A stretch of 64,000 bases of DNA. Source: a bacterium A37T11 (GTDB taxonomy: Bacteria > Bacteroidota > Bacteroidia > Sphingobacteriales > Sphingobacteriaceae). Positions 1 to 64,000 of this stretch are shown here, one piece after another (position 1 is the first letter of the stretch; each line of letters begins with the position of its first letter). A model generated the notes under the pieces. It searched no databases. It worked only from the letters and a program-made list of their open reading frames with translations, and was not told the origin of the DNA. The stretch spans positions 124,001 to 188,000 of the forward strand of contig FOBR01000002.1 of assembly GCA_900109895.1 (NCBI GenBank), in the 5' to 3' direction. Both the position numbers and the translations under genes were made by a program.

Positions 1-312
1 AAACAGATGATTGAACATGGTAAGCTAAACCTACGATATAAAGCATCCCTGCACCCCATCCTTTTTGAGCTTTTGCCCGATAAATTTACGCTTACGCAAG
101 TAATAGATTTGTTTGAGCAGGTATTTGATGTTTTGCTGGATAAGCGCAATTTTAACCGCAAGCTAAGTTCCACCAAACTGCTGGTAAAGCAGAAAGATAA
201 AGATAAAATGCATTCCAAAAAAGGAGCGTATTACTACAAGCTGAACAAAAAAATCTATAAAGATAAATTCGGAGCCTTCCTCAACTTTATATCCAATCCA
301 AAGATCGGCTAG
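1..312 (+). CDS. NUDIX/NrtR-like protein, C-terminal part (5' end outside window)
   Basis: The reading frame is open to the left edge, so only the C-terminal ~100 residues are present. They match, by eye, the winged-helix tail of NrtR-like NUDIX proteins: a LPDKFTLTQV start, then DLFEQVFDVLLDKRNF, and a final YYYKLNKKIY segment. In that family this domain binds DNA to regulate NAD or sugar metabolism, or is a degenerate remnant beside a NUDIX hydrolase domain. The NUDIX box itself would lie upstream of the window and cannot be checked. The first ATG seen, at 7, is probably internal rather than the true start. Confidence 0.6.
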   Translation, partial: KQMIEHGKLNLRYKASLHPILFELLPDKFTLTQVIDLFEQVFDVLLDKRNFNRKLSSTKLLVKQKDKDKMHSKKGAYYYKLNKKIYKDKFGAFLNFISNPKIG

Positions 313-378
313 CGAAGTATACTATCAGCTCAAACAATTTTATCATAGTCCTGTTAATGGGGTATTATCATAAAAATA

Positions 379-2124
379 ATGCTTTCAAAAAATAGGATAG
401 CTATCATAGGGGGCGGGCCCAGTGGTTTGTTTATGTACAAAAGGCTGATCGAAAGTGGCCATAATCATTTGGAGATCGCTATCTTCGAGGCCAGCAACCA
501 ACTAGGGGCCGGTATGCCCTATAGTTATGCAGGAGCCAATGCTGAGCACATCACCAACGTATCAGACATCGAATTACCCGAATTAGTCACTTCCATTAAA
601 CAATGGGTACAAACGGTCTCCAAAGAAACCCTCCATACCTTTAGCATTGATCCCGGACATTTTAATGAATACAAAGTATTGCCCAGGCTCCTTTTTGGAA
701 AGTACCTTACCGCACAATTTGAATTATTAAAGCAAAAAGCAGATAAGCTGGGCTTTGTTACCACGGTACACCTATGCAGCCAGGTCTCCGATATTATTGA
801 CCATCCTGAAACAAAAGAAGTGGTGGTTGAGGTTGGAGGCAATGAAACCTATTTCTTTGATAAAGTTGTTGTTTGTACCGGCCATAAATGGACTATGAAG
901 CACGAAGGAAATATCTCCGGCTATTTTGATTCGCCCTATCCGCCGGCCAAACTGGCCCTAAAACTCAATCATCCCGTAGCTATCAGAGGGTCATCGCTCA
1001 CAGCAATTGATGCCATCCGCACCATCGCGCGGCACAATGGTGCGTTTGTCAAAGGAGGTGATGGCAAACTTACCTTTCAGCCAGATGCAGAAAGCCCCGA
1101 TTTTAAGGTGGTCATGCATTCCAGAAGCGGGTTGCTACCTGCCATCCGGTTTCACCAGGAAGACCCTTTCCTGGCCAATGAGCTGCTGCTAAGCAAAGAG
1201 GAATTAGAAGCCAACCGGGTGGCGAATGACGGGTTCCTCTCGCTTGATTACCTGTTTGAAAAAAACTTTAAACAGCAATTCATCCACCGGGACCCCGCAT
1301 TTTATGAGCTGGTTAAAGAGCTCAGTATTGAAGATTTTGTGGAGGCAGTCATGAATATGCGGGAGGAGCGAGACCCTTTTGAGCTCTTCCAGGCAGAATA
1401 TTTTCAGGCAGAGCGATCTATAAAACGAAGGGAATCCGTTTATTGGAAAGAAACCCTTTCAGCCCTAAGCTTTTCTTTAAATTATCCCGCCAAATATCTA
1501 TCTGCAGAGGATATGCTTCGTTTGCAGAAAGTTTTGATGCCACTCATATCCATTGTCATTGCCTTTGTGCCCCAAAGTTCCTGCGAAGAATTGCTGGCCC
1601 TGCATGCGGCAGGCAAACTGAACATCGTAGCCGTCGGCTCAGACAGCGTTGTAGAACCACAAAACCTCGGCGGCGTTACCTATCAGTATACCGATGAAAA
1701 AAATCATCCCTGCACCGTTTACTATAAAACTTTCATAGACTGTATTGGGCAACCGCATTTGCCCTATGAAGCATTTCCATTTAAAAGCCTGCTGCAACAA
1801 GGGCTCATCTGTCCGGCCCGCATTAGGTTTAGGTCGGCACAACAAGGTAAAGCAGCTTTAGAAGGCGGAAATAAGTTTGTAAATGTAGGGATTGACGGAA
1901 ACTATTACCTCAATGTACCCGGTATTACCATTAATGACTACTTCCAGGTGATCGATCTGCAGGGTAAACCAAACGAACGCATTTACATCATGGCCGTGCC
2001 TTATATGGGTGGGTACAATCCGGATTATTCCGGGCTTGACTTCTGCGCCGAAGCCTCAGGCATTATAGTCAATCATATGCAGCAAGTAGAAACCGGTAAG
2101 ACTGTATCGGGCGTAGCTTCATAG
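379..2124 (+). CDS. FAD/NAD(P)-binding oxidoreductase-like protein
   Basis: A 581-residue protein opens with a Rossmann nucleotide-binding motif (IAIIGGGPSG at residues 7-16) followed by IFEAS, typical of the FAD/NAD(P)-binding family (NAD_binding_9 type). A second dinucleotide-type stretch (KVVVCTG) lies near residue 170 and a late GIDGNYYLNVPGI segment near 510. There is no signal peptide or TM, so it should be cytoplasmic. The substrate is unknown. It follows the NUDIX tail by 66 bp and precedes the sigma factor by about 100 bp, so it could be a separate unit from the uptake locus. The family call is solid, the reaction is not. Confidence 0.75.
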   Translation: MLSKNRIAIIGGGPSGLFMYKRLIESGHNHLEIAIFEASNQLGAGMPYSYAGANAEHITNVSDIELPELVTSIKQWVQTVSKETLHTFSIDPGHFNEYKVLPRLLFGKYLTAQFELLKQKADKLGFVTTVHLCSQVSDIIDHPETKEVVVEVGGNETYFFDKVVVCTGHKWTMKHEGNISGYFDSPYPPAKLALKLNHPVAIRGSSLTAIDAIRTIARHNGAFVKGGDGKLTFQPDAESPDFKVVMHSRSGLLPAIRFHQEDPFLANELLLSKEELEANRVANDGFLSLDYLFEKNFKQQFIHRDPAFYELVKELSIEDFVEAVMNMREERDPFELFQAEYFQAERSIKRRESVYWKETLSALSFSLNYPAKYLSAEDMLRLQKVLMPLISIVIAFVPQSSCEELLALHAAGKLNIVAVGSDSVVEPQNLGGVTYQYTDEKNHPCTVYYKTFIDCIGQPHLPYEAFPFKSLLQQGLICPARIRFRSAQQGKAALEGGNKFVNVGIDGNYYLNVPGITINDYFQVIDLQGKPNERIYIMAVPYMGGYNPDYSGLDFCAEASGIIVNHMQQVETGKTVSGVAS

Positions 2125-2225
2125 AATCTTATCAAAATTTATCCTTTTTTTAAAGGAATTACCTAAATATTCCTACCTTGTTCAGATATTTGGTGCTTTA
2201 AGAAGATCAACTGATTCATAATACA

Positions 2226-2807
2226 ATGAGCCTGCTCCAGACATTGGATGATAAAGCGTTACTTTCCCTGGTAAAGGGAGGGGATCAGCGGGCTTATGCC
2301 GAAATCTTCAGCCGTTATTCCGATGCGTTGTACCAAAAAGCTTTCTCCTTATTGAAAGATGCCGACGTGGCCTCAGACATGGTGCAGGATGTATTTTTGC
2401 GTTTGTGGGAAAAGCGCGAAGAACTAGAGCTGCGGGAAGCCTTGGGTAGTTATCTGTACCAGTCCATCCGTCATTTATCCCTCAATGAATTGCGGCGAGC
2501 CGGCCGGTATGACCAGCGCATGGATGATTTTGCCCGGTTTGTGCTTGACCGGTCGCCATCGGCCGATTATGAATTGCGCAGCAAAGAACTCGAAGCAGCC
2601 ATCGCCCGGGAAATAGCCCTCATGCCTGCCCGCATGCGCGAAGTGTTCCTGCTGCGTAAAAACGAAGACCTGAGCTACCAGGAAATCGCCGACAAGCTGA
2701 ACATATCACCCATGACCGTCAAATCACAACTGCATAAAGCCGTCCAGCTGCTGTGGCGCAAACTCTCCGGTTTCCTGATGGTAGTAGTTATCCTGTCTTT
2801 ATTATAA
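2226..2807 (+). CDS. ECF RNA polymerase sigma factor, Bacteroidetes family
   Basis: A 193-residue sigma-70-family protein with region 2 at about residues 25-90 (SDMVQDVFLRLWEKRE) and region 4 at about 130-180 (MPARMREVFLLRKNEDLSYQEIA, an HTH that would read the -35 element). The hydrophobic C-terminal tail (GFLMVVVILSLL) is common in the Bacteroidetes expansion of this family. It heads a fecR-susC-susD run in the same direction. In such loci the sigma factor is held by the FecR-like anti-sigma at the inner membrane and released when the STN domain of a substrate-loaded SusC/TonB receptor signals across the periplasm. Upstream, an imperfect AGGAAT/ATTCCT repeat (2154-2174) may be part of the promoter. 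Confidence 0.92.
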   Translation: MSLLQTLDDKALLSLVKGGDQRAYAEIFSRYSDALYQKAFSLLKDADVASDMVQDVFLRLWEKREELELREALGSYLYQSIRHLSLNELRRAGRYDQRMDDFARFVLDRSPSADYELRSKELEAAIAREIALMPARMREVFLLRKNEDLSYQEIADKLNISPMTVKSQLHKAVQLLWRKLSGFLMVVVILSLL

Positions 2808-2883
2808 GGAGTCATTAGGCCCCTAAAAAAAACATTTATTTTTTTATACTACTTTTATCCATCGGCGGTGTCCTATCTATAGA

Positions 2884-4101
2884 ATGCCACATAGAAGAAA
2901 TAACGAAGAAGCAAAAAAGCTCATTGACCGGTACCTGGAAGGGCGCTGCACGGCAGAAGAAAAGCTGCTCGTGGAAGAATGGTTTCAACAAGAAACCGCA
3001 TTAAAAGGCACGGCAACTGCAGCAGAAACTACCTCCTTTAACAAAGCAACCAAAAAACGCATGTGGGAGGCCCTGTCACACCACACAGCCACCAAACACC
3101 GTTTCAACTACCGCAACCTCGCCTTGGCCGCCTCAATCATCCTAGTCATTGGCATCGCCCTGTATTTTTATTCAACCCTAATCGTAAATCGTAACTCAGC
3201 AATCGTCGATCAAAAGATCCTACCCGGCTACAACCAAGCCACCCTCATCCTTGCCGACGGCACAAAAGTAGAGCTGGATAGCGCCAAACGCGGAATCCAA
3301 ATCAGAGACGAGGATATCAGTTATAATGATGGAACAAAAATCGGCGCAAAAACAATCGTATATCGTGATTCGTCCATCGTAAATAGTACGTTATTAACTT
3401 TGTCCACCCCTAAAGGAGGTCAATACCAAATAATACTCGAAGACGGAACTAAGGTTTGGCTCAACGCCGCCAGTACGTTAAAATATCCAAGCCACTTCAG
3501 CGGCAACACCAGAGAAGTATATTTAGAAGGCGAAGCCTACTTTGAAGTAACCAACAATCCTTCAATCGACGCCATGCAGGCTAATCGTAAATCGTACCTC
3601 GCAAATCGTAAATCAACTAGTCCGTTTATCGTAAAAAGCCAAAATCAGCTCATTAGAGTATTGGGCACGGAGTTTAACCTCACCGCGTATTCGGATGATG
3701 AAGCTGTTAGGACGACGCTGGTTCATGGAGCTGTGCGGGTGCAGGGTGGGGAAGGTAGCCCGTTAACGCTGGTAGAACCAGGGGCACAGGCGGTGCTTAC
3801 AGGGAATCAATTAAGTAAACATCAGGTTGATGCCAGTAGCATGACAGGATGGATGCGGGGCACGTTTCAGTTTACTAACAGCCCACTCAGTGAGTTGCTG
3901 CGGCAGTTTTCCCGCTGGTATAACGTTGACTTTGTATATAGCGGTAAAGACTTGCCACCCGTGCGGCTAAATGGAGATATCCACCGCAACGTAACGGCAG
4001 ATAAGGCGCTTGAAATACTGCGTTTTTATAATTTAAGCTACCATACCGAGCGGCAGGCTAATGGCCAGCTACGGGTGGTAGTGACCAAGGATCCATCATA
4101 A
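2884..4101 (+). CDS. FecR-family anti-sigma factor
   Basis: A 405-residue protein with a cytoplasmic N-terminal anti-sigma region (residues 1-75, including LIDRYLEGRCTAEEKLLVEEWF), one TM segment at about 79-97, a periplasmic FecR domain at about 170-290 and a C-terminal DUF4974/STN-like domain at about 325-390 (TNSPLSELLRQFSRWYNVDF). This is the standard partner of the sigma factor 76 bp upstream and of the STN-bearing SusC downstream. Residues 227-245 look like an extra insertion between EVTNNP and SPFIVKSQ; the DNA there consists of short ATCGTAA-type repeats, which also occur at 3180-3194 and 3355-3385. The frame stays open through all of them. Confidence 0.9.
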   Translation: MPHRRNNEEAKKLIDRYLEGRCTAEEKLLVEEWFQQETALKGTATAAETTSFNKATKKRMWEALSHHTATKHRFNYRNLALAASIILVIGIALYFYSTLIVNRNSAIVDQKILPGYNQATLILADGTKVELDSAKRGIQIRDEDISYNDGTKIGAKTIVYRDSSIVNSTLLTLSTPKGGQYQIILEDGTKVWLNAASTLKYPSHFSGNTREVYLEGEAYFEVTNNPSIDAMQANRKSYLANRKSTSPFIVKSQNQLIRVLGTEFNLTAYSDDEAVRTTLVHGAVRVQGGEGSPLTLVEPGAQAVLTGNQLSKHQVDASSMTGWMRGTFQFTNSPLSELLRQFSRWYNVDFVYSGKDLPPVRLNGDIHRNVTADKALEILRFYNLSYHTERQANGQLRVVVTKDPS

Positions 4102-4128
4102 ATAAATTTTAACATTAAAAGAACATTC

Positions 4129-4310
4129 ATGACAAAAAAAGTACCCCAGGCACCGGGCTGAGCCCCACAGGTGAGGCAGAAAATAACCGCATCCCGATTC
4201 GCGGTCAGGATACGGCATACGTTCTGGATTCACCACTTTCCCAGTTAGAAAAAGACGGACTTATGTATTTAAACCCAAAACAAAAGCAAATATATGAACT
4301 TAATTGCTAA
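4129..4310 (+). other. Possible small gene requiring a -1 frameshift
   Basis: ATG at 4129 reads M-T-K-K and then reaches a TGA after ten codons. If the ribosome slips back one base on the run of seven A (4133-4139, arranged A AAA AAA), the frame continues openly as a ~59-residue peptide, with GTGLSPTGEAENNRIPIRGQ followed by a tyrosine/leucine-rich half ending NPKQKQIYELNC, and stops at 4308-4310, 16 bases inside susC (ATG at 4294). An alternative is that one A was lost, by mutation or sequencing error, from an ordinary small gene. No family is recognised. The dense open frame fills the whole fecR-susC gap. Confidence 0.4.
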
Positions 4311-7300
4311 GATTATATTGGTTATGCGTTTAACCAGCTACTTATTACTTATATCCCTGCTCTCGGTTAGCGCCCATTCCCTGGCTCAGCGCGTTAACCT
4401 GGAGCGCCGTGACGCACCGCTGCAAGAACTGTTTAACAGTATCCGGCAGCAAACCGGCTATGCGCTGGTCTATGACGGTGCCGACATCCAACAGCTGCGC
4501 GTAAGTGTACACCTTACCAACGCCAGCATCGATGAAGCCATCGCAGCCAGCTTAAAAGACTTACCCTTTACGTATAAAATTATTGACAAAAACATACTTA
4601 TTAAAAAGAAGGAAAAGACGATTATTGACCGTGCCATTGACGCATTCGCTGGTTCCCCGACAGTCGGGGAACCTGGCGAAATCCAACAGCAACTCATCAC
4701 CGGCCGCGTCACCGATTCCCTCGGCACCCCCTTAGAAAACGCCACCATCCGCGTAAAAGGTACCTCGCGCGCCACCTTCACCAACAAAAACGGGCAATTT
4801 ACGCTTCGTGGTTTAGACCCCACGGCCACCCTTCAAATCTCATTTCTCGGCTACACCACCCGCGAGGTATCCGCATCCGGTCCAATCGGCAACATCATTC
4901 TCTACCGCACTACCTCAGAGCTGCAGGAAGCCGAAGTAACCGTCAACACCGGCTACCAAAAGATCTCCAAAGAACGTTCTACAGGTTCATACGACTTCAT
5001 TGATAACCAAAAATTCAACGAGCAGGTTGGTACCAATGTCCTTGACCGCCTTCACGGCATTGCAAATGGATTATTATATAATCCAAGTGCAAGTGGCGAT
5101 AATCTCACAAAGATTTCCATCCGGGGTATTAGCACCATTAATGGAGACGCCACCCCGCTCATCGTGGTAGATAATTTCCCTTACAATGGCGACCTGAGCA
5201 ACCTAAATCCAAATAATGTGGAGAGTGTCACCATTTTAAAAGATGCGGCTGCTTCCAGCATTTGGGGGGCCAGGGCAGGCAATGGGGTCATTGTCATCAC
5301 CACTAAATCGGGGAAATTTGGGCAAAAGATGCAGGTTATGGCAAATGCTAACGTAAGCGTAGTCACCAAACCCGATCTGTTTTCGATGAAATTAATGACG
5401 GCTGCCGATTTTATCGATGTGGAAAAAATGCTATTTAAGGGTGGGGCATATGATGGGCAAGAACAGGACATTTATGGCCGGCCGGCGTTGTCACCCGTTG
5501 TGGAGTTATTGATTCAGGCGCGTGACAACCCAGCTATGGCGGATGATGCAAATGCAGAGATTGAAAAAATGAAACAATATGATATCCGCAATGACTTAAC
5601 CAAATACAGCTACCAAGCGGGCGTGAATCAACAATATGCCCTCCAGGTAAATGGTGGAAATAGCAACGTAGCTTATGCCTTTGCGGGAGGATTTGATAAA
5701 AACAGCGATAACCTGGACGCCCGTTTTCAACGCATCAACCTGTCCTCACTAAACACATTTAAGCCTACTAAAAATCTGGAAATGACCGCCGGTTTTTATT
5801 TTACACAAACCGACAGCAAAACAGGCCGTCAGGGTTACGGAATTGAAGGCAATGGATATGCTCCGGCACCTATTTATACACGCCTTGTCGATGACCAGGG
5901 AAACCCATTACCGTTGTACCGCTACCGGAAGCCCTATATTGATACGCTGGGACAAGGGAAATTATTGGATTGGAGTTATTACCCATTGGAAGATTACAAA
6001 CACAGCTATGGCGACAATAGCCAGTTGGACATCACCCTCAATACGGGCCTTTCCTATCACATCACAGACGCTATTAAAGTCAGCTTCAATTATCAGTATG
6101 AAAAGCAAAAAGGCACCAATGCTACGATAAATGACCAGCAAAGCTTCTATACCCGTGATCTGATCAATAGTTTTACGCAAATACCTGCTGATGGGTCAGA
6201 TCTGATCTACCCTGTTCCAAAAGGAGACATTGAATACATGAGTAACCCTACCATATCCTCCAACCAGGTGCGTGGACAGGTGGATGTGAACCAAACCTGG
6301 GGAGATCATGAGTTGGTGGCATTGGCAGGCGGTGAGATACGGTCGGCCAGATCTGATCAATACAGTAGCAGCATTTACGGTTTTGACCCAAATTCATCTA
6401 CAAGCGCAAATGTGGATTATTACAATGGTTATCCCAATATTATCAGTGGTTCCTATTCATATATCGATAATCAGCAGGGTAAATACAACCAACTTAACCG
6501 CTTTGTCTCTGTATTTGCCAATGCGGCCTACATGTATCAAAGTAAGTATACCCTTTCCGGAAGTTTGCGCAGGGATGCCTCCAACATCTTTGGTGCAACT
6601 ACCAATAATAAATGGAAACCCCTTTGGTCCGCAGGGCTTGGCTGGGACATTGCCAAAGAAGCCTTTTATCATATAGACTTGCTGCCCTACTTAAAATTAA
6701 GAGGGAGTTATGGCTATAGTGGGAATATGTCCGCAAGTATTATTGGTGTAACAACTATTCGATATCCAGGAGTAGATTATTATTCCCATCAGCCTTTTTC
6801 ACTTTATGCATCATATAATAATCCCGATTTACGCTGGGAAAATGTAGCGAATACCAACATCGGTATTGATTTTAGGTCAACCCGTAATGTCATTTCTGGT
6901 TCCGTTGAGTACTACCGGAAAAAAACGTCCGATTTATACGGACCCGTCCAGACTGACTATACGACTATCCCGGTATTTCAGCTTACCAAAAATGTGGCAT
7001 CAACCCTGGGTAATGGGGTGGATATCCAATTGAACACCAAAAATGTAGATCAGGAAATCAAATGGAATACAAACGTAAATTTTACCTGGTACAAAGACAA
7101 AGTGTTAAAATATAATGCGAATTATAGTTCCGCCAGTACATTGGTAGGTGATAGTAGAATTTCCCCAGGTGGAAATAATGCTGTCTATGGAATATACTCT
7201 TACCCATGGGCCGGGCTAAATCACGAAACTGGCCAGCCTCAAGGTTATTTAAGCGGACAGGTCAGTACCGATTATTTAGACATCTTTCAGGCGCCATCCA

Positions 7301-7803
7301 GTACGGTAACTTACAATGGGCCTGCTACCCCCACCTATTTTGGCAACATGGGTAACACGATTGCCTGGCATGAGCTGAGTTTAGCGGTTAATATTAGCTA
7401 TCGGTTTGGCTATTATTTTATTAAGCCATCGATTTACTATTCTAGTTTAATACAAGGTACAGGCCATGCTGATTTTGAAAAAAGATGGCGCAAACCGGGA
7501 GACGAGTTAAAAACCAACGTACCGGCATTGATCTATCCCTTTGATGGAAGCAGCGACGAGTTTTATAACAGTGCAAGTATTTTAGTAGATAAGGCAGATA
7601 ACATTCGCATAGATTACCTTCGGTTTAATTATGCGTTAAATAAACTTTGGATAAAAAAAGCAGGCATGAACACGCTTAACCTCTATTTCAATATGGCAAA
7701 TGTAGGCCCCATTTGGACAGCCAATAAAGATCATATAGATCCGGATAATCAAACCATCAAACCTTCCAAAAACATTTACTTTGGTATTAGTGCTTCATTT
7801 TAA
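4294..7803 (+). CDS. SusC/RagA-family TonB-linked outer membrane transporter with STN domain
   Basis: An 1169-residue outer-membrane receptor. Signal peptide at about residues 11-32 (RLTSYLLLISLLSVSAHSLAQ region), STN signalling domain at about 40-105, a carboxypeptidase-regulatory-like beta domain at about 135-205, a plug at about 225-345 (NPNNVESVTILKDAAASSIWG), then the beta-barrel ending in an aromatic C-terminus (GISASF). It imports a large nutrient energised by TonB, with the SusD lipoprotein encoded next as lid. The STN domain fits control by the upstream sigma/FecR pair. Codons 120-127 (GSPTVGEP) are encoded by a perfect 10-bp inverted repeat that looks like an inserted palindrome in the linker between STN and the next domain. 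The substrate cannot be told. Confidence 0.93.
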   Translation: MNLIAKIILVMRLTSYLLLISLLSVSAHSLAQRVNLERRDAPLQELFNSIRQQTGYALVYDGADIQQLRVSVHLTNASIDEAIAASLKDLPFTYKIIDKNILIKKKEKTIIDRAIDAFAGSPTVGEPGEIQQQLITGRVTDSLGTPLENATIRVKGTSRATFTNKNGQFTLRGLDPTATLQISFLGYTTREVSASGPIGNIILYRTTSELQEAEVTVNTGYQKISKERSTGSYDFIDNQKFNEQVGTNVLDRLHGIANGLLYNPSASGDNLTKISIRGISTINGDATPLIVVDNFPYNGDLSNLNPNNVESVTILKDAAASSIWGARAGNGVIVITTKSGKFGQKMQVMANANVSVVTKPDLFSMKLMTAADFIDVEKMLFKGGAYDGQEQDIYGRPALSPVVELLIQARDNPAMADDANAEIEKMKQYDIRNDLTKYSYQAGVNQQYALQVNGGNSNVAYAFAGGFDKNSDNLDARFQRINLSSLNTFKPTKNLEMTAGFYFTQTDSKTGRQGYGIEGNGYAPAPIYTRLVDDQGNPLPLYRYRKPYIDTLGQGKLLDWSYYPLEDYKHSYGDNSQLDITLNTGLSYHITDAIKVSFNYQYEKQKGTNATINDQQSFYTRDLINSFTQIPADGSDLIYPVPKGDIEYMSNPTISSNQVRGQVDVNQTWGDHELVALAGGEIRSARSDQYSSSIYGFDPNSSTSANVDYYNGYPNIISGSYSYIDNQQGKYNQLNRFVSVFANAAYMYQSKYTLSGSLRRDASNIFGATTNNKWKPLWSAGLGWDIAKEAFYHIDLLPYLKLRGSYGYSGNMSASIIGVTTIRYPGVDYYSHQPFSLYASYNNPDLRWENVANTNIGIDFRSTRNVISGSVEYYRKKTSDLYGPVQTDYTTIPVFQLTKNVASTLGNGVDIQLNTKNVDQEIKWNTNVNFTWYKDKVLKYNANYSSASTLVGDSRISPGGNNAVYGIYSYPWAGLNHETGQPQGYLSGQVSTDYLDIFQAPSSTVTYNGPATPTYFGNMGNTIAWHELSLAVNISYRFGYYFIKPSIYYSSLIQGTGHADFEKRWRKPGDELKTNVPALIYPFDGSSDEFYNSASILVDKADNIRIDYLRFNYALNKLWIKKAGMNTLNLYFNMANVGPIWTANKDHIDPDNQTIKPSKNIYFGISASF
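4651..4673. repeat. Perfect palindrome inside the susC coding frame
   Basis: GGTTCCCCGA (4651-4660) and its exact reverse complement TCGGGGAACC (4664-4673) are separated by three bases. The element is in frame and encodes GSPTVGEP between two domains of the SusC protein. Confidence 0.85.
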
Positions 7804-7813
7804 GGTAAATACG

Positions 7814-9181
7814 ATGAAAAAGACCATAACACTTCTTGGTGTACTCATGATTTTGTGGAGCACCTCCTGTAAAAAATATTTAGATGCCAAGTCTGATTCT
7901 AAACTATCTACCATTACCAGTTTAGCAGACGTGCAGTCATTATTAGATGGCTATAACGATATCAATACAAACCAAGTTGGTTGCTCAGACTTTAGCAGTG
8001 ATGATTTTTATTTGTTGCAGGCCTATTACGATACCAGGCGAATTTATTACCAACGATTATATACCTGGGAAAATAGCGGGGTATTTGCAAATACGGCAGG
8101 TGGTTCTGATAACGATTGGTCTAGCGCTTTCAGGCGGATCTATATAGCTAATACAGTACTGGAAAACGTGGATAAAGTATCGGCGCCTTTAACGGAAAGT
8201 ACGAAGGTGAATGATGTAAAAGGCCAGGGGTATTTTTTGCGGGGATACAATTACCTGCAATTGGTATGGGCATTTTCCAAAGCCTATTCGAGCGAAACTG
8301 CCAATGCTGATTTGGGCCTGCCACTGCGGTTATCCACAGATTTTAACCAAGAGACTCCACGAAGTTCCGTGCAGCAAACGTATGATCAACTCATTCAGGA
8401 TTTGAAACGGGCTGCTGCATTACTACCTGTAAATATGGCGGTACCAAATCCTACCCGTCCTGGAAAGGCGGCTGCCTATGGCGCTTTAGCCCGTGCTTAC
8501 CTAAGCATGCGCGATTATCCACATTGTTTAGCATATGCCGATTCCAGCCTGCAAATTCAATCCAATTTGGTGGATTACAATCAACTGAATCCAAATGCTT
8601 CAACTACTTTTACGCTTTTTCAAGTACCGGAAGTCATTTACATAGGTTATCACTACATCGCATCTGCTTCCTCCATGAAAATAGATTCTAATTTGGTGAG
8701 AAGTTATGAGAATAATGATCTAAGAAAAAAACTATTTTATGCTGCTTCCACTGATAATTCATTTATTTTTAAAGGTTCATATTATGGCCAAGCAGGAGCA
8801 TTATTTGACGGCCCAGCTGTAGATGAAATGTACTTAATGCGCGCAGAATGTTATGCCCGTGCCGGGAATGTAGAGAAAGCCCTTGCAGACGTAAATACCC
8901 TGCTTAAGTATCGGATGGACAAAACCAATTTTGTGCCGGTTATAGCGGCCGCTCCGGCAGAAACCTTGAGCATCATCCTTCAGGAGCGCCGGAAAGAACT
9001 GATATTCCGCGGGCTGCGTTGGATGGATATCAAACGGTTAAACCTGGAAGGAGCTAATATTAGCTTAACCAGGCATATCAACAACCAGGTGTATACCCTC
9101 CCGGCAAACTCTCCACGCTTTGCTATACCCTTACCGGATGATATCCTAACCTTAGGCGGTTATACACAAAACCCTTATTAG
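7814..9181 (+). CDS. SusD/RagB-family surface lipoprotein
   Basis: The start at 7814 is chosen because it gives a proper lipoprotein signal (MKKTITLLGVLMILWSTSC, Cys at residue 19); an in-frame ATG at 7781 lies inside susC and would spoil the signal. The protein (455 residues) shows SusD features: TPR-like helices, GQGYFLRGYNYLQLVW near residue 140, AAAYGALARAYLSM near 220, and the C-terminal LQERRKELIFRGLRWMDIKRL block. It is the substrate-binding lid of the SusC transporter encoded ten bases upstream. The two other strongly similar proteins at 18004-19362 (SusD) and 19373-22384 (SusC) show that the locus has a paralogue in this window. Confidence 0.93.
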   Translation: MKKTITLLGVLMILWSTSCKKYLDAKSDSKLSTITSLADVQSLLDGYNDINTNQVGCSDFSSDDFYLLQAYYDTRRIYYQRLYTWENSGVFANTAGGSDNDWSSAFRRIYIANTVLENVDKVSAPLTESTKVNDVKGQGYFLRGYNYLQLVWAFSKAYSSETANADLGLPLRLSTDFNQETPRSSVQQTYDQLIQDLKRAAALLPVNMAVPNPTRPGKAAAYGALARAYLSMRDYPHCLAYADSSLQIQSNLVDYNQLNPNASTTFTLFQVPEVIYIGYHYIASASSMKIDSNLVRSYENNDLRKKLFYAASTDNSFIFKGSYYGQAGALFDGPAVDEMYLMRAECYARAGNVEKALADVNTLLKYRMDKTNFVPVIAAAPAETLSIILQERRKELIFRGLRWMDIKRLNLEGANISLTRHINNQVYTLPANSPRFAIPLPDDILTLGGYTQNPY

Positions 9182-9191
9182 TATACGAAAC

Positions 9192-10481
9192 ATGGTAATG
9201 ATGAAAAAATTAGTTTTGCTGTTAATGGTATCACTTGCTGCCCAACCTGTGTTTTGTCAGCAGGAAAAGGCACTGCACGTAGGTGATCAGATGCCAAATT
9301 TTACCTTTCCAACAGTGATGAATGGTCCTAAAAAGACGATCCCTCTAAACAGTTTAAATGGAAAACTAGTCCTATTGGATTTTTGGTTCAGCGGTTGTGG
9401 TGGATGTATACGTCTTATGCCTCATATGCAGGAACTCCAAAATCATTTTGGAAATAAGATTCAGATAATTTTGGTCAATAGTTTAAAAAGCGATAATGAA
9501 ACCAAAATTGATGGAATTTTACAACGGGTAAAAAAGGATACTGGAGTGTCCATTCGCTTGCCTGTTACCGTTTATGATTCTACCATAAATCAATTTTTTC
9601 CTGCCAAAGGCTATCCACACGAAGTGATCCTGGCACCCAATGGGAAAATTATAGCCATCACAGGTGCTGAAAGTATTACCCAAGAAAATATTCAATCGCT
9701 GTTGGATGGGAAACAAGTTGCTATGCCTTTAAAATACGATTTTTGGAACCGGAATGTCCCGGAAGTTTCCACATTTAATACCACGAGTACGCAAGGCATT
9801 TTAACCTCTTCATCCATTACCAAGCTTCCTATTGGGGCTGAAGGTGGATCCAACCCAAAATATGATGAAAACAATAAGCAGATAGGTAGCAGGATTTCTT
9901 TTCACATACCTGAAGCCTATCAAATGGTTTACCCGGCTATTTTTAAAAATGAACCACTGGTGTTATTTGAGGGTATAGACTCCGTGAATAGCCTTCATCA
10001 GGTATATGTGTATGATTATATAGACCAGACACAAGCGTTCCTAGAAAACAGATGGCTTACTAGCCTACGGCAGGATTTGGACAAAACTTTTGGCTATTCC
10101 CTGAAAAAGGTAAGAAAACTGGTGCCCTGCCTGATAGTAAGGACGAATGCCAAAATAGCAAATAGCTATACCAAATATTCAGAGGGGGCAGACAACCTTC
10201 CTTCAATTAGTAAAAATTACCGGGTAGCTGTATATGTACATAACCGGGATTTATCCAATATTATCCCTTATTTTCCTTTAAAGTTTTTTGGCGCCCAAAA
10301 ACTCATTGATAAGACAACCGATAAAAATCCCATTGATCTGGAATTCCCGCTGGGCTTTGATTTTCGCAACACGGCCCATTTTATGGAATTTATGCATGAA
10401 AAAGGTATTGACCTTTCGGTTGAAAAGAGGGAAGTTGATTGCGTGGTTATCTTGTGCTCCTCTAGCGCCAATTTGTTATAA
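9192..10481 (+). CDS. Secreted TlpA-like thioredoxin-fold protein with C-terminal extension
   Basis: A 429-residue protein with an N-terminal signal peptide (ending near VFCQ, residue 23) and an AhpC/TSA-thioredoxin fold at about residues 28-170. The active site is FSGCGGC (Cys69 and Cys72), without the usual Trp before the first Cys. The C-terminal half (about 200-425) resembles DUF3738-type repeats, with PIDLEFPLGFD and an ending EKREVDCVVILCSS. It should act in the periplasm or be surface-exposed as a thiol oxidoreductase. It starts 10 bp after susD and so belongs to the sigma/FecR/SusCD operon. A protein of the same architecture precedes the second susC at 22381-23580. Confidence 0.82.
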   Translation: MVMMKKLVLLLMVSLAAQPVFCQQEKALHVGDQMPNFTFPTVMNGPKKTIPLNSLNGKLVLLDFWFSGCGGCIRLMPHMQELQNHFGNKIQIILVNSLKSDNETKIDGILQRVKKDTGVSIRLPVTVYDSTINQFFPAKGYPHEVILAPNGKIIAITGAESITQENIQSLLDGKQVAMPLKYDFWNRNVPEVSTFNTTSTQGILTSSSITKLPIGAEGGSNPKYDENNKQIGSRISFHIPEAYQMVYPAIFKNEPLVLFEGIDSVNSLHQVYVYDYIDQTQAFLENRWLTSLRQDLDKTFGYSLKKVRKLVPCLIVRTNAKIANSYTKYSEGADNLPSISKNYRVAVYVHNRDLSNIIPYFPLKFFGAQKLIDKTTDKNPIDLEFPLGFDFRNTAHFMEFMHEKGIDLSVEKREVDCVVILCSSSANLL

Positions 10482-10514
10482 TAACAATTCAAACCTCATT
10501 AACATCACTAACAA

Positions 10515-11627
10515 ATGAAAACCCTAGCTTACGAACTCGACTTTCTGGAACAGCAACTAGCGCTTTCCATTTCCGGTAAATTGGAGCAACCCCTTGAACT
10601 CGTCTTAAAAGAGGAGCTCAACCGCTTGCCCAAAGCTTTTCTCCACGCCGTGCCCGGCCAACACAAAAAAATACTCAAAGCCTATTTTGGGTTACACTAT
10701 CACCGTTTAAGGCACTGGTCAGACCAGCTGTTTAAGCAGAAAAACCCGGTTTTGGCGCTCATAGAAGAGTTGGATACCCTCCTGCAGTTTATGGAGGACC
10801 ATTTGGCGGATTACCTGCCAAAAATGAAGGCCTTGCCTCGCTACCGAGCGAGCGCCTTGCTAATAAACGTAAAGGAACAAGCCGAAATCCTCCAGCTCCA
10901 GCTGGTAGAAAAAGGAGTAGATGACCGTTTAATGCTGGTCATCACCGACTCGATCACCTTTCGCGGGCAATCGTCCAAAAAGATCAGCAAACGAAGGTTT
11001 AGTTATGCCGCTCGGCTGGCCGAACGGATCGGCTATGCCCTGGAAGCGGACGCTACTCCCGAAAAATGGCAAGAAAAATTGATCAGCCTATTGATGGAGG
11101 CTAACCTGAATGGTACCGCTTTTTACCACTATATGCTTGCTTACACCAAGGCCGGGCTAAACCGCGACCTCCCCTTATATGACCAGCAGCGCTATTACTT
11201 ACTGCAACAGCAGGAGGTCATGGCCTATGCCGATGAAGGGAAAAAGGGGTATAAGTCCGGTAAACCACCTATTGCCGTACAGCTCTACCGGGCGTTTGAC
11301 TACGAGTTGGCCACCCTGCGACGCCTGGAAAAGATCAGCAACCGCCTGGAAAATAAAGTAGACCCCATCTACCTGTTCCGCACGTGCCTATCAGCCCGGC
11401 AATTTGCCATGTTTGTGCGGATACTGATCAATGTAGGCATTATCCTGGTGGATGAACCCCAGCGCCTGTTTGATTTTGTCTGCCGCCATTTCCGGAGTAT
11501 AGGTACCGAAAAAATGTCTGCCGAGAACTTCAAAAAGAACTCTTATAAAAAACTGGCCAGGGATGTGGAAAGGGTGGAAGAGGTTATTGAGGAAATGGCG
11601 GAGGAAAGCGTGAGGCTGAAAGCGTAG
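10515..11627 (+). CDS. rteC: RteC-family regulator
   Basis: A 370-residue protein whose whole length fits the RteC family, with the C-terminal signature DEPQRLFDFVCRHFRSIGTEKMS at about residues 315-340. RteC of the Bacteroides element CTnDOT activates excision and transfer genes. Homologues are common in accessory regions of Sphingobacteria. It starts 33 bp after the TlpA-like gene and no terminator is obvious between them, but it marks a change from metabolic to accessory genes. No integrase, excisionase or transfer gene is visible nearby, so a complete conjugative element is not present here. Confidence 0.75.
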   Translation: MKTLAYELDFLEQQLALSISGKLEQPLELVLKEELNRLPKAFLHAVPGQHKKILKAYFGLHYHRLRHWSDQLFKQKNPVLALIEELDTLLQFMEDHLADYLPKMKALPRYRASALLINVKEQAEILQLQLVEKGVDDRLMLVITDSITFRGQSSKKISKRRFSYAARLAERIGYALEADATPEKWQEKLISLLMEANLNGTAFYHYMLAYTKAGLNRDLPLYDQQRYYLLQQQEVMAYADEGKKGYKSGKPPIAVQLYRAFDYELATLRRLEKISNRLENKVDPIYLFRTCLSARQFAMFVRILINVGIILVDEPQRLFDFVCRHFRSIGTEKMSAENFKKNSYKKLARDVERVEEVIEEMAEESVRLKA

Positions 11628-11664
11628 ATGGCATAGTTTGTTGATGGTATAGTTACTAAAATAC

Positions 11665-12150
11665 TTATTTGTTTTGGTAGTCACGATCGTTTAATTTCCG
11701 GAAAGCGTGTAATATTGAGTCAAAGTTGGAATTTTGGCGATGTAATAAAATACTATTATAAATGCCCATATCTTCTATCACAGCTATTCCATCTTCTTTA
11801 AAGATACTTCCATCATTATATTTCCAAAACCAAAAATCAAACTTTCTTTTTCTGGCCAATTGACGACTGTCCATACTATCGCAGATATAAATCGCAACAT
11901 TATCTATTTCTTCGAAAAAAAGTCTCAATACTTCGCTAACCGTTACTCTGATTCGTTCATCTTGAAGTGCATTCTTAATATCACCATCCACAACATCTAT
12001 ATTTAAGGTAAATACATAGCTTGCAATTAAGGGATTCTCCTCAAACATATTACTATAATCAAGAAAATAGATAAGGTAAGTAATTCCCTGATCCGTTACT
12101 AACTGGTAGGTTAACTTATCCTTTTCTTCTAAGAGATAAGGGAGTTGCAA
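11665..12150 (-). CDS. DUF6169-family protein
   Basis: A 161-residue protein resembling DUF6169, with the telling motif NVAIYICDSMDSRQLARKRK at about residues 93-112 and the ending FDSILHAFRKLN. The function of the family is unknown. The frame shown begins with TTG at 12150. It overlaps the preceding small gene (12116-12289) by 35 bases in another frame, which suggests translational coupling. Base composition is more AT-rich than that of the neighbours, in line with a transferred gene. Confidence 0.7.
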   Translation of the reverse strand: MQLPYLLEEKDKLTYQLVTDQGITYLIYFLDYSNMFEENPLIASYVFTLNIDVVDGDIKNALQDERIRVTVSEVLRLFFEEIDNVAIYICDSMDSRQLARKRKFDFWFWKYNDGSIFKEDGIAVIEDMGIYNSILLHRQNSNFDSILHAFRKLNDRDYQNK

Positions 12151-12289
12151 AGTTATATTGATCTTTTAGGTCGGTTAATTTTCCACCATTTTTTAAATGG
12201 TTATGAATAGCTTTTTTATCCTCAAGCATTTTCTTGAAGATGTAAGCCCCCTTTGAATTAAGAGGTGTGTGTTTTGACTTACTATTCAT
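12116..12289 (-). CDS. Small basic protein overlapping the DUF6169 gene
   Basis: ATG at 12289 opens a 57-residue frame: MNSKSKHTPLNSKGAYIFKK, then a LEDKKAIHNHLKNGGKLTDL helix pair, then YNFATPLSLRRKG. It is too short for usual ORF listings but reads like a conserved Bacteroidetes small-protein type, with a (D)KKAIHxHLxxGGKLxxL core, placed directly before a partner gene. Its 3' end overlaps the DUF6169 frame by 35 bases. A TATCTTTG element on the same strand (12302-12295) lies only five bases before the ATG, so the mRNA may be nearly leaderless. The function is unknown; a two-gene toxin-antitoxin-like unit is one possibility. Confidence 0.55.
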   Translation of the reverse strand: MNSKSKHTPLNSKGAYIFKKMLEDKKAIHNHLKNGGKLTDLKDQYNFATPLSLRRKG

Positions 12290-12294
12290 GTTTA

Positions 12295-12302
12295 CAAAGA
12301 TA
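12295..12302 (-). promoter_or_regulatory. Candidate -7 promoter element for the small gene/DUF6169 pair
   Basis: TATCTTTG matches the Bacteroidetes -7 consensus TAnnTTTG. The expected start of transcription falls at or next to the ATG at 12289. No clear TTG at -33 was seen. Confidence 0.4.
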
Positions 12303-12377
12303 CTAATTCATGTATAGAAATAAAATAATTTTTTAACTTTTATTTTTTTAAATTCCCTCTCAGATTTAATTTGTCCA

Positions 12378-12408
12378 TTGGTGCTATTAACAAAAACTAT
12401 TATATTTG
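12378..12408 (+). promoter_or_regulatory. Bacteroidetes-type promoter for the gene at 12433
   Basis: TTG at 12378-12380, a 20-base spacer and TATATTTG at 12401-12408 match the -33/-7 layout. Transcription would begin near 12415, giving a short leader of about 18 bases. Confidence 0.55.
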
Positions 12409-12432
12409 CCTTAGTCTTAACAGCAGTGATAT

Positions 12433-12723
12433 ATGAACGTAATTTACAATGAAAACTTCGGTCAGGAAGACCATGAATCTTTTCTGGATGAGCCTATCCG
12501 GGATTTGGTGTTAGCGAGTGAAACGTTTAAGCTCCGTGCTGCGCTGATGGGCTATAAAACCATCCGGGAAATACTTAATACCGATAAAGCCATTTACCAA
12601 AACCAGGAAGATTATACCCAAAACTGGTTTAATGAGCTTATATTCATCCTTCACCTCAAAAAACGACCTGACCTGGTTGAAAAAATAAATTCCAGGTTTG
12701 ATGAACGGCATTTGTGGAATTAA
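12433..12723 (+). CDS. Alpha-CTD-like small protein (paralogue 1)
   Basis: A 96-residue protein whose core (PIRDLVLASETFKLRAALMG, then YKTIREIL, then FNELIFILHL) resembles the C-terminal domain of RNA polymerase alpha, in which one helix and a helix-hairpin-helix bind DNA or activators. It is related to the convergent gene at 12763-12993: both share PI(R/Q)-L, the LRxxLxG(Y/F)KTIREI block and a W(F/V)NELL-like end. No catalytic motif is visible. A regulatory or decoy role at promoters is an inference from the fold resemblance only. Confidence 0.55.
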   Translation: MNVIYNENFGQEDHESFLDEPIRDLVLASETFKLRAALMGYKTIREILNTDKAIYQNQEDYTQNWFNELIFILHLKKRPDLVEKINSRFDERHLWN

Positions 12724-12729
12724 GGTATC

Positions 12730-12757
12730 CATCATCCATCATCTATAATTCATCATT
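12730..12757. repeat. 28-bp repeat between the convergent genes, copy 1
   Basis: CATCATCCATCAT-c-TATAATTCATCATT recurs at 49943-49970 with one mismatch, also directly after a gene (fbaA). Here it sits in the 39-bp gap between two convergent genes. Confidence 0.6.
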
Positions 12758-12762
12758 AAAAA

Positions 12763-12993
12763 TCAGTCGTCCATTAAATACAGCAAATCATACGGCTGCA
12801 ATAAACCCAGCAGCTCATTGACCCAGCCATAGCTGAAGTCCTTGTGCCGGTAGAGTTTACCTTTGGGGTATTTGGTAATCTCACGGATGGTTTTAAACCC
12901 TAATAATTTAGAGCGCAGGATAAATTCTTCGCTCACGTCCAGCTCCTGGATGGGGCGGTCCAATAATGGATGGTTTGGGGGCGGTTTGCTCAT
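12763..12993 (-). CDS. Alpha-CTD-like small protein (paralogue 2)
   Basis: A 76-residue protein with RPIQELDVSEEFILRSKLLG, FKTIREITKY and YGWVNELLGLL, close to the convergent paralogue at 12433-12723 and resembling the alpha-CTD fold (helix, then HhH with a KTIREI core). It is shorter than its neighbour and ends in LMDD. The two genes face each other with a 39-bp gap. An inverted duplication of one gene followed by divergence would explain the layout. Confidence 0.5.
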   Translation of the reverse strand: MSKPPPNHPLLDRPIQELDVSEEFILRSKLLGFKTIREITKYPKGKLYRHKDFSYGWVNELLGLLQPYDLLYLMDD

Positions 12994-13154
12994 GGATCCC
13001 GTTTTCTGTATGTAATACCTTTACCTCCCAAATATACCGAATAATGCTTTTAATAATCAAGGTTTTATACAACTTATTTTTCCTTTTTTTTGTTTTTGGC
13101 CAGGCGAACCAAAAGTCGTCCTTTTAAGCCACGTAAAGGCTTATTTTTACAGGC

Positions 13155-13799
13155 ATGAAAAGACATGCTACTTACGCGGGAGCCTATTCCTTTCGGAGGG
13201 CCACCCATGAAGAGATTGAATGGGTCATGAACTGCCTGGGGATAACGGGTTGGGCAGATGCGGCCCTGGTACAGCAACTGCAGCAAGGCCTGCTGGTACA
13301 GGAATTGCCGGCCTATTGCCTGCTGCTGGCCGAAGGTGATATACCGATGCGGGTTTACTTCTTTTTATCGGGCGCTTTTTTGATCCTATCGCCACCAAAT
13401 AGTGCCGGTGAGCAGCGTACGCGCTGGATGGAAAAGGCCAGCGGATTGATCTTAACGCTCAATGTATTTGCCCAGCAACCCTCGCCCGAAACGCTGATGA
13501 CCAGTGACAACAGCCTGGTGATCTCCATGACTACACTGCTGTTTTTTCACTTATTGGAGTATCCTGCCATCAGCATGGCCATCCATCAGTGGCGGGAAGC
13601 ACAGCTGGTACAGCGGGAGCAGGAGCGGGATGACCTTCACCTGCAGCCAGCCTTTGACAAGATGTTGTACCTGATCCGGAAATTGCCGGATGCTTTTTTC
13701 CAAAGCAACCACCTCACAGGCGGTTACCTCGATCTGGGACATGATACGGTGGGCCATCTGAAGGGTGCTGTGACCAAAAAAGCCATGAAAAACAAATGA
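13155..13799 (+). CDS. CRP/FNR-like cyclic-nucleotide-binding-fold protein
   Basis: A 214-residue protein. Residues 45-80 contain the beta-roll pattern of CRP-family sensors (YCLLLAEGDIPMRVYFFLSG, then AFLIL), and residues 85-140 could complete it. The C-terminal part is helical but shows no convincing HTH, unlike typical CRP regulators. It may bind a ligand or partner and not DNA. It stands alone in a 160-bp upstream and 116-bp downstream gap, between the alpha-CTD-like pair and an HTH gene, in a run of regulator-like genes that follows rteC. Confidence 0.5.
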   Translation: MKRHATYAGAYSFRRATHEEIEWVMNCLGITGWADAALVQQLQQGLLVQELPAYCLLLAEGDIPMRVYFFLSGAFLILSPPNSAGEQRTRWMEKASGLILTLNVFAQQPSPETLMTSDNSLVISMTTLLFFHLLEYPAISMAIHQWREAQLVQREQERDDLHLQPAFDKMLYLIRKLPDAFFQSNHLTGGYLDLGHDTVGHLKGAVTKKAMKNK

Positions 13800-13870
13800 T
13801 TCGTGCTTAATAGCATGGTAGGTGTTTGATATTCAAGTTAATTAGCATGGTTTAATTATTTATATTGCTG

Positions 13871-13878
13871 TATATTTG
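13871..13878 (+). promoter_or_regulatory. Candidate -7 element for the HTH gene at 13916
   Basis: TATATTTG fits TAnnTTTG, 37 bases before the ATG. No clear -33 TTG at the right distance was found. Confidence 0.3.
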
Positions 13879-13915
13879 GTAGTTATTAATTATTTATTCA
13901 TTTAAACAGTGTTAC

Positions 13916-14272
13916 ATGATGTCAATTAACGCAAGCATTATCCAACAGTTGCTCGTAGAGGTTCGCGAGATACGCATCCTCATCCGTGAGCACTACGTGC
14001 CACAACCCCTGCGGGAAATCAAGATTCCCCAGCATGCTGACCCTTCCTGGGTTATGCAGCAACTGGGCATTAGCCGCACCACCTTTTATGAAAAGGTGCG
14101 CAACATCCTTTTACATCCAACGCTCCGCATCGGCAACCGCGATTACTACGACCGCCAGGAAGTCTATCAGCTGTTGCAGCGCCGCAAAGAAGATCGCTTT
14201 ACGTACAAAATGATGTCCGTAAAAGCCATGGAGGAGCGCCTCCGGGAGGAAGAATCAAGGGCTTCAGCCTAA
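13916..14272 (+). CDS. Helix-turn-helix DNA-binding protein, excisionase/MerR-like
   Basis: A 118-residue protein with a short N-terminal amphipathic helix (SIIQQLLVEVREIRILIREH) and a winged-HTH-like centre at about residues 45-85 (PSWVMQQLGISRTTFYEKV, then IGNRDYYDRQEVYQLL), as in MerR/excisionase-type proteins that accompany mobile elements in Bacteroidota. The C-terminal tail is highly charged. A start at the first of two ATG codons (13916 or 13919) is arbitrary. A strong terminator follows at 14300. It may regulate or help excise a mobile element, but no recombinase is present in the window. Confidence 0.65.
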   Translation: MMSINASIIQQLLVEVREIRILIREHYVPQPLREIKIPQHADPSWVMQQLGISRTTFYEKVRNILLHPTLRIGNRDYYDRQEVYQLLQRRKEDRFTYKMMSVKAMEERLREEESRASA

Positions 14273-14299
14273 AAATTTGCCGTTTTGTAGTACCCATTT

Positions 14300-14330
14300 G
14301 CCCCAACCTGATACCAGGCCGGGGCATTTT
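14300..14330 (+). terminator. Rho-independent terminator after the HTH gene
   Basis: GCCCCAACCTG and CCAGGCCGGGGC form a GC-rich hairpin followed by ATTTTGG. Confidence 0.65.
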
Positions 14331-14793
14331 GGTTTTTGGGAATGCAGATTGTATGGATGGGATAGTGATTTTTGATTGATTTATTGTTTTTTGTATAGCT
14401 GGATGCTGTTCCCATCGTCGGGCTTATGGCATTTTAGGACCACATTTGGGCCGCTATTTTTGAAACGGAATAAATTGGATCTAGTTTGGAAAGCCTTGGT
14501 ATTATGTTGGCTTTGAGTTGTGCACAATAGACAAAAAGCCCATAAGTTCTAAGCCAACTTGATAGCGATACGATATAAGCATGGCCATTTGTACCACTTA
14601 ATCTGCTAGTATTGATAGAAACTGAAACCAATTAGCCGTAACAATAAACGTGAAAACTGGTACGCAGCATCCTACTTTGTATTAAAAACTGTTTGCATTT
14701 GTTCATTGATTTTCAATAACTTAATATCGTACTTACCTTTGCACTACCCAATCAAACAAAGGGATTTTAAGGTTCATATAACAAACAAAAGCA
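14331..14793. other. Intergenic stretch without a recognisable gene
   Basis: No supported coding frame is seen on either strand. The frames present are short and carry no motif. The right end holds a candidate -7 element (TACCTTTG, 14734-14741) for the next gene. Confidence 0.5.
14734..14741 (+). promoter_or_regulatory. Candidate -7 element for the lysis-like cassette
   Basis: TACCTTTG matches TAnnTTTG and lies 53 bases before the ATG at 14794. A TTG at 14706 is a little too far upstream (25-base spacer) to count as a good -33. Confidence 0.4.
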
Positions 14794-15168
14794 ATGGTAA
14801 CCACACAATTTATCAAACTCCTGCCGGAGGATGTGCCGGCAGTAAAAGAATGGCCGCAATGGCTGCGAAAGTTTCCCTGGATGATCGGCTGGCTTCCGGT
14901 CTTTATGCTGGTTTATCTGTGGTCGGGCCCCCTGCTGCGCTATTGGGATGCAACGGTATCCGTACCCGATGTGGGCACACTGGTATTCCTGCCGCTGGCA
15001 GCATTTTTCGGCCTGTCTTTTTATGGCTTAGCCTGGGTGCTTAGCCAGCAGCTCATTCCCGTTCACGTTAACCAACTAACCCCATGGCAACAATGCATGC
15101 ATTACACCACTACGTTTTTCTTATGCTTCTTTGGTTTTATCCTGGTACTGGCCGTGATGCTATCCTGA
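14794..15168 (+). CDS. Small three-TM membrane protein, holin-like
   Basis: A 124-residue protein with three predicted membrane segments (about residues 29-48, 64-88 and 106-123) and a short charged N-terminus, the layout of class I holins. Its stop overlaps the start of the next gene (TGATG at 15166-15170), a cysteine peptidoglycan-hydrolase-like protein. No sequence family is recognised. Holin is inferred from topology, size and the coupled hydrolase; a simple small membrane protein cannot be excluded. It is the first gene of a four-gene run (14794-16923) with no phage head or tail genes around it. Confidence 0.5.
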   Translation: MVTTQFIKLLPEDVPAVKEWPQWLRKFPWMIGWLPVFMLVYLWSGPLLRYWDATVSVPDVGTLVFLPLAAFFGLSFYGLAWVLSQQLIPVHVNQLTPWQQCMHYTTTFFLCFFGFILVLAVMLS

Positions 15169-15680
15169 TGAAAAACCTTGCGTCTCCGTCCAATCGCCAA
15201 ACCCTCCGCATCCTCTATACTGCCGAACTCGGCGTGCGAGAAGCCACAGGCCTTAATGACGGGCCGAGGGTAGAGGAATACCAGCACTATTGCGGGGTAG
15301 GCAAGGGCAGCAATTGGTGCAGTGCCTTCGTATGCTGGTGCCTAGGCCAGACCAGGCTGGCAAACCCCAAGAACCCCTGGGCCCCGGCTTTGTTTCCCGC
15401 AAAAAGAATAGTTTGGAACAGAAACCCACTTCCCGAAAAGAAGTTGTATGCTATGCAGGAACGTACAACTTATAACGTACAACGTAAAACTCCTTTACCA
15501 GGAGACGTATTCGGCCTCTATTTCCCCGAACTGAAACGCATCGGCCACTGTGGTTTCATTGACCAATGCGACGGCAAATGGATAACTACGGTTGAAGGCA
15601 ACAGCAACAACGCCGTGATCCGCAAACGGCGACTGGTATCCACCATTTATCAAATAGCGAACTGGGTAGACCCTATGTAA
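15168..15680 (+). CDS. CHAP/NlpC-like cysteine peptidoglycan hydrolase (TIGR02594 type)
   Basis: A 170-residue protein with the catalytic cysteine motif NWCSAFVCWCLGQ at about residues 46-58 and a later GHCGFIDQC block at about 127-135 supplying the histidine, as in TIGR02594-type amidases/endopeptidases found in phages and phage-like islands. It has no signal peptide, as expected for an endolysin released by a holin. The start at 15168 is preferred because it overlaps the previous stop by one base. Residues 98-112 (YAMQERTTYNVQRKT) look inserted before PLPGDVFGL; the DNA there contains a direct repeat of ACGTACAAC (15461 and 15475). Confidence 0.7.
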   Translation: MKNLASPSNRQTLRILYTAELGVREATGLNDGPRVEEYQHYCGVGKGSNWCSAFVCWCLGQTRLANPKNPWAPALFPAKRIVWNRNPLPEKKLYAMQERTTYNVQRKTPLPGDVFGLYFPELKRIGHCGFIDQCDGKWITTVEGNSNNAVIRKRRLVSTIYQIANWVDPM

Positions 15681-15734
15681 TGTTAACCAGTAACTTTTAC
15701 TTTTTCCTTTAACTATTTAATATTTCCTTAAACA

Positions 15735-16367
15735 ATGGCAAACCGAATAGCCCAAGGTGGCTTTAAACAATTCAGAGACAACGACCTGTTAAACCAAGGC
15801 GGGACGATCGTGACGGCAATGACCGGCAATGCGAATTTTCCGAACCCGGTACCGGCACTGGCCGATGTACAGGCCGCAGTGGAAGATTTCCGGGTTAAAC
15901 TGGAGGCCTCCAGCCGAAAGGGCAGCCCACTGGAGACGGCCTTAAAGAACGAAAGTCGGGAGGCATTGGTGAAATTATTAAAACAACTGGCGTTTTACGT
16001 CAATACCGTAGCCGACGGATCCCTGTCATTGGTACTCAGCTCAGGTTTCCCGGTCACTTCACTGCCATCTAAACCAAGCGTGCCACCCATCCCCACTCGC
16101 ATTAAACTTAGTGACTGGATTCAAAGTGGGCAGGTAAGGCTTAATTTTGACTCCATGCCCGGAGCGTGGATGTATGAGTACACCTTTACGAAAGATCTGG
16201 ACGAACAGGGCACGCCCATCTATAGTAATTCCTTTACCACCACCAAAAGCAGCGGCAACGTCCTGGCGCCGCTCATGCCAGGACTAACTTACTACATCAA
16301 GGTAAGGTCCAGGAATGGGCAGGGGGTGAGTGACTGGACTACGCCCGAGAGCATTATCGCCAGGTAA
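15735..16367 (+). CDS. Fibronectin type III protein without signal peptide (copy 1)
   Basis: A 210-residue protein with a helical N-terminal half (FRDNDLLNQGGTIVTAM, then VEDFRVKLEASSRKGSP) and one FnIII-like domain at about residues 120-208, ending GLTYYIKVRSRNGQGVSDW. There is no export signal. It is clearly related along its whole length to the protein at 37159-37788 (shared ASRKGSP, LLKQ(L/V)AFYVN, (I/V)IPGL-Y-(I/V)-VR-RNG). Its place behind a hydrolase gene here, and behind DUF5675 in the other copy, suggests a function tied to phage-like or cell-wall proteins. Virion decoration or binding to a surface polysaccharide are guesses. Confidence 0.7.
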   Translation: MANRIAQGGFKQFRDNDLLNQGGTIVTAMTGNANFPNPVPALADVQAAVEDFRVKLEASSRKGSPLETALKNESREALVKLLKQLAFYVNTVADGSLSLVLSSGFPVTSLPSKPSVPPIPTRIKLSDWIQSGQVRLNFDSMPGAWMYEYTFTKDLDEQGTPIYSNSFTTTKSSGNVLAPLMPGLTYYIKVRSRNGQGVSDWTTPESIIAR

Positions 16368-16443
16368 GAGGTTAAAAATGGTTCTCCTCCGGGCTGCTAG
16401 GACCGTGGCCCGGAGGGAATACCTATTTACTAAAATTGAATGC

Positions 16444-16923
16444 ATGAAACTATACCAACTCATTATACCTGCCATTTTAGCAAGCTGCAGTACGAAAAAA
16501 CAGCTTCATCAAACTATAAAGGAGAGCAGTACTGTTGACAGCACCAGCTATCAGCAAAACGACAGCAGCTTTTATCATCTAAGGCAGCAAGGTCTATGGG
16601 TCAGTCAGGAGCAAACCCAAGAACTTACCCGGATCATGCCCAAAGGACTTTTCACCTATTCCCCAGACAGCGGTTTCCGCGGTGAAGCCGAAGAGATCCG
16701 GATATTTCGCCAGGCGGATAAAAAACAGCGACAAGCAGACAGCAGCAGTTTAAATGCCGGTTCTTTAACCCATGCCAGCCTTAAGCAAATTCAAAGCAGT
16801 AATGTAAAAAACAGCCAAATTGATGAACAAAAAAGTACCAATGGCTTTTCCTGGAAGTTTTGGTCTACTGGGATTCTTTTATTGATTGTTTTGGTAGTAG
16901 TGGTTAGGTTGAAGTATATTTAG
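16444..16923 (+). CDS. Lipoprotein with C-terminal TM, unimolecular-spanin-like
   Basis: From the ATG at 16444 the 159-residue product has a lipoprotein signal (IIPAILASC, Cys at about residue 16), a long polar, Ser/Gln-rich periplasmic part and a single C-terminal membrane segment (about 137-156, ILLLIVLVVVVRL). An outer-membrane lipid anchor plus an inner-membrane anchor in one chain is the layout of u-spanins such as T1 gp11, which join the two membranes at lysis. No sequence motif proves it. An upstream in-frame ATG at 16330 lies inside the previous gene and is rejected because it would hide the signal peptide. Confidence 0.5.
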   Translation: MKLYQLIIPAILASCSTKKQLHQTIKESSTVDSTSYQQNDSSFYHLRQQGLWVSQEQTQELTRIMPKGLFTYSPDSGFRGEAEEIRIFRQADKKQRQADSSSLNAGSLTHASLKQIQSSNVKNSQIDEQKSTNGFSWKFWSTGILLLIVLVVVVRLKYI

Positions 16924-17044
16924 TTTTACTATTAAAAACCAAGCTAACTAACTTTTACCACCCCCTAATTCCATGCTACCTAGCATGGTGCAGGTGCCAG
17001 GCACCTGCTACCTTTGTTTCATTGAACAAACACAAAAAAAGACA

Positions 17045-17500
17045 ATGAAACGAAGCCGGAAAATATACCTCATTACTACCACAGCCATCCTGGCATTGGC
17101 CTGGGGGTATGCGGTGGTTCGTACGTTGTGGAATGTAGATGAAGCCATTGGTAAAATGGCAGGACAGTTGTTTCCGCGTAAGTGGGCAGGGCGATTAACG
17201 GCGCTGAATACGTTGTTGCAATTGTTTACCAGCATCGTGTTGATCCGAAGCTTTTTCTACCATCGGTTACAGGTTTGGGGTTTTTCCCTAACTATACTTT
17301 TACTGGGCGTATATATGGTCTACATACGCGCAGTGCTGGAAAAGACCTATTCAAAGATACCACCCTGCGCTTGCATCACCTGGTCAGAAAAAATGACATG
17401 GTCACAGGCGCAGCGGTGTAACGTAGGGCTATTGTTGCTTACAACAGGAGCCCTGCTATGGTTGAACCCCAAAGAAAGGAGGACGTCTTCGCGGCGATAA
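17045..17500 (+). CDS. MauE/DoxX-like redox-associated membrane protein
   Basis: A 151-residue protein with four predicted TM segments (about 9-27, 53-71, 78-98, 127-141) and the cysteine-bearing block KIPPCACITWSEKMTWSQAQRC (Cys108, Cys110, Cys125), characteristic of the MauE-like branch of the DoxX superfamily that moves electrons or reducing equivalents across the inner membrane. The start at 17045 leaves a normal first TM segment. It is followed by a small DUF6520-like secreted protein and faces a TlpA-like/SusCD operon, so a role in thiol redox control of a secreted or imported product is plausible but inferred. Confidence 0.65.
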   Translation: MKRSRKIYLITTTAILALAWGYAVVRTLWNVDEAIGKMAGQLFPRKWAGRLTALNTLLQLFTSIVLIRSFFYHRLQVWGFSLTILLLGVYMVYIRAVLEKTYSKIPPCACITWSEKMTWSQAQRCNVGLLLLTTGALLWLNPKERRTSSRR

Positions 17501-17623
17501 GCACAAGACCTTCCGACAAACTGCCAGGCAGGGGGAGTGGAAGGCCGGTAAAGGAAGCCTCCGAAAAAAGGGCTTCAATCGATTAAATCACAAAATTGTA
17601 CAAGCATTTAAAAACTAGAAATT

Positions 17624-17923
17624 ATGCTTAGAGCAATTAAAATAACGATGGCGGCACTAACATTGTGCCTTACCATCAACTCCCTGTCTTCGTTTAAGAA
17701 CGTAGACGACATCGATTGGTACTATAACGGGCCCAATAATGCTTCAGATTTCACCAATCCTGATTATTGGCAAAAAACGCCAGTATCAGGGGTGACTTGT
17801 GGAAGCACTGGCACTATGCCCTGCCACATCGTGGTGGATGCGGATGACAAAACTGAACTGGGAGTAGTTTTGTCTGGATATAATTCATCCACCATTTTCT
17901 CCATAGCCAACCGCCGGTCTTAG
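17624..17923 (+). CDS. Small secreted DUF6520-like protein
   Basis: A 99-residue protein with an N-terminal signal peptide (residues 1-23, AIKITMAALTLCLTINSLSSF) and a mature part with two cysteines (Cys59 in TCGSTGT and Cys67 in PCHIV), as in the DUF6520-like small proteins of Bacteroidota. The two cysteines could form a disulfide; the MauE-like gene 123 bp upstream and the TlpA-like gene across the convergent junction would be natural partners. The function of the family is unknown. A strong bidirectional terminator follows. Confidence 0.6.
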   Translation: MLRAIKITMAALTLCLTINSLSSFKNVDDIDWYYNGPNNASDFTNPDYWQKTPVSGVTCGSTGTMPCHIVVDADDKTELGVVLSGYNSSTIFSIANRRS

Positions 17924-17943
17924 TTCCGTTGTTGGCTATTATT

Positions 17944-17979
17944 AAAGAGGGATAGCTCCGGGAGTTATCCCTCTTTTTG
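17944..17979. terminator. Bidirectional terminator between convergent units
   Basis: AGAGGGATA (17946-17954) pairs with TATCCCTCT (17966-17974) and is followed by a T run. It lies between the DUF6520-like gene and susD of the opposite strand. Confidence 0.8.
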
Positions 17980-18003
17980 TTCACATAAATTTTTTCCTTA
18001 AAA

Positions 18004-19362
18004 TCAGCGTGGGTTTTGCGGCATGCCGCTTTGATCAATAACGGCTTCAGGAATCGGCAATATAAACTTCGGGCTTCCGGCTTCGAGATGGTAAACTATT
18101 CCTTCAACCTCACGCGATAAGCTGATTCCGGCACCATCCGCATTCAATCTTCGGATGTCCATCCAGCGCAGGTCACGCATCAGCAATTCCTTACGACGTT
18201 CAACTAAAATTTTCTGAACCAATGCATCGCCCTGCAAACCACTGATAGGAAGAAATGCTACAGGATCCCAGCGGTTTTTCAACAAAAAGTTCAAGTCTGT
18301 GATGGCAGAGGCTGTGTTGCCCAACCGCGCAGCGCATTCTGAGCGGATAATCAGCATTTCGCCAACCGTAGGTCCACAAAGCTGGCTATAATCACCTGTA
18401 AAATTACCTTTGAAAACGAATGAACCATCAGTAGGATCTTGTGAAAAATATATGGCTCGCCGAAGATCTCCACTTTGATAGCTATTAACAAGATCTTGTG
18501 GAATTCGTCCATAGTCTTTATAGATGGCTGAATTATAAAAAAGGCCGTTAAAAATCACTTCTACATTTAAAGTAGGCAAAGAATTGGGTACTGCAACGTC
18601 CAGCGTATTAAAATCAACCAAACCTTGCCGGAGCTGTAAACACGAATCCGCAAACGTGTATGCATTTTCGTACTGGCGCATACTTAGGTAGGCGCGTGCA
18701 AGCAGGGCATAAGCCATCGGCTTGCTGGCACGGTAGGCATTGATGCTATTAATAGGCAAAAGCGGAATACTGGCCTTTAGGTCGCCGATCAGTTGGTCAT
18801 AGGTTTCTTGAACGGTAGAACGTACCGAAGGTAAGTTAAAATCTGGGTCTAATCTTAGGGGAAGTCCCATATCCGTTTGTGCAGTCTGCGCATCATAGGA
18901 TTTGCACCACACCCATGCCGCATCCAGAAAGTGAAAGCCCCGGTGAACCAGGGCTTGACCCTTGATAAAATCCCGGTTAGATTTATTGACAGGAATTTCC
19001 GGAATATCTTCTAATGCTTTTAGTATGGCATTACAGATGTACACAGTCTGGTATGAAAGCATCCAGTCATTGGTAGTTTCGGTAGAAAACACATAATTAG
19101 GTTCCCAACGGTACATGCGCTGAATGTCTTCTACCATGTAGTTATAGCCTTCTGGTTTGAGGTAATAGTCATCTGCACTGACCTCACCGGCACTACAGAA
19201 ATTGGCCGTTATATTGCCAGTGTGATCTAGTAAGGCTTGCAGGGCGGGTAAATTATCAGGGGTGACGAGCTGTTGGTCGGATTTTTTGGAAAGAAATTGA
19301 TCGCAACTAACTAATAATAGGGCTATGCCTAATGGTAGCAAAATGTTTATATTTATCTTCAT
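18004..19362 (-). CDS. SusD/RagB-family surface lipoprotein (second locus)
   Basis: The start at 19362 gives a lipoprotein signal (MKININILLPLGIALLLVSC, Cys at residue 20). The upstream in-frame ATG at 19440 lies inside susC. The 452-residue protein matches the SusD at 7814-9181 along its length: KGQALVHRGFHFLDAAWVW, AYALLARAYLSMRQYENAY and the C-terminal VERRKELLMRDLRWMDIRRL block. It begins 10 bp after susC and is the last gene of a tlpA-susC-susD operon. The first locus has the order susC-susD-tlpA, so the gene order has been rearranged between paralogues. Confidence 0.92.
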   Translation of the reverse strand: MKININILLPLGIALLLVSCDQFLSKKSDQQLVTPDNLPALQALLDHTGNITANFCSAGEVSADDYYLKPEGYNYMVEDIQRMYRWEPNYVFSTETTNDWMLSYQTVYICNAILKALEDIPEIPVNKSNRDFIKGQALVHRGFHFLDAAWVWCKSYDAQTAQTDMGLPLRLDPDFNLPSVRSTVQETYDQLIGDLKASIPLLPINSINAYRASKPMAYALLARAYLSMRQYENAYTFADSCLQLRQGLVDFNTLDVAVPNSLPTLNVEVIFNGLFYNSAIYKDYGRIPQDLVNSYQSGDLRRAIYFSQDPTDGSFVFKGNFTGDYSQLCGPTVGEMLIIRSECAARLGNTASAITDLNFLLKNRWDPVAFLPISGLQGDALVQKILVERRKELLMRDLRWMDIRRLNADGAGISLSREVEGIVYHLEAGSPKFILPIPEAVIDQSGMPQNPR

Positions 19363-19372
19363 GGTGTTGTTT

Positions 19373-22300
19373 CTAAAAGTTTGTGGATATGCCGGCTGTG
19401 AAGGTGGTAGGTGTGGGTAAACTGTAATTACTTGCGGCATCCGGGTCTAGCCCGGATTTATTAGCCTTCCAAAGCAAGCCCAGGTTGGCAGCATGTACAA
19501 AAACTTGCAGATTTTTGACGGCACCAGCCCAAGTACTGAGGGGAGTAATGTCATAGCTAAGCCGCACATACTGCAACCGGATATGATCGCCTTTATCAAC
19601 CAAGGTTTCTGAAGCGGCATAAAACTGGTCCCTGGACGAGGCTGCGGGATAAACCAGAGAAGGGACATTTGTGTGCAGCTCATCACCGGCTTTTTGCCAG
19701 CGCTGGACTACGTCACTGCGGCCAACTTTATTATAATAAAGGTTGTATCCAGAAGTAGCGGCCTCCCTAAAGTAATAGCCAAACTTGTACAAAATGCTGA
19801 CACTAAGATCAAAGGAATTATAAGCGAGGTGCTGGGTGAACGCTCCATACCACACCGGTACCGCGGAGCCGAAATACACCAAATCGCTGAGTTGCGTGCC
19901 GCTGCCGGTCAGCTGCCGGTAATCTTCACTAATCGCCCCATTTAGATAACCGCGTGGGTTTCCATTCTCCGGATCCAGCCCGGCCCAACGATAGGCATAC
20001 AGCGAATGGACAGGTTTGCTAATGACCGCATATTGGCCAGTACTGCCACTTTGCAAGGTCATCAGCGAAGCCACGGTACTGGCTGTACTCTCATTTTTTA
20101 GTACTTTGTCCTGGTAGTGGCTTAGGTTAAGCTGGCCAGACCAGCCAACCAGGCCGCGTGTTGGGGCGCTGTTTAACGTAATATCCCAGCCATTTCCGCT
20201 CATATCCCCGGCATTTTTGCGGATAGAGGTACCAACGCCACCTGTATAGTCCAGCAGGGTATTAGCGATTAGTCCGGTTCCTTTCTTACGATAAAACTCA
20301 ATGCTTCCACTGATGAAGTTTTTCAATAATCTAAAATCAAGCGCCAGATTAAGCATACGTACCGTTTCCCAGCGCAGGTTAGGGTTGTAATAATTGTTAA
20401 AGCGGGCATAAGGGGTTTGCAGATAGGTATCGGTACCCATATAGGTGATGGTGGATACGGCCACCATGCCTGGATCTACATTGCCGGAGGCGCCGTAGGT
20501 GCCCCGAAGGTTAAGGTATGGCAGCCATGCACTTTTATAGAAAGCCTCTTTAGAAAGATGCCAGGCACCACCCACTGACCAGAACACATTCCATTGGTCA
20601 TTGGTGTTAAGCCCAAACAAATTGGAGGCATCACGGCGTGCGCTAAACGAGGCAGTATAGCGGTCAGCATAGGTATAGGCCCCGTTGGCAAACGCCGACA
20701 CGTAGCGGGTAGTCACATCACTTAGGCCAACGCCATTGGGAATAAAGCTCAGCTTTTTGGTGATGTAGTCCGGATAGGAACGGGTATAGTCCGCAAACCC
20801 GTAGGTTAAAAAGTTTTCATCATAACCATATAGACGCGACGAATGGTTTTGGTTCCGTTTATCCCGCAGTTCGCCAGCCACCAGGGCGCTAATGGCATGT
20901 GGGCCCCAGTGCCTGTCAAACGACAACTGAACCCGTCCCTGTTGTGCGGTCAACTGACCATCTGATTGGCTTAAAATGCCCCCAACCGGTACCGGATGGA
21001 TCACGGTTCCGCTGGCATCAACCTGTGAGAAACTATTGATGAGGTTGCGGGTGGCATAACTATCCAGCCCTTGTTTAGTACGGCCATCGGTCTGCTGCCC
21101 TTCATACTGATAATAAAGGTCCAGGTTAAGTCCGGGAAGAAGGGTGGCCCGCAGATTGCTGTTTATCAGTAAGTCATTGACGGTGGTTAGCTGGGTGGTA
21201 TATTGGTCATCCACCAAGGGATAATATTCCCAGCTGAGCAGCTTGCCTGCGGCAGCTATGCCTTCCACAAACGACTGCCTGTATTGCCGGTAGAGCGGAA
21301 GGGGTTGGCCATTATCATCGGCAAACTGGGCGTAGGGATACATAAAGGAGGTTAGGTCAGAGGAGCCATAGCCCAGCCTTCCATTATTTTGCTGGGTGGT
21401 GTTGTATTGGAGGGAGGCGCCGAGCTGTAACCAACCCGTGGCCTTGTATTGCTGTTGCAAGCGCAGGTTGAGCCGCTGGTAGCCAGCCTGCAAATTATCC
21501 CGGTTATGATCATAACCAGCCATGGCGCTCCAGTTCATACGGCCGGAACCGCCTTGCAGGTTTAAGGCATATTGTTGGTTGATGAGGGGCTTATAAACAT
21601 GCCGATTAAAGTCATCCCGTACATCGTGGTTTTTTAACGCTTCGATCTGCTGATCAATCGCGGCGGCTTCATCAGCCGATGCAGTTTCCCGTTGGATCAA
21701 TAATTCTACCACGGGCGATAGCGCCGGTTTAGAAGAAGAACTGATTTTTGATTTATAAAAACCGTTTTGATAAAGCATTTTTTCGACATCGATGTAATCT
21801 GCTGAACTGATGCACTGGTCATAGAATAGGTCAGGCTTTTCGCCAACGGTGAGGTAGCTGGTAAAACGTGCTTGTATTGGCTGGTTGTACTGCCCTTTCC
21901 TGGTGGTAATGACAATGACCCCATTGGCTGCTCGGGCACCCCAGATGGAAGCAGAAGCGGCATCTTTCAGTACGCTGATGCTGGATATATCATTTGGGTT
22001 CAGCTGGGAGATGTTCCCTTCATACGGGAAATTATCCAAAATGATCAACGGGTCGGTAGGCCCGTTGATGGTACCCAGGCCGCGGACAAGTGGGGCGGCC
22101 GCGGTGCCTGGCCGCCGGTCTACAACGTAGCCACTGGCCGCCGATTCCAAACGGCTCAGGATGTCGGTACTGACCTGATTGTCCAATTGCTTGCCACTGA
22201 TGTAGGAGAACGAACCGGTAGCCCGCTCTTTGGGGAGTTGCTGGATACCCGTAGAAACCACCACTTCTTCCAACTGGATGCTACTGTCTTTTTTGATAGT

Positions 22301-22384
22301 GGTACTGTCATTTTTGGATTGCCCGGATACCGGCAACAAATAGGCCAGCATCAAACAGAAAAAAAGGGTATAGAAAGTTTTCAT
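19373..22384 (-). CDS. SusC/RagA-family TonB-linked outer membrane transporter, short N-terminus
   Basis: A 1003-residue receptor. Signal peptide at residues 1-22 (ending PVSGQ), then directly a short linker, the TonB-dependent plug at about 40-165 (NPNDISSISVLKDAASASIWG) and the barrel, ending FTAGISTNF. Unlike the paralogue at 4294-7803 it lacks both the STN signalling domain and the regulatory-like beta domain, so it should not signal to a sigma/FecR pair, and none is nearby. Its ATG overlaps the stop of the TlpA-like gene (ATGA at 22384-22381), indicating coupled translation. Confidence 0.93.
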   Translation of the reverse strand: MKTFYTLFFCLMLAYLLPVSGQSKNDSTTIKKDSSIQLEEVVVSTGIQQLPKERATGSFSYISGKQLDNQVSTDILSRLESAASGYVVDRRPGTAAAPLVRGLGTINGPTDPLIILDNFPYEGNISQLNPNDISSISVLKDAASASIWGARAANGVIVITTRKGQYNQPIQARFTSYLTVGEKPDLFYDQCISSADYIDVEKMLYQNGFYKSKISSSSKPALSPVVELLIQRETASADEAAAIDQQIEALKNHDVRDDFNRHVYKPLINQQYALNLQGGSGRMNWSAMAGYDHNRDNLQAGYQRLNLRLQQQYKATGWLQLGASLQYNTTQQNNGRLGYGSSDLTSFMYPYAQFADDNGQPLPLYRQYRQSFVEGIAAAGKLLSWEYYPLVDDQYTTQLTTVNDLLINSNLRATLLPGLNLDLYYQYEGQQTDGRTKQGLDSYATRNLINSFSQVDASGTVIHPVPVGGILSQSDGQLTAQQGRVQLSFDRHWGPHAISALVAGELRDKRNQNHSSRLYGYDENFLTYGFADYTRSYPDYITKKLSFIPNGVGLSDVTTRYVSAFANGAYTYADRYTASFSARRDASNLFGLNTNDQWNVFWSVGGAWHLSKEAFYKSAWLPYLNLRGTYGASGNVDPGMVAVSTITYMGTDTYLQTPYARFNNYYNPNLRWETVRMLNLALDFRLLKNFISGSIEFYRKKGTGLIANTLLDYTGGVGTSIRKNAGDMSGNGWDITLNSAPTRGLVGWSGQLNLSHYQDKVLKNESTASTVASLMTLQSGSTGQYAVISKPVHSLYAYRWAGLDPENGNPRGYLNGAISEDYRQLTGSGTQLSDLVYFGSAVPVWYGAFTQHLAYNSFDLSVSILYKFGYYFREAATSGYNLYYNKVGRSDVVQRWQKAGDELHTNVPSLVYPAASSRDQFYAASETLVDKGDHIRLQYVRLSYDITPLSTWAGAVKNLQVFVHAANLGLLWKANKSGLDPDAASNYSLPTPTTFTAGISTNF

Positions 22385-23580
22385 TTCTTGTCGGTTAGGG
22401 TAAATACATAAAGAGATCGCTCGGTTTGGGTCAATTCCAGGCCATAATAGGAAAGGCTTTGTTTTAGTTTAGAAAGACTGAGACCTGTTAACGGCACGGT
22501 GATCTTACCGGTATAACCGCTTTCATCCACAATGGGCAAGGACGTAAGCGCTTCCAAACTGTTTAGTTGACTGACAAGTGCCGTGATGCTGGTCCCGGAC
22601 GGTGTGTGCTGGCTAGCCGATCGTTTTGTTTGCATCAGCACCAGGCAAGGGATTTGTTGCTTTTCCATGCGCCCGAAATAGGGTAGCGATTGGTTAAGCA
22701 TAGCTAACAGCCGGAGGTACAAACTATCGGCCTGATTGGGTGGCTGTATAAAGTCAAAGGAATAAAGATAGGGGGATGCAAGATTATCCCGGTAAAAAAT
22801 GTGGGTGGTATCGGCCACATCAAATCGGCATCGCTTCCAGTTAAAAACCTCACCTTTGCCTTTGAAAAGGGGGATAAGCGCTGCCTGATAAAGGTCAAAC
22901 ACGGGGCGGTTGGTCATGGCCCGCCCACGGAGCACACCGTTTGTTTTACGGAACAACGTTTCGCTGGCATAACCGGCAGCAGCACCTTTGATCAATAGCG
23001 AATACGATAGCACCGAGTCTGTTGTTACACCAGAAAGAAATAATGGCTTGCTGCTGTCGAGGTCTATCTTCGGCTGAAAAGTGGGTGCCTTCTGTTGAAG
23101 GGCAGTAGTGATACTACCCGAATTTATCAGTTGACTGTCTGAAGTGGTCAGAAAGCGGCCTTCAGGGCTGATCCATACATAATGAGGCAGAATCCGATGC
23201 GGGAAGATCGCCCACAAAGCCTTATCAGCCACGACGGAATAGATGCCGTTTTTAACTTTGGCCGGCTCCTCAAAGGTGACTTTCAGAAATTGCACCCGAC
23301 CGGAAAACTGTGATTGCAGGCTGTCTGTTTTCGGAAAAGCCGCCAAGCAGCTGCCACACCAACTGGACCAAAAATCCAGGATAATCAACTTACCGCGATA
23401 CTCATTAAGCTTGATGCTGTCCTTACCTTCCGGATGGTTCACCACTGCCAAAGGCAGCTTCCAGATAGCCTCCGGAATTGCCTCACCGATCTGGATAGCC
23501 TGTACAGGAACCGGCTGTGCCTTTAGGGTAATGGACAGGCATAACCATCCAAGTATGAATAATTTTATTTTTATATTCAT
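22381..23580 (-). CDS. Secreted TlpA-like thioredoxin-fold protein with DUF3738-like C-terminus
   Basis: A 399-residue protein with a signal peptide (to about residue 21), a thioredoxin fold at about 28-165 with active site WCGSC (Cys75, Cys78), and a C-terminal part at about 290-395 that resembles DUF3738 (LVSQLNSLEALTSLPIVDES, GYTGKITVPL, YGLELTQTERSLYVF). It has the same architecture as the protein at 9192-10481. It leads the second SusCD operon, and its stop overlaps the susC start. A periplasmic thiol-disulfide role on a cysteine-bearing substrate or on the receptor proteins is likely. Confidence 0.85.
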   Translation of the reverse strand: MNIKIKLFILGWLCLSITLKAQPVPVQAIQIGEAIPEAIWKLPLAVVNHPEGKDSIKLNEYRGKLIILDFWSSWCGSCLAAFPKTDSLQSQFSGRVQFLKVTFEEPAKVKNGIYSVVADKALWAIFPHRILPHYVWISPEGRFLTTSDSQLINSGSITTALQQKAPTFQPKIDLDSSKPLFLSGVTTDSVLSYSLLIKGAAAGYASETLFRKTNGVLRGRAMTNRPVFDLYQAALIPLFKGKGEVFNWKRCRFDVADTTHIFYRDNLASPYLYSFDFIQPPNQADSLYLRLLAMLNQSLPYFGRMEKQQIPCLVLMQTKRSASQHTPSGTSITALVSQLNSLEALTSLPIVDESGYTGKITVPLTGLSLSKLKQSLSYYGLELTQTERSLYVFTLTDKK

Positions 23581-23618
23581 TTGATTTTTAATTTTTTAAA
23601 TAAAAATGAAACATTTTA

Positions 23619-23640
23619 GAGACGCAAGATCTTGCGTCTC
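23619..23640. repeat. Perfect 22-bp palindrome in the leader of the second SusCD operon
   Basis: GAGACGCAAGA followed at once by its reverse complement TCTTGCGTCTC. It lies 39 bases upstream of the TlpA-like start codon. A similar TCTTGCGT word occurs at 23898. Confidence 0.85.
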
Positions 23641-23867
23641 AACGGCCCCGCATACACCTCATTCAGGTGCACAAATAATTAACTGGTTGTTATGGGAATA
23701 GTAGGGGTTCATGCATCTGGTTTTTGAGGTTTGGCATGAATCCCTTGTGAGGAGGGGGCATCAATGAGGGTTTATAAAAACCGAAAATGATGGGTGATCC
23801 CTCTGTGTATGTTCTGAAACCTGTAGGAGGGTCGAAAACGCATACAAGAGGGGCCCATCATTATCGG
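23641..23867 (-). ncRNA. Candidate structured 5' leader of the TlpA-SusC-SusD operon
   Basis: Two further inverted repeats lie here: GGGTTCATGC/GCATGAATCC (23705-23743) and a long imperfect pair with arms 23786-23811 and 23841-23862 sharing AATGATGGG, CCCTCT and TGTATG. On the minus strand the likely transcription start, about 7 bases past the -7 element, coincides with the outer end of the long hairpin. The leader would be about 280 bases and no convincing gene is in it. A regulatory leader RNA is possible; a degraded mobile repeat is the alternative. Confidence 0.35.
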
Positions 23868-23875
23868 CAAAGATA
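23868..23875 (-). promoter_or_regulatory. Candidate -7 element for the second SusCD operon
   Basis: TATCTTTG on the minus strand matches TAnnTTTG. No clear TTG was found at -33. Confidence 0.4.
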
Positions 23876-24094
23876 ATCAATGGGCACCCGTTTCTTGCAT
23901 CTTGCGTGTCTAAAAGTTTCCTACATTTTCAGAACAAGATTCAACATCCAAGTGCCTGGATAATTTTATGTTGGTTTGTTAATATCTAATCAATATGTCC
24001 TTGTTTTTGTTAATGGGGTAAAGATAAAAATTTTTATTTAAATGTATCAATATTGACTCAAAAAAAATTTTTAATTAGTTCGACTTTTCCGGTT

Positions 24095-24322
24095 ATGAAG
24101 GAAAAGTATGCGAATCAGTATAAATTAATAGGGGAGAAGATCTTAACGCTGAGAAAAATGAAAAACTGGTCTCAAGATGATTTAGCCAACCACTGCGAGA
24201 CTGTCAATAGAGCTAAAATCAGCAAAATGGAAAATGCCCGTGTGGACTACATGTTTTCAACCTTACTGGAAGTCTGCGATGCCCTGGAAGTGAATATCGC
24301 GGAAGTAGTTGGGGAGAAGTAG
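24095..24322 (+). CDS. XRE-family helix-turn-helix regulator (short)
   Basis: From the ATG at 24095 the protein has 75 residues and consists of one lambda-repressor-like HTH domain: IGEKILTLRKMKNWSQDDLA, then a recognition helix region NRAKISKMENARVDYMFSTL. A TTG at 24053 in the same frame would add 14 residues but is unnecessary. It is divergent from the TlpA-SusC-SusD operon, with about 510 bp between, and could regulate it; this is inferred from position only. Confidence 0.75.
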   Translation: MKEKYANQYKLIGEKILTLRKMKNWSQDDLANHCETVNRAKISKMENARVDYMFSTLLEVCDALEVNIAEVVGEK

Positions 24323-24620
24323 GGTGTTACCCGACATTTATCCGTCAAGTATGTTTAAAGCATATTTTTTACAACAATTTTCCTTACCCCTATTTTCAAA
24401 GAACGATTTCATAAAGTAGCCTTCAAATCCTCGCGATTTTTTGCATCTTTACGGGTTGAATACCATAATGTAGGGGCGAATCAATATTCGCCCGTTTTAC
24501 CGGTGGTGATATGTTAATGATCTTAATGTATCGTGCCTATAATTTGTGTTAAAAAGTGAAACCTTCTGTTCGCTTTCCTCCGCTTTTAGGAGAGGATAGG
24601 ACAAAGGTAAGAACAAAAAA
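24323..24620. other. Intergenic stretch with a small hairpin repeat
   Basis: No gene is supported. It holds the palindrome GGGCGAA-tcaata-TTCGCCC (24474-24493), a type of dispersed repeat that would form a stem of 7 bp. Confidence 0.45.
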
Positions 24621-24648
24621 TAAAATGTCAAAATAAAGAGACATTTTA
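24621..24648. promoter_or_regulatory. Candidate operator of the HTH gene at 24668
   Basis: TAAAATGTC (24621-24629) and GACATTTTA (24640-24648) form a perfect 9-bp inverted repeat with a 10-base spacer, ending 20 bases before the start codon. This spacing suits a dimeric HTH repressor acting on its own promoter. Confidence 0.5.
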
Positions 24649-24667
24649 TTTTTAATATTTTTTTATT

Positions 24668-25204
24668 TTGAAAAACGAAAACAACGAGAAGGCAAGGTTT
24701 CTTTTTGCGAAGCAGCTTATGCGGTACCGCTTAGCTTACCGATTATCACGTACCAGACTGGCCGGGCTGGTTGATACAAACCGTACATATATCATTAAGC
24801 TGGAAAATGCTGAGTTGAACGTAGGGGTGGATAATATGGAGAAATTTTCTGATTTCTTTGAAGTAAAGATCTATGAGATGCTGAACCCCTACTTTCCGGT
24901 TCAGCTAAATGACCAGATAGCCGCACGCATCAGCAAATTTCGGGACTCGGTCAAAAAGTATGCGGTGGATAAACCTAAACAGCCCCGTACGAAACTGTCT
25001 CCCTTTCTGGATGAGTTGCTGGCTACGCCCTTTTTGAAGGAGCCGCGTACGCTGGCTGAAATAGCTGAAGCTTTGGCTGGCAAGGTGGCCGCCGCCGAGG
25101 GCCGCATAGCGGTATTGCTGGGCAAGCATCCCCGCAACAAACTCGTGCGCACGCTCCCTGGGGAGGAGTGGGGAGGGAAGGTGAATAAATACGTCTTGAT
25201 TTAA
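24668..25204 (+). CDS. XRE-family helix-turn-helix protein with C-terminal extension
   Basis: A 178-residue protein with an N-terminal HTH at about residues 8-65 (FAKQLMRYRLAYRLSRTRLA, then TNRTYIIKLENAELNVGVDN) and an unrecognised, Ala/Leu/Lys-rich C-terminal half (LAEIAEALAGKVAAAEGRIA). The start is a TTG at 24668: the first ATG (24719) would cut into the first HTH helix. A 9-bp inverted repeat just upstream is a likely autoregulatory operator. The cold-shock gene follows after 71 bp. Confidence 0.7.
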   Translation: MKNENNEKARFLFAKQLMRYRLAYRLSRTRLAGLVDTNRTYIIKLENAELNVGVDNMEKFSDFFEVKIYEMLNPYFPVQLNDQIAARISKFRDSVKKYAVDKPKQPRTKLSPFLDELLATPFLKEPRTLAEIAEALAGKVAAAEGRIAVLLGKHPRNKLVRTLPGEEWGGKVNKYVLI

Positions 25205-25275
25205 AATAAATATTTGTATTTTTTAAGAAAACGAACTATATTTAACCAATTTTTAATATTTAAGTAGTTAGTTCA

Positions 25276-25467
25276 ATGCCAGAAGGTAAAGTAAAATTTT
25301 TTAATGAATCCAAAGGTTTTGGATTCATCAAACCGATTGATGGGGCTGAAGATGTTTTTGTCCATGTTTCAGGTTTGAAAGACCAGGTCAGGGAAAATGA
25401 CGATGTGTCCTATGAAGTGCAAAGAGGTAAAAAAGGATTGACAGCTGTCAACGTCCAATTGATTTAA
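25276..25467 (+). CDS. Cold-shock domain protein
   Basis: A 63-residue single-domain OB-fold protein that binds single-stranded RNA or DNA. RNP1 is KGFGFIKP (residues 13-20) and RNP2 is DVFVHVSG (about 26-33). The KVKFFNESKG start is standard for CspA-like proteins. A second paralogue lies at 50884-51081 with a tryptophan in place of the first Phe. A good terminator follows. It may act as an RNA chaperone at low temperature or in stationary phase. Confidence 0.92.
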   Translation: MPEGKVKFFNESKGFGFIKPIDGAEDVFVHVSGLKDQVRENDDVSYEVQRGKKGLTAVNVQLI

Positions 25468-25486
25468 CCGTAATTTTTTTTGCAGG

Positions 25487-25516
25487 AAAAGCCGTCTATC
25501 ATCAGACGGCTTTTTG
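25487..25516 (+). terminator. Terminator after the cold-shock gene
   Basis: AGCCGTCT and AGACGGCT form an 8-bp stem with a 6-base loop, followed by TTTTG. Confidence 0.8.
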
Positions 25517-25653
25517 CTATTCTACTATCATCCTAATTCGGAATTGTTCCAGCGTCTATCGGTGACACAATCGCCCCCTGATATTGTCATTTATACCCTA
25601 TACGCGGTTGCTGATTTGAGGCTACCTTTGTTATATAAATAACTAAATAGAAA

Positions 25654-26244
25654 ATGAGAAAAATTAGTGTTATTTCCATGATTTCATTGGATGGAGTTAT
25701 GCAAGCACCAGGTAGACCAGGTGAAGATCCTTCAGGCGGTTTTAACTATGAAGGTTGGACGGCACCGTATGGTGACGAGGTTTTTGGTAAGGTTCTGGCA
25801 AAAGAGTTGCAACCGGCGGACTACCTATTAGGAAGAAAAACCTATCAGATTTTCGCGTCGTACTGGCCAAAGCATGCTGATTTTTGGCCTGGTATTAATA
25901 ATGGCAATAAATACGTCTTGTCAACAACCATGGAATCATCCGACTGGCAAAACTCCGTATTTCTGCAGGATGTAGCGGCCATTAAAGCGCTTAAAGAGTC
26001 AACAGGTGCTGATATTCAGGTTTGGGGCAGCAGCCAGCTCATCCAGCTACTGCTTGAAAATGATTTGGTAGATGAACTTTGGCTCAAAATATTCCCGCTA
26101 ACCCTCGGTAACGGAAAAAAGCTATTTGGTGGTGGTACCAGCCCGGCTGCTTTTACACTAACAGAATCTACCATAACAACCAGTGGCGTAATCATCGCTT
26201 ATTATAAAAGAGCTGGTAAAGTTATAACGGGAAATGTAGGGTAA
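25654..26244 (+). CDS. Dihydrofolate reductase-like (RibD C-terminal type) protein
   Basis: A 196-residue protein that begins KISVISMISLDGVMQAPGRP and contains ADYLLGRKTYQIFASYWP (about residues 63-80) and DIQVWGSSQLIQLLLEN (about 119-135), the pattern of the stand-alone RibD-C/YwjB family with an NADPH-binding DHFR fold. These proteins are common, of unknown substrate, and not the housekeeping FolA. It is monocistronic; a TACCTTTG element (25623-25630) may be its -7 box. Confidence 0.85.
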   Translation: MRKISVISMISLDGVMQAPGRPGEDPSGGFNYEGWTAPYGDEVFGKVLAKELQPADYLLGRKTYQIFASYWPKHADFWPGINNGNKYVLSTTMESSDWQNSVFLQDVAAIKALKESTGADIQVWGSSQLIQLLLENDLVDELWLKIFPLTLGNGKKLFGGGTSPAAFTLTESTITTSGVIIAYYKRAGKVITGNVG

Positions 26245-26334
26245 TAAGGGTAGCCAAATTGATGGTGTAGCATAAAACTGAAAGGAAAAATTAACTTTAT
26301 CAAATGTCATTTATACGATTTTTGTATGTTTGTG

Positions 26335-26351
26335 TCGGATACAGCATCCGA
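26335..26351. repeat. Inverted repeat in the leader of the GH51 gene
   Basis: TCGGAT-acagc-ATCCGA, 14 bases before the first ATG at 26365 and just after a candidate -7 box (TATGTTTG, 26325-26332). It could be an operator or an mRNA hairpin. Confidence 0.35.
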
Positions 26352-26364
26352 TAGTTAATTATAA

Positions 26365-27894
26365 ATGATAATATTGATGAGAAAAAGCATACTATCAGCC
26401 AGTTTTGTACTGGCTTTGATGACCGGGGCAACAGCCCAGCAAGCAACCATCCAATTGGGCGATACGCTCCATGCACCAGTAGTATCACGCCATATTTACG
26501 GCCAATTTGCCGAGCATTTGGGCCGCAGTATCTATGACGGATTTTACCGGAATGGCCAGATACGGACAGATATTGTGGAAGCCCTCAAGGAGATCAAGGT
26601 ACCTAACCTGCGGTGGCCAGGCGGCTGTTTTGCCGATGAATACCACTGGCGGGATGGCATTGGTCCAAAAACATCGCGGCCAGTGCGGCTCAATACCACC
26701 TGGGGTATGGTGGAAGAAAACAACAGCTTTGGGACTTTTGAGTTTCTGGACCTTTGTGAACGCATAGGCTGCGAACCATACATTGCCGGCAACGTGGGTA
26801 CAGGTACCCCTCAGGAAATGGCTAATTGGATTGAATACCTCAACTCCGACAGCCACTCAGCCCTGGCCGAAGAACGCCGTAAAAACGGCCATCCGGCACC
26901 CTATAAAGTAAGTTTTTGGGGCGTGGGCAACGAAAGCTGGGGTTGTGGCGGCGAAATGACCCCCGAGTATTATGCAGGGCTGTTTAAGCAATATGCCAAC
27001 TTTTGCGAAACTTACCCGGGCTCACCAAGGCTCAAAAAGATAGCCAGCGGTGCCAACTCTGACGATTACAATTGGACGGAGGTAGCCATGAAAAACATCA
27101 ATACTAGCCAGATGTGGGGGTTGTCCCTGCATTATTATACCTTAGTGACAGGCAAATGGCCACCATCCGGCTCGGCTACCAAATTTGGGGAGGATGAATA
27201 TTTCTCGGCCATGCAGCAGGCCTTAAAGATGGAGGAGATTGTGAGCAAGCACGCAGCCATTATGGACAAATACGACCCTCAGAAAAAAGTAGCGTTGCTG
27301 GTGGATGAATGGGGCATTTGGGCAGCACCCGAGCCCAATACCAATCCGGCCTTTTTATACCAGCAAAACTCGCTGCGTGATGCATTAATTGCAGCATCAA
27401 CCCTCAATGTTTTTAACAACCACAGCGACCGGGTACGTGTGGCCAACCTGGCCCAAACGGTCAATGTGATCCACTCGGTGATCTTGACCAAAGACGACCA
27501 AATGGTGTTAACGCCTACTTATTATGTATTTGACCTCATGAAAGTGCACCAGGATGCCAAACTACTGCCACTAACCATCACCAGCCCTGACTATACGTTT
27601 AACGGCCAAACGATCAAAGCTGTTAACGGCTCGGCATCCCTGGACAGCCTGGGAAAAACGCATATCACGTTGGTAAACCTGGATCCGAATAAAGAAATCA
27701 CGGTAACAGTAGCCGTAAGCGCGTCTCCTACAATACTCGCGTCTATCTTAACCGCCCCCAAAATCAATTCCTTCAACGATTTTGGGAAAGCGCCGGAAGT
27801 AAAACCTACGGTATTTAAAGGTGCATCCGTCAAAAAAGGGGTATTAACGGTAAAATTGCCTGCTAAGAGTGTGGTGGCGGTTGAATTGAAATAA
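26365..27894 (+). CDS. GH51 alpha-L-arabinofuranosidase
   Basis: A 509-residue secreted glycoside hydrolase. Signal peptide at about residues 5-25 (ending TATAQ-like GATAQQ). The catalytic acid/base Glu190 lies in [11 protein letters not shown], the nucleophile Glu315 in LLVDEWGIW, and [15 protein letters not shown] (81-95) forms part of the -1 subsite; all are family hallmarks. The C-terminal beta-sandwich is at about 400-505. It removes arabinose side chains from plant polysaccharides. Its stop is one base before the ATG of the phosphatase-rhamnosidase fusion, so the two are co-transcribed, and together they suggest processing of pectin-like or arabinose/rhamnose-bearing glycans. The second start at 26377 is equally possible. 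Confidence 0.93.
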
Positions 27895-27895
27895 C

Positions 27896-30800
27896 ATGAA
27901 GAAAACTGCTGTCATCCTGTTCCTGATAATCCATACGGCTTTAAATGTACATAGCCAGAACAAAGAAAAAATCTTGGTGCTTTCTGACATTGAAGGTCAA
28001 TACAAAGCACTGCAAACATTACTGATTCGCGGGAAAGTCATCGACAGCAACCAGCGCTGGACTTTTGGTAAGGGTCATTTGGTTTTACTGGGTGATATGA
28101 TAGACCGGGGCGACCACGTGGTGGAAGTGTGGGACCTGATCAAAAAGTTGGAAACTGAAGCACAGGCAGCCGGGGGGCAAGTCCATTATATACTGGGTAA
28201 CCATGAAATTATGAACTTAAGCGGTGACTGGCGCTATGTGAACAAAAAATACCTGGCTAAGCCCGGCGAGCTAAAACCTGAATATGCCGCCTTGCTGAGT
28301 GCTACCTCTGCAAACGGTAAGTGGCTACGCAGTAAACACATTGTTGAAAAGATTGGCGATGTGTTGTTTGTACATGCAGGCATTTCACCCCAGGTTAATG
28401 CCGCAGCCATCAGCCTGGACCGGATGAATGAAATTGCCCAAAAATACCTGGATAAAGCCTTATATTACAAGACGCCGGCACTAGCAGCCGATGTCCCGGC
28501 CGCAGACCGCAAAGATTTTGAGCTGGTATTTAACGCCCGTACCTCATCGCCATTCTGGTACCGGAACTATTACCGCCTGGTAGGCGAACAATTTGTGACT
28601 GGCAACGATGAAGCGAACCTTGACAGCGCGTTGCAACAATATCAGGTAAAACACATCGTCACCGGCCATAGCATCGTGGCCGATACAGTAACTGTGCATT
28701 ACGGTGGGAAGTTGTTTAACACCGACGTAGAGCATGCTGAAGGACATTCTGAGGCCTTGCTGATGGAGGATGGAAAGTATATACATATTACCGTCCCCTT
28801 TGCCACTGCCCAATGGATCACGGTGCCTTATGCAGAACCGGAGGGGAGGCGCCCCGTCCCGGTATTTTGGAAAAGCTTTGCCCAACGTAAAAAAGTAACT
28901 TCAGCTACGCTTTACATCACGGCCCTGGGGATGTATGAAGCTCAATTAAATGGTAAAAAAATTGGTCAGGATTTTTTTACGCCCGGATTTACGCGGTATG
29001 ACAAGCGCTTGCAATATCAGCAATACGACGTAACCCGTTTAATCAAAGCAAACAATGAGCTGAAGGTGTGGGTGGGCGAGGGCTGGTATCGGGGGCCTTT
29101 CAGAACCCTGACCGGCGAGCCGAAACCGAATATTTATGGCAATAAGGCCGGCCTGGTGGTTGAGTTATTACTGAATTATGCAGATGGTTCTGCGTCCAAA
29201 ATGTTTTCGGATAGTACCTGGACCTGTACAGAAAGTACTATCCGCTATTCAGAATTGTATGATGGGGAAATGCAGGATACGAGGGAGGGCGCCCCGACAT
29301 TCACTGGCGATCGCAAATTATTGTCCGCCTCAGGCGTGATGCCGCGGGTACCATTTAACCAATTAGTTCTCTCTGAAGCTGAGCCCGTCCGCAAGCACGA
29401 AACCTTCAAACCCCTAAAAATATTTACCAGCCCAAAAGGTGAGCAACTGATTGATTTTGGTCAAAACCTGGCTGGCTGGGTGCAGATTAAAGTAAAAGGG
29501 CGGGCAGGGGATACCATCCTGCTATACCATGCCGAGGTACTGGACAAAGAAGGAAACTTCTACACCGGTAACCTGCGTGAAGCAAAAGCGACGGATACTT
29601 ACATCCTGAACGGAACGCAACAAACCCTGGAGCCGCACTTTACTTACCACGGTTTTCGGTATGTAAAACTAGTAGGAATAGCCCCCAGCAAAGTGCAGCT
29701 AACAGCCATCGCGCTATACAGCGATTTAGCACAAACCGGCACGTTTAGTTGCTCAGACCCACTTATTAACCAATTGCAGCACAACATTGCGTGGAGCATG
29801 AAAAGCAATTTTGTGGATATCCCGACCGATTGCCCGCAACGGTCTGAACGGTTGGGCTGGACAGGGGATGCACAGGCCATTTGTGGTACAGCCAGCTTTC
29901 TGATGGATACGCGAAGGTTTTTTGCAAAGTGGCTCAAGGATGTGGCCGCAGAACAAGGCAGTAACGGGGCTGTGCCTACCTATGTGCCCAGAGCCTCACC
30001 AGGTGAAGAGGTGGTCAATGGCGTAGCGGGCTGGGGTGATGCAGCGACCATAGTGCCTTGGACCATGTATACCGTTTATGGGGATACGGCTGTGCTAAGG
30101 GAACAATATGCGTCCATGAAAGCTTGGGTAGATTATGTAAAAAGCGTGAGCACCGATGGTTTGTGGCATGCAAAAGGTTATGGGGATTGGTATGCGCAAG
30201 GCCCCGCTACCGATTTGCTGCTCATTAATCAGTGTTTTAGGGCACATTCATTGGATATTTTGGTTAAAACCGCCAACGTATTGGGGTATGCAATGGATGC
30301 GCAAAATTACCAGCAAAAGCTGGATTCCGTCAAACAGATCTTCGCAAAAAACTTTATAACGCCTACCGGGATATTTACTTCTGACACACAAACGGCCTAT
30401 TTGCTGGCACTTCAGTTTAACCTATTGACAGAAAAGCATGCCGAAACCGCTGTTTTGCGATTGGTAAACCTGCTAAAGGAAAATAATAAGCATCTGGCAA
30501 CAGGTGTGTTAGGTACTCCCTACTTATTGCCCGTGCTGTCTAACTATGGCTATAGCGAACTGGCTTTTGAAGTGCTGAAGCAAATTGATTGCCCTTCCTG
30601 GCTGTACCCTGTTACAAAGGGTGCCACCACCATGTGGGAGAAATGGGATGCCATTAAGCCGGATGGAACGGCTACCGAAAGTTCCTTTAACCACTACGCC
30701 TACGGTGCGGTAGGCAGTTGGCTGTATGAACACCTGGCCGGCATACAGGCAGCCGAACCCGGTTATAAAAAGATTATTATTAAGCCTGAAATAGGTGGGG

Positions 30801-30991
30801 GGATCACGTGGGCAAAAGCCTCTTATACCTGTGATTACGGAGATATTGTTTCATCTTGGGAAGTTAAAAACGGAAAGCTGAAATTACAGGTAGAAATACC
30901 AAAAGGAACCACCGCACAAATTTTTGTGCCTTCCGCAGACGAAAAATCCTACCATAAACACGAAGTAGGGAGTGGTAAGTTTTCATTTTGA
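27896..30991 (+). CDS. Fusion: calcineurin-like metallophosphatase and GH78 alpha-L-rhamnosidase
   Basis: A 1031-residue secreted protein with two unrelated enzymes. Residues 1-20 are a signal peptide. Residues 24-295 carry metallophosphatase metal-ligand motifs in order: DIEGQ (31), GDMIDRG (66-72), GNHE (101-104), HAG (160-162) and GH (257-258), as in Shewanella-like phosphatases. From about residue 304 (AQWITVP) the chain becomes GH78: YITALGMYEAQLNGKKIG, LKVWVGEGWYRG and the catalytic-domain signature DCPQRSERLGWTGD at 645-658, then TTMWEKWD and SSFNHYAYG. The frame is uninterrupted across the junction near 28800. Both parts look intact; the usual extra N-terminal domain of longer GH78 enzymes is missing. 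Confidence 0.88.
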   Translation: MKKTAVILFLIIHTALNVHSQNKEKILVLSDIEGQYKALQTLLIRGKVIDSNQRWTFGKGHLVLLGDMIDRGDHVVEVWDLIKKLETEAQAAGGQVHYILGNHEIMNLSGDWRYVNKKYLAKPGELKPEYAALLSATSANGKWLRSKHIVEKIGDVLFVHAGISPQVNAAAISLDRMNEIAQKYLDKALYYKTPALAADVPAADRKDFELVFNARTSSPFWYRNYYRLVGEQFVTGNDEANLDSALQQYQVKHIVTGHSIVADTVTVHYGGKLFNTDVEHAEGHSEALLMEDGKYIHITVPFATAQWITVPYAEPEGRRPVPVFWKSFAQRKKVTSATLYITALGMYEAQLNGKKIGQDFFTPGFTRYDKRLQYQQYDVTRLIKANNELKVWVGEGWYRGPFRTLTGEPKPNIYGNKAGLVVELLLNYADGSASKMFSDSTWTCTESTIRYSELYDGEMQDTREGAPTFTGDRKLLSASGVMPRVPFNQLVLSEAEPVRKHETFKPLKIFTSPKGEQLIDFGQNLAGWVQIKVKGRAGDTILLYHAEVLDKEGNFYTGNLREAKATDTYILNGTQQTLEPHFTYHGFRYVKLVGIAPSKVQLTAIALYSDLAQTGTFSCSDPLINQLQHNIAWSMKSNFVDIPTDCPQRSERLGWTGDAQAICGTASFLMDTRRFFAKWLKDVAAEQGSNGAVPTYVPRASPGEEVVNGVAGWGDAATIVPWTMYTVYGDTAVLREQYASMKAWVDYVKSVSTDGLWHAKGYGDWYAQGPATDLLLINQCFRAHSLDILVKTANVLGYAMDAQNYQQKLDSVKQIFAKNFITPTGIFTSDTQTAYLLALQFNLLTEKHAETAVLRLVNLLKENNKHLATGVLGTPYLLPVLSNYGYSELAFEVLKQIDCPSWLYPVTKGATTMWEKWDAIKPDGTATESSFNHYAYGAVGSWLYEHLAGIQAAEPGYKKIIIKPEIGGGITWAKASYTCDYGDIVSSWEVKNGKLKLQVEIPKGTTAQIFVPSADEKSYHKHEVGSGKFSF

Positions 30992-31019
30992 TAGTAAAGT
31001 GATATTCGGCAAATTCTAT

Positions 31020-31027
31020 TATTTTTG
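31020..31027 (+). promoter_or_regulatory. Candidate -7 element for the kinase at 31048
   Basis: TATTTTTG matches TAnnTTTG, with a short 20-base distance to the ATG. Confidence 0.35.
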
Positions 31028-31047
31028 CATGGATATCATTCAATTCT

Positions 31048-32328
31048 ATGAAAAAGAAGTCTTATCTATTGTTGTGTATTTGGTTTTTTGCTGCCTGTAC
31101 TAATCCAACGTTAAAAATAGAACCTTTACATCCTGTTAAGGCTTATTTGGAGCGTTTGCTTGACTCTGCGCAAGTATTTTTGAATTATAACGACCATGCT
31201 ACTGCTCTATTATACCACCGCAAAGTTCTTGCTCTTTCCCGCAAACACGGATTTCATACCTATGAAGCGAAAGCGCTTCTTGGTATGGGTAACCTAATGA
31301 AGCATGAAAATACCGACAGCAGCCTTTATTACTTGCAAAAAGCACTGGCTATAGCCGATTCAATTGGTCACAACCAGCTTCGGGCAGATATACAATATAG
31401 TATTTGGGATACGCAGCGGCAACGAAAAAAGTATGAGGAAGCGATGTCGGCCCTTCAAGTCCATCACCATATTCTGGATAATTTGCTTGCCCAACAACGT
31501 GAAAAAGCATTGGAGGAACTCAAATCTTTAGAACATGCCCGTCGTAAAGCCGCCATTGCAAAGGCTGCCGGCATTGGTGTTTTGGTTATTATTTTACTAC
31601 TTATTTGGTATTCCCGTAAAGTACGCAAACTTAACCTGCGGTTAATTGGCGCTGTCAAATTGAGAGATCGGTTACTTTCTATTGTCAGCCATGATCTTCG
31701 GGCGCCCATGGCTAGCCTTACACAGGTGCTGCAGTTATTAAGCAAAGAAAAACTTACACCAAAAATCCAACAATCGATGCTGCAAAAAGCAGCTATTCAG
31801 GGCGAGGCCATTAGTCAGGGATTTGAAAACCTGTTAGCCTGGGCAAATACACAAGTGAAGGGTAAGTATGGCCATCCTACACGGTTTTCACCCATTACGC
31901 GTATCCAAAGTACCCTATCGCTGCTTGACGGGCTTGCCAAACAAAAAGCCATTCAACTTGAAGTAGTGATTGATGAATCGATCACTGTAACGGCCGATCC
32001 TGATCAATTTGATTTTATGACCCGCAACCTTATCTCCAACGCCATCAAATTTTCCTTTCCGGGGGGAGTAATTCGTATAGCAGGCCATCAGCAGGGCCAG
32101 CTTACGCAAATTAGTTTTGCCGATCAAGGAACAGGAATACCGCCAGAGCGCCAAGTTCACTTCTGGGAAGAAACCATCGTAAGCCACCAAGGAACGCTGG
32201 GTGAAAAAGGCACAGGTCTGGGCCTATTACTAGTTAAAGAATTTGCAGAATCCAATGGAGGTTCTATTCATATGGAAAGCGGCTTAGAAGAAAAAGGCAC
32301 TATCTTTACTATAACATTGCCGTCTTAA
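31048..32328 (+). CDS. TPR-containing sensor histidine kinase
   Basis: A 426-residue kinase. An N-terminal lipoprotein-like signal (WFFAAC) or membrane anchor, TPR-like helices at about residues 40-165, one TM at about 173-191, a HisKA dimerisation domain with the phosphorylatable histidine in IVSHDLRAPM (about 213-222), and an HATPase domain with N box (NLISNAIKFS), DQGTGIP and GTGLGLLLVKEF. No response regulator is adjacent. It faces a second kinase on the opposite strand. It follows the glycoside hydrolases by 56 bp and might sense something in the envelope, but no link is proven. Confidence 0.88.
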   Translation: MKKKSYLLLCIWFFAACTNPTLKIEPLHPVKAYLERLLDSAQVFLNYNDHATALLYHRKVLALSRKHGFHTYEAKALLGMGNLMKHENTDSSLYYLQKALAIADSIGHNQLRADIQYSIWDTQRQRKKYEEAMSALQVHHHILDNLLAQQREKALEELKSLEHARRKAAIAKAAGIGVLVIILLLIWYSRKVRKLNLRLIGAVKLRDRLLSIVSHDLRAPMASLTQVLQLLSKEKLTPKIQQSMLQKAAIQGEAISQGFENLLAWANTQVKGKYGHPTRFSPITRIQSTLSLLDGLAKQKAIQLEVVIDESITVTADPDQFDFMTRNLISNAIKFSFPGGVIRIAGHQQGQLTQISFADQGTGIPPERQVHFWEETIVSHQGTLGEKGTGLGLLLVKEFAESNGGSIHMESGLEEKGTIFTITLPS

Positions 32329-32361
32329 ATAGGACTCAATTCGCTTGCAAAATCTCATATA

Positions 32362-33471
32362 TCACATCTCATTCTTCAAAACAGGCAAACAAATCGTAAA
32401 ACAACTGCCAGTATCAGGGCTACTTTCCACCAAAAGCTTGCCCTGATAACGTTCAAGGCTTTCCTTGGCTATAAGCAATCCAAGCCCAAAGCCAAGCCTA
32501 ATTTCATTACGTAGTTTTCTGGCAGATTCATTGCTCATCAACGTATCCACTTGATCTTTTGTCAATCCCTCCCCTTCATCGCGTACCATCACCTGCATTG
32601 TAGTATCAGTTTTGGTGGCACTAATGATAATTTTTCCACCTGTTGGTGAATATTTGACCGCATTGTGCAGCAAATTTCTAATCATAATTTCCAGAATGAA
32701 CGTGTCATAAATTAATACCGTATCAGCATCCACATTTATTTGAACACTCAAAGACTTTTCCCGGACGGCATTCGCAAAACACCCGACCTTTACTTCCAAA
32801 AAGGCGAGGAGCTCTATTTGCTGAGGAGTAAATTGAAAGCGGTCCATTTCGCCGACCTCATGAATAACGGTAGCATCAATCATAGAAAACGCCGTGTTAA
32901 TTTGTTCATCCATTTTAAGACAAATGGATTGCCATTTTTTTTGCGAGAGGTTTAGCTTTTCACCGTATTTCAAAATATTTTGTAAGGCTGATAGGGGGCC
33001 GCGAATATCGTGCGCCAGGGAAGACAATACGGTTCTTTTAAAATGAAGCAAATCCAGCAAATCGGTTGATTTAACTTGCAACTGGTCTACATCTAAAAAT
33101 GTAATCACCCGCACTTCACCCAGTGTGTGCTCATAAATGTCATACCAGCGGTAGGTTTGGTTTTTGCAGCGAACTTTGGCTACCTGGTTAATATAGGAAA
33201 GACCATCCCGCTGGGCAATTTTTAATTTTTCATTCCATAGCCTGATTACTTCCTCGCGATACGCCTCATCCGGATAGGCCTTTATTGCCCACATATCCAA
33301 ATCAGGTACTTCCTCCAAACTGTAGCCAATCTCCTCTTGGTAGGACAGGTTATGATAAAAATGCCGATTGTGAATATCCGCCAGGATAACCGGGGTAACA
33401 ATTACATCCAATGTTCTGAAATCAGGCGTATAGTTAATACCTTCTTTCAGCGAGTTTTTACACAATTTCAT
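32362..33471 (-). CDS. PAS-domain sensor histidine kinase
   Basis: A 369-residue soluble kinase: a PAS domain at about residues 20-130 (HNRHFYHNLSYQEEIGYSLE, then YRWYDIYEHTLGEVRVITFL), a HisKA domain with SLAHDIRGPLSAL (about 151-163) and an HATPase domain (NLLHNAVKYSPTGG, DEGEGL, LGFGLGLLIAKE). It has no TM, so it probably reads an internal cue. It converges with the TPR kinase (33-bp gap) and has no partner regulator in the window, so both are orphan kinases. Confidence 0.88.
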   Translation of the reverse strand: MKLCKNSLKEGINYTPDFRTLDVIVTPVILADIHNRHFYHNLSYQEEIGYSLEEVPDLDMWAIKAYPDEAYREEVIRLWNEKLKIAQRDGLSYINQVAKVRCKNQTYRWYDIYEHTLGEVRVITFLDVDQLQVKSTDLLDLLHFKRTVLSSLAHDIRGPLSALQNILKYGEKLNLSQKKWQSICLKMDEQINTAFSMIDATVIHEVGEMDRFQFTPQQIELLAFLEVKVGCFANAVREKSLSVQINVDADTVLIYDTFILEIMIRNLLHNAVKYSPTGGKIIISATKTDTTMQVMVRDEGEGLTKDQVDTLMSNESARKLRNEIRLGFGLGLLIAKESLERYQGKLLVESSPDTGSCFTICLPVLKNEM

Positions 33472-33610
33472 TCAGGATACCTCTAAAGCACAAAACAAGC
33501 TGGGTTCAATTTTGTTGGTTCAAAAATTTTTCCGGAGACCTGGCGGGCATAATGGCACCTGTAGACAACCCCGTACCAAACTGGAACCTGACCGGAATTA
33601 GGATATATAC

Positions 33611-33643
33611 ATTTTCCCCACAGTGAGATGACCGGTTGAGTTA
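33611..33643. repeat. Hairpin-repeat family, partial copy C (right half)
   Basis: TTTTCCCC-ac-AGTGAGATGACC then GGTTGAGTTAT matches the right half of the elements at 34919-34995 and 36517-36594 at about nine of ten positions. A matching left arm is not present. Confidence 0.6.
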
Positions 33644-33653
33644 TTATAAACAA

Positions 33654-33690
33654 AAAACCACCCGCTGATTTTCAACGGATGGTTTTTTTT
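33654..33690 (-). terminator. Terminator-like hairpin after the first Rpn remnant
   Basis: AAAACCA-c-CCG and CGGATGGTTTT form a stem with A/T runs on both sides. A near-identical hairpin follows the intact Rpn gene at 35477. Confidence 0.65.
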
Positions 33691-33706
33691 ATGTATATAA
33701 ATATGC

Positions 33707-34102
33707 TTAAAGTTTCTCCACAACACCAAGTGGTAAGTTTAAACTAGATGATATAACATTTAATTCAACACCTGATTTCTTTAACGTTCTGGCACCTTCC
33801 AGTTTTTCAGCTTCTGCTCTGGCCTGTAGTTTGGCTATTTCCTGATCAGCCTTAGCACGTTCTTCACGACGACCCTGTTCCAAGCCTTTCTCCAAGCCTT
33901 GTTTTAGCTTAAAATCCAGGGCATTTTGATTATCCCATCGCTTTTGTAATTCCGTATCGTACAACATCCTTTCTTCGTCCGTTAAGTTATTATATTCAGC
34001 AATATTAAACAACCGCTTAAAAACAGGTTTGTTAAGCACCCTTGGTAATTTTTTGAGCTTACTCAGGTGCCGTAAAGAATAGAGCCAGTCGTCAAGATCT
34101 GT
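33707..34102 (-). pseudogene. Rpn-family (PD-(D/E)XK) protein, C-terminal remnant
   Basis: From a TAA at 34103-34105 the frame reads the last ~131 residues of the Rpn-type protein encoded next door (34140-34847): DWLYSLRHLSKLKKLPRVLN, then EYNNLTDEERMLYDTELQ, the Gln/Arg-rich coiled part and a C-terminal LPLGVVEKL. The first codons after the stop are identical to the neighbour, so it is a tandem duplicate cut at its 5' end. Nothing of the catalytic domain remains. An in-frame GTG at 34039 could start a 110-residue product, but expression is doubtful. Confidence 0.8.
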
Positions 34103-34139
34103 TTACGACAGATGATTTGTATTATGTAGATAAATACAC

Positions 34140-34847
34140 TTAAAGTTTCTCCACAACATCAAGTGGAAGGTGAAACTTCTCGGCTATTTGTAGATTACTA
34201 AGTACGCCTAATTTTTTAATGGAACTGGCAGTTTCCAGTTTTTCAGCCTCTGCCTTTAGTTTATCAGCTTCCGCTCTGGCCTTTAGTTTGGCTATTTCCT
34301 GATCAGCCTTAGCACGTTCTTCACGACGACCCTGTTCCAAGCCCTGTTCCAAGCCTTGTTTTAGCTTAAAATCCAGGGCGTTTTGATTATCCCATCGCTT
34401 TTGTAATTCCGTATCGTACAACATCCTTTCTTCGTCCGTTAAGTTATTATATTCAGCAATATTAAACAACCGCTTAAAAACAGGTTTGTTAAGCACCCTT
34501 GGTAATTTTTTGAGCTTACTCAGGTGCCGCAAAGAATAGAGCCAGTCGTCAAGATCTGTTTCCAATTCTTCCTCCGTTTTTACAAAATTAATTAACTCGA
34601 TGTAAATATAACCTAATTTTTCGTAAAAAACTTCCTTCGTTTCCCGATCCATCAGGCAAATGTCGTGGATATAGTGCTCCGGAACGCTATTTGGCATCGT
34701 AAAATTATCCAGCAACGCCACCAGATACACCTCCTTGAGGTTATAGTTCCAGATTTTCATCCGACCCTTAGGAGCCTGAAAACTGATTTGACGAGAAGTG
34801 TAAACCACAGACCTTACCTTGAAAAATTCCTGCAGGGCCCGCTGCAT
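34140..34847 (-). pseudogene. Rpn-family (PD-(D/E)XK) protein, N-terminally truncated
   Basis: A 235-residue frame that begins in the middle of the family's conserved core (MQRALQEFFKVRSVVYTSRQ corresponds to the usual ..EMQ....FKDR..YY.. segment) and continues through KGRMKIWNYNLKEVYLVALLDNF to the coiled-coil tail. The N-terminal ~100 residues with the first catalytic acid are missing, and a stop lies two codons upstream. The break coincides with a small inverted repeat TAACTC/GAGTTA (34850-34868) that looks like a shrunken member of the local hairpin family. Repeated KAEAEKLE-type units lengthen its tail compared with the remnant downstream. Confidence 0.8.
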
Positions 34848-34905
34848 CTTAACTCATTGGCAGAGTTATTCATTTGATATTTTTAATCGGAGGTCAAATT
34901 TTAAT

Positions 34906-35213
34906 CTCACTCAAAATCAACTCAGCCGGTCAATCAAAAGGCATGGGGATAATAGCGCAGCGGTTTTCCCCGCCGTGAGATGACCGGCGGAGTTAATATA
35001 TAACTTTATAAATAGCGAACTACATGTGGATTAATCCCGCCATGTTTGTATTTCTTCGCGCGAAACGCCATACGCGCTGATTACGGAAGGCTTTCGTTTT
35101 TTGTTCCGGACCTTTGTGATATGTTTTACAAAAAGGAGTGGCTCCCGCGATGATGGAGCTTCAATTGATCCGGACGTATTTTCCGGATGGGACAAATGGC
35201 AGGCTGATGTACC
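34906..35213 (+). repeat. Direct repeat, copy A (hairpin, spacer and 5' part of a DUF5675 gene)
   Basis: About 300 bp matching 36505-36797 at roughly nine of ten positions outside a small variable patch near 34998-35032. It comprises the hairpin element, a conserved leader (TTTCTTCGCGCGAAACGCC) and the first ~20 codons of DUF5675. The two copies flank the intact Rpn gene. Confidence 0.8.
34919..34995. repeat. Hairpin-repeat family, copy A
   Basis: Outer arms AACTCAGCCGGTCA (34919-34932) and TGACCGGCGGAGTT (34981-34994) with one mismatch, enclosing a partly self-complementary centre (GGCATGGGGA ... TTTTCCCCGCCG). Confidence 0.8.
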
Positions 35214-35260
35214 CAGTTTTGGCCAGAGGGGAAGACGTAAACCTCATTATTCGAAGCTGA
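35150..35260 (+). pseudogene. DUF5675 gene with a 96-codon in-frame internal deletion
   Basis: The frame joins the first ~20 codons of DUF5675 (MMELQLIRTYFPDGTNGRL) directly to its last ~17 (YPVLARGEDVNLIIRS) and stops at 35258-35260, giving 36 residues. Compared with the intact copy (36734-37132, 132 residues) exactly 288 bp are missing. In the intact copy the two deletion edges carry the same nine bases, TGGTGTACC (36789-36797 and 37077-37085), so slippage or recombination between them explains the loss. Confidence 0.85.
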
Positions 35261-35460
35261 TGGAAGAGCCAGAAGTTAAGAAGAAGTCTATTTTCCAGAA
35301 AGTAAAAAATGGACTAAACGTAGCGGTGCAGGTGTTGCTGGCTGTGCCTGTGAAGCTCCCCTCAGTATTATTAGACGGAGCCCGGTATGTGGCCATGCTA
35401 CTAGGTCTACTGGATGCGCTGGAAGAGGAGGAGGAAGAGAAAGAGGACGGCAACGATTAA
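35260..35460 (+). CDS. Small hypothetical protein with acidic tail
   Basis: A 66-residue frame starting at ATG 35260, overlapping the stop of the deleted DUF5675 gene (TGATG). It has a basic N-terminus (EEPEVKKKSIFQKVKNG), a hydrophobic/amphipathic middle (LNVAVQVLLAVPVKLPSVLL, ARYVAMLLGLLDAL) and a run of acidic residues (EEEEEEKEDGND). No family is recognised. Coupling to the truncated gene suggests it was once the second gene of a DUF5675 operon; the intact copy has the FnIII gene there instead. Confidence 0.45.
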   Translation: MEEPEVKKKSIFQKVKNGLNVAVQVLLAVPVKLPSVLLDGARYVAMLLGLLDALEEEEEEKEDGND

Positions 35461-35476
35461 AAAGTAAGTATTTAAA

Positions 35477-35510
35477 AAAAACCATCCGTTGATTCAGCGG
35501 ATGGTTTTGT
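35477..35510. terminator. Bidirectional terminator between the small gene and the Rpn gene
   Basis: AAAACCATCCG (35479-35489) and CGGATGGTTTT (35499-35509) form an 11-bp perfect stem with A run upstream and T run downstream. Confidence 0.8.
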
Positions 35511-35531
35511 ATTATGTAAGGTATATTTACT

Positions 35532-36422
35532 TTAGTTTTTCTTTTGTTTGGCTAAGGATGCCCGGATTTTTTGAACAAATTCAACAGTGACAACTGCCAG
35601 CGACGCTATTTTGGCATCATTAAAGTCAGTATTCAAAACAAGATTTGTAACAAATTCGTAACTTTTCTTTTCCTCGCCTTTAACTTCACCCCTCTTATAA
35701 AAAGGATCTCGTTCTTCTTTGAAAAAACTTGCTGCTTTCAACATAATTTCCTCCATTTTTTTTGTATCGGTAAAGCTACGCAATTGATTTAATACACGCA
35801 ACTGATTAAAATATTTATTTTTTTCACCTATTGTAGGCTGGTTTTCAATATTAGTCAGGATTTGTTCAACCAACTGTACTGGATCTTTGCCTCCTAAATT
35901 GCCTAGTATGGCCAATATCTGTTCCTCTGGATGGTCTGACTGAAGGAACCATTCATATGGAATAGTAGAAAAATCAATCAGTGTGTATTCAAAATGCAGA
36001 TTGGGTTCATCAATATAATTGGGCATGTTCATTGGCTCTTCACCCAAATATAATACATACTGCATCACGAGCAGCTTATGAATTCTTTTCAGCATTGAAC
36101 GATATTCTAACAGCCTGACGACTATCTCTCCATCGTTACGGGTTTGTGTTTCCAAGTGCACAATGTAGCTTTTGCCATTAACATCAGTCACTTTCCTCAG
36201 CGCATCTACTTCCAGTTGCTTGGTCGTTTGCAGTTTGTCTTTTAGATCCGTAAAATCGACAATCTGCAATCCAAATATCTTTTCCATAATCATTTGAAAA
36301 ATGACGGGCATATTCTGCCTGAAAATCTTATCAAAGCGTTGACTCTCTATTTTTTTGTGCACATCATCTTCATGGCTTCTATCCTCAGATTTTGGTATAT
36401 TTTTTTTCATTATCTTACTCAT
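35532..36422 (-). CDS. Rpn-family (PD-(D/E)XK) nuclease-like protein, intact
   Basis: A 296-residue protein with the family layout: N-terminal helices (QRFDKIFRQNMPVIFQMIME), catalytic acid Asp73 in LEVDALRKVTD and the E-x-Q motif at Glu91-Gln93 in IVHLETQT, then LLVMQYVLYLG and a C-terminal SLAVVTVEFVQKIRASLA. Rpn proteins are DNA endonucleases that raise recombination and were long annotated as transposases. It lies between the two ~300-bp direct repeats, and is only distantly similar to the two truncated copies to its left. Its terminator hairpin resembles theirs. Confidence 0.75.
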   Translation of the reverse strand: MSKIMKKNIPKSEDRSHEDDVHKKIESQRFDKIFRQNMPVIFQMIMEKIFGLQIVDFTDLKDKLQTTKQLEVDALRKVTDVNGKSYIVHLETQTRNDGEIVVRLLEYRSMLKRIHKLLVMQYVLYLGEEPMNMPNYIDEPNLHFEYTLIDFSTIPYEWFLQSDHPEEQILAILGNLGGKDPVQLVEQILTNIENQPTIGEKNKYFNQLRVLNQLRSFTDTKKMEEIMLKAASFFKEERDPFYKRGEVKGEEKKSYEFVTNLVLNTDFNDAKIASLAVVTVEFVQKIRASLAKQKKN

Positions 36423-36504
36423 TTATAATACACAAAAATAGTATATCAAAAATAAAAACTAAATTATTTATCATTCAGTTTGTTCAGTTTTTATCCGCCA
36501 ATCC

Positions 36505-36797
36505 CTCACTCAAAATTAACTCAGCCGGTCAATCGAACGGCATGGGGATATTAGCGCAGCGGTTTTCCCCGCCGTGAGATGACCGGCTGAGTTATTGGAT
36601 CATTATCTGACTAAATTAACCCGCCATGTATGTATTTCTTCGCGCGAAACGCCATACGCGCTGATTACGGAAGGCTTTCGTTTTTTGTTCCGGACCTTTG
36701 TTCTATGTATTACAAAAAGGAGTGGCTCCCACGATGATGGAGCTTCAATTGATCCGGACGTATTTTCCGGATGGGACAAATGGCAGGCTGGTGTACC
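36505..36797 (+). repeat. Direct repeat, copy B
   Basis: The partner of 34906-35213: hairpin element, shared leader and the 5' end of the intact DUF5675 gene. Differences cluster just after the hairpin (36596-36615). Confidence 0.8.
36517..36594. repeat. Hairpin-repeat family, copy B
   Basis: Perfect 15-bp arms TAACTCAGCCGGTCA (36517-36531) and TGACCGGCTGAGTTA (36580-36594) around a 48-base centre shared with copy A. Confidence 0.9.
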
Positions 36798-37132
36798 GAA
36801 ATAACCAGGTCTGCGAAACGATCGAACTGCCATGGCGAAATAACAAGCGTCAGGTAAGCTGTATTCCAGAAGGGCGGTACCGCCTGGTGCGCAAAATGCA
36901 CTACAAGAATGGTGAACAGCTGGCCGTGCAGAACGTGCCCGGAAGGGAGGCTATTTTACTACACCCGGGCAATATAGCGTTCAGGGACTTACAAGGCTGT
37001 ATCGCTCCGGTGACAAAATGTACGGCGCCGGGAAAAGGAAGCTACAGCCGCATAGCACTTGATCGTTTAAAAGAATTGGTGTACCCGGTACTGGCCGGAG
37101 GCGAAGAAGTATACCTTATTATCAGAAGTTAA
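36734..37132 (+). CDS. DUF5675-family protein
   Basis: A 132-residue protein: RTYFPDGTNGRLVY, then CETIELPWRNNKRQVSCIPE, GRYRLVRKMHYKNGEQLAV, AILLHPGNIAFRDLQGCIAP and a LVYPVLAGGEEVYLIIRS end. DUF5675 proteins occur in phages, prophages and phage-like islands, usually near lysis or structural genes; the central HPGN..D..GCI segment suggests an L,D-transpeptidase-like or wall-related fold, which is an inference. No signal peptide. The FnIII gene starts 26 bp downstream and is probably co-transcribed. Confidence 0.75.
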   Translation: MMELQLIRTYFPDGTNGRLVYRNNQVCETIELPWRNNKRQVSCIPEGRYRLVRKMHYKNGEQLAVQNVPGREAILLHPGNIAFRDLQGCIAPVTKCTAPGKGSYSRIALDRLKELVYPVLAGGEEVYLIIRS

Positions 37133-37158
37133 AAATTAAAAAGAACATTAAAAAAAGA

Positions 37159-37788
37159 ATGAATCGATTTGTGATCAGTGGTTTTAAACGATTTAATGAC
37201 CACCAATTTTCGACAATTGCAGGTACAGTAACGCTGGCGATGACAAATAATATTTATTTTACGGATCCGGTACCCGCGATCACAGTTGTCCAGACGGCAT
37301 TGGATGATTATCGCCTTAAGCTGGAGCTGGCCAGTAGGAAGGGCAGCCCTTATGACACGGAGGAGAAGAATGCCAGCCGGGTGGTGTTAGAAGAATTATT
37401 GAAGCAGGTGGCTTTTTATGTGAACATTACCGCTAAAGGGCAGGTTAATTTATTACTAAGCTCTGGCTTGCCCCTAAATGAGCTACCCAGCTCATTGAAA
37501 GAACCAGGAACACCTGTTAACATCCGCCTCTCAGACGGAAGGTTGAGCGGCCAGATCAAGCTCGATTTTAAAGCGGTGAAGGATGCCTGGGAGTATGAGT
37601 ACCAGGTGAGCCATGAGCTGGATGAGAACAAAGCTCCAATTTGGGCCGATCCGGTATCAACCACAACGTCGCGCGGTAACATCATTGTGCCGGTAATTCC
37701 GGGCTTGGTATACCGGGTGCGCGTGCGTGCCCGCAATGGCCGTGGCCTTGGCGACTGGAGTGAGCCGGTGCAGATCATTGCCAGGTAG
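37159..37788 (+). CDS. Fibronectin type III protein without signal peptide (copy 2)
   Basis: A 209-residue protein homologous along its length to the one at 15735-16367: a helical N-terminal half with FKRFNDHQFSTIAGTVTLAM and LASRKGSP, then one FnIII domain at about residues 118-205 ending PGLVYRVRVRARNGRGLGDW. No signal peptide or TM. Here it follows DUF5675, whereas copy 1 follows a peptidoglycan hydrolase, so the FnIII protein is the constant member of two phage-like gene groups. Confidence 0.72.
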   Translation: MNRFVISGFKRFNDHQFSTIAGTVTLAMTNNIYFTDPVPAITVVQTALDDYRLKLELASRKGSPYDTEEKNASRVVLEELLKQVAFYVNITAKGQVNLLLSSGLPLNELPSSLKEPGTPVNIRLSDGRLSGQIKLDFKAVKDAWEYEYQVSHELDENKAPIWADPVSTTTSRGNIIVPVIPGLVYRVRVRARNGRGLGDWSEPVQIIAR

Positions 37789-37800
37789 TTTGACATAAAT

Positions 37801-37840
37801 ATAACTCAGCCGTCCAATTGAAATGGCCGGTTGAGTTATA
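37801..37840. repeat. Hairpin-repeat family, short copy D
   Basis: ATAACTCAGCCGTCC and GGCCGGTTGAGTTAT with a short loop: the outer arms of copies A and B without their centre. It may act as terminator of the DUF5675-FnIII unit. Confidence 0.7.
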
Positions 37841-37920
37841 ATATTAGAAACAAATTTGCTTTCACTTTGTAGTTGGTAGTAATAGGAAATTGATTTAAAA
37901 AGTAATTAAGAGAAATAGAA

Positions 37921-38595
37921 ATGAAAGCATTTAATAAATTTGGAATAGCCGGGCTGCTCGGTGTATTTTTGTTCATAACCGCTGCCAAAGATGATAAAAA
38001 GGAAACGGAGCGTGTGGAAAAAGCAACGGAGGTATTACAGGATTTTGCGAAAATGAAGGAGAGCATTCCAGCTTCCTTGCTTGATCAGTCAAAAGGAATT
38101 GTAATTATACCCAACATGATCAATGCGGGGCTGGGTATTGGCGGTAAGCGCGGAAAAGGTGTGGCCATGGTTAAATTGGCTAATGGCCAATGGAGCAATC
38201 CGGTATTTATAACCATTACCGGCGGAAGTATTGGCTTTCAGGCCGGCGTACAGTCAGTAGACCTGGTGCTTTTATTTAAGCATAAAAATGCCTTAACTGA
38301 TACAAAAAAAGGTGATTTTACGATTGGTGGTGATCTTTCAGCAGCTGCCGGCCCAATTGGCAGAAGTGCTAGCGCCAATACCGACTACAAACTGGATGCA
38401 GAGGTGTATTCTTATTCGCGCAGCAAGGGTTTGTTTGCCGGGTTAAGCCTTAATGGTTCAAATTTGTCGTTTGATAAGGATGCAAATACACGTTTTTATG
38501 GAAAGATGAGCGATACACAAACGATATTTGCTCACGCAACATCCGAATCATCAGCAGTGGTTGCTTTACACAAGTCCATTGTTTCAATGCAGTAG
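37921..38595 (+). CDS. SYLF (YSC84-like) lipid-binding domain protein
   Basis: A 224-residue protein with an N-terminal signal or membrane anchor (GIAGLLGVFLFITAAK) and a SYLF domain at about residues 45-220, marked by LLDQSKGIVIIPNMINAGLG, GFQAGVQSVDLVLLF and ARFYGK-like TRFYGKMSD. SYLF proteins bind phosphoinositide-like lipids in eukaryotes; the bacterial members are envelope proteins of unknown role. It is the last protein gene of the accessory part, ending 15 bases before the tRNA gene on the other strand. Confidence 0.85.
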   Translation: MKAFNKFGIAGLLGVFLFITAAKDDKKETERVEKATEVLQDFAKMKESIPASLLDQSKGIVIIPNMINAGLGIGGKRGKGVAMVKLANGQWSNPVFITITGGSIGFQAGVQSVDLVLLFKHKNALTDTKKGDFTIGGDLSAAAGPIGRSASANTDYKLDAEVYSYSRSKGLFAGLSLNGSNLSFDKDANTRFYGKMSDTQTIFAHATSESSAVVALHKSIVSMQ

Positions 38596-38610
38596 GTGGT
38601 GGTATATAAG

Positions 38611-38684
38611 TACGCCCAACAGGATTCGAACCTGTGACCGACGGTTTAGAAAACCGTTGCTCTATCCAGCTGAGCTATGGGCGC
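38611..38684 (-). tRNA. tRNA-Arg (anticodon TCT)
   Basis: Read on the minus strand, the 74-base cloverleaf has acceptor arms GCGCCCA/TGGGCGT (first pair G-U), D arm GCTC..GAGC, anticodon stem ACGGT/ACCGT with loop TTTCTAA (anticodon TCT), T arm with GGTTCGAATCC, and discriminator A. CCA is not encoded. The 3' end points to the accessory part of the window. Confidence 0.95.
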
Positions 38685-38729
38685 AAGTATTATTTGTTTC
38701 GGCAAAAGTAATAAATAGTTTAGATATGC

Positions 38730-39686
38730 TTAAATTTTTTTGATCCGGATTCGTTTCACAAAATGATGACTTCCTTTTTCAAGGATCAGGTTTGCCCGGA
38801 AGCGGGTAGGTAGGATATTGTGGATAAGGTTGGGCTTGTTGATCTCATTCCAGATTTTGGTGGCCAATTCAATCAATGCTTCTTTTTCAAGGCCGGCATA
38901 GCGGTGAAAATATGATTTTTCATTTTGGAAGGCAGTTTTTTGTAACCATTGGAATCGGTTGATATACCATTCCAGCAAATTTTCATCACTTGCATGCACA
39001 TAAATGGAATAATCAAAGAAGTCTGATACGAACACCCTAGGTTCACGATTTTTGCTTCGAAGATCTACCTGCAATACGTTGATGCCTTCTACGATCAGGA
39101 TGTCAGGCTGTTCCACCCATTGCACTACACCAGGGATGACATCGTATTCCAAATGCGAATATACCGGGGCAGCTACACGTTCTTTGCCCGATTTGATGTC
39201 TGACAAAAATCCAAGTAGTTTGCGGGCGTCGTAGCTTTCCGGAAAACCCTTCCGGTTCATCATCCCTTGGCTTTCAAGGACCTGATTGGGATATAGGAAA
39301 CCATCCGTGGTTACCAGATCAACTTTGGGCTTATCCGGGCCGAGGGAAAGTACTTTTTGCAGCACTCTGGCAGTTGTACTTTTGCCGGCGGCCACACTAC
39401 CAGCGATGCCTATAATAAAAGGCATCTTTTTGGTATGGTTTTTAAAAAAGACGTCGGTATACCGGTGTAGTTGCTGTGAGTAACCTACATGGATGTTCAG
39501 GAAATGACTAAGTGGTAGATATACTTCACTGATCTCCTCAAGCGTGAGCGGTTCGTTGAGCGCATTGAGCTTGCTGATATCAGTATCTGAAATGTGAAAC
39601 GCGAGATGCCCGTTTAACTCCTTCCATTCGTTACGGCTGATGGTAATAAATGGGGAGTAGGATGCCTTGCTTTCCGACTTTTTCAT
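38730..39686 (-). CDS. coaA: Type I pantothenate kinase
   Basis: A 318-residue CoaA with Walker A GIAGSVAAGKSTT at about residues 93-105, and DLVTTDGFLYPN and RKGFPESYD, diagnostic of the type I family. It phosphorylates pantothenate, the first step to coenzyme A. It is the third gene of a minus-strand run asnS-tsaC-coaA (36-bp gap to tsaC). Many Bacteroides species use the type III enzyme, so type I here is of taxonomic use. coaD is also in the window (60649-61122). Confidence 0.93.
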   Translation of the reverse strand: MKKSESKASYSPFITISRNEWKELNGHLAFHISDTDISKLNALNEPLTLEEISEVYLPLSHFLNIHVGYSQQLHRYTDVFFKNHTKKMPFIIGIAGSVAAGKSTTARVLQKVLSLGPDKPKVDLVTTDGFLYPNQVLESQGMMNRKGFPESYDARKLLGFLSDIKSGKERVAAPVYSHLEYDVIPGVVQWVEQPDILIVEGINVLQVDLRSKNREPRVFVSDFFDYSIYVHASDENLLEWYINRFQWLQKTAFQNEKSYFHRYAGLEKEALIELATKIWNEINKPNLIHNILPTRFRANLILEKGSHHFVKRIRIKKI

Positions 39687-39722
39687 CAGGGTTGTGGTTT
39701 GAATTTGTAAATATAGGATTTA

Positions 39723-40343
39723 TTAAAGAAATTCGGCAAGGTCACCCTTTCCCTGTCTGATCACCTCAAATTCTCCGGAGGTACAATCTACTACTGTTGA
39801 AGGAATGTTGCCGCCATAACCTCCATCGATGACCAGGTCAACCAGATCTCCAAACTTTTCATGAATAAGTTCAGGGTCTGTGCTGTATTCAATAACATCA
39901 TCATCGTCGTGAATGGAGGCAGAGACAATTGGGTTACCAAGCCGCCGCACGATTTCGCGCGCGATATTGTTGTCAGGAACACGTATACCCACCGTTTTCT
40001 TTTTACTGCTTAATAATTTGGGTACTTTTTGGGTGGCATTAAATATAAAGGTAAATGGCCCGGGCAATGCTTTCTTGAGCAACCGGAACGTGGCGTTGTC
40101 CAACGGCTTACTATATTGTGATATATCGGTCAAATCATAACAAATGAAGGAAAAATTAGCCTTTTCTGGTCTTATACCGCGAATCTCACACAGGCGTTCT
40201 ATGGCCCGGTGGTTGGTGATATCACAACCGATACCATATACAGTATCGGTTGGATAAATTATTATACCACCTTTTTGCAGTACGCTGATCACCTGATCGA
40301 TGCTGCGGTCATTGGGGTTTTGTTCGTGGATGCGGATAAGCAT
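39723..40343 (-). CDS. tsaC: L-threonylcarbamoyladenylate synthase (YrdC/Sua5 domain)
   Basis: A 206-residue single YrdC-domain protein: GGIIIYPTDTVYGIGCDI at residues 30-47, RGIRPEKANFSFICYDLTDI, LPGPFTFIF and VGIRVPDN. It makes threonylcarbamoyl-AMP for the t6A modification of tRNAs reading ANN codons. The YciO subgroup is similar in length and cannot be fully excluded. It starts 5 bp after asnS ends and so is co-transcribed with it. Confidence 0.88.
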   Translation of the reverse strand: MLIRIHEQNPNDRSIDQVISVLQKGGIIIYPTDTVYGIGCDITNHRAIERLCEIRGIRPEKANFSFICYDLTDISQYSKPLDNATFRLLKKALPGPFTFIFNATQKVPKLLSSKKKTVGIRVPDNNIAREIVRRLGNPIVSASIHDDDDVIEYSTDPELIHEKFGDLVDLVIDGGYGGNIPSTVVDCTSGEFEVIRQGKGDLAEFL

Positions 40344-40348
40344 GCGTT

Positions 40349-41794
40349 TTAAAATTCAGCATTTTTAGGTGTCCGCGGGAAGGGTATGACATCCCGGATG
40401 TTGGTCATACCGGTCACGAAAAGGACCAATCGCTCAAAACCGAGTCCGAATCCTGAATGAGGTGCCGTGCCAAATCGGCGGGTATCTAAAAACCAATCCA
40501 TTTCTTCAGCAGGGATGCCCAGTTCTTCCATTCGGCCTACCAATCGGTCCAATCGCTCTTCGCGCTGGGAACCGCCAACCATTTCGCCAATGCCCGGGAA
40601 AAGGATATCCATAGCGCCTACGGTTTTTCTGCCTTGAGCATCAGGCTCGTTCTGCCGCATATAAAAAGATTTGATTTCTGCCGGGTAATCGGTTAGGATC
40701 ACGGGTTTCTTAAAGTGCTTTTCTACCAAATATCGTTCATGTTCCGATTGGAGGTCGGTTCCCCAGCCCTCAATGAGGTATTTAAACTGTTTTTTCTGGT
40801 TGGGCTTACTTTGCCTTAAAATCTCAATGGCTTCCGTATAGGTTAACCTTTCAAAATTATTTTCCAGACAAAAGTTGAGCTTTGACACCAGGTCTAGTTC
40901 TGAACGTTCGGCCTGGGGTTTTAGTTTTTCTTCTTCTAATAAACGGTTTTTGAGAAAATCAATTTCATCCGGACAATGTTCCAGGGCATAACGAATAAGG
41001 TATTTGAGCATATCCTCGGCCAGGTCCATGTTGTCTTTCAATTCATAGAAGGCCATTTCGGGTTCTACCATCCAGAATTCGGCGAGGTGCCGGGTGGTAT
41101 TGGAGTTTTCGGCCCTGAAGGTAGGGCCAAAGGTGTAAATGTTGCCCAGCGCCATGGCTGCCAGTTCGCCTTCCAATTGGCCGCTAACGGTTAAATTGGT
41201 TGAGCGGGCGAAAAAATCTTCTTTGTAATTGATACTTCCATCTTCCAGGCGGGGAGGGTTGTTAAGGTCTAAGGTGGTAACACGGAACATTTCACCGGCA
41301 CCCTCCGCATCTGATCCGGTGATGATGGGGCTGTGCAGATACACAAATCCACGATCGTTAAAAAATTGATGAATGGCGAAGGCCAGCGTATGGCGCACCT
41401 TAAAAATGGCATTAAAGGTATTGGTGCGGAAACGCAAATGTGCGATCTCGCGCAAAAATTCAAGGCTATGCTTTTTTGGTTGCAACGGGAATTTTTCAGG
41501 GTCGCTGTCTCCCAGTATTTCCAGATGGCTAACCTTTACTTCTACGCGCTGGCCTTTTCCAAGTGATTCTACGAGCGGGCCGCGTACCAGTACGGCAGCG
41601 CCGGTGTTTAGCCGCTTAAGTAAGGCTTCTTCAGTATGGGTAAAGTCAATGACGGCTTGCAGGTTGCCCAGGCATGAACCATCGTTGAGTGCCAGAAACT
41701 GGTTGTTTCGAAAAGTTTTGACCCAGGCTTTTACGGTAACTTCCTGACCAAAGGTACTGGCGTTTAATAGGTCTTTTATTCGGGTATGTTGCAT
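40349..41794 (-). CDS. asnS: Asparagine--tRNA ligase
   Basis: A 481-residue class II aminoacyl-tRNA synthetase. N-terminal OB anticodon-binding domain at about residues 15-105 ([20 protein letters not shown]), motif 2 ([20 protein letters not shown]) and motif 3 ([18 protein letters not shown]) near the C-terminus. The motif 2 and GxFxR-like features and absence of a GAD domain indicate AsnRS rather than AspRS. First gene of asnS-tsaC-coaA. Confidence 0.95.
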
Positions 41795-41842
41795 GATTTA
41801 TTTACAGGTTACAATTTACGATTGGCAGGTATCTTAACAAAT

Positions 41843-41871
41843 AAACCCCCGGTCTATCCCGGAGGTTTTTT
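41843..41871. terminator. Hairpin terminator downstream of sucC
   Basis: AACCCCCGG and CCGGAGGTT form a GC-rich stem with a TCTAT-like loop, with T-rich flanks on both strands. Confidence 0.65.
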
Positions 41872-41904
41872 CTGAATCGTAATTCGAATTTCTAAAATCC
41901 AAAA

Positions 41905-43095
41905 TCAGGAAAGGACTTTAGTTACTAAAGCCGCTGCTTCTTTTAATAAGATGGCTGAGTAAACTTCAAGCCCTGATTCATCAATAAGTTTTTTGGCTTC
42001 TTCTGCATTAGTTCCCTGCAAGCGCACTATGATGGGCACCGGAATATTACCGATTTCTTTATAGGCGTCAATTACACCCTGGGCTACGCGGTCACAACGC
42101 ACAATACCCCCAAAGATATTGATGAGGATGGCCTTCACATTGGGGTCACTCAGGATAATATTGAATCCGGCTTTAACCGTCTGTGCATTGGCAGTACCGC
42201 CTACGTCCAGAAAGTTGGCGGGTTCGCCACCGGCAAGTTTGATGACGTCCATCGTAGCCATGGCTAAACCAGCCCCGTTTACCATACAACCTACGTTGCC
42301 GTCCAGCTTCACATAGTTCAGGTTTGATTTGCCAGCTTCTACTTCGGTTGGGTCTTCTTCACTCTCGTCCCGCAAAGCGGCATAATCCGGATGGCGATAC
42401 AAAGCATTTTCATCGAGGTTCACTTTTGCATCTACTGCCAGGATCTTATCATCGGAGGTCTTGAGCACCGGGTTGATTTCAAATTGGGAAGAGTCAGTAG
42501 CTTCGTATGCCTTATATAATGCAGCGATAAACTTGGTCATATCTTTAAATGCTGCGCCGCTTAATCCAAGGTTAAAGGCAATTTTACGGGTCTGGAATCC
42601 CTGAAGTCCCACTTTCGGATCAATTTCTTCTTTATGAATTAGCTCGGGTGTTTTTTCAGCAACTTCCTCAATGTCCATACCACCTTCGGTAGAATACATG
42701 ATGACGTTACGGCCTTTGGCACGATCCATCAAAACACTTACGTAAAATTCTTTGGTTTCACTTTCTCCCGGGTAGTATACGTCTTGTGCGATCAAAACCT
42801 TATTCACCTTTTTGCCTTCAGGGCCTGTTTGCGGGGTGACTAGTTGCATACCGATGATATCGGTAGCTTTTTGCTTAACTTCTTCCAGGTTTTTGGCCAG
42901 CTTTACCCCACCGCCTTTTCCGCGGCCGCCTGCATGGATCTGCGCTTTTACTACAACCCAGTCAGAATTGAGTGTTTCTTTTAGCTTTTTTGCTGCTTCA
43001 ACAGCCTCTTCAGGGGTGTCTGCCACGATGCCTTCTTGTACACGTACTCCAAAACTCTTCAGTATTTCCTTACCTTGATATTCGTGAATGTTCAT
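41905..43095 (-). CDS. sucC: Succinate--CoA ligase beta subunit
   Basis: The start at 43095 ([17 protein letters not shown]) gives the standard 396-residue length; an upstream in-frame ATG at 43233 adds an unusual 46-residue lead that lies in the promoter region. ATP-grasp domain ([20 protein letters not shown] at about 45-65) and C-terminal CoA-ligase domain ([17 protein letters not shown], the conserved GGI..C). It makes or uses succinyl-CoA in the TCA cycle with SucD, which is not in the window; unlinked sucC and sucD are usual in this phylum. Confidence 0.94.
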
Positions 43096-43194
43096 TGAGT
43101 TATATTTTTGCGGTAAAATTAGTGTTTTAATCTGAAAATTACATAGAGTTGCAAGTACAAAAATCAACGATTTCAAAATATTTGTAGTGAACCC

Positions 43195-43225
43195 TTGCCC
43201 CTTTAAAAATAATACTGTAGCTTTG
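43195..43225 (+). promoter_or_regulatory. Promoter of rplU-rpmA
   Basis: TTG at 43195-43197, 20-base spacer, TAGCTTTG at 43218-43225: a good Bacteroidetes -33/-7 promoter with a leader of about 37 bases before rplU. Confidence 0.65.
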
Positions 43226-43268
43226 CGGCTCATTTTTTTAACGTATTTAACAGATTAATTAATTAACA

Positions 43269-43580
43269 ATGTACGCAATAGTAGATATAGCCGGACAGCA
43301 ATTTAAGGTTGCAAAAGACCAGCAACTCTTTGTACACCGCTTACAGGGAGATGAGGGCGCTAGTATTGAATTTGACAATGTGTTGTTAGCAGAAGATGCT
43401 GGGAAATTTACGATCGGTACGCCGGCAGTAAATGGAGCTAAGGTTTCCGCTAAGATCCTGTCTCATTTGAAGGGTGATAAAGTGATCATTTTCAAAAAGA
43501 AACGCCGTAAAGGCTATAAAAAGAAAAACGGGCACCGCCAACAATTTACCAAGATCGAGATCACGGGCATCTCTTTATAA
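43269..43580 (+). CDS. rplU: 50S ribosomal protein L21
   Basis: A 103-residue L21: [20 protein letters not shown], then [20 protein letters not shown], the family signature near the C-terminus. It binds 23S rRNA domain II in the large subunit. It forms an operon with rpmA (60-bp gap), the usual arrangement. Confidence 0.97.
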
Positions 43581-43640
43581 CTGAATTTTTAACAGGGGTA
43601 CTTAAAGTGCCCTACTATCAAGATAGGAAAGAAATAAAGC

Positions 43641-44099
43641 ATGGCACATAAAAAAGGTGCGGGTAGTTCTAAGAACGGCCGTGAGTCACACAGCAAACGT
43701 TTAGGTGTTAAAATCTTTGGTGGCCAGGAAGCGGTTGCCGGTAATATCATCGTGCGCCAGCGTGGCACAAAACACCATCCTGACGTAAATGTAGGTATCG
43801 GAAAAGATCATACTTTGTTTGCGCTGATCAATGGAAAGGTTGTTTTTCGGAAAAAGGCAAACAATAAATCGTATGTATCTGTACTTGCTGCTGAAGAGGC
43901 ACCTGTATTGGAGTCTTTAACACCACAACTTAAGGCAGCAGCAGCTGTTGAAGTGGTTGAAGAGCCGGTTGCAAAAAAAGCACCAGCAAAAAAGGCTGCT
44001 AAAAAGACAGAAGAAGAAACGGAAGCTATTGCTACAGAAGAAGTGGTTGAAGCGAAGGCTAAAAAGCCAGCTAAAACCAAAAAAGAAGTAGCTGAGTAA
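43641..44099 (+). CDS. rpmA: 50S ribosomal protein L27 with long charged C-terminal tail
   Basis: Residues 1-85 are a normal L27 ([48 protein letters not shown]), with no N-terminal propeptide of the Firmicutes type. Residues 86-152 form an Ala/Lys/Glu-rich extension ([29 protein letters not shown]). The usual length is about 85-90. The tail resembles those seen on some Bacteroidota ribosomal and DNA-binding proteins and should lie outside the peptidyl-transferase centre, because the conserved end of L27 that reaches it is the N-terminus. Confidence 0.95.
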
Positions 44100-44120
44100 T
44101 TTACACTACGTATATTAAAC

Positions 44121-44151
44121 AAAGGCTTGCCCTCACCAGGCAGGCCTTTTT
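44121..44151 (+). terminator. Terminator after rpmA
   Basis: AAAGGCTTGCC pairs with GGCAGGCCTTT and is followed by a T run. The next gene starts only 12 bases later. Confidence 0.75.
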
Positions 44152-44162
44152 GCTGTTACATT

Positions 44163-44729
44163 ATGATACGAAAAGTAATATTCATGTTAGTGGGGCTTGC
44201 CATGTTGGCTGCAGTGGGCTATTGGACGTTTACCAAGCTGAGAAAACCTGAAAAACCTGCTGAGAAATGGGTATATACACCTCCGGAAGAAAAAATACCT
44301 GAACCAGTTAGAACGGATTCCCTGCTTAAGGCCAGCCGGATTATTTTTATTGATAAGGATAATGACATCAGGGACACTTTGTTAAAAAAGGAGCGGGTAA
44401 TGCGCATTAGTGGTGACTTCTTTTTTGTGATAAAAAAGGAAGATACCCCCCTTCATTTGCGTACCCGTCTTATAGATGTACATGTTGACGAACCATCCGA
44501 ATTTAGAGTGAGTGCTTATGATGCCGATCGTGGAGAATCAATTGAAGTTATGAGTGGTTATTTAAGGGTGGCTAAAACTTATACTTCGCCCTGGCCTGAA
44601 CCCGATACTTTGCGGGATAGCAGCCTTTATATGATTAATGATAGTATTGACCTTTCAGAAAAAGAAAAGCTGGATAATATTGCCCTTAAAAAATGGTGGG
44701 AAAGGGTTAAGAGGAAGTTTGAATTATGA
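44163..44729 (+). CDS. Membrane-anchored protein with FecR-like domain
   Basis: From ATG 44163, 188 residues: an N-terminal TM (about 5-24, VIFMLVGLAMLAAVGYWTF), a proline-rich linker (WVYTPPEEKIPEPV) and a beta-rich domain at about 60-145 whose core (LHLRTRLIDVHVDEPSEFRV, YDADRGESIEVMSGYLRV) resembles the FecR periplasmic fold. It lacks the anti-sigma N-terminus and the DUF4974 domain and has no sigma factor beside it. The function is unknown. It sits behind rplU-rpmA, separated by a terminator. Confidence 0.6.
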   Translation: MIRKVIFMLVGLAMLAAVGYWTFTKLRKPEKPAEKWVYTPPEEKIPEPVRTDSLLKASRIIFIDKDNDIRDTLLKKERVMRISGDFFFVIKKEDTPLHLRTRLIDVHVDEPSEFRVSAYDADRGESIEVMSGYLRVAKTYTSPWPEPDTLRDSSLYMINDSIDLSEKEKLDNIALKKWWERVKRKFEL

Positions 44730-44770
44730 ATTATATAATATACATATTAAAGTAAATGTTGATTTTATAT

Positions 44771-44802
44771 AAAAGGGTTGATTCGAAAAAATCAACCCTT
44801 TT
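44771..44802. terminator. Bidirectional terminator between the FecR-like gene and aqpZ
   Basis: AAAAGGGTTGAT (44771-44782) and ATCAACCCTTTT (44791-44802) form a perfect 12-bp stem. Confidence 0.85.
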
Positions 44803-44833
44803 TATTTGTTGTAAACGGTCTAAAACTTATGGC

Positions 44834-45532
44834 CTAAATGCCTTCATTTGTCTTTTTTTCAAACAATCCCTTGTAAACGGCTCCTGCTATGAGGGCACCG
44901 ACTATGGGGGCTACAATGAAAAGCCATAGTTGAGAGATGGCCCAGTCACCTACAAACAGGGCTTGGCTGATGCTGCGGGCCGGATTTACCGAAGTATTTG
45001 TTACCGGAATGCTGATCAGGTGAATGAGGGTAAGCGCCAAGCCAATAGCTAGGCCGGCAAAACCTTGTGGTGCCCGGCTGTCTGTAGCGCCAATAATAAC
45101 GAGCAGGAAAATAAACGTTAGGACCGTTTCGGTTACCAGTGCTGCTGTAAGCCCGTATTTTCCCGGTGAATGCTCGCCATAACCGTTAGCTGCAAAATTG
45201 CCTATCTCGCTGCCATTGCCGGTTACAATGACGTAAAGAATTCCAGCTGCTGCAATACCTCCCAGTACCTGGGCAATAATATAAGGTATTAATTCTTTGC
45301 CGCTAAAGCGGCCCGCAGCCCAAAGGCCAAATGAAACAGCAGGATTCAGGTGCGCGCCTGAAACATGCCCTAATGAATAGGCAATGGTCACTACGGTTAA
45401 TCCAAAAGCTAAGGCTACGCCTAAAAATCCGATTCCTGTGTCTGGAAAGCCTGCTGCCAGCGCTGCGCTACCACAACCTCCAAATACCAGCCAAAAGGTG
45501 CCGATAAATTCTGCCGCAAATTTTTTTGTCAT
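44834..45532 (-). CDS. aqpZ: Aquaporin Z-like water channel
   Basis: From ATG 45532 the protein has 232 residues, the normal AqpZ length; a longer frame from 45619 would add a non-conserved lead. Six TM segments and both NPA boxes ([13 protein letters not shown] at about 62-74; [14 protein letters not shown] at about 181-194), with the Arg after the second NPA. Residues at the filter favour a water-specific aquaporin over a glycerol channel. Monocistronic. Confidence 0.93.
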
Positions 45533-45675
45533 GATGATATTTTTTTTGATTAATAAAGCTAAATACAAGCCTTTATTTGTAATAAAGGCTTGTAAATTAG
45601 TGGTTAATTGCTTGCGCAATATACATTAAAATTTTTGACAATTTCGCAGATGCTTTGAAAGAATTAAAATATTTG

Positions 45676-45683
45676 TATCTTTC
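45676..45683 (+). promoter_or_regulatory. Candidate -7 element of radC
   Basis: TATCTTTC lies only four bases before the ATG at 45687, so transcription would start inside the first codons. This favours translation from the second ATG at 45711. Confidence 0.4.
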
Positions 45684-45686
45684 GCC

Positions 45687-46388
45687 ATGGAAAATACCTA
45701 CCAAAAGAACATGTCTATCAAATCCTGGGCAGAAGACGACAGGCCGAGGGAAAAACTGTTGAAACAAGGACGCAGGTCCTTGACCGATGCTGAACTGATC
45801 GCCATCCTGATTGGTAGTGGTTCGCGGACAGAATCGGCCGTTGAATTAGGCAGAAGGATGCTTCACGCAGTGGATAACAATTTGAATTTATTGGCTAAAC
45901 TTTCGGTTCCGGAGCTTTGCAAGTTCAAGGGAATTGGCGAAGCAAAAGCGATTAGTATAGTGGCTGCCCTTGAACTGGGGCGCCGCCGTAAAGAAGCCCC
46001 CGAAGAAGATCGACCAGTTATCCATTCAAGCAAAGATGTCTATCAGCTCCTTAAGCCGATGTATGCCGACCTTAACCACGAGGAGTTTTGGATATTGTTG
46101 GTCAACAATGCTAATAAGGTACTGAACAAGCAGCTTATTAGTAGGGGGGGTACCGGCGGTACGGTTGTGGACGTCAAAATTGTTTTTCAGTTGGTAATTC
46201 AGCATGGGGCTACTACGGTGGTCCTCACGCATAATCATCCCTCCGGAAGTCTGAGGCCGAGCCCTGAAGATGTTTCAATTACCAAACGTATTAGCCAGGC
46301 TGGGGCCTTGCTTGACATTCGGGTTATGGACCATGTGATTTTTACGGATAAAGGTTATTACAGCTTTGCCGATGCCGGACAGCTTTGA
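45687..46388 (+). CDS. radC: RadC-family JAB/MPN-domain protein
   Basis: A 233-residue RadC: N-terminal UPF0758 helices (SWAEDDRPREKLLKQG), an HhH-like segment (LCKFKGIGEAKAISIVAALE) and the JAMM metal motif HNHPSGSLRPSPED at about residues 182-195 with the preceding Glu. Known as a DNA-repair protein by history; the biochemical role is unsettled. The start at 45687 gives eight extra residues; homologues usually begin near SIKSWAEDD, and the promoter position also favours 45711. Confidence 0.92.
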   Translation: MENTYQKNMSIKSWAEDDRPREKLLKQGRRSLTDAELIAILIGSGSRTESAVELGRRMLHAVDNNLNLLAKLSVPELCKFKGIGEAKAISIVAALELGRRRKEAPEEDRPVIHSSKDVYQLLKPMYADLNHEEFWILLVNNANKVLNKQLISRGGTGGTVVDVKIVFQLVIQHGATTVVLTHNHPSGSLRPSPEDVSITKRISQAGALLDIRVMDHVIFTDKGYYSFADAGQL

Positions 46389-46459
46389 AAAACAAATAAA
46401 TAAATAATGTGTTATTGCGATGGGTTTTATTAATTTTGCAACCTATACAAAAAAGAAAA

Positions 46460-46678
46460 ATGGCAAATAATCAATCATCAGAAAATCAAAAGTTGGAACT
46501 TTTGATAGCGAAGAAAAATGAAATTACGGCACAATTAGACCGCGTATCTAAAGCTTTGGCAATTTTAGGGGGCAGCCCTGTTGAAACAAAGAAGCCAAAA
46601 AAAAGACCGGCACGGAAACTTACTGAGCCACCTATACTGACGAAAAGTAAACCTAAAAAATCGATAACATCCCGCTAG
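46460..46678 (+). CDS. Small basic hypothetical protein
   Basis: A 72-residue protein from ATG 46460: an N-terminal coiled helix (NQKLELLIAKKNEITAQLDR, VSKALAILGG) and a lysine/arginine/proline-rich tail (KKPKKRPARKLTE, TKSKPKKSITSR). No family recognised. The tail suggests nucleic-acid binding. A TAATTTTG element (46431-46438) could be its -7 box. Confidence 0.6.
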   Translation: MANNQSSENQKLELLIAKKNEITAQLDRVSKALAILGGSPVETKKPKKRPARKLTEPPILTKSKPKKSITSR

Positions 46679-46707
46679 CAATTGTTGTTTAAGTTTGGCC
46701 TTCAACA

Positions 46708-47220
46708 ATGATGGCATTGAAAGCTAGCCCGGATAATACGCAGGTGGAATTACCCTTCTCAGGAAGGGATATTCGGCTTATTCATAAAAAAATAGGCCAT
46801 TTTCAAACAAGGTGCAAATACTATTTTTTAACAGGTATTGGTATTGGCATTGTGTATATTCTGGTTAGTAAGTTTATAATGCCTTATGAAATGGTCAAAA
46901 TATTAGTGATACTAACACAATTCCTTTTTTTTTCCATTTCTGCTTTTAGTTATTGGCGCGGAAAACGTTTGTCCAAAGACCTCGAAATGGATAATAAGAG
47001 GATGCTTTTGACAGTTTTAAAAGTGAAACGGCATTACGTAGGTTATCACAAAGTAGAGTTGATTTTAGCGGATAAACCATATGGCTTGCAAAAGCTTTTT
47101 ATTCCATTGACGGAAGAATACCTCTGGCAGGAGGGTGATTTGTTATCAGTAGCTTACTTGCCGGCTTCGAAAATTATTTTACATTATGAGAACTTACGGA
47201 GCACCGTTAATATTCATTAG
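46708..47220 (+). CDS. Hypothetical membrane protein, two TM segments
   Basis: A 170-residue protein with a polar N-terminus, two membrane segments at about residues 40-58 and 63-82 (TGIGIGIVYILVSKFI; ILVILTQFLFFSISAFSYW) and a soluble C-terminal part with a KPYGLQKLFIPLTEEYLW patch. No family recognised. Its 3' end overlaps that of mntH on the other strand by 14 bases. Confidence 0.6.
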   Translation: MMALKASPDNTQVELPFSGRDIRLIHKKIGHFQTRCKYYFLTGIGIGIVYILVSKFIMPYEMVKILVILTQFLFFSISAFSYWRGKRLSKDLEMDNKRMLLTVLKVKRHYVGYHKVELILADKPYGLQKLFIPLTEEYLWQEGDLLSVAYLPASKIILHYENLRSTVNIH

Positions 47221-48634
47221 TAATTCTTCTGTTTAAAATGGGATATATGAGTGTTAAAATAAGTAAAGCGACCAAGCTAAGCCCGCCTGCTATAAGTCCG
47301 ATGCTGGCCCAGGTATTATTGATTGAGGTGGTCCAGCTGATGATCTGGGAATAAACCAGCTGCCCGTTAAGTATCGTAATAATAGCAGCTATAACCCATG
47401 AAGCGAACTGTAAGGACCAAGAAATTCGGAAAACTCCCATACGTTTTTTATCACTTACGAAATGGATGAGTGGAATGACGGCAAATGCCAGCTGCATGCT
47501 AAGCAATACCTGGCTAAATACAAGTAGAGGGCCCACCTTGTCGTCACCGGCGATATAAATAACTAGCATAGCCGGCACAATGGCCAGGAGTCGTGTGATC
47601 ATTCTTCGTATTGCCGGGCTAATTCGCAACTGCAGGTATCCTTCCATAATGATTTGTCCGGCCAGTGTGCCAGTTACCGTGGAGCTCTGCCCCGCTAATA
47701 TCAAAGCAATCGCAAAGAGTCTTGGAGCCCATTGGGTGCCTAAAGCTGGTGCTAGCAGCTGGTGGGCATCTTCCAGTTCAGCTACTTGTGTCATACCGCC
47801 TTTGTGAAATACTGCAGCCGCCAGTATCAGGATAGCTGCATTTACGAGAAAAGCCAGGTTAAGCGCAATGGCACTGTCCCAAAAATTATATTTAAGGGCT
47901 TTTCGAATGGAAGATTCATCGTTACCAATTTTACGGGTTTGGACGAGGGCAGAATGAAGATATAAGTTGTGAGGCATAACGGTGGCGCCAATAATTCCTA
48001 TGCTAATGTATAAGGCAGTGGCGTTGGGTATGCTGGGCATGAATCCATGCAGAATGCCGTGGAAATCGGGCTTGGCAAAGATCATTTCTACTAAAAAACA
48101 CAGGCTGATAAGAAAGATAAGTCCTATGATGAATAATTCCATTTTGCGCATTCCAAGGCGCTGTAGGTAAAGTAATAAAAAGGTGTCCAAAAAACTAATG
48201 CCTACACCCCAAAGCAAATCTAACCCGAAAAGCAAATTTAGACCAATGGCCATGCCAAGTACTTCGGCCAGGTCGCAGGCAGCAATGGCTATTTCTGCCA
48301 AAAGGTACAGGATGAAATTTAACCCCCGGGGATAGACTTCCCGGTTGGCTTGAGCGAGGTCTCGTCCCCACACAATACCTAATCGGGCGGCCAGACTTTG
48401 TAACAAAAGAGCCATGATATTACTCATGAGCAGTACCCAAATAAGGCTATAACCAAACTGGCTGCCAGCGGCAAGGTCGGTGGCCCAATTACCTGGATCC
48501 ATATACCCAACGCTAATTAGGTATGCCGGTCCAAAAAAGCTGAGAATTTTCCGAAAAGGTGACTTCTTTAATTCTGTATTTACACTTTGATGAACATCCT
48601 GTAGGGACTTATTTTGAAGGTGTGCTTGCTGCAT
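47207..48634 (-). CDS. mntH: Nramp-family divalent metal transporter
   Basis: A 475-residue inner-membrane transporter with about 11 TM segments. The metal-binding motif DPGNWATDLAAG lies in TM1 (about residues 47-58) and MPHNLYLHSALVQTR in TM6 (about 220-234, with the coordinating Met-Pro-His), both diagnostic of MntH, which imports Mn(II) and Fe(II) with protons. A perfect 14-bp palindrome 44 bases upstream of the start is a likely operator for a DtxR/MntR-type metal repressor. Confidence 0.93.
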   Translation of the reverse strand: MQQAHLQNKSLQDVHQSVNTELKKSPFRKILSFFGPAYLISVGYMDPGNWATDLAAGSQFGYSLIWVLLMSNIMALLLQSLAARLGIVWGRDLAQANREVYPRGLNFILYLLAEIAIAACDLAEVLGMAIGLNLLFGLDLLWGVGISFLDTFLLLYLQRLGMRKMELFIIGLIFLISLCFLVEMIFAKPDFHGILHGFMPSIPNATALYISIGIIGATVMPHNLYLHSALVQTRKIGNDESSIRKALKYNFWDSAIALNLAFLVNAAILILAAAVFHKGGMTQVAELEDAHQLLAPALGTQWAPRLFAIALILAGQSSTVTGTLAGQIIMEGYLQLRISPAIRRMITRLLAIVPAMLVIYIAGDDKVGPLLVFSQVLLSMQLAFAVIPLIHFVSDKKRMGVFRISWSLQFASWVIAAIITILNGQLVYSQIISWTTSINNTWASIGLIAGGLSLVALLILTLIYPILNRRITNEY

Positions 48635-48677
48635 ACGCGAATTGTTACGATAAGTTTTGCCTTACAAAGATACAAAG

Positions 48678-48691
48678 TTAGATTAATCTAA
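48678..48691. promoter_or_regulatory. Palindromic operator candidate of mntH
   Basis: TTAGATTAATCTAA is a perfect 14-bp palindrome, similar in form to DtxR/MntR-family sites, placed in the promoter region 44 bases before the mntH start codon. Confidence 0.5.
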
Positions 48692-48828
48692 AAAAATTTC
48701 CAGTAGTTTATTTTCATATTGATCTAAGCTTGTTTTTGATAGGTAATCGATTGCCGTGTGCGCTTGCTAATAAAAAAATTACTAAATTCGACGCCGTAAT
48801 AGTACGAATTGTTTAATACATAAATCTA

Positions 48829-49908
48829 ATGAGTTTAAAAGATTATAAAGGTGTGGTGACCGGCGATGCCGTGCAGGAATTGTTTGAAGTGGCTAAACAG
48901 CATAAGTTTGCCTTGCCTGCGGTAAATGTGACCGGGACCAATACACTTAATGGGGTGTTGGAAACTGCAAAGGCAGTAAACTCGCCCGTGATCATCCAGT
49001 TGTCAAATGGTGGTGCGCAGTTTTATGCGGGCAAGACCCTGAATAATGACGGTTTGCAGGCCTGTATCCTGGGGGCGGTATCTGCGGCTCGCCATGTACA
49101 TTTGCTGGCTGAACACTACGGCGTTGCTGTGATTATGCACACTGACCATGCTGCCAAAAAATTGCTTCCGTGGGTAGAAGGCATGTTGAATTATGGCGAG
49201 CAATTTTTTAAAGAGACCGGAAAACCACTTTTCTCCTCGCATATGCTTGACTTTTCTGAAGAGCCGATTGAAGAAAATATTGAAGTTTCCAAAAAAATAC
49301 TTGAACGGATGAAACCGCTTGGCATGACCTTAGAAATTGAGCTGGGTGTAACAGGCGGGGAGGAAGACGGCGTTGACAATAGCGGCATTGAAGACCATAA
49401 ATTATATACGCAGCCTGAAGAGGTAGCCTATGCGTATGAGGAGCTGAAAACAGTGAGTGACAAATTTACGATTGCTGCTGCTTTTGGTAATGTACATGGG
49501 GTGTACAAACCTGGTAATGTGAAGTTGCAGCCGGTAATCCTAAAAAATTCTCAGGATTACATTCGGGAGAAATTTGGCCTGTCTGCTGAAAAACCGGTGA
49601 ACTTTGTGTTTCATGGTGGTTCTGGTTCTGCACCTGAAGAAATAACCGAAGCTATTAGCTATGGTGCCATTAAAATGAACATTGACACGGATATGCAGTG
49701 GGCATTCTGGGATGGTATTCGCCATTACTACCAGGATAATGAGGGCTTCCTGCAATCGCAGATCGGTAATCCGAATGGGCCTGATTCTCCTAACAAAAAG
49801 TACTACGATCCGCGTGTATGGCTGCGTAAGGGTGAAGAAAGCTTTGTATCTCGCCTGAAACAGGCTTTTGCCGAGCTGAATTGCGTAGACGTAAATAGTA
49901 AATTATAA
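48829..49908 (+). CDS. fbaA: Class II fructose-bisphosphate aldolase
   Basis: A 359-residue class II (zinc) aldolase. HTDHAAKKLLPWVEGML at about residues 104-120 carries the first catalytic/metal acid and His, AAFGNVHGVYKPGNVKLQP at about 222-240 the second metal His, and VFHGGSGSAPEEI at about 261-273 the third with the phosphate loop; NIDTDMQWAFW follows. Length and features match the E. coli FbaA-type (class IIA). It works in glycolysis and gluconeogenesis. Monocistronic, with a hairpin terminator. Confidence 0.95.
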   Translation: MSLKDYKGVVTGDAVQELFEVAKQHKFALPAVNVTGTNTLNGVLETAKAVNSPVIIQLSNGGAQFYAGKTLNNDGLQACILGAVSAARHVHLLAEHYGVAVIMHTDHAAKKLLPWVEGMLNYGEQFFKETGKPLFSSHMLDFSEEPIEENIEVSKKILERMKPLGMTLEIELGVTGGEEDGVDNSGIEDHKLYTQPEEVAYAYEELKTVSDKFTIAAAFGNVHGVYKPGNVKLQPVILKNSQDYIREKFGLSAEKPVNFVFHGGSGSAPEEITEAISYGAIKMNIDTDMQWAFWDGIRHYYQDNEGFLQSQIGNPNGPDSPNKKYYDPRVWLRKGEESFVSRLKQAFAELNCVDVNSKL

Positions 49909-49913
49909 ATGCT

Positions 49914-49970
49914 GAATGATGGATGTTGAATAAAAATTCATTCATCATCCATCATTTATAATTCATCATT
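49914..49970 (+). terminator. Hairpin after fbaA containing repeat copy 2
   Basis: AATGATGGATG pairs with CATCCATCATT around an A-rich loop. The right part (49943-49970) is the 28-bp repeat also found at 12730-12757. Confidence 0.55.
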
Positions 49971-50050
49971 CTTAAAAATTTCTTGTTTTTTTAAAAAAAA
50001 GTCTATTACTTTGATGTATATTAAAGTTTACTATTAAAAGGAGATACACA

Positions 50051-50686
50051 ATGAGTTTACAACTGGGGGATACGGCACCTAATTTTACAGCCAAAACAAC
50101 GATCGGTGAAATTGATTTTTACGACTATGTGGGAGACAATTGGGTATTGTTGTTCTCACATCCGGCCGATTATACGCCGGTTTGCACCACTGAGCTGGGG
50201 CGTACGGCTTCCTTAAAAAGTGAGTTTGACAAAAGGGGCGTCAAAGTATTGGCGTTAAGTGTGGACCCGCTTGATAAACATACGGGATGGATCAACGACA
50301 TTAATGAAACGCAACATACGGAAGTCAATTTTCCATTGATTGCTGATGAAGACCGAAAAGTATCAGAGCTTTATGGGATGATTCATCCCAATGCGTCTGC
50401 GACAGCAACCGTACGTTCTGTATTTATTATTGGTCCGGATAAAAAAGTTAAATTGACATTGACCTATCCGGCATCAACAGGCAGAAACTTTGTTGAAATT
50501 TTGCGTGTGATTGATTCTTTGCAGCTCACGGCCAATTACAGCGTGGCTACCCCCGCTGATTGGAAGGATGGTGAGGATGTGATTGTGGTACCTGCTATTA
50601 AAACGGAGGATATTCCTGCAAAATTCCCTAAAGGTTTTACAGAAGTGAAGCCTTATTTGAGAACAACGCCCCAGCCCAATAAATAA
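50051..50686 (+). CDS. Peroxiredoxin, Prx6 (1-Cys) type
   Basis: A 211-residue thiol peroxidase with the peroxidatic Cys45 in HPADYTPVCTTELGR. The long C-terminal domain (KDGEDVIVVPAIKTEDIPAK, KGFTEVKPYLRTTPQP) and lack of a clear resolving Cys mark the Prx6 group. It reduces H2O2 and organic or lipid peroxides. Monocistronic, followed by the cspA leader. Confidence 0.92.
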   Translation: MSLQLGDTAPNFTAKTTIGEIDFYDYVGDNWVLLFSHPADYTPVCTTELGRTASLKSEFDKRGVKVLALSVDPLDKHTGWINDINETQHTEVNFPLIADEDRKVSELYGMIHPNASATATVRSVFIIGPDKKVKLTLTYPASTGRNFVEILRVIDSLQLTANYSVATPADWKDGEDVIVVPAIKTEDIPAKFPKGFTEVKPYLRTTPQPNK

Positions 50687-50701
50687 AGCGGCGATAAATA
50701 A

Positions 50702-50730
50702 TTGTTTTTTGGATTAATCCTTTATCTTTG
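50702..50730 (+). promoter_or_regulatory. Promoter of cspA with long leader
   Basis: TTG at 50702-50704, 18-base spacer, TATCTTTG at 50723-50730. The start near 50737 gives a leader of about 147 bases, long and U-rich as is usual for cold-shock mRNAs. Confidence 0.55.
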
Positions 50731-50883
50731 ATCTGTTTAAATGGCTATTTATTGCTTTAGGAACTTTTAAGAACGAAGTTTTTATGGTTTTTTGGGGTGA
50801 AAATAGTTTTTTGAACGATTTATTAATTAATTAAACTGTTTTTTTTCGGAAAAACATAACAAAAAAACACAATTTCATTCCAA

Positions 50884-51081
50884 ATGGCTAACGGTAAAGT
50901 AAAATGGTTTAATGCCCAAAAAGGTTTTGGGTTTATTGTAAAAGATGATGGCACTGAAATTTTCGTGCATTTTAAAGATGTAAAAGGTGGTGTAGGTGCT
51001 CTAAGGGACAATGATTCAGTAACTTTTGATGAGGCACAAGGCAGAAAAGGTCCACAAGCGGTTAATGTAAGCAAAGCATAA
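50884..51081 (+). CDS. cspA: Cold-shock protein CspA-like
   Basis: A 65-residue OB-fold protein: KVKWFNAQKGFGFIVKDDG (RNP1 at about residues 13-20) and EIFVHFKDV (RNP2). RNA chaperone that melts secondary structure. It is more canonical than the paralogue at 25276 (KVKW start). The long leader suggests post-transcriptional cold induction. Confidence 0.93.
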   Translation: MANGKVKWFNAQKGFGFIVKDDGTEIFVHFKDVKGGVGALRDNDSVTFDEAQGRKGPQAVNVSKA

Positions 51082-51246
51082 TCGTTACTTTTACTTATTG
51101 ATGTTTAAAAACGTATTTGGAAAAACCGGGTACGTTTTTTTTAAAAATAGGTATGTAACTATTTTTTTTCATTCCCAATTGGATAATATTGATCTGTTTT
51201 TGTACTATTGTTCTATGCTAAATTGTTTTTTTTAAAAATCATCCTT

Positions 51247-51513
51247 ATGACAGCAGAACTAATAGCCAAAGAAGATATTAAAGAATATAAACTTATACAC
51301 GCCCCGGAAAGTCACGTTCATGAATTACGCTACAAATTGCAAAGTGCTTTACGGCTGGGCAATGAATTTAAATCTAAATCGCTCATCACTTTCCAAACGG
51401 AAGAAGGCCCCAAAAAAGTTGAAACCACCGTTTGGTCACTTACGGATGCCTACCTTCAATTAAAGGGCGGGATTCTAATACCGCTATATAGCCTGCTTGA
51501 CTTGGAATATTAA
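51247..51513 (+). CDS. Conserved hypothetical small protein
   Basis: From ATG 51247, 88 residues, with no TM or signal: SHVHELRYKLQSALRLGNEF, then FQTEEGPKKVETTVWSLTDA and an ending GGILIPLYSLLDLEY. The beta-strand pattern in the second half suggests a small beta fold. It reads like a conserved Sphingobacteria protein of unknown role. It overlaps the end of smc by four bases (convergent). Confidence 0.6.
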   Translation: MTAELIAKEDIKEYKLIHAPESHVHELRYKLQSALRLGNEFKSKSLITFQTEEGPKKVETTVWSLTDAYLQLKGGILIPLYSLLDLEY

Positions 51514-54500
51514 CCAACTTCACGCATGTCCACGGCAACTACGCGGGATACGCCCTGTTCAATCATGGTAACACCATAGATGATATCGGTACTGGCGATG
51601 GTACGTTTATTATGAGATACCACAATAAACTGCGACTGTCCTGAAAACTCACGGATAATGTTGTTAAACTTGTCAATATTGGTGTCATCAAGCGGCGCAT
51701 CCACTTCATCAAAAATACAAAAGGGTGCTGGTTTTAACAGATAGAGGGAAAACAGCAGGGCGGTGGCCGTTAGTGTTTTTTCACCTCCGGATAACTGATT
51801 TATGGATAATGGGCGTTTGCCTTTGGGACGGGCGATAATGTCAATATCGGCCTCCAGTGGGTTGTTCACATCGTTAAGCAATAGGTCACAGGTATCTTCT
51901 TCATTAAACAAGGACCTGAATACCAAAACAAAATTATCTCTCACACTATTGAAAGCCTGCATGAATTTTTCTTTGGCGGTATCGTCTATCTCTTTAATGG
52001 TTTCCAGAAGGGATTTTTTGGCATCTGTAAGGTCTTGCTTTTCCTTGCAGATGAAAGTAAACCGTTCATTCATTTCCTGATATGCTTCTAACGCCATGGG
52101 GTTAATTGCACCGAAATCATCCAGTTGTTTCTTAAGCTTGTCCGTCTTATCAAGCAAGTCCTTTTCTTCGGATCCGGATATGTCCTGTTTTTCTGGTGCT
52201 TCAGGCAGGTCGTTAATATCAATATTGAATTCAACTGCCAACCGCTCTTTCAAACCATTGAGCGAAAGTTTAAGGTTGTTCTTTTTTTCTTTTATTTCAT
52301 TGATGAGCAGGTCGGCCTGTTCTTTTTTACGGCGCTGTTCCGCAATTCCTTCCTCGGTCTCGTTGATCTGTCCCCTGGCAGTGTAGTATTCCTGTTCGGT
52401 ATCTTTCAGGCCTTTTTCCAAGCTTTCTTTTTGGCTGTACATAGCCATCAGGTCTTCATCCGAATGATCCACGTGCTGCAGGGTGTCCTGAATATTTTCT
52501 TTGACCTCTTTGTAGGATGCTTCGTTTTTTTCTATCCGTTTTTCAAGGGTCTCTAACTGGCTTTCCCGATATTCGCGATCCTTGCCAAGTCCGGAAATTT
52601 TGTTGAGCTGCTGATGATATTTGATGTTAACTTCATTAAAGCCGGTTGATTTTTCGGTAAGATTTTCAGATATTTCTGCAAAATTTTCCTGGAGAGCTTT
52701 TAAATTTTCTTGCTGAATGACTTGCTGCGACTTTAGCTGTTCGAGTTGAGGTTCTGCAATTAAGAGCTCATTGGCAATCCCGTCAATCTTTTGTTCTATA
52801 TCGTGCTTGCGGTTTTGACTGTTTTCAATGAATGCCAGGTATTGTTCTTGTTTTGTTTTTACAGTGACCAATTCATTGTGTGATCGATTTAGCTGCATGC
52901 GGGCTTCTTCCATCCAGATTTTCTGGGAGCTGCCTTTTAATGCAACCAGCCTCTCAGTTGTTTCGGCAATGCTGTTTTGAAGCTTTTGAATGTGCTGGTT
53001 AAGGGCTTTGGTCTCCTTAGCCAAAATTTCTAAGTTTTTGGCTCGGCCGATACGCTTTCCTTCAAACAAACCCACCGAACCGCCGGCCATACCCAGCCTA
53101 TTCTTGCTGAATTTGCCCGTTTTATGCAGCAGGACAATGGGTAACTGCGGCAGGGGAGACTCAAGGTCTGATTCGTCATTCGTTTTAAGCAGGTACACAT
53201 TTCGCAGCAGCAGCTCGCATAGTTTGCGGTATTTAGTTTCTACCTCAATGACGTCCAGGGCAGCAATTAGCCGGTCATCGACTAAGTTACCGGGTTTGGA
53301 ATCTTGCGTGTCTACCGCTTCCAATATGAAAAAACTGACCCGGCCTTTGGATGCATTATTTAACAGTTGAATGGCTGCAATGGCGTCGTTGTGTTTTTCA
53401 ACGACATAATGGTTCATAACCGGCTCAAGGTAATTTTCGATGGCAATGCGAAACTCTTCCTTACAAAAAAGGACATCTGAAAATAAGGGGGCTTGTTTGG
53501 CCCAACCTGAATGTTTTCGCAGGAAACGGATGGATTCCGGAAAACCTTCCAGATTATCTACTAATGACTTGGTGAGGTTATATTCATTTTGTTTGGCGTC
53601 AAGCAGGCGGCTTTCGCGGTTGAGTTCATCTTTTAATGACACAAGCTGCTGATCGGCCGTGACGATCTGTTGCTGTAATTCCTGTTCAGCAGTTGTGGTG
53701 GCATCGAGTGCTTGTTGCTGGGAACTAACTTGTTCTTGCAACTGGGCCAACACCTGGTTAAATTCTATAAGCTCGACTTCCTTGGATTCTGTATCAGCCA
53801 CATTGCGTCGGCTTTCCTGTGTCAGCGCATCCTGTTGAATGTGGAGAATGGCGATGTTTTTTTCCTGCTTATAGATCTCATTCTGCAGCTCGCTATTTTC
53901 CCTGGAGCAGTTATCTACCTTGGCTTTGGCGCTTTGTTGCTGCCCGCGGAGTTCGTCGGCTTCTTGCTTTTTGGCCGCCAAGATGGTTTGCAAGGATGTT
54001 AATTTGGTTTCCTCAGTAAGTTGCTCTTCATCCAGGCGTTTAAGGTTGTATAGTACATGGTTTAGTTGCTGGCGATCCTGGGTTAGTTCCTGACTCAGCC
54101 GCTTTTCCTGCTCTTCCAGGTGGCGCAGTTGTTCATTTTTTATCTTTTTCTCACTTTCGTAAGCGCGTATTTTGCCCACATATTCATTGGTAGCTTTTTG
54201 CTGGGTAGCCAGGTTTTTCTCTTTCGTAAGGCTGGCTTGTTTTAGTTGTTGGAGGGATGCCTCTAACGTGGCGATCTGGCTGCCAATATGCGTACGGGTA
54301 GTTTCCTGCTTTTCTTCATCATCCTGAAGTTTATCAAGTACAGTGCTGAAACTGGCAATGCGAAGGGATGCCAGTTCAATACTCAGTGCTTTATATTGAT
54401 CTTTTAACCGATAATAGCGTTCAGATTTTTTGGCTTGGTTTTCAAGCGTCTTGAGGTTTTTTTCAATTTCAAACAACAGATCGTCTACCCGGCTCAAGTC

Positions 54501-55058
54501 TGCCTCAGTTTCCTTGAGTTTGCTTAGCGTTTGCTTTTTGCGGACTTTATATTTAGAAATACCTGAGGCTTCTTCAAATAAAGCCCTACGGGAGTGCTCT
54601 TTATTGTTAATTATTTCATCAATCATTTTAAGTTCGATGATTGAATAAGAGTCTGAGCCTACACCAGTATCCAGAAAAAGGTCGGTAATATCCTTTAACC
54701 GGCATTGTACATCGTTTAGGCGATATTCACTTTCACCGCTGCGATAAAGTTTTCGCGTAATGGTTACTTGCGAAAATTCAGTCGGCAGGATGTTTTTAGT
54801 GTTGTCAAAGGAGAGGGATACTTCGGCCAGGTTTGCTGCCTTGCGGGTCTTGGTACCGTTAAAAATGATGTTCTCCATTTTTTCTGAACGCAACATCCTT
54901 GTGCTTTGTTCACCAAGTACCCAGCGGATAGCGTCAACTACATTCGACTTTCCACAGCCATTTGGCCCTACAATGGCGGTTACACCTTGGTTAAAATGGA
55001 TGGTGATCTTATCGCCGAAACTTTTAAAGCCTTTTATCTCAAGCCTGGTTAACTGCAT
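51510..55058 (-). CDS. smc: Chromosome segregation protein SMC
   Basis: A 1182-residue SMC with N-terminal Walker A (GPNGCGKSNVVDAIRWVLGE at about residues 32-51), long coiled coils (about 170-500 and 670-1010), a hinge at about 510-650 (FPESIRFLRKHSGWAKQAP, MAGGSVGLFEGKRIG), the ABC signature LSGGEKTLTATALL and Walker B FCIFDEVDAPLD near the C-terminus. It dimerises at the hinge and with ScpAB organises and segregates the chromosome. The scpA and scpB genes are not in the window. Confidence 0.96.
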   Translation of the reverse strand: MQLTRLEIKGFKSFGDKITIHFNQGVTAIVGPNGCGKSNVVDAIRWVLGEQSTRMLRSEKMENIIFNGTKTRKAANLAEVSLSFDNTKNILPTEFSQVTITRKLYRSGESEYRLNDVQCRLKDITDLFLDTGVGSDSYSIIELKMIDEIINNKEHSRRALFEEASGISKYKVRKKQTLSKLKETEADLSRVDDLLFEIEKNLKTLENQAKKSERYYRLKDQYKALSIELASLRIASFSTVLDKLQDDEEKQETTRTHIGSQIATLEASLQQLKQASLTKEKNLATQQKATNEYVGKIRAYESEKKIKNEQLRHLEEQEKRLSQELTQDRQQLNHVLYNLKRLDEEQLTEETKLTSLQTILAAKKQEADELRGQQQSAKAKVDNCSRENSELQNEIYKQEKNIAILHIQQDALTQESRRNVADTESKEVELIEFNQVLAQLQEQVSSQQQALDATTTAEQELQQQIVTADQQLVSLKDELNRESRLLDAKQNEYNLTKSLVDNLEGFPESIRFLRKHSGWAKQAPLFSDVLFCKEEFRIAIENYLEPVMNHYVVEKHNDAIAAIQLLNNASKGRVSFFILEAVDTQDSKPGNLVDDRLIAALDVIEVETKYRKLCELLLRNVYLLKTNDESDLESPLPQLPIVLLHKTGKFSKNRLGMAGGSVGLFEGKRIGRAKNLEILAKETKALNQHIQKLQNSIAETTERLVALKGSSQKIWMEEARMQLNRSHNELVTVKTKQEQYLAFIENSQNRKHDIEQKIDGIANELLIAEPQLEQLKSQQVIQQENLKALQENFAEISENLTEKSTGFNEVNIKYHQQLNKISGLGKDREYRESQLETLEKRIEKNEASYKEVKENIQDTLQHVDHSDEDLMAMYSQKESLEKGLKDTEQEYYTARGQINETEEGIAEQRRKKEQADLLINEIKEKKNNLKLSLNGLKERLAVEFNIDINDLPEAPEKQDISGSEEKDLLDKTDKLKKQLDDFGAINPMALEAYQEMNERFTFICKEKQDLTDAKKSLLETIKEIDDTAKEKFMQAFNSVRDNFVLVFRSLFNEEDTCDLLLNDVNNPLEADIDIIARPKGKRPLSINQLSGGEKTLTATALLFSLYLLKPAPFCIFDEVDAPLDDTNIDKFNNIIREFSGQSQFIVVSHNKRTIASTDIIYGVTMIEQGVSRVVAVDMREVG

Positions 55059-55130
55059 CTATACGTAATAACATTTTTCTAACAGGGCGGCTAAGTTAAT
55101 TGTAATTCTGCTGAATGTAAAATGTAGATA

Positions 55131-57521
55131 TCACTTCTTTAATATTTCAAAGTATTGGCTCAACCGGTTGCCATTTTCATCCACCAACGTGAGCCGGTGT
55201 TTGCCTGCTTGAACATCCATGGACAGCTGATGAAAATGCTGCGTTGTACCCATGTAAACATCATCTAAATGCCAATAAATATGTATTGCTGCCTTACGGT
55301 GGGCAGCAGAGAAAATAACCCGGCCCCGCTGTCCGTCTATTTCCAGAGGAATGTAAATGCGGGCATTTGGTTTAGGGTAGATCAGTTCCATGTCCTGTTC
55401 ATTGTTGTTTCCGCAGCCGGGCGCGTAAGGTGGGAGTTCGCGATAGGATTGGTGACGCGTACGGTAATAGTATTCCATAGTGGGAGGCAGTACAAACCAA
55501 GGTACACTTTGAATGTTTTCGCTGGCTTCACAATCGGCAGTGACTTGATAAGTTTCGGCTTTGTTCACGTGCACCAGCCGGTGGTAAGGACATACTGGTG
55601 CTTTCACGCCAGGTACTTGTATGTAAAGGGTATCTGGATCTGGACAATTTGGCCCTGCCAGATAACCACTCTGCCGGCAAACGGCCGTTTGTACCATCCG
55701 GTCAAGGGGCGGCTGAAACCAAGGGGTGGCGGGTAGTAAATCAAAGATGTCAAACAGGATGGGTGCAGCGCGTTCTACACCGACTAATCCTGGCCTTCCT
55801 TCGCCATCGGCATTGCCCACCCATACACAGACTACATACCCGGAGGTAAGGCCAATGGCCCAGGCGTCACGAAATCCGAAACTGGTCCCTGTTTTCCAAG
55901 CTATTTTTTTGCTGGATGAAAATTGATCCCAGAGTGCTTCTTCGCCTGGCCTCATCACTTCGTTCATGGCTTGAAAAGTAAAATAAAGGGAGGCATGATC
56001 CAGGATGGATGCCCGTTCAGTGCCGCGTTTTGCTGATTGTTTTTCGCTGTCACTTTTGAGGTAGGTAGGGGGGTGGTAATCATATGGCCCGTAGTTGCCA
56101 CCATTGCGGTCATAATGGTTCAGCGTACGGGCCATGCTGGCGTATGCGCCTGCGAGCTGCCACATACTTACTTCGCAGCCGCCCAATATCATGGAAAGCC
56201 CATAATGGTCAGCCGGCTGTTTTAGACTGTTTATGCCCACTTTTTTAAGCTGGTCGTAAAAGCGGGGGTACTTATATTGTTGCAGCATTTTAACCGCAGG
56301 AATATTAAGTGAACGACTTAAAGCGCGGGAGGCGGGGATGGCTCCGTCATAACCCAGATCATAATTCTGTGGGCTATAACCGCCTATTTGAGTGGGTATA
56401 TCTGCAATCAGGCTGTTTGGCAGGATTAGCCCGTCGCTCAGCATAGACGCATATAAAATAGGCTTTAAAGTACTTCCCGGACTTCGTAGTGAGGTGATCA
56501 TATCCACATAGCTTTCTGCGCTGGGTGCATTTGGCTGATAAGTATTGCCTACATAGGCCAATGCCTTTCCACTTTCTACATCAAGCACGAGGGCCGCGGC
56601 ATTATTAATTCCGCTGGCCTTAAAGTTTTGCTGAAAGCGGCTAAGGATGGTGTTCACCTGCTGTTGCAGGCTACCTTGGAGTGTACTTTCCAGGCGGGTG
56701 CTTTTTAATCCAAGATCCTGATATTCTTTTTTAAACCTGGACAGCAAATGCGGGGCAAACTGCGGCAATGCCAAAGGCTTGTCTGGCAGGGGCTCCAGCT
56801 TAGAAAGTTCATTGGTGGGTTTGTCAATAATTTTTTGTGCTAGTAATTTGTCAAGCAGCAAATTTCGTTTTGCCATAAGCAACTGGCGGTTGCGGCCAGG
56901 GTGTACTAAGGATGGAGCGTTTGGCAATACTGCCAAGGTAGCTGTTTCAGCCCAGGACAATTGTTGTGGGGCACGGCCAAAATATCGCCAGGATGCGGCC
57001 TCAAGCCCCACAACGTTACTACCAAATGGAGCATTGGCACTGTACAGTTTAAGGATGGATTTTTTGCTATAGCCGGCTTCGAGCCGCAGTGTTAAGTAGA
57101 GCTCTATTAGTTTTTGACCAAATGTACGCTGACGTTGTCGGCTAAGTCTGATCACCTGCATGCTTAGCGTACTGCCTCCGCTGACAATGCGTTTTCCGGT
57201 TAAATTCTGCCGGATTGCCCTAGCCATGGCTATCAAATCAATGCCGGGATGGTAATAAAACCGCTTATCTTCATAAGTAACGATACATTTGGCAAATTTA
57301 TCGGGAACATCATCTCCTTCGGGAAAGCGCCACTGGCCATCGGTCGCGATTGAAGCACTTAGTAAATTGCCCTGCTCATCTTCCAGGACATAGGATGTGG
57401 GTGCGTGAAACAAAGGGGAGGGCAACGATTTCCAAAACAGGATGATTAGGAATAAAATTCCCACAATAATGCGTCCTTTAAAGCTAAGAAGGAAAATGCC
57501 GAATTTTTTTATTTGTTGCAT
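55131..57521 (-). CDS. pbpC: Penicillin-binding protein 1C
   Basis: A 796-residue bifunctional peptidoglycan synthase. N-terminal TM at about residues 17-30, GT51 glycosyltransferase domain at about 60-225 (Glu84 in EDKRFYYHPGID; GGSTLSMQ 115-122), transpeptidase domain with SxxK (GSTLKP), SRSLN and KTGTS (WKTGTSFGFRDAWAIG), and the C-terminal BiPBP_C domain (GRVIFSAAHRKAAIHIYWHL). This order is that of PBP1C. The alpha-2-macroglobulin gene often paired with pbpC is not adjacent. Confidence 0.94.
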   Translation of the reverse strand: MQQIKKFGIFLLSFKGRIIVGILFLIILFWKSLPSPLFHAPTSYVLEDEQGNLLSASIATDGQWRFPEGDDVPDKFAKCIVTYEDKRFYYHPGIDLIAMARAIRQNLTGKRIVSGGSTLSMQVIRLSRQRQRTFGQKLIELYLTLRLEAGYSKKSILKLYSANAPFGSNVVGLEAASWRYFGRAPQQLSWAETATLAVLPNAPSLVHPGRNRQLLMAKRNLLLDKLLAQKIIDKPTNELSKLEPLPDKPLALPQFAPHLLSRFKKEYQDLGLKSTRLESTLQGSLQQQVNTILSRFQQNFKASGINNAAALVLDVESGKALAYVGNTYQPNAPSAESYVDMITSLRSPGSTLKPILYASMLSDGLILPNSLIADIPTQIGGYSPQNYDLGYDGAIPASRALSRSLNIPAVKMLQQYKYPRFYDQLKKVGINSLKQPADHYGLSMILGGCEVSMWQLAGAYASMARTLNHYDRNGGNYGPYDYHPPTYLKSDSEKQSAKRGTERASILDHASLYFTFQAMNEVMRPGEEALWDQFSSSKKIAWKTGTSFGFRDAWAIGLTSGYVVCVWVGNADGEGRPGLVGVERAAPILFDIFDLLPATPWFQPPLDRMVQTAVCRQSGYLAGPNCPDPDTLYIQVPGVKAPVCPYHRLVHVNKAETYQVTADCEASENIQSVPWFVLPPTMEYYYRTRHQSYRELPPYAPGCGNNNEQDMELIYPKPNARIYIPLEIDGQRGRVIFSAAHRKAAIHIYWHLDDVYMGTTQHFHQLSMDVQAGKHRLTLVDENGNRLSQYFEILKK

Positions 57522-57724
57522 GTATGGCTAGGGCAAAGGTAAATAATAGTTATGATTGACCATTCTTTGAAGTGCCATTGTCTTAAAAAGAAAAATTTAC
57601 TGTTGTTTAGAAGGAGGTGTAAGCCATTATACCGCTATGAAAGAAATTTATTCTATTATTTATTGTTATAGCCATAATATATTCTAATTAATAATGTATA
57701 CTTAGAAATAAAATAATGTTATGC

Positions 57725-57732
57725 TACTTTTG
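57725..57732 (+). promoter_or_regulatory. Candidate -7 element of the dehydrogenase gene
   Basis: TACTTTTG fits TAnnTTTG; start expected near 57739, giving a leader of about 16 bases. Confidence 0.45.
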
Positions 57733-57754
57733 CAGGAAATATTCTTTTTAAGAA

Positions 57755-58981
57755 ATGAAGGAACTACTAAATACATTTGAAAATAAAAGGCCTGAAATCG
57801 TGTTTGAATGGAAGGATAGCGAAACAGAAGCTGAGGGCTGGGTAGTGATCAATTCGCTTCGCGGTGGTGCAGCTGGGGGTGGTACCCGTATGCGTCTGGG
57901 CCTTGACCGAAATGAGGTAGAATCACTGGCCAAGACCATGGAAGTGAAGTTTACGGTTTCAGGACCTGCCATTGGTGGGGCAAAATCTGGCATTAATTTT
58001 AATCCAGCAGATCCGCGTAAGCGAGGTGTGCTTGAACGCTGGTATAAAGTGGTAACCCCTATTCTTAAAAATTACTACGGCACGGGTGGCGATCTAAATG
58101 TGGATGAAATTCATGAGGTGATACCGATTACGGAAAGCTATGGCCTTTGGCATCCGCAGGAAGGTGTGCTGAATGGACATTTTAAGGTGGCCGAAAACCA
58201 ACGTATCCATCAGATTGGTCAGTTACGTTATGGTGTTTCAAAGGTATTAGAGGATGTTCATTATGCGCCAGATTTGAAACTGAAATACAAAGTGGCCGAT
58301 ATGATCACGGGCTATGGGGTGGCCGAGTCTGTAAAACATTACTATCACTTATTTGGAGGAACGTGCTTGGGCAAGCGGGCTATTATTCAGGGTTGGGGCA
58401 ACGTAGGTGCTGCGGCTGCTTTTTACCTGGCAGGGTTGGGCGTAAAAATTGTTGGGATCATTGACCGGCATGGAGGCTTAATCAATCAGGAAGGCTTTTC
58501 AGCAGCTGAAATTACCGGCTTATTCTTAAATCGTAATGGCAATAGCTTGCATGCTGAAGCCCTGATACCATTTGACGAGATTAATCAACAGATATGGCAG
58601 CTTTCTGCTGAAATATTTATTCCTGCGGCAGCTTCGCGCTTGGTTTCAAAACAACAGTTAAGCCTGTTGATTGAGGGAGGATTGGAAGTGATTGCCTCTG
58701 GGGCAAATGTACCATTTGCTGACCGCGAAATATTCTATGGTCCGATTATGGAATTTGCGGATAACAATGTTTCGGTTATTCCAGACTTTATTGCTAACTG
58801 CGGTATGGCAAGGGTTTTTGCCTATTTAATGCAGCCTAATGTTGAAATGAGTGACGAGGCGATTTTTTCAGATGCTTCTTCCGTAATTAAAACCGCATTG
58901 GAAAAGATACACCAATTATCCTCGGCTAAAACAGGGATATCTTCAAGAGCTTATGAAATAGCATTAAAAGAACTGGTCTAA
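57755..58981 (+). CDS. Glu/Leu/Phe/Val-type amino acid dehydrogenase
   Basis: A 408-residue NAD(P)-dependent enzyme. N-terminal dimerisation domain with the catalytic lysine in GPAIGGAKSGINFNP (about residues 69-83; K77) and a later catalytic Asp in GGDLNVDEI, then a Rossmann domain at about 190-370 (AIIQGWGNVGAAAAFYLAGLG). It deaminates an amino acid oxidatively. Which one cannot be fixed from motifs; the length is between leucine/phenylalanine dehydrogenases (about 365) and glutamate dehydrogenases (about 415-450). It overlaps the SRPBCC gene at its 3' end by four bases. Confidence 0.88.
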   Translation: MKELLNTFENKRPEIVFEWKDSETEAEGWVVINSLRGGAAGGGTRMRLGLDRNEVESLAKTMEVKFTVSGPAIGGAKSGINFNPADPRKRGVLERWYKVVTPILKNYYGTGGDLNVDEIHEVIPITESYGLWHPQEGVLNGHFKVAENQRIHQIGQLRYGVSKVLEDVHYAPDLKLKYKVADMITGYGVAESVKHYYHLFGGTCLGKRAIIQGWGNVGAAAAFYLAGLGVKIVGIIDRHGGLINQEGFSAAEITGLFLNRNGNSLHAEALIPFDEINQQIWQLSAEIFIPAAASRLVSKQQLSLLIEGGLEVIASGANVPFADREIFYGPIMEFADNNVSVIPDFIANCGMARVFAYLMQPNVEMSDEAIFSDASSVIKTALEKIHQLSSAKTGISSRAYEIALKELV

Positions 58982-59379
58982 GCGACCAGTACTTCTTTTA
59001 ATTTGGATACCTGCTCGTCTACTAATTTTTGGAGTGGGCCGGAGGCCAGCATTTTCATCATCATATTGAGGTCGGCATCGATAACCAAATGGACTATGCT
59101 GGTGTTATCGCTATCTTTTTCGATTTTCCAGGTGAGTTTAACATCGAATGGTGCTTTCTCTGCCGGAATAATGACAATCTTTTCGTTTTCTTTCCGCTGG
59201 TCAACTTTGAGCGACAACTTAGCCATATTTTGTATAGTAAACCGGGCTTCGTCAGTGGTTGAAGACCAATGCTGGACATTAGATGGCATGAGTTGCTCAT
59301 GGTTATTTAGGCTGGACAAAAATTGATAGACTTCTGCCACCGATTTGTTTAGGCTTACCTGATTTTTAAAAATAGCCAT
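58978..59379 (-). CDS. SRPBCC-family protein
   Basis: A 133-residue START/Bet v1-like fold protein: KSVAEVYQFLSSLNNHEQLM at the N-terminus, KAPFDVKLTWKIEKDSDNTS in the middle and a long C-terminal helix (LASGPLQKLVDEQVSKLKEV). It binds some hydrophobic ligand or lipid; the ligand is unknown. It starts 3 bp after pyrE ends, so it is co-transcribed with pyrE, an association whose reason is unclear. Confidence 0.8.
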   Translation of the reverse strand: MAIFKNQVSLNKSVAEVYQFLSSLNNHEQLMPSNVQHWSSTTDEARFTIQNMAKLSLKVDQRKENEKIVIIPAEKAPFDVKLTWKIEKDSDNTSIVHLVIDADLNMMMKMLASGPLQKLVDEQVSKLKEVLVA

Positions 59380-59382
59380 TTG

Positions 59383-60039
59383 TTATTCGTTGGTCACCGC
59401 CGGATTCCAGTGTTCAGGATCTTTTCGCCACTCTTGCAAAGTCCGGGCTTCATCCTTGCTGACGTAATTATGTTCAATAGCAAAATCGATGAGGGCATTA
59501 TAATTTGATAGGCTCAAGTGACGGCATTTTGCTTTTTTAAAGTTTTCTTTAGCGGCATCCAGTTCATAAGTAAAGATAGACAGAAGCCCAACCACATCAC
59601 ATCCGGCTTCCCTGAGGGCTTCAACCGCTTTAAGACTGCTTTGTCCAGTCGATACCAGGTCTTCAATAACAACAACCCGCTGCCCGCCTACTACTTCCCC
59701 TTCAATCAGGTTTTGCCGGCCATGGTCTTTGGCGGTGGTGCGCACATAGGAGAAAGGAAGGCCAAGTTCTTGGGCTACCAGCACGCCTTGTGGAATACCT
59801 GCGGTTGCGACGCCAGCGATTAAGCTAACTGATCCAAATTCGTCCTGGATCAGTTCAGAAAATTTTTGTCGGATATAGGTACGAATGGCTGGATGGGACA
59901 GTGTGACGCGATTATCGCAATAAATTGGGGACTTCCAACCGGAAGCCCATGTAAAAGGTTTTGAAGGTTGTAATTTAATTGCTTTAATTTGTAATAAAAA
60001 TTCAGCGATCTTAAGTTCAGTCTCACTCTTATTATTCAT
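59383..60039 (-). CDS. pyrE: Orotate phosphoribosyltransferase
   Basis: A 218-residue PyrE with the PRPP motif VVVIEDLVSTGQSSLKAVEA at about residues 122-141, WASGWKSPIYCDNRV at about 30-44 and TTAKDHGRQNLIEG near 101-114. It makes OMP from orotate and PRPP in pyrimidine synthesis. It heads pyrE-SRPBCC. Its ATG (60037-60039) shares two bases with the ATG of the divergent NUDIX gene (60038-60040), so no intergenic promoter space exists. Confidence 0.94.
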   Translation of the reverse strand: MNNKSETELKIAEFLLQIKAIKLQPSKPFTWASGWKSPIYCDNRVTLSHPAIRTYIRQKFSELIQDEFGSVSLIAGVATAGIPQGVLVAQELGLPFSYVRTTAKDHGRQNLIEGEVVGGQRVVVIEDLVSTGQSSLKAVEALREAGCDVVGLLSIFTYELDAAKENFKKAKCRHLSLSNYNALIDFAIEHNYVSKDEARTLQEWRKDPEHWNPAVTNE

Positions 60040-60652
60040 GGCGCAAATCTATAAAATTTATGTGAACGAATCGGCCCTGATTGTGGCAGATTTCAGTTAT
60101 ATAGCACCTATATCTTACGAATTAATTGATATACAAGGCTTTCAATTTAAAAAACTTTATTTTAAGTTAAAAAACAGTAACAAGGCCAATAGATTGCTAA
60201 TCAGGACAGAGAAACCGAAAGCCCTCTTCCGGAAGATTAAGAAGTCTGTCAGTTTTATAAAAGCTGCCGGAGGATTGGTCAAAAATGGCGAAGGCAATTA
60301 CTTGTTTATCCAACGGCTGGGACGATGGGATCTACCCAAAGGAAAAATGGACCGTGGTGAAAAAATGAGACAAACCGCAGTGCGGGAGGTAACTGAGGAA
60401 TGCGGTATTACGGTTAACTTTTTGGGTGAAAAGATTCTGTCATCATACCATAGTTATGAAATGAAAGGCAAACTGGTTATTAAAAAAACCAATTGGTATG
60501 AAATGTCTGTGGATGGGGTGCCCCCGCTGGTACCCCAACTGGAAGAAGATATCACGGAGGCTCGCTGGCTGCATACCGAGGAATTAGGGATGGTTAAAAA
60601 CAATACCTATCCGGCTATTAAGGATATTCTGGAAGCAAAATTTGGAATCTAA
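60038..60652 (+). CDS. NUDIX hydrolase
   Basis: A 204-residue protein. An N-terminal region of about 85 residues of unknown fold (AQIYKIYVNESALIVADFSY) precedes the NUDIX domain, with the box GKMDRGEKMRQTAVREVTEE-CG at about residues 107-128 (G-x5-E-x7-RE-x2-EE-x-G pattern complete). It should hydrolyse a nucleoside-diphosphate derivative. It is divergent from pyrE with overlapping start codons, and converges on coaD with a four-base overlap. Confidence 0.88.
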   Translation: MAQIYKIYVNESALIVADFSYIAPISYELIDIQGFQFKKLYFKLKNSNKANRLLIRTEKPKALFRKIKKSVSFIKAAGGLVKNGEGNYLFIQRLGRWDLPKGKMDRGEKMRQTAVREVTEECGITVNFLGEKILSSYHSYEMKGKLVIKKTNWYEMSVDGVPPLVPQLEEDITEARWLHTEELGMVKNNTYPAIKDILEAKFGI

Positions 60653-61122
60653 GCTTCCGTAAGGTGATTTAAGACAGCTTGCGGAACGAAGGCGCTTATA
60701 TCGCCTTTGTTACGTAATATATCGCGAACGATGGTGGAACTGATGTGGCCATATCCAGGGCTACTCACTAAAAATACGGTTTCAATACCAGGGTCCAGGC
60801 TGCGGTTGCTTTGGGCAATGGCATTTTCGAATTCAAAATCACTCACACTGCGCATTCCGCGAAGAATATAGGATGCTTTTATGCTGTGGCAAAAATCAAC
60901 CGTAAGCCCTTCATAATGCGCTATACTCACCTTTTCTTGTTCATTGGCAAAAACGTCTTCAAGTATTGCCTTGCGCTTTTCCAGCGCAAACATACTTTGC
61001 TTGGTACTATTAATGCCGATGGCAACCACTATAAGGTCAAAAAGGGGAATGGCCCGTTTTACAACGTCGGCATGCGCGTTAGTGATGGGATCAAACGACC
61101 CTGGAAATACAGCTATCTTCAT
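60649..61122 (-). CDS. coaD: Phosphopantetheine adenylyltransferase
   Basis: From ATG 61122 the protein has 157 residues, the standard CoaD length; the longer frame from 61242 overlaps rsmD and adds unrelated sequence. Nucleotidyltransferase motif FPGSFDPITNAHADVV (the usual T-x-GH reads T-N-AH), then RGMRSVSDFEFENAIAQSNR and the C-terminal FLVSSPGYGHISSTIVRDI. It makes dephospho-CoA. Third gene of DUF3822-rsmD-coaD. Confidence 0.94.
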   Translation of the reverse strand: MKIAVFPGSFDPITNAHADVVKRAIPLFDLIVVAIGINSTKQSMFALEKRKAILEDVFANEQEKVSIAHYEGLTVDFCHSIKASYILRGMRSVSDFEFENAIAQSNRSLDPGIETVFLVSSPGYGHISSTIVRDILRNKGDISAFVPQAVLNHLTEA

Positions 61123-61147
61123 AAAGCGTAAATTTAGTAAAAAGGTA

Positions 61148-61684
61148 TTAAATGGAGAAAAAGCTGAAAGATGAGTAGCCATATTTGCGTTGTTCCTTGA
61201 AGCCCGGGTGCTGATCAACCTTTTTGGTACTGGGGTGTTCAAGCACGAAGGTGCCGCCAGGGGATAGCCATTGATGGTTTAGGATCAATGCAGGAAGCTG
61301 TGTAAGCTGGGGCAGGTCAAAAGGAGGATCTGCAAATATAAGGTCGAAGTACATTCCTTTTGGACTTTTTAGAAACTTGAGTACATCTTCCCGTTGTACC
61401 TGAAGATTGTCTAACTGGTACTTTTGGCCCATTTCCTTGATATATTGCACACATTTAGGGTGCTTGTCTACGGCCAATACCGAGATTGCATCCCGGGAGG
61501 CCAGCTCCAGGGCAATGTTGCCAGTGCCGCTAAACAGGTCCAGTGCGTTTAATTGTCCTATTTCCAACCGGTTTTGAAGTATGTTAAATAGGGCTTCCTT
61601 GGCAAGATCCATCGTGGGCCTGACAGGCAATCCGGATGGGGGTTGTAACCGTATGCCCCCGAGTTTGCCTCCGATTATTCGCAT
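61148..61684 (-). CDS. rsmD: 16S rRNA (guanine(966)-N2)-methyltransferase
   Basis: A 178-residue SAM-dependent methyltransferase: MRIIGGKLGGIRLQPPSG, then RPTMDLAKEALFNIL, the SAM motif LDLFSGTGNIALELASR at about residues 45-61 and the catalytic LIFADPPFDLPQ at about 114-125 (N/DPPY/F type). It methylates G966 of 16S rRNA. It overlaps the DUF3822 gene by 10 bases and precedes coaD by 25 bp, a common rsmD-coaD linkage. Confidence 0.92.
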   Translation of the reverse strand: MRIIGGKLGGIRLQPPSGLPVRPTMDLAKEALFNILQNRLEIGQLNALDLFSGTGNIALELASRDAISVLAVDKHPKCVQYIKEMGQKYQLDNLQVQREDVLKFLKSPKGMYFDLIFADPPFDLPQLTQLPALILNHQWLSPGGTFVLEHPSTKKVDQHPGFKEQRKYGYSSFSFFSI

Positions 61685-62490
61685 AGTGCGATACCCAGCA
61701 GATTCAAGAGGCGCTGGCCCTGGTCATAAATGGAGGCCTCTCCGGTTTGTATAAGTCCGGCAATCGGGGCCAGTTGAATTTGGCTAAAATATTTGCTGAT
61801 GCGTTGGTAATTTTCATCGCCTGGCCTGACGTTACCGGCAAAGACTACATGGGTTTTCTCCGGATTGATGTGGCATTCCTCTATTACACATAGCAGGAAG
61901 TAATTAAATTCATCGGCATCCGCTTTTGGGAACCTATTATAAAAAATCAGCCCCCCATCCTTAAAATAGACATAGTCACAGGTATCATGGTGCAATTGGA
62001 TGCCCAAAAAACTAAATTCATTTGCACCCATCAAAGCCATACTCTCGATCCAGGGAGCGGCTGCAGGAATACATTCTTCTGCTATGAGCGATTGCCCGGA
62101 CAATGATGCTTCTCCGTAGACCGTATAAAGAAATTTAACAGGGATGTTTTTAAAATGATAGGTATAGATGGGTTCTTCCTCATTATCCGTAAGCAACTGC
62201 CGGTATAAGGCTGTTTGCGACTCGTCGTACAGTTCGTTGGGAATAAATGTCAGGCGTCGATGTGGTAGCAACACTTGGCGTTGGGCATAGGGCCATTGCA
62301 GCAATTCATGCAGGTCATCCTGCTCCTGATCATCTTCCTTCCATTCGCGCAAGGCCCATAAGTCTCTGTCGGCTCCTAATATAGCTAGCTGGCCGTTCAT
62401 GCCATCCTGATAGACATATAGCTTGCTGGCGGCCGCATGCGGTTCAGCAAATCCATCTTCCGTAAAATGTATATTAGTTCCTTCGCTCAT
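61675..62490 (-). CDS. DUF3822-family protein
   Basis: A 271-residue protein from ATG 62490 (a TTG at 62499 would add three residues). DUF3822 is a Bacteroidota family with an actin/ASKHA-like appearance: YVYQDGMNGQLAILGADRDL near the N-terminus, NIPVKFLYTVYGEASLSGQS in the middle, LLCVIEECHINPEKTHVVFA later. The role is unknown. It leads the rsmD-coaD operon. Confidence 0.8.
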   Translation of the reverse strand: MSEGTNIHFTEDGFAEPHAAASKLYVYQDGMNGQLAILGADRDLWALREWKEDDQEQDDLHELLQWPYAQRQVLLPHRRLTFIPNELYDESQTALYRQLLTDNEEEPIYTYHFKNIPVKFLYTVYGEASLSGQSLIAEECIPAAAPWIESMALMGANEFSFLGIQLHHDTCDYVYFKDGGLIFYNRFPKADADEFNYFLLCVIEECHINPEKTHVVFAGNVRPGDENYQRISKYFSQIQLAPIAGLIQTGEASIYDQGQRLLNLLGIALCE

Positions 62491-62538
62491 GGCTGACAAA
62501 ACTAACTAAAAATTGTTTATTATGCATAACTTTGAACG

Positions 62539-63957
62539 GTGCACATTCACGAGTTAATCCAACAGCGGTTCCCCGCACGTCCCACTCCCCAACAGGAGCA
62601 GGTTTTTCTGGCCCTGGACCGTTTCTTGCGCAGTGGTAATCCCCTGGCCAGTTTTGTCCTTAAAGGCTATGCAGGTACAGGGAAAACCACCATTATCGGG
62701 ACGCTGGTGAAGGTGCTGCCCTCGCTAAACATGCGTTCGGTGCTGCTGGCACCTACCGGACGTGCGGCCAAAGTGATCACTTCTTACTCGGGCCGGAAGG
62801 CACTGACCATCCATAAAAAAATATACCGTAAAAAAGTGGCAGGTACTCCGGATATGAACTACGTCCTGGCTGATAATATGCATGAGCATACTTTGTTTAT
62901 AGTAGATGAGGCTTCTATGATTTCAGATGAAGCAACCGGATTTGGAAGGAAAAGCCTGCTGGATGACCTGATCACGTATGTAGGATATGGAAAGAGCTGC
63001 CGTTTGCTGTTTGTGGGCGATACGGCTCAGTTGCCTCCGGTTGGCTTGGTTAACAGCCCGGCATTGGATCCGGCTAAGCTTGGTGCTGCTTTTGGCCTAA
63101 CGGTGTATCACTATGAGATGACCGATGTGGTGCGGCAGGAAAAGGCCTCGGGTATTTTATTTAATGCCACTGCTGTTAGGGAGCAGATTAGGCTGGATGC
63201 CAAAGAGGGGGAGAAGTTAATCTATCCGAAGATTTCGATACGTGGGTTTAAGGATGTGTTTCGCATGACGGGTGAAAAGCTGATAGAGGGCCTGAATTAT
63301 GCCTATGATAAATATGGCATGGAAAATACGTTGGTCATCTGCCGCTCTAACAAGAACGCAAATCTCTATAATCAGCACATCCGAAACCGTATTCTCTACA
63401 GGGAGGAGGAATTGACAGGTGGTGATTATGTGATGGTGGTGCGCAATAATTATTATTGGGCTGCAGAGAATGATCCTTCACAGGGTTTTATCGCGAATGG
63501 GGATATGGCCAAAGTGAGGCGTGTTCGTAATGTGCATGAGCAGTTTGGTTTTCGTTTTGCAGATGTAAGCCTGGAGTTTGCGGGCACGGAAGGAGAGGAG
63601 CCGCTGAGTTGCCGGGTACTGTTGGATGCGTTGTATGCTGAGGGGCCGAGTTTATCATATGATCAAAGCAAGAAGTTGTACGAGGCGGTTATGGAGGACT
63701 ATAAGCATATCCTGGATAAAAAGGAACGGATAGCCGCCATAAAAAATGATCCTTATTATAATGCCCTCCAAATAAAATTTGCCATGGCGGTCACTTGCCA
63801 TAAGGCGCAAGGTGGACAATGGGATGCTGTTTTTGTGGATCAGGGTTACCTGACGGAGGAAATGCTGAACCTGGAATTCATGCGTTGGCTGTATACGGCA
63901 TGTACTAGAGCGACTAAAGAGTTATTTTTCCTGAATTTCAGTAAGGAATTTTTTTAG
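62539..63957 (+). CDS. RecD-like ATP-dependent DNA helicase
   Basis: A 472-residue superfamily 1 helicase. The start is GTG at 62539; no ATG in frame precedes the P-loop. Walker A LKGYAGTGKTT at residues 41-51, Walker B LFIVDEASMIS at about 117-127, motif III FVGDTAQLPPVG, and the C-terminal UvrD_C_2 segment KFAMAVTCHKAQGGQWDAVF with TACTRATKELFFL. It resembles stand-alone RecD/exonuclease V alpha-like helicases of Bacteroidota. It is divergent from the DUF3822 gene with a 48-base gap. Confidence 0.9.
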   Translation: MHIHELIQQRFPARPTPQQEQVFLALDRFLRSGNPLASFVLKGYAGTGKTTIIGTLVKVLPSLNMRSVLLAPTGRAAKVITSYSGRKALTIHKKIYRKKVAGTPDMNYVLADNMHEHTLFIVDEASMISDEATGFGRKSLLDDLITYVGYGKSCRLLFVGDTAQLPPVGLVNSPALDPAKLGAAFGLTVYHYEMTDVVRQEKASGILFNATAVREQIRLDAKEGEKLIYPKISIRGFKDVFRMTGEKLIEGLNYAYDKYGMENTLVICRSNKNANLYNQHIRNRILYREEELTGGDYVMVVRNNYYWAAENDPSQGFIANGDMAKVRRVRNVHEQFGFRFADVSLEFAGTEGEEPLSCRVLLDALYAEGPSLSYDQSKKLYEAVMEDYKHILDKKERIAAIKNDPYYNALQIKFAMAVTCHKAQGGQWDAVFVDQGYLTEEMLNLEFMRWLYTACTRATKELFFLNFSKEFF

Positions 63958-64000
63958 ATTGATTTAATTCGCATAGGCGTCGTGGCTCTGAGTGATGATA
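63958..64000. other. Right edge, no feature seen
   Basis: The last 43 bases after the helicase stop contain no recognisable feature. Confidence 0.4.

What the first reader, a model, noticed from the sequence alone, without database searches (positions are those of the whole stretch)
14794..16923. Lysis-like cassette without a phage
In order and with coupled or close spacing: a three-TM holin-like protein, a cysteine peptidoglycan hydrolase without signal peptide, an FnIII protein without signal peptide, and a lipoprotein with a C-terminal TM, the layout of a unimolecular spanin. These are the parts needed to open inner membrane, wall and outer membrane, yet no capsid, tail, terminase or integrase gene is in the window. 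It could be a domesticated programmed-release or contractile-particle-release device, or what is left of a prophage.
Basis: partly seen in the sequence, partly recalled or inferred. Interest (0 to 1): 0.7.

Follow-up and report, generated by a model that had tools for sequence, protein, structure and literature searches.

The report
Multicopy phage-derived lysis-and-cargo operon
The four genes belong to a conserved operon, present about 19 times in this one bacterium and in a third of the genomes sampled from its family, in which a lysis kit taken from phages sits beside a small protein with no export signal, so it probably lets a few cells open themselves to release that protein.

Summary
The cassette is real, and it is neither a lone oddity nor a prophage remnant. 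The host genome carries 19 intact CHAP copies; 17 loci have the whole order 3TM > CHAP > FnIII > lipoprotein. 104 of 301 family genomes carry the CHAP gene. In 33 of 40 loci sampled from other genera it lies beside a cargo gene (FnIII or DUF6266), with 3TM and lipoprotein genes usually present; only 2 of 40 lie among phage structural genes. The 3TM-CHAP-lipoprotein trio is a true Bacteroidota-phage lysis module, with the same ~82-nt holin/endolysin overlap. All families are under purifying selection (omega 0.10-0.21). Correction: the hydrolase starts at 15084, inside the 3TM gene, with an N-terminal hydrophobic segment. FnIII and DUF6266 are unrelated in sequence but both are ~210 aa, signal-less, with a C-terminal FN3 fold. 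DUF6266 also sits beside a non-homologous lysis trio in two further contigs. Best reading: a host-controlled, type-10-secretion-like release device, amplified as paralogues. Unexpected: FnIII/DUF6266 genes are preceded by locus-specific, helically phased repeat arrays (21-bp dyads or ~11-bp repeats), not detectable at the window copy. Lysis, release and the array-binding protein are inferred, not shown.

The parts
13916..14272 (+). small HTH regulator (118 aa) upstream of the operon
   Evidence: Weak HTH_17 match, 8.8e-4; relatives upstream of several own copies (9 loci incl. the window) and of many cassettes in other genera
14273..14793 (.). 521-bp gap where other copies carry the 21-bp dyad array; no significant 21-bp periodicity in this copy
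   Evidence: lag-21 z=1.1, p=0.14; strong arrays in the same position at other loci
14734..14741 (+). TACCTTTG, Bacteroidetes-type -7 box (TAnnTTTG), 60 bp before the 3TM start codon
   Evidence: Sequence; the box is enriched in this region, 20/27 other-genus units vs 2.0 expected, 6/20 own vs 1.6
14794..15168 (+). three-TM holin-like protein (124 aa)
   Evidence: Alignment A3; homologous to the gene before CHAP in Bacteroidota phage lysis modules
15084..15680 (+). CHAP peptidoglycan hydrolase (198 aa) with an N-terminal hydrophobic segment (possible signal-arrest-release or signal peptide); overlaps the 3TM gene by 85 nt
   Evidence: Pfam CHAP 5.8e-8; conserved overlap start in 20/20 own copies with a 3TM neighbour; invariant C79 and H155
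15735..16367 (+). signal-less FnIII protein (210 aa): helical N-terminal half plus C-terminal FN3 domain; presumed cargo
   Evidence: Alignment A1; AF2 pLDDT 86.5; FN3 fold Z 13.8, rmsd 1.5 over 88 residues
16444..16923 (+). lipoprotein with C-terminal TM (159 aa), laid out like a unimolecular spanin
   Evidence: LASC lipobox, invariant Cys; lipobox 17/18 and C-terminal TM 17/18 own copies; weak match to a spanin PHROG, 0.008
36698..37132 (+). DUF5675 protein of a second, separate unit
   Evidence: Pfam DUF5675 3.2e-28
37159..37788 (+). second FnIII cargo paralogue, 26 bp after DUF5675, without the 3TM/CHAP/lipoprotein trio
   Evidence: A1 member; A1 search; Pfam fn3 1e-5

Best explanation
This is one of about 19 paralogous copies of a host-owned release device built from a phage lysis module. 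SHOWN by sequence: the trio 3TM + CHAP + TM-lipoprotein is homologous to lysis modules inside Bacteroidota phages, including the ~82-nt gene overlap; outside phages it is kept as an operon with one of two alternative signal-less cargo proteins (FnIII or DUF6266), both with a C-terminal FN3 fold, and often a small HTH regulator; it is under purifying selection. INFERRED mechanism: an upstream regulator switches the operon on in some cells, cargo and lysis proteins build up, the 3TM holin depolarises or opens the inner membrane and releases or activates the membrane-tethered CHAP hydrolase, the wall is cut, and the lipoprotein with C-terminal TM fuses inner and outer membranes (u-spanin action), so the cytoplasmic cargo leaves by lysis, as in type 10 secretion systems. 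NOT SHOWN: lysis, release, what the cargo does outside, and what triggers the operon.
For: 19 intact CHAP copies and 17 complete four-gene cassettes in one genome. 104/301 family genomes, 16/25 genera. 33/40 other-genus loci with a cargo gene adjacent, 2/40 among phage structural genes. The trio with the same overlap occurs inside phage contigs. Catalytic residues, lipobox and C-terminal TM are kept in nearly all own copies. Omega 0.10-0.21 for all five families. Two unrelated cargo families share size, lack of a visible signal peptide and a C-terminal FN3 fold. DUF6266 sits beside a different lysis trio, Phage_holin_4_1 + endolysin-like + TM-lipoprotein, in two contigs. T10SS precedent: phage-derived holin/hydrolase with or without spanins, cargo in the same operon, expression in a subpopulation (PMC13284979, PMC10847048).
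Against: FnIII and DUF6266 genes also occur without this trio: about 6 of 25 own FnIII copies have none, as do most distant genomes, so release by this trio cannot be their only function. No toxin or enzyme domain was found in the cargo. Regulators differ from copy to copy. Some 19 lysis operons per genome would be dangerous unless tightly silenced. Linkage could also reflect control of lysis by the FnIII protein rather than cargo release.
Confidence: 0.58

Rival explanations
1. FnIII and DUF6266 are not cargo but array-binding proteins that control the operon: each binds its own helically phased array and silences or licenses a lysis module used as altruistic or developmental autolysis.
For: The array travels with the FnIII/DUF6266 gene even where no HTH and no lysis genes exist (most of 16 distant loci), and its period follows the cargo family (21 vs ~11 bp). 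DUF6266 N-terminal half is strongly basic, +8.3. Array consensus is shared between the closest orthologue pairs.
Against: FnIII N-terminal half is not basic. Array-FnIII similarity is weak overall (Mantel r=0.11, p=0.054) and, in the 8 units with an HTH, array-FnIII and array-HTH similarity are comparable (0.54 vs 0.44). A regulator with no target genes in solitary units is odd.
Confidence: 0.2
2. Prophage remnants: isolated lysis genes left by degraded phages.
For: The trio is homologous to phage lysis modules; 2 of 40 other-genus copies sit in prophage-like blocks.
Against: 33/40 stand beside a conserved non-phage cargo gene; purifying selection; 17 complete copies in one genome; FnIII not found in phage records or, by one query, in IMG/VR, DUF6266 not found in phage records.
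Confidence: 0.06
3. Non-lytic envelope device: membrane-anchored CHAP plus TM-lipoprotein remodel the wall locally, for example for installing nearby SusC/SusD transporters.
For: 17 of 21 own cassettes lie within 10 kb of a susD gene vs 8.4 expected, p=0.0002.
Against: No enrichment within 5 kb (5 vs 5.3); orientation and partner operon vary; both may simply lie in variable chromosome regions; the same trio sits in phage lysis position.
Confidence: 0.1
4. Anti-phage suicide system: the operon senses infection and lyses the cell early.
For: Lysis module, multicopy, diversified regulators (inference).
Against: No PADLOC match except a weak HTH match; cargo is conserved rather than sensor-like; no defence-island neighbours noted in the loci inspected.
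Confidence: 0.06

Closest known systems
Type 10 secretion systems (Serratia chiWXYZ, Yersinia entomophaga YenLC, Salmonella systems)
   Same: Phage-derived holin + peptidoglycan hydrolase (+ spanin in some) outside a phage, linked to cargo and a dedicated regulator (PMC13284979, PMC10847048)
   Different: Holin, CHAP hydrolase, single-protein spanin layout and cargo belong to other families; many paralogous copies per genome; cargo has no recognised toxin or chitinase domain; no report of T10SS in Bacteroidota turned up in the literature searched
Lysis modules of Bacteroidota phages in IMG/VR (e.g. loci L097, L099, L104, L109, L117)
   Same: Homologous 3TM and CHAP (and often TM-lipoprotein), same order and mostly the same ~79-82-nt overlap
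   Different: There they sit among terminase, capsid and tail-like genes; here they sit with HTH and FnIII/DUF6266 and no phage genes
DUF6266 (PF19781) and DUF5675 (PF18925) families
   Same: DUF6266 takes the place of FnIII as the operon's cargo in most genera and once in this genome; DUF5675 accompanies other FnIII/DUF6266 units
   Different: Functions unknown; no paper mentioning DUF6266 in the library searched
Helically phased operator or centromere arrays (plasmid iterons; ParR/parC 11-bp repeats; from general knowledge)
   Same: Tandem sites one or two helical turns apart, suited to cooperative protein filaments
   Different: Sequence private to each locus, up to ~25 or more units, attached to FnIII/DUF6266 genes; binding protein unknown

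Membership tests
Type 10 secretion system | Phage-type holin plus peptidoglycan hydrolase outside a phage | tested here: met
   Trio homologous to phage lysis modules; phage structural profiles at only 2/40 other-genus loci. Holin and hydrolase activities themselves are untested
Type 10 secretion system | Spanins (optional in known systems) | tested here: inconclusive
   Lipobox and C-terminal TM in 17/18 own copies; only weak spanin profile matches
Type 10 secretion system | Cargo encoded with the machinery | tested here: inconclusive
   FnIII/DUF6266 co-encoded and conserved; absence of a signal peptide judged by eye; that they are cargo is not shown
Type 10 secretion system | Export of the cargo depends on holin and hydrolase | not testable with these tools
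   Needs induction and knockouts
SAR (signal-arrest-release) endolysin | N-terminal hydrophobic segment on an endolysin | tested here: met
   Hydrophobic start in 19/20 own copies when begun at the overlap ATG
SAR (signal-arrest-release) endolysin | Segment is retained in the membrane and later released | not testable with these tools
   A cleaved signal peptide would look similar
Unimolecular spanin (T1 gp11 type) | Single protein with N-terminal lipoprotein signal and C-terminal TM | tested here: met
   window lipobox LASC and terminal TM
Unimolecular spanin (T1 gp11 type) | Fuses or disrupts the outer membrane during lysis | not testable with these tools
   Needs complementation of a spanin-null phage in a laboratory strain
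Prophage remnant | Linked phage structural or integrase genes in most copies | tested here: not met
   2/40 other-genus loci with phage structural profiles; no capsid/tail/terminase among the window matches listed

The most novel reading that the evidence does not exclude
The core unit is the FnIII or DUF6266 gene plus its private, helically phased DNA array. The protein binds its own array, the borrowed lysis module releases the protein-coated DNA, and the FN3 domain helps it reach recipient cells: a minimal lysis-coupled DNA-spreading element that picks up lysis kits as modules.
Probability: 0.06. Interest if true: 0.95.

Novelty: new variant of a known kind. Interest (0 to 1): 0.75.

Why it matters
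The type 10 secretion systems described in the papers read here are one or two per genome. Here a family of Bacteroidota keeps many paralogous phage-derived lysis operons per chromosome, each with its own cargo and often with a private DNA array. If they work as inferred, programmed lysis is a routine and diversified behaviour in these bacteria, two families of unknown function (this FnIII type and DUF6266) gain a role as released proteins, and the arrays offer a direct way to study how cells keep some 19 lethal operons silent.

Tried and rejected
RNA or DNA hairpins as the meaning of the 21-bp units: rejected, because the two halves vary independently within units (1535 complementary cells vs 1512 expected, z=1.3), which fits dsDNA sites for a dimeric protein. 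Coding heptads: unlikely, because DUF6266 arrays have an ~11-bp period, though arrays in some distant loci do contain open frames on the FnIII strand. FnIII as a phage protein: no match in phages; none in IMG/VR by one single-protein query. FnIII and DUF6266 as homologues: profile comparison negative. Scan of IMG/VR with the FnIII alignment failed for lack of conserved stretches. Array-regulator pairing by Mantel tests: undecided. The fold searches covered the FN3 half only; the N-terminal halves of both cargos were barely tested. The window's own gap shows no significant array.

Full report
Observation. The four ORFs exist as described. CHAP is over the Pfam cut-off; FnIII is weak in Pfam but clear in structure; the lipoprotein has an LASC lipobox and a terminal TM. 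PHROGs give weak endolysin (2.7e-4) and Rz-like spanin (0.008) matches for the hydrolase and the lipoprotein, and a minor-tail match (1.1e-11) for the FN3 part.

Copy number. A tblastn search of the own genome with the CHAP protein returned some 20 diverged copies. Twenty further stretches were fetched and annotated. Seventeen loci, the window included, carry 3TM, CHAP, FnIII and lipoprotein in that order; one lacks the lipoprotein; one has DUF6266 in place of FnIII; others are fragments or contig ends. Profile searches give 25 full-length FnIII, 19 intact CHAP and 21 3TM places, and 24 lipoprotein matches of which several are partial. In a tree, own FnIII copies interleave with those of other genera (9 label changes), so the set is old and exchanged or retained, with some lineage-specific duplication.

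Start of the hydrolase. In the paralogues CHAP starts inside the 3TM gene: an in-frame ATG gives an 82-nt overlap in 17 of 20 own copies, in 28 of 41 other-genus copies, and a 79- or 82-nt overlap in most of the 25 viral modules with a 3TM neighbour by the stricter cut-off. The overlap encodes a hydrophobic N-terminus.

Phage origin. The CHAP profile found 50 IMG/VR loci. A 3TM homologue precedes CHAP in about 30 of them at a lenient cut-off, and terminase-, protease-, capsid- or tail-like genes surround the examples inspected by eye. The trio is thus a genuine Bacteroidota-phage lysis module.

Host operon. CHAP occurs in 104 of 301 genomes of the family (16 of 25 genera) but in only 6 of 296 of a phylum-wide sample at a stricter cut-off. 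Forty loci from other genera were fetched and scanned with profiles of the operon genes and of viral marker clusters made here: 33 have DUF6266 or FnIII next to CHAP, mostly with 3TM and lipoprotein and often with the HTH; 2 show phage structural genes; 5 show neither. Median omega is 0.10-0.21 in all five families.

Cargo. FnIII and DUF6266 occupy the same operon role. They share no detectable sequence similarity, yet both models are an N-terminal part with helices plus a C-terminal FN3 domain (pLDDT 86.5 and 90.9; FN3 Z 13.8 over 88 residues and 12.4 over 94). DUF6266 is in 27 of 61 family genomes, in up to 13 copies, with or without the trio. In two short contigs labelled viral (one of them carries cas1/cas2) DUF6266 is followed by a different trio: Phage_holin_4_1, an endolysin-like protein (phrog_873, 2.9e-39) and a TM-lipoprotein. 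Coupling of one cargo family to non-homologous lysis trios is the best argument for a functional link. Other units carry DUF5675 instead, including a second unit in this window.

Arrays. TRF showed repeats of period 21 bp or multiples upstream of many FnIII genes. In 600 bp upstream of 27 own units, lags 21, 63 and 42 stand out (z 18.9, 15.8, 15.5); in 11 distant FnIII units z is 30 and 26 at lags 42 and 21; in other-genus units, mostly DUF6266, lags 11 and 21 (z 11 and 10). In 535 kb of own sequence, 12 lag-21 segments pass the threshold and none in shuffles; eight loci have a lag-21 or lag-42 segment in the gap upstream of the operon, typically right behind the HTH gene. Units are dyad-symmetric in most arrays (0.7-0.9 vs 0.38 null) and private to each locus; halves vary independently. 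Upstream regions of unrelated genes: 1 of 194; DUF6266 genes: 17 of 26 without and 19 of 38 with the trio. In distant genomes most FnIII genes stand alone with an array. Solitary DUF6266 in other orders: 2 of 10 strong. At the window copy the gap is present but not periodic (p=0.14). A TAnnTTTG promoter box lies about 80 bp before the first gene in other genera, so arrays sit upstream of the promoter.

Reading. I favour a type-10-secretion-like release device (0.58). The main rival is that FnIII/DUF6266 are the array-binding regulators of a self-lysis operon (0.2). Type 10 systems are known for holin plus hydrolase, optional spanins, operon-encoded cargo and, in Yersinia, expression in a subpopulation (PMC13284979, PMC10847048). 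No paper on DUF6266 or on T10SS in Bacteroidota turned up in the library searched, which is not proof of absence.

Noticed in passing
window 36698-37788: A second FnIII paralogue directly behind a DUF5675 gene: another cargo unit with a different partner in the same window.
   Followed up: partly
L010 9999-10484; L014 10178-10700; L020 8193-8681; L022 8703-9090; L025 9949-10283; L026 10662-11223; L238 4681-5207: Arrays of roughly 15-26 mostly dyad-symmetric 21-bp units, sequence private to each locus, upstream of the operon or of solitary FnIII genes.
   Followed up: yes
L224, L228, L199, L221, L216 upstream of DUF6266: DUF6266 genes have ~11-bp-period arrays instead of 21-bp ones; the motif changes in patches along the array.
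   Followed up: partly
L246 290-2253; L247 810-2757: DUF6266 followed by a holin, an endolysin-like protein and a TM-lipoprotein unrelated to the window's trio; L246 also carries cas1 and cas2.
   Followed up: partly
own genome: 17 of 21 cassettes lie within 10 kb of a susD gene (8.4 expected), often beside sigma/FecR/SusCD operons; cause unknown.
   Followed up: partly
window 33707-34847: Fragments of a PD-(D/E)XK family transposase beside the second FnIII unit.
   Followed up: no
L009 2490-5588: A large RHS-repeat protein close to one cassette copy.
   Followed up: no
L027 5508-6035: A degenerate copy in which the CHAP C-terminal part runs into lipoprotein sequence in one frame.
   Followed up: no
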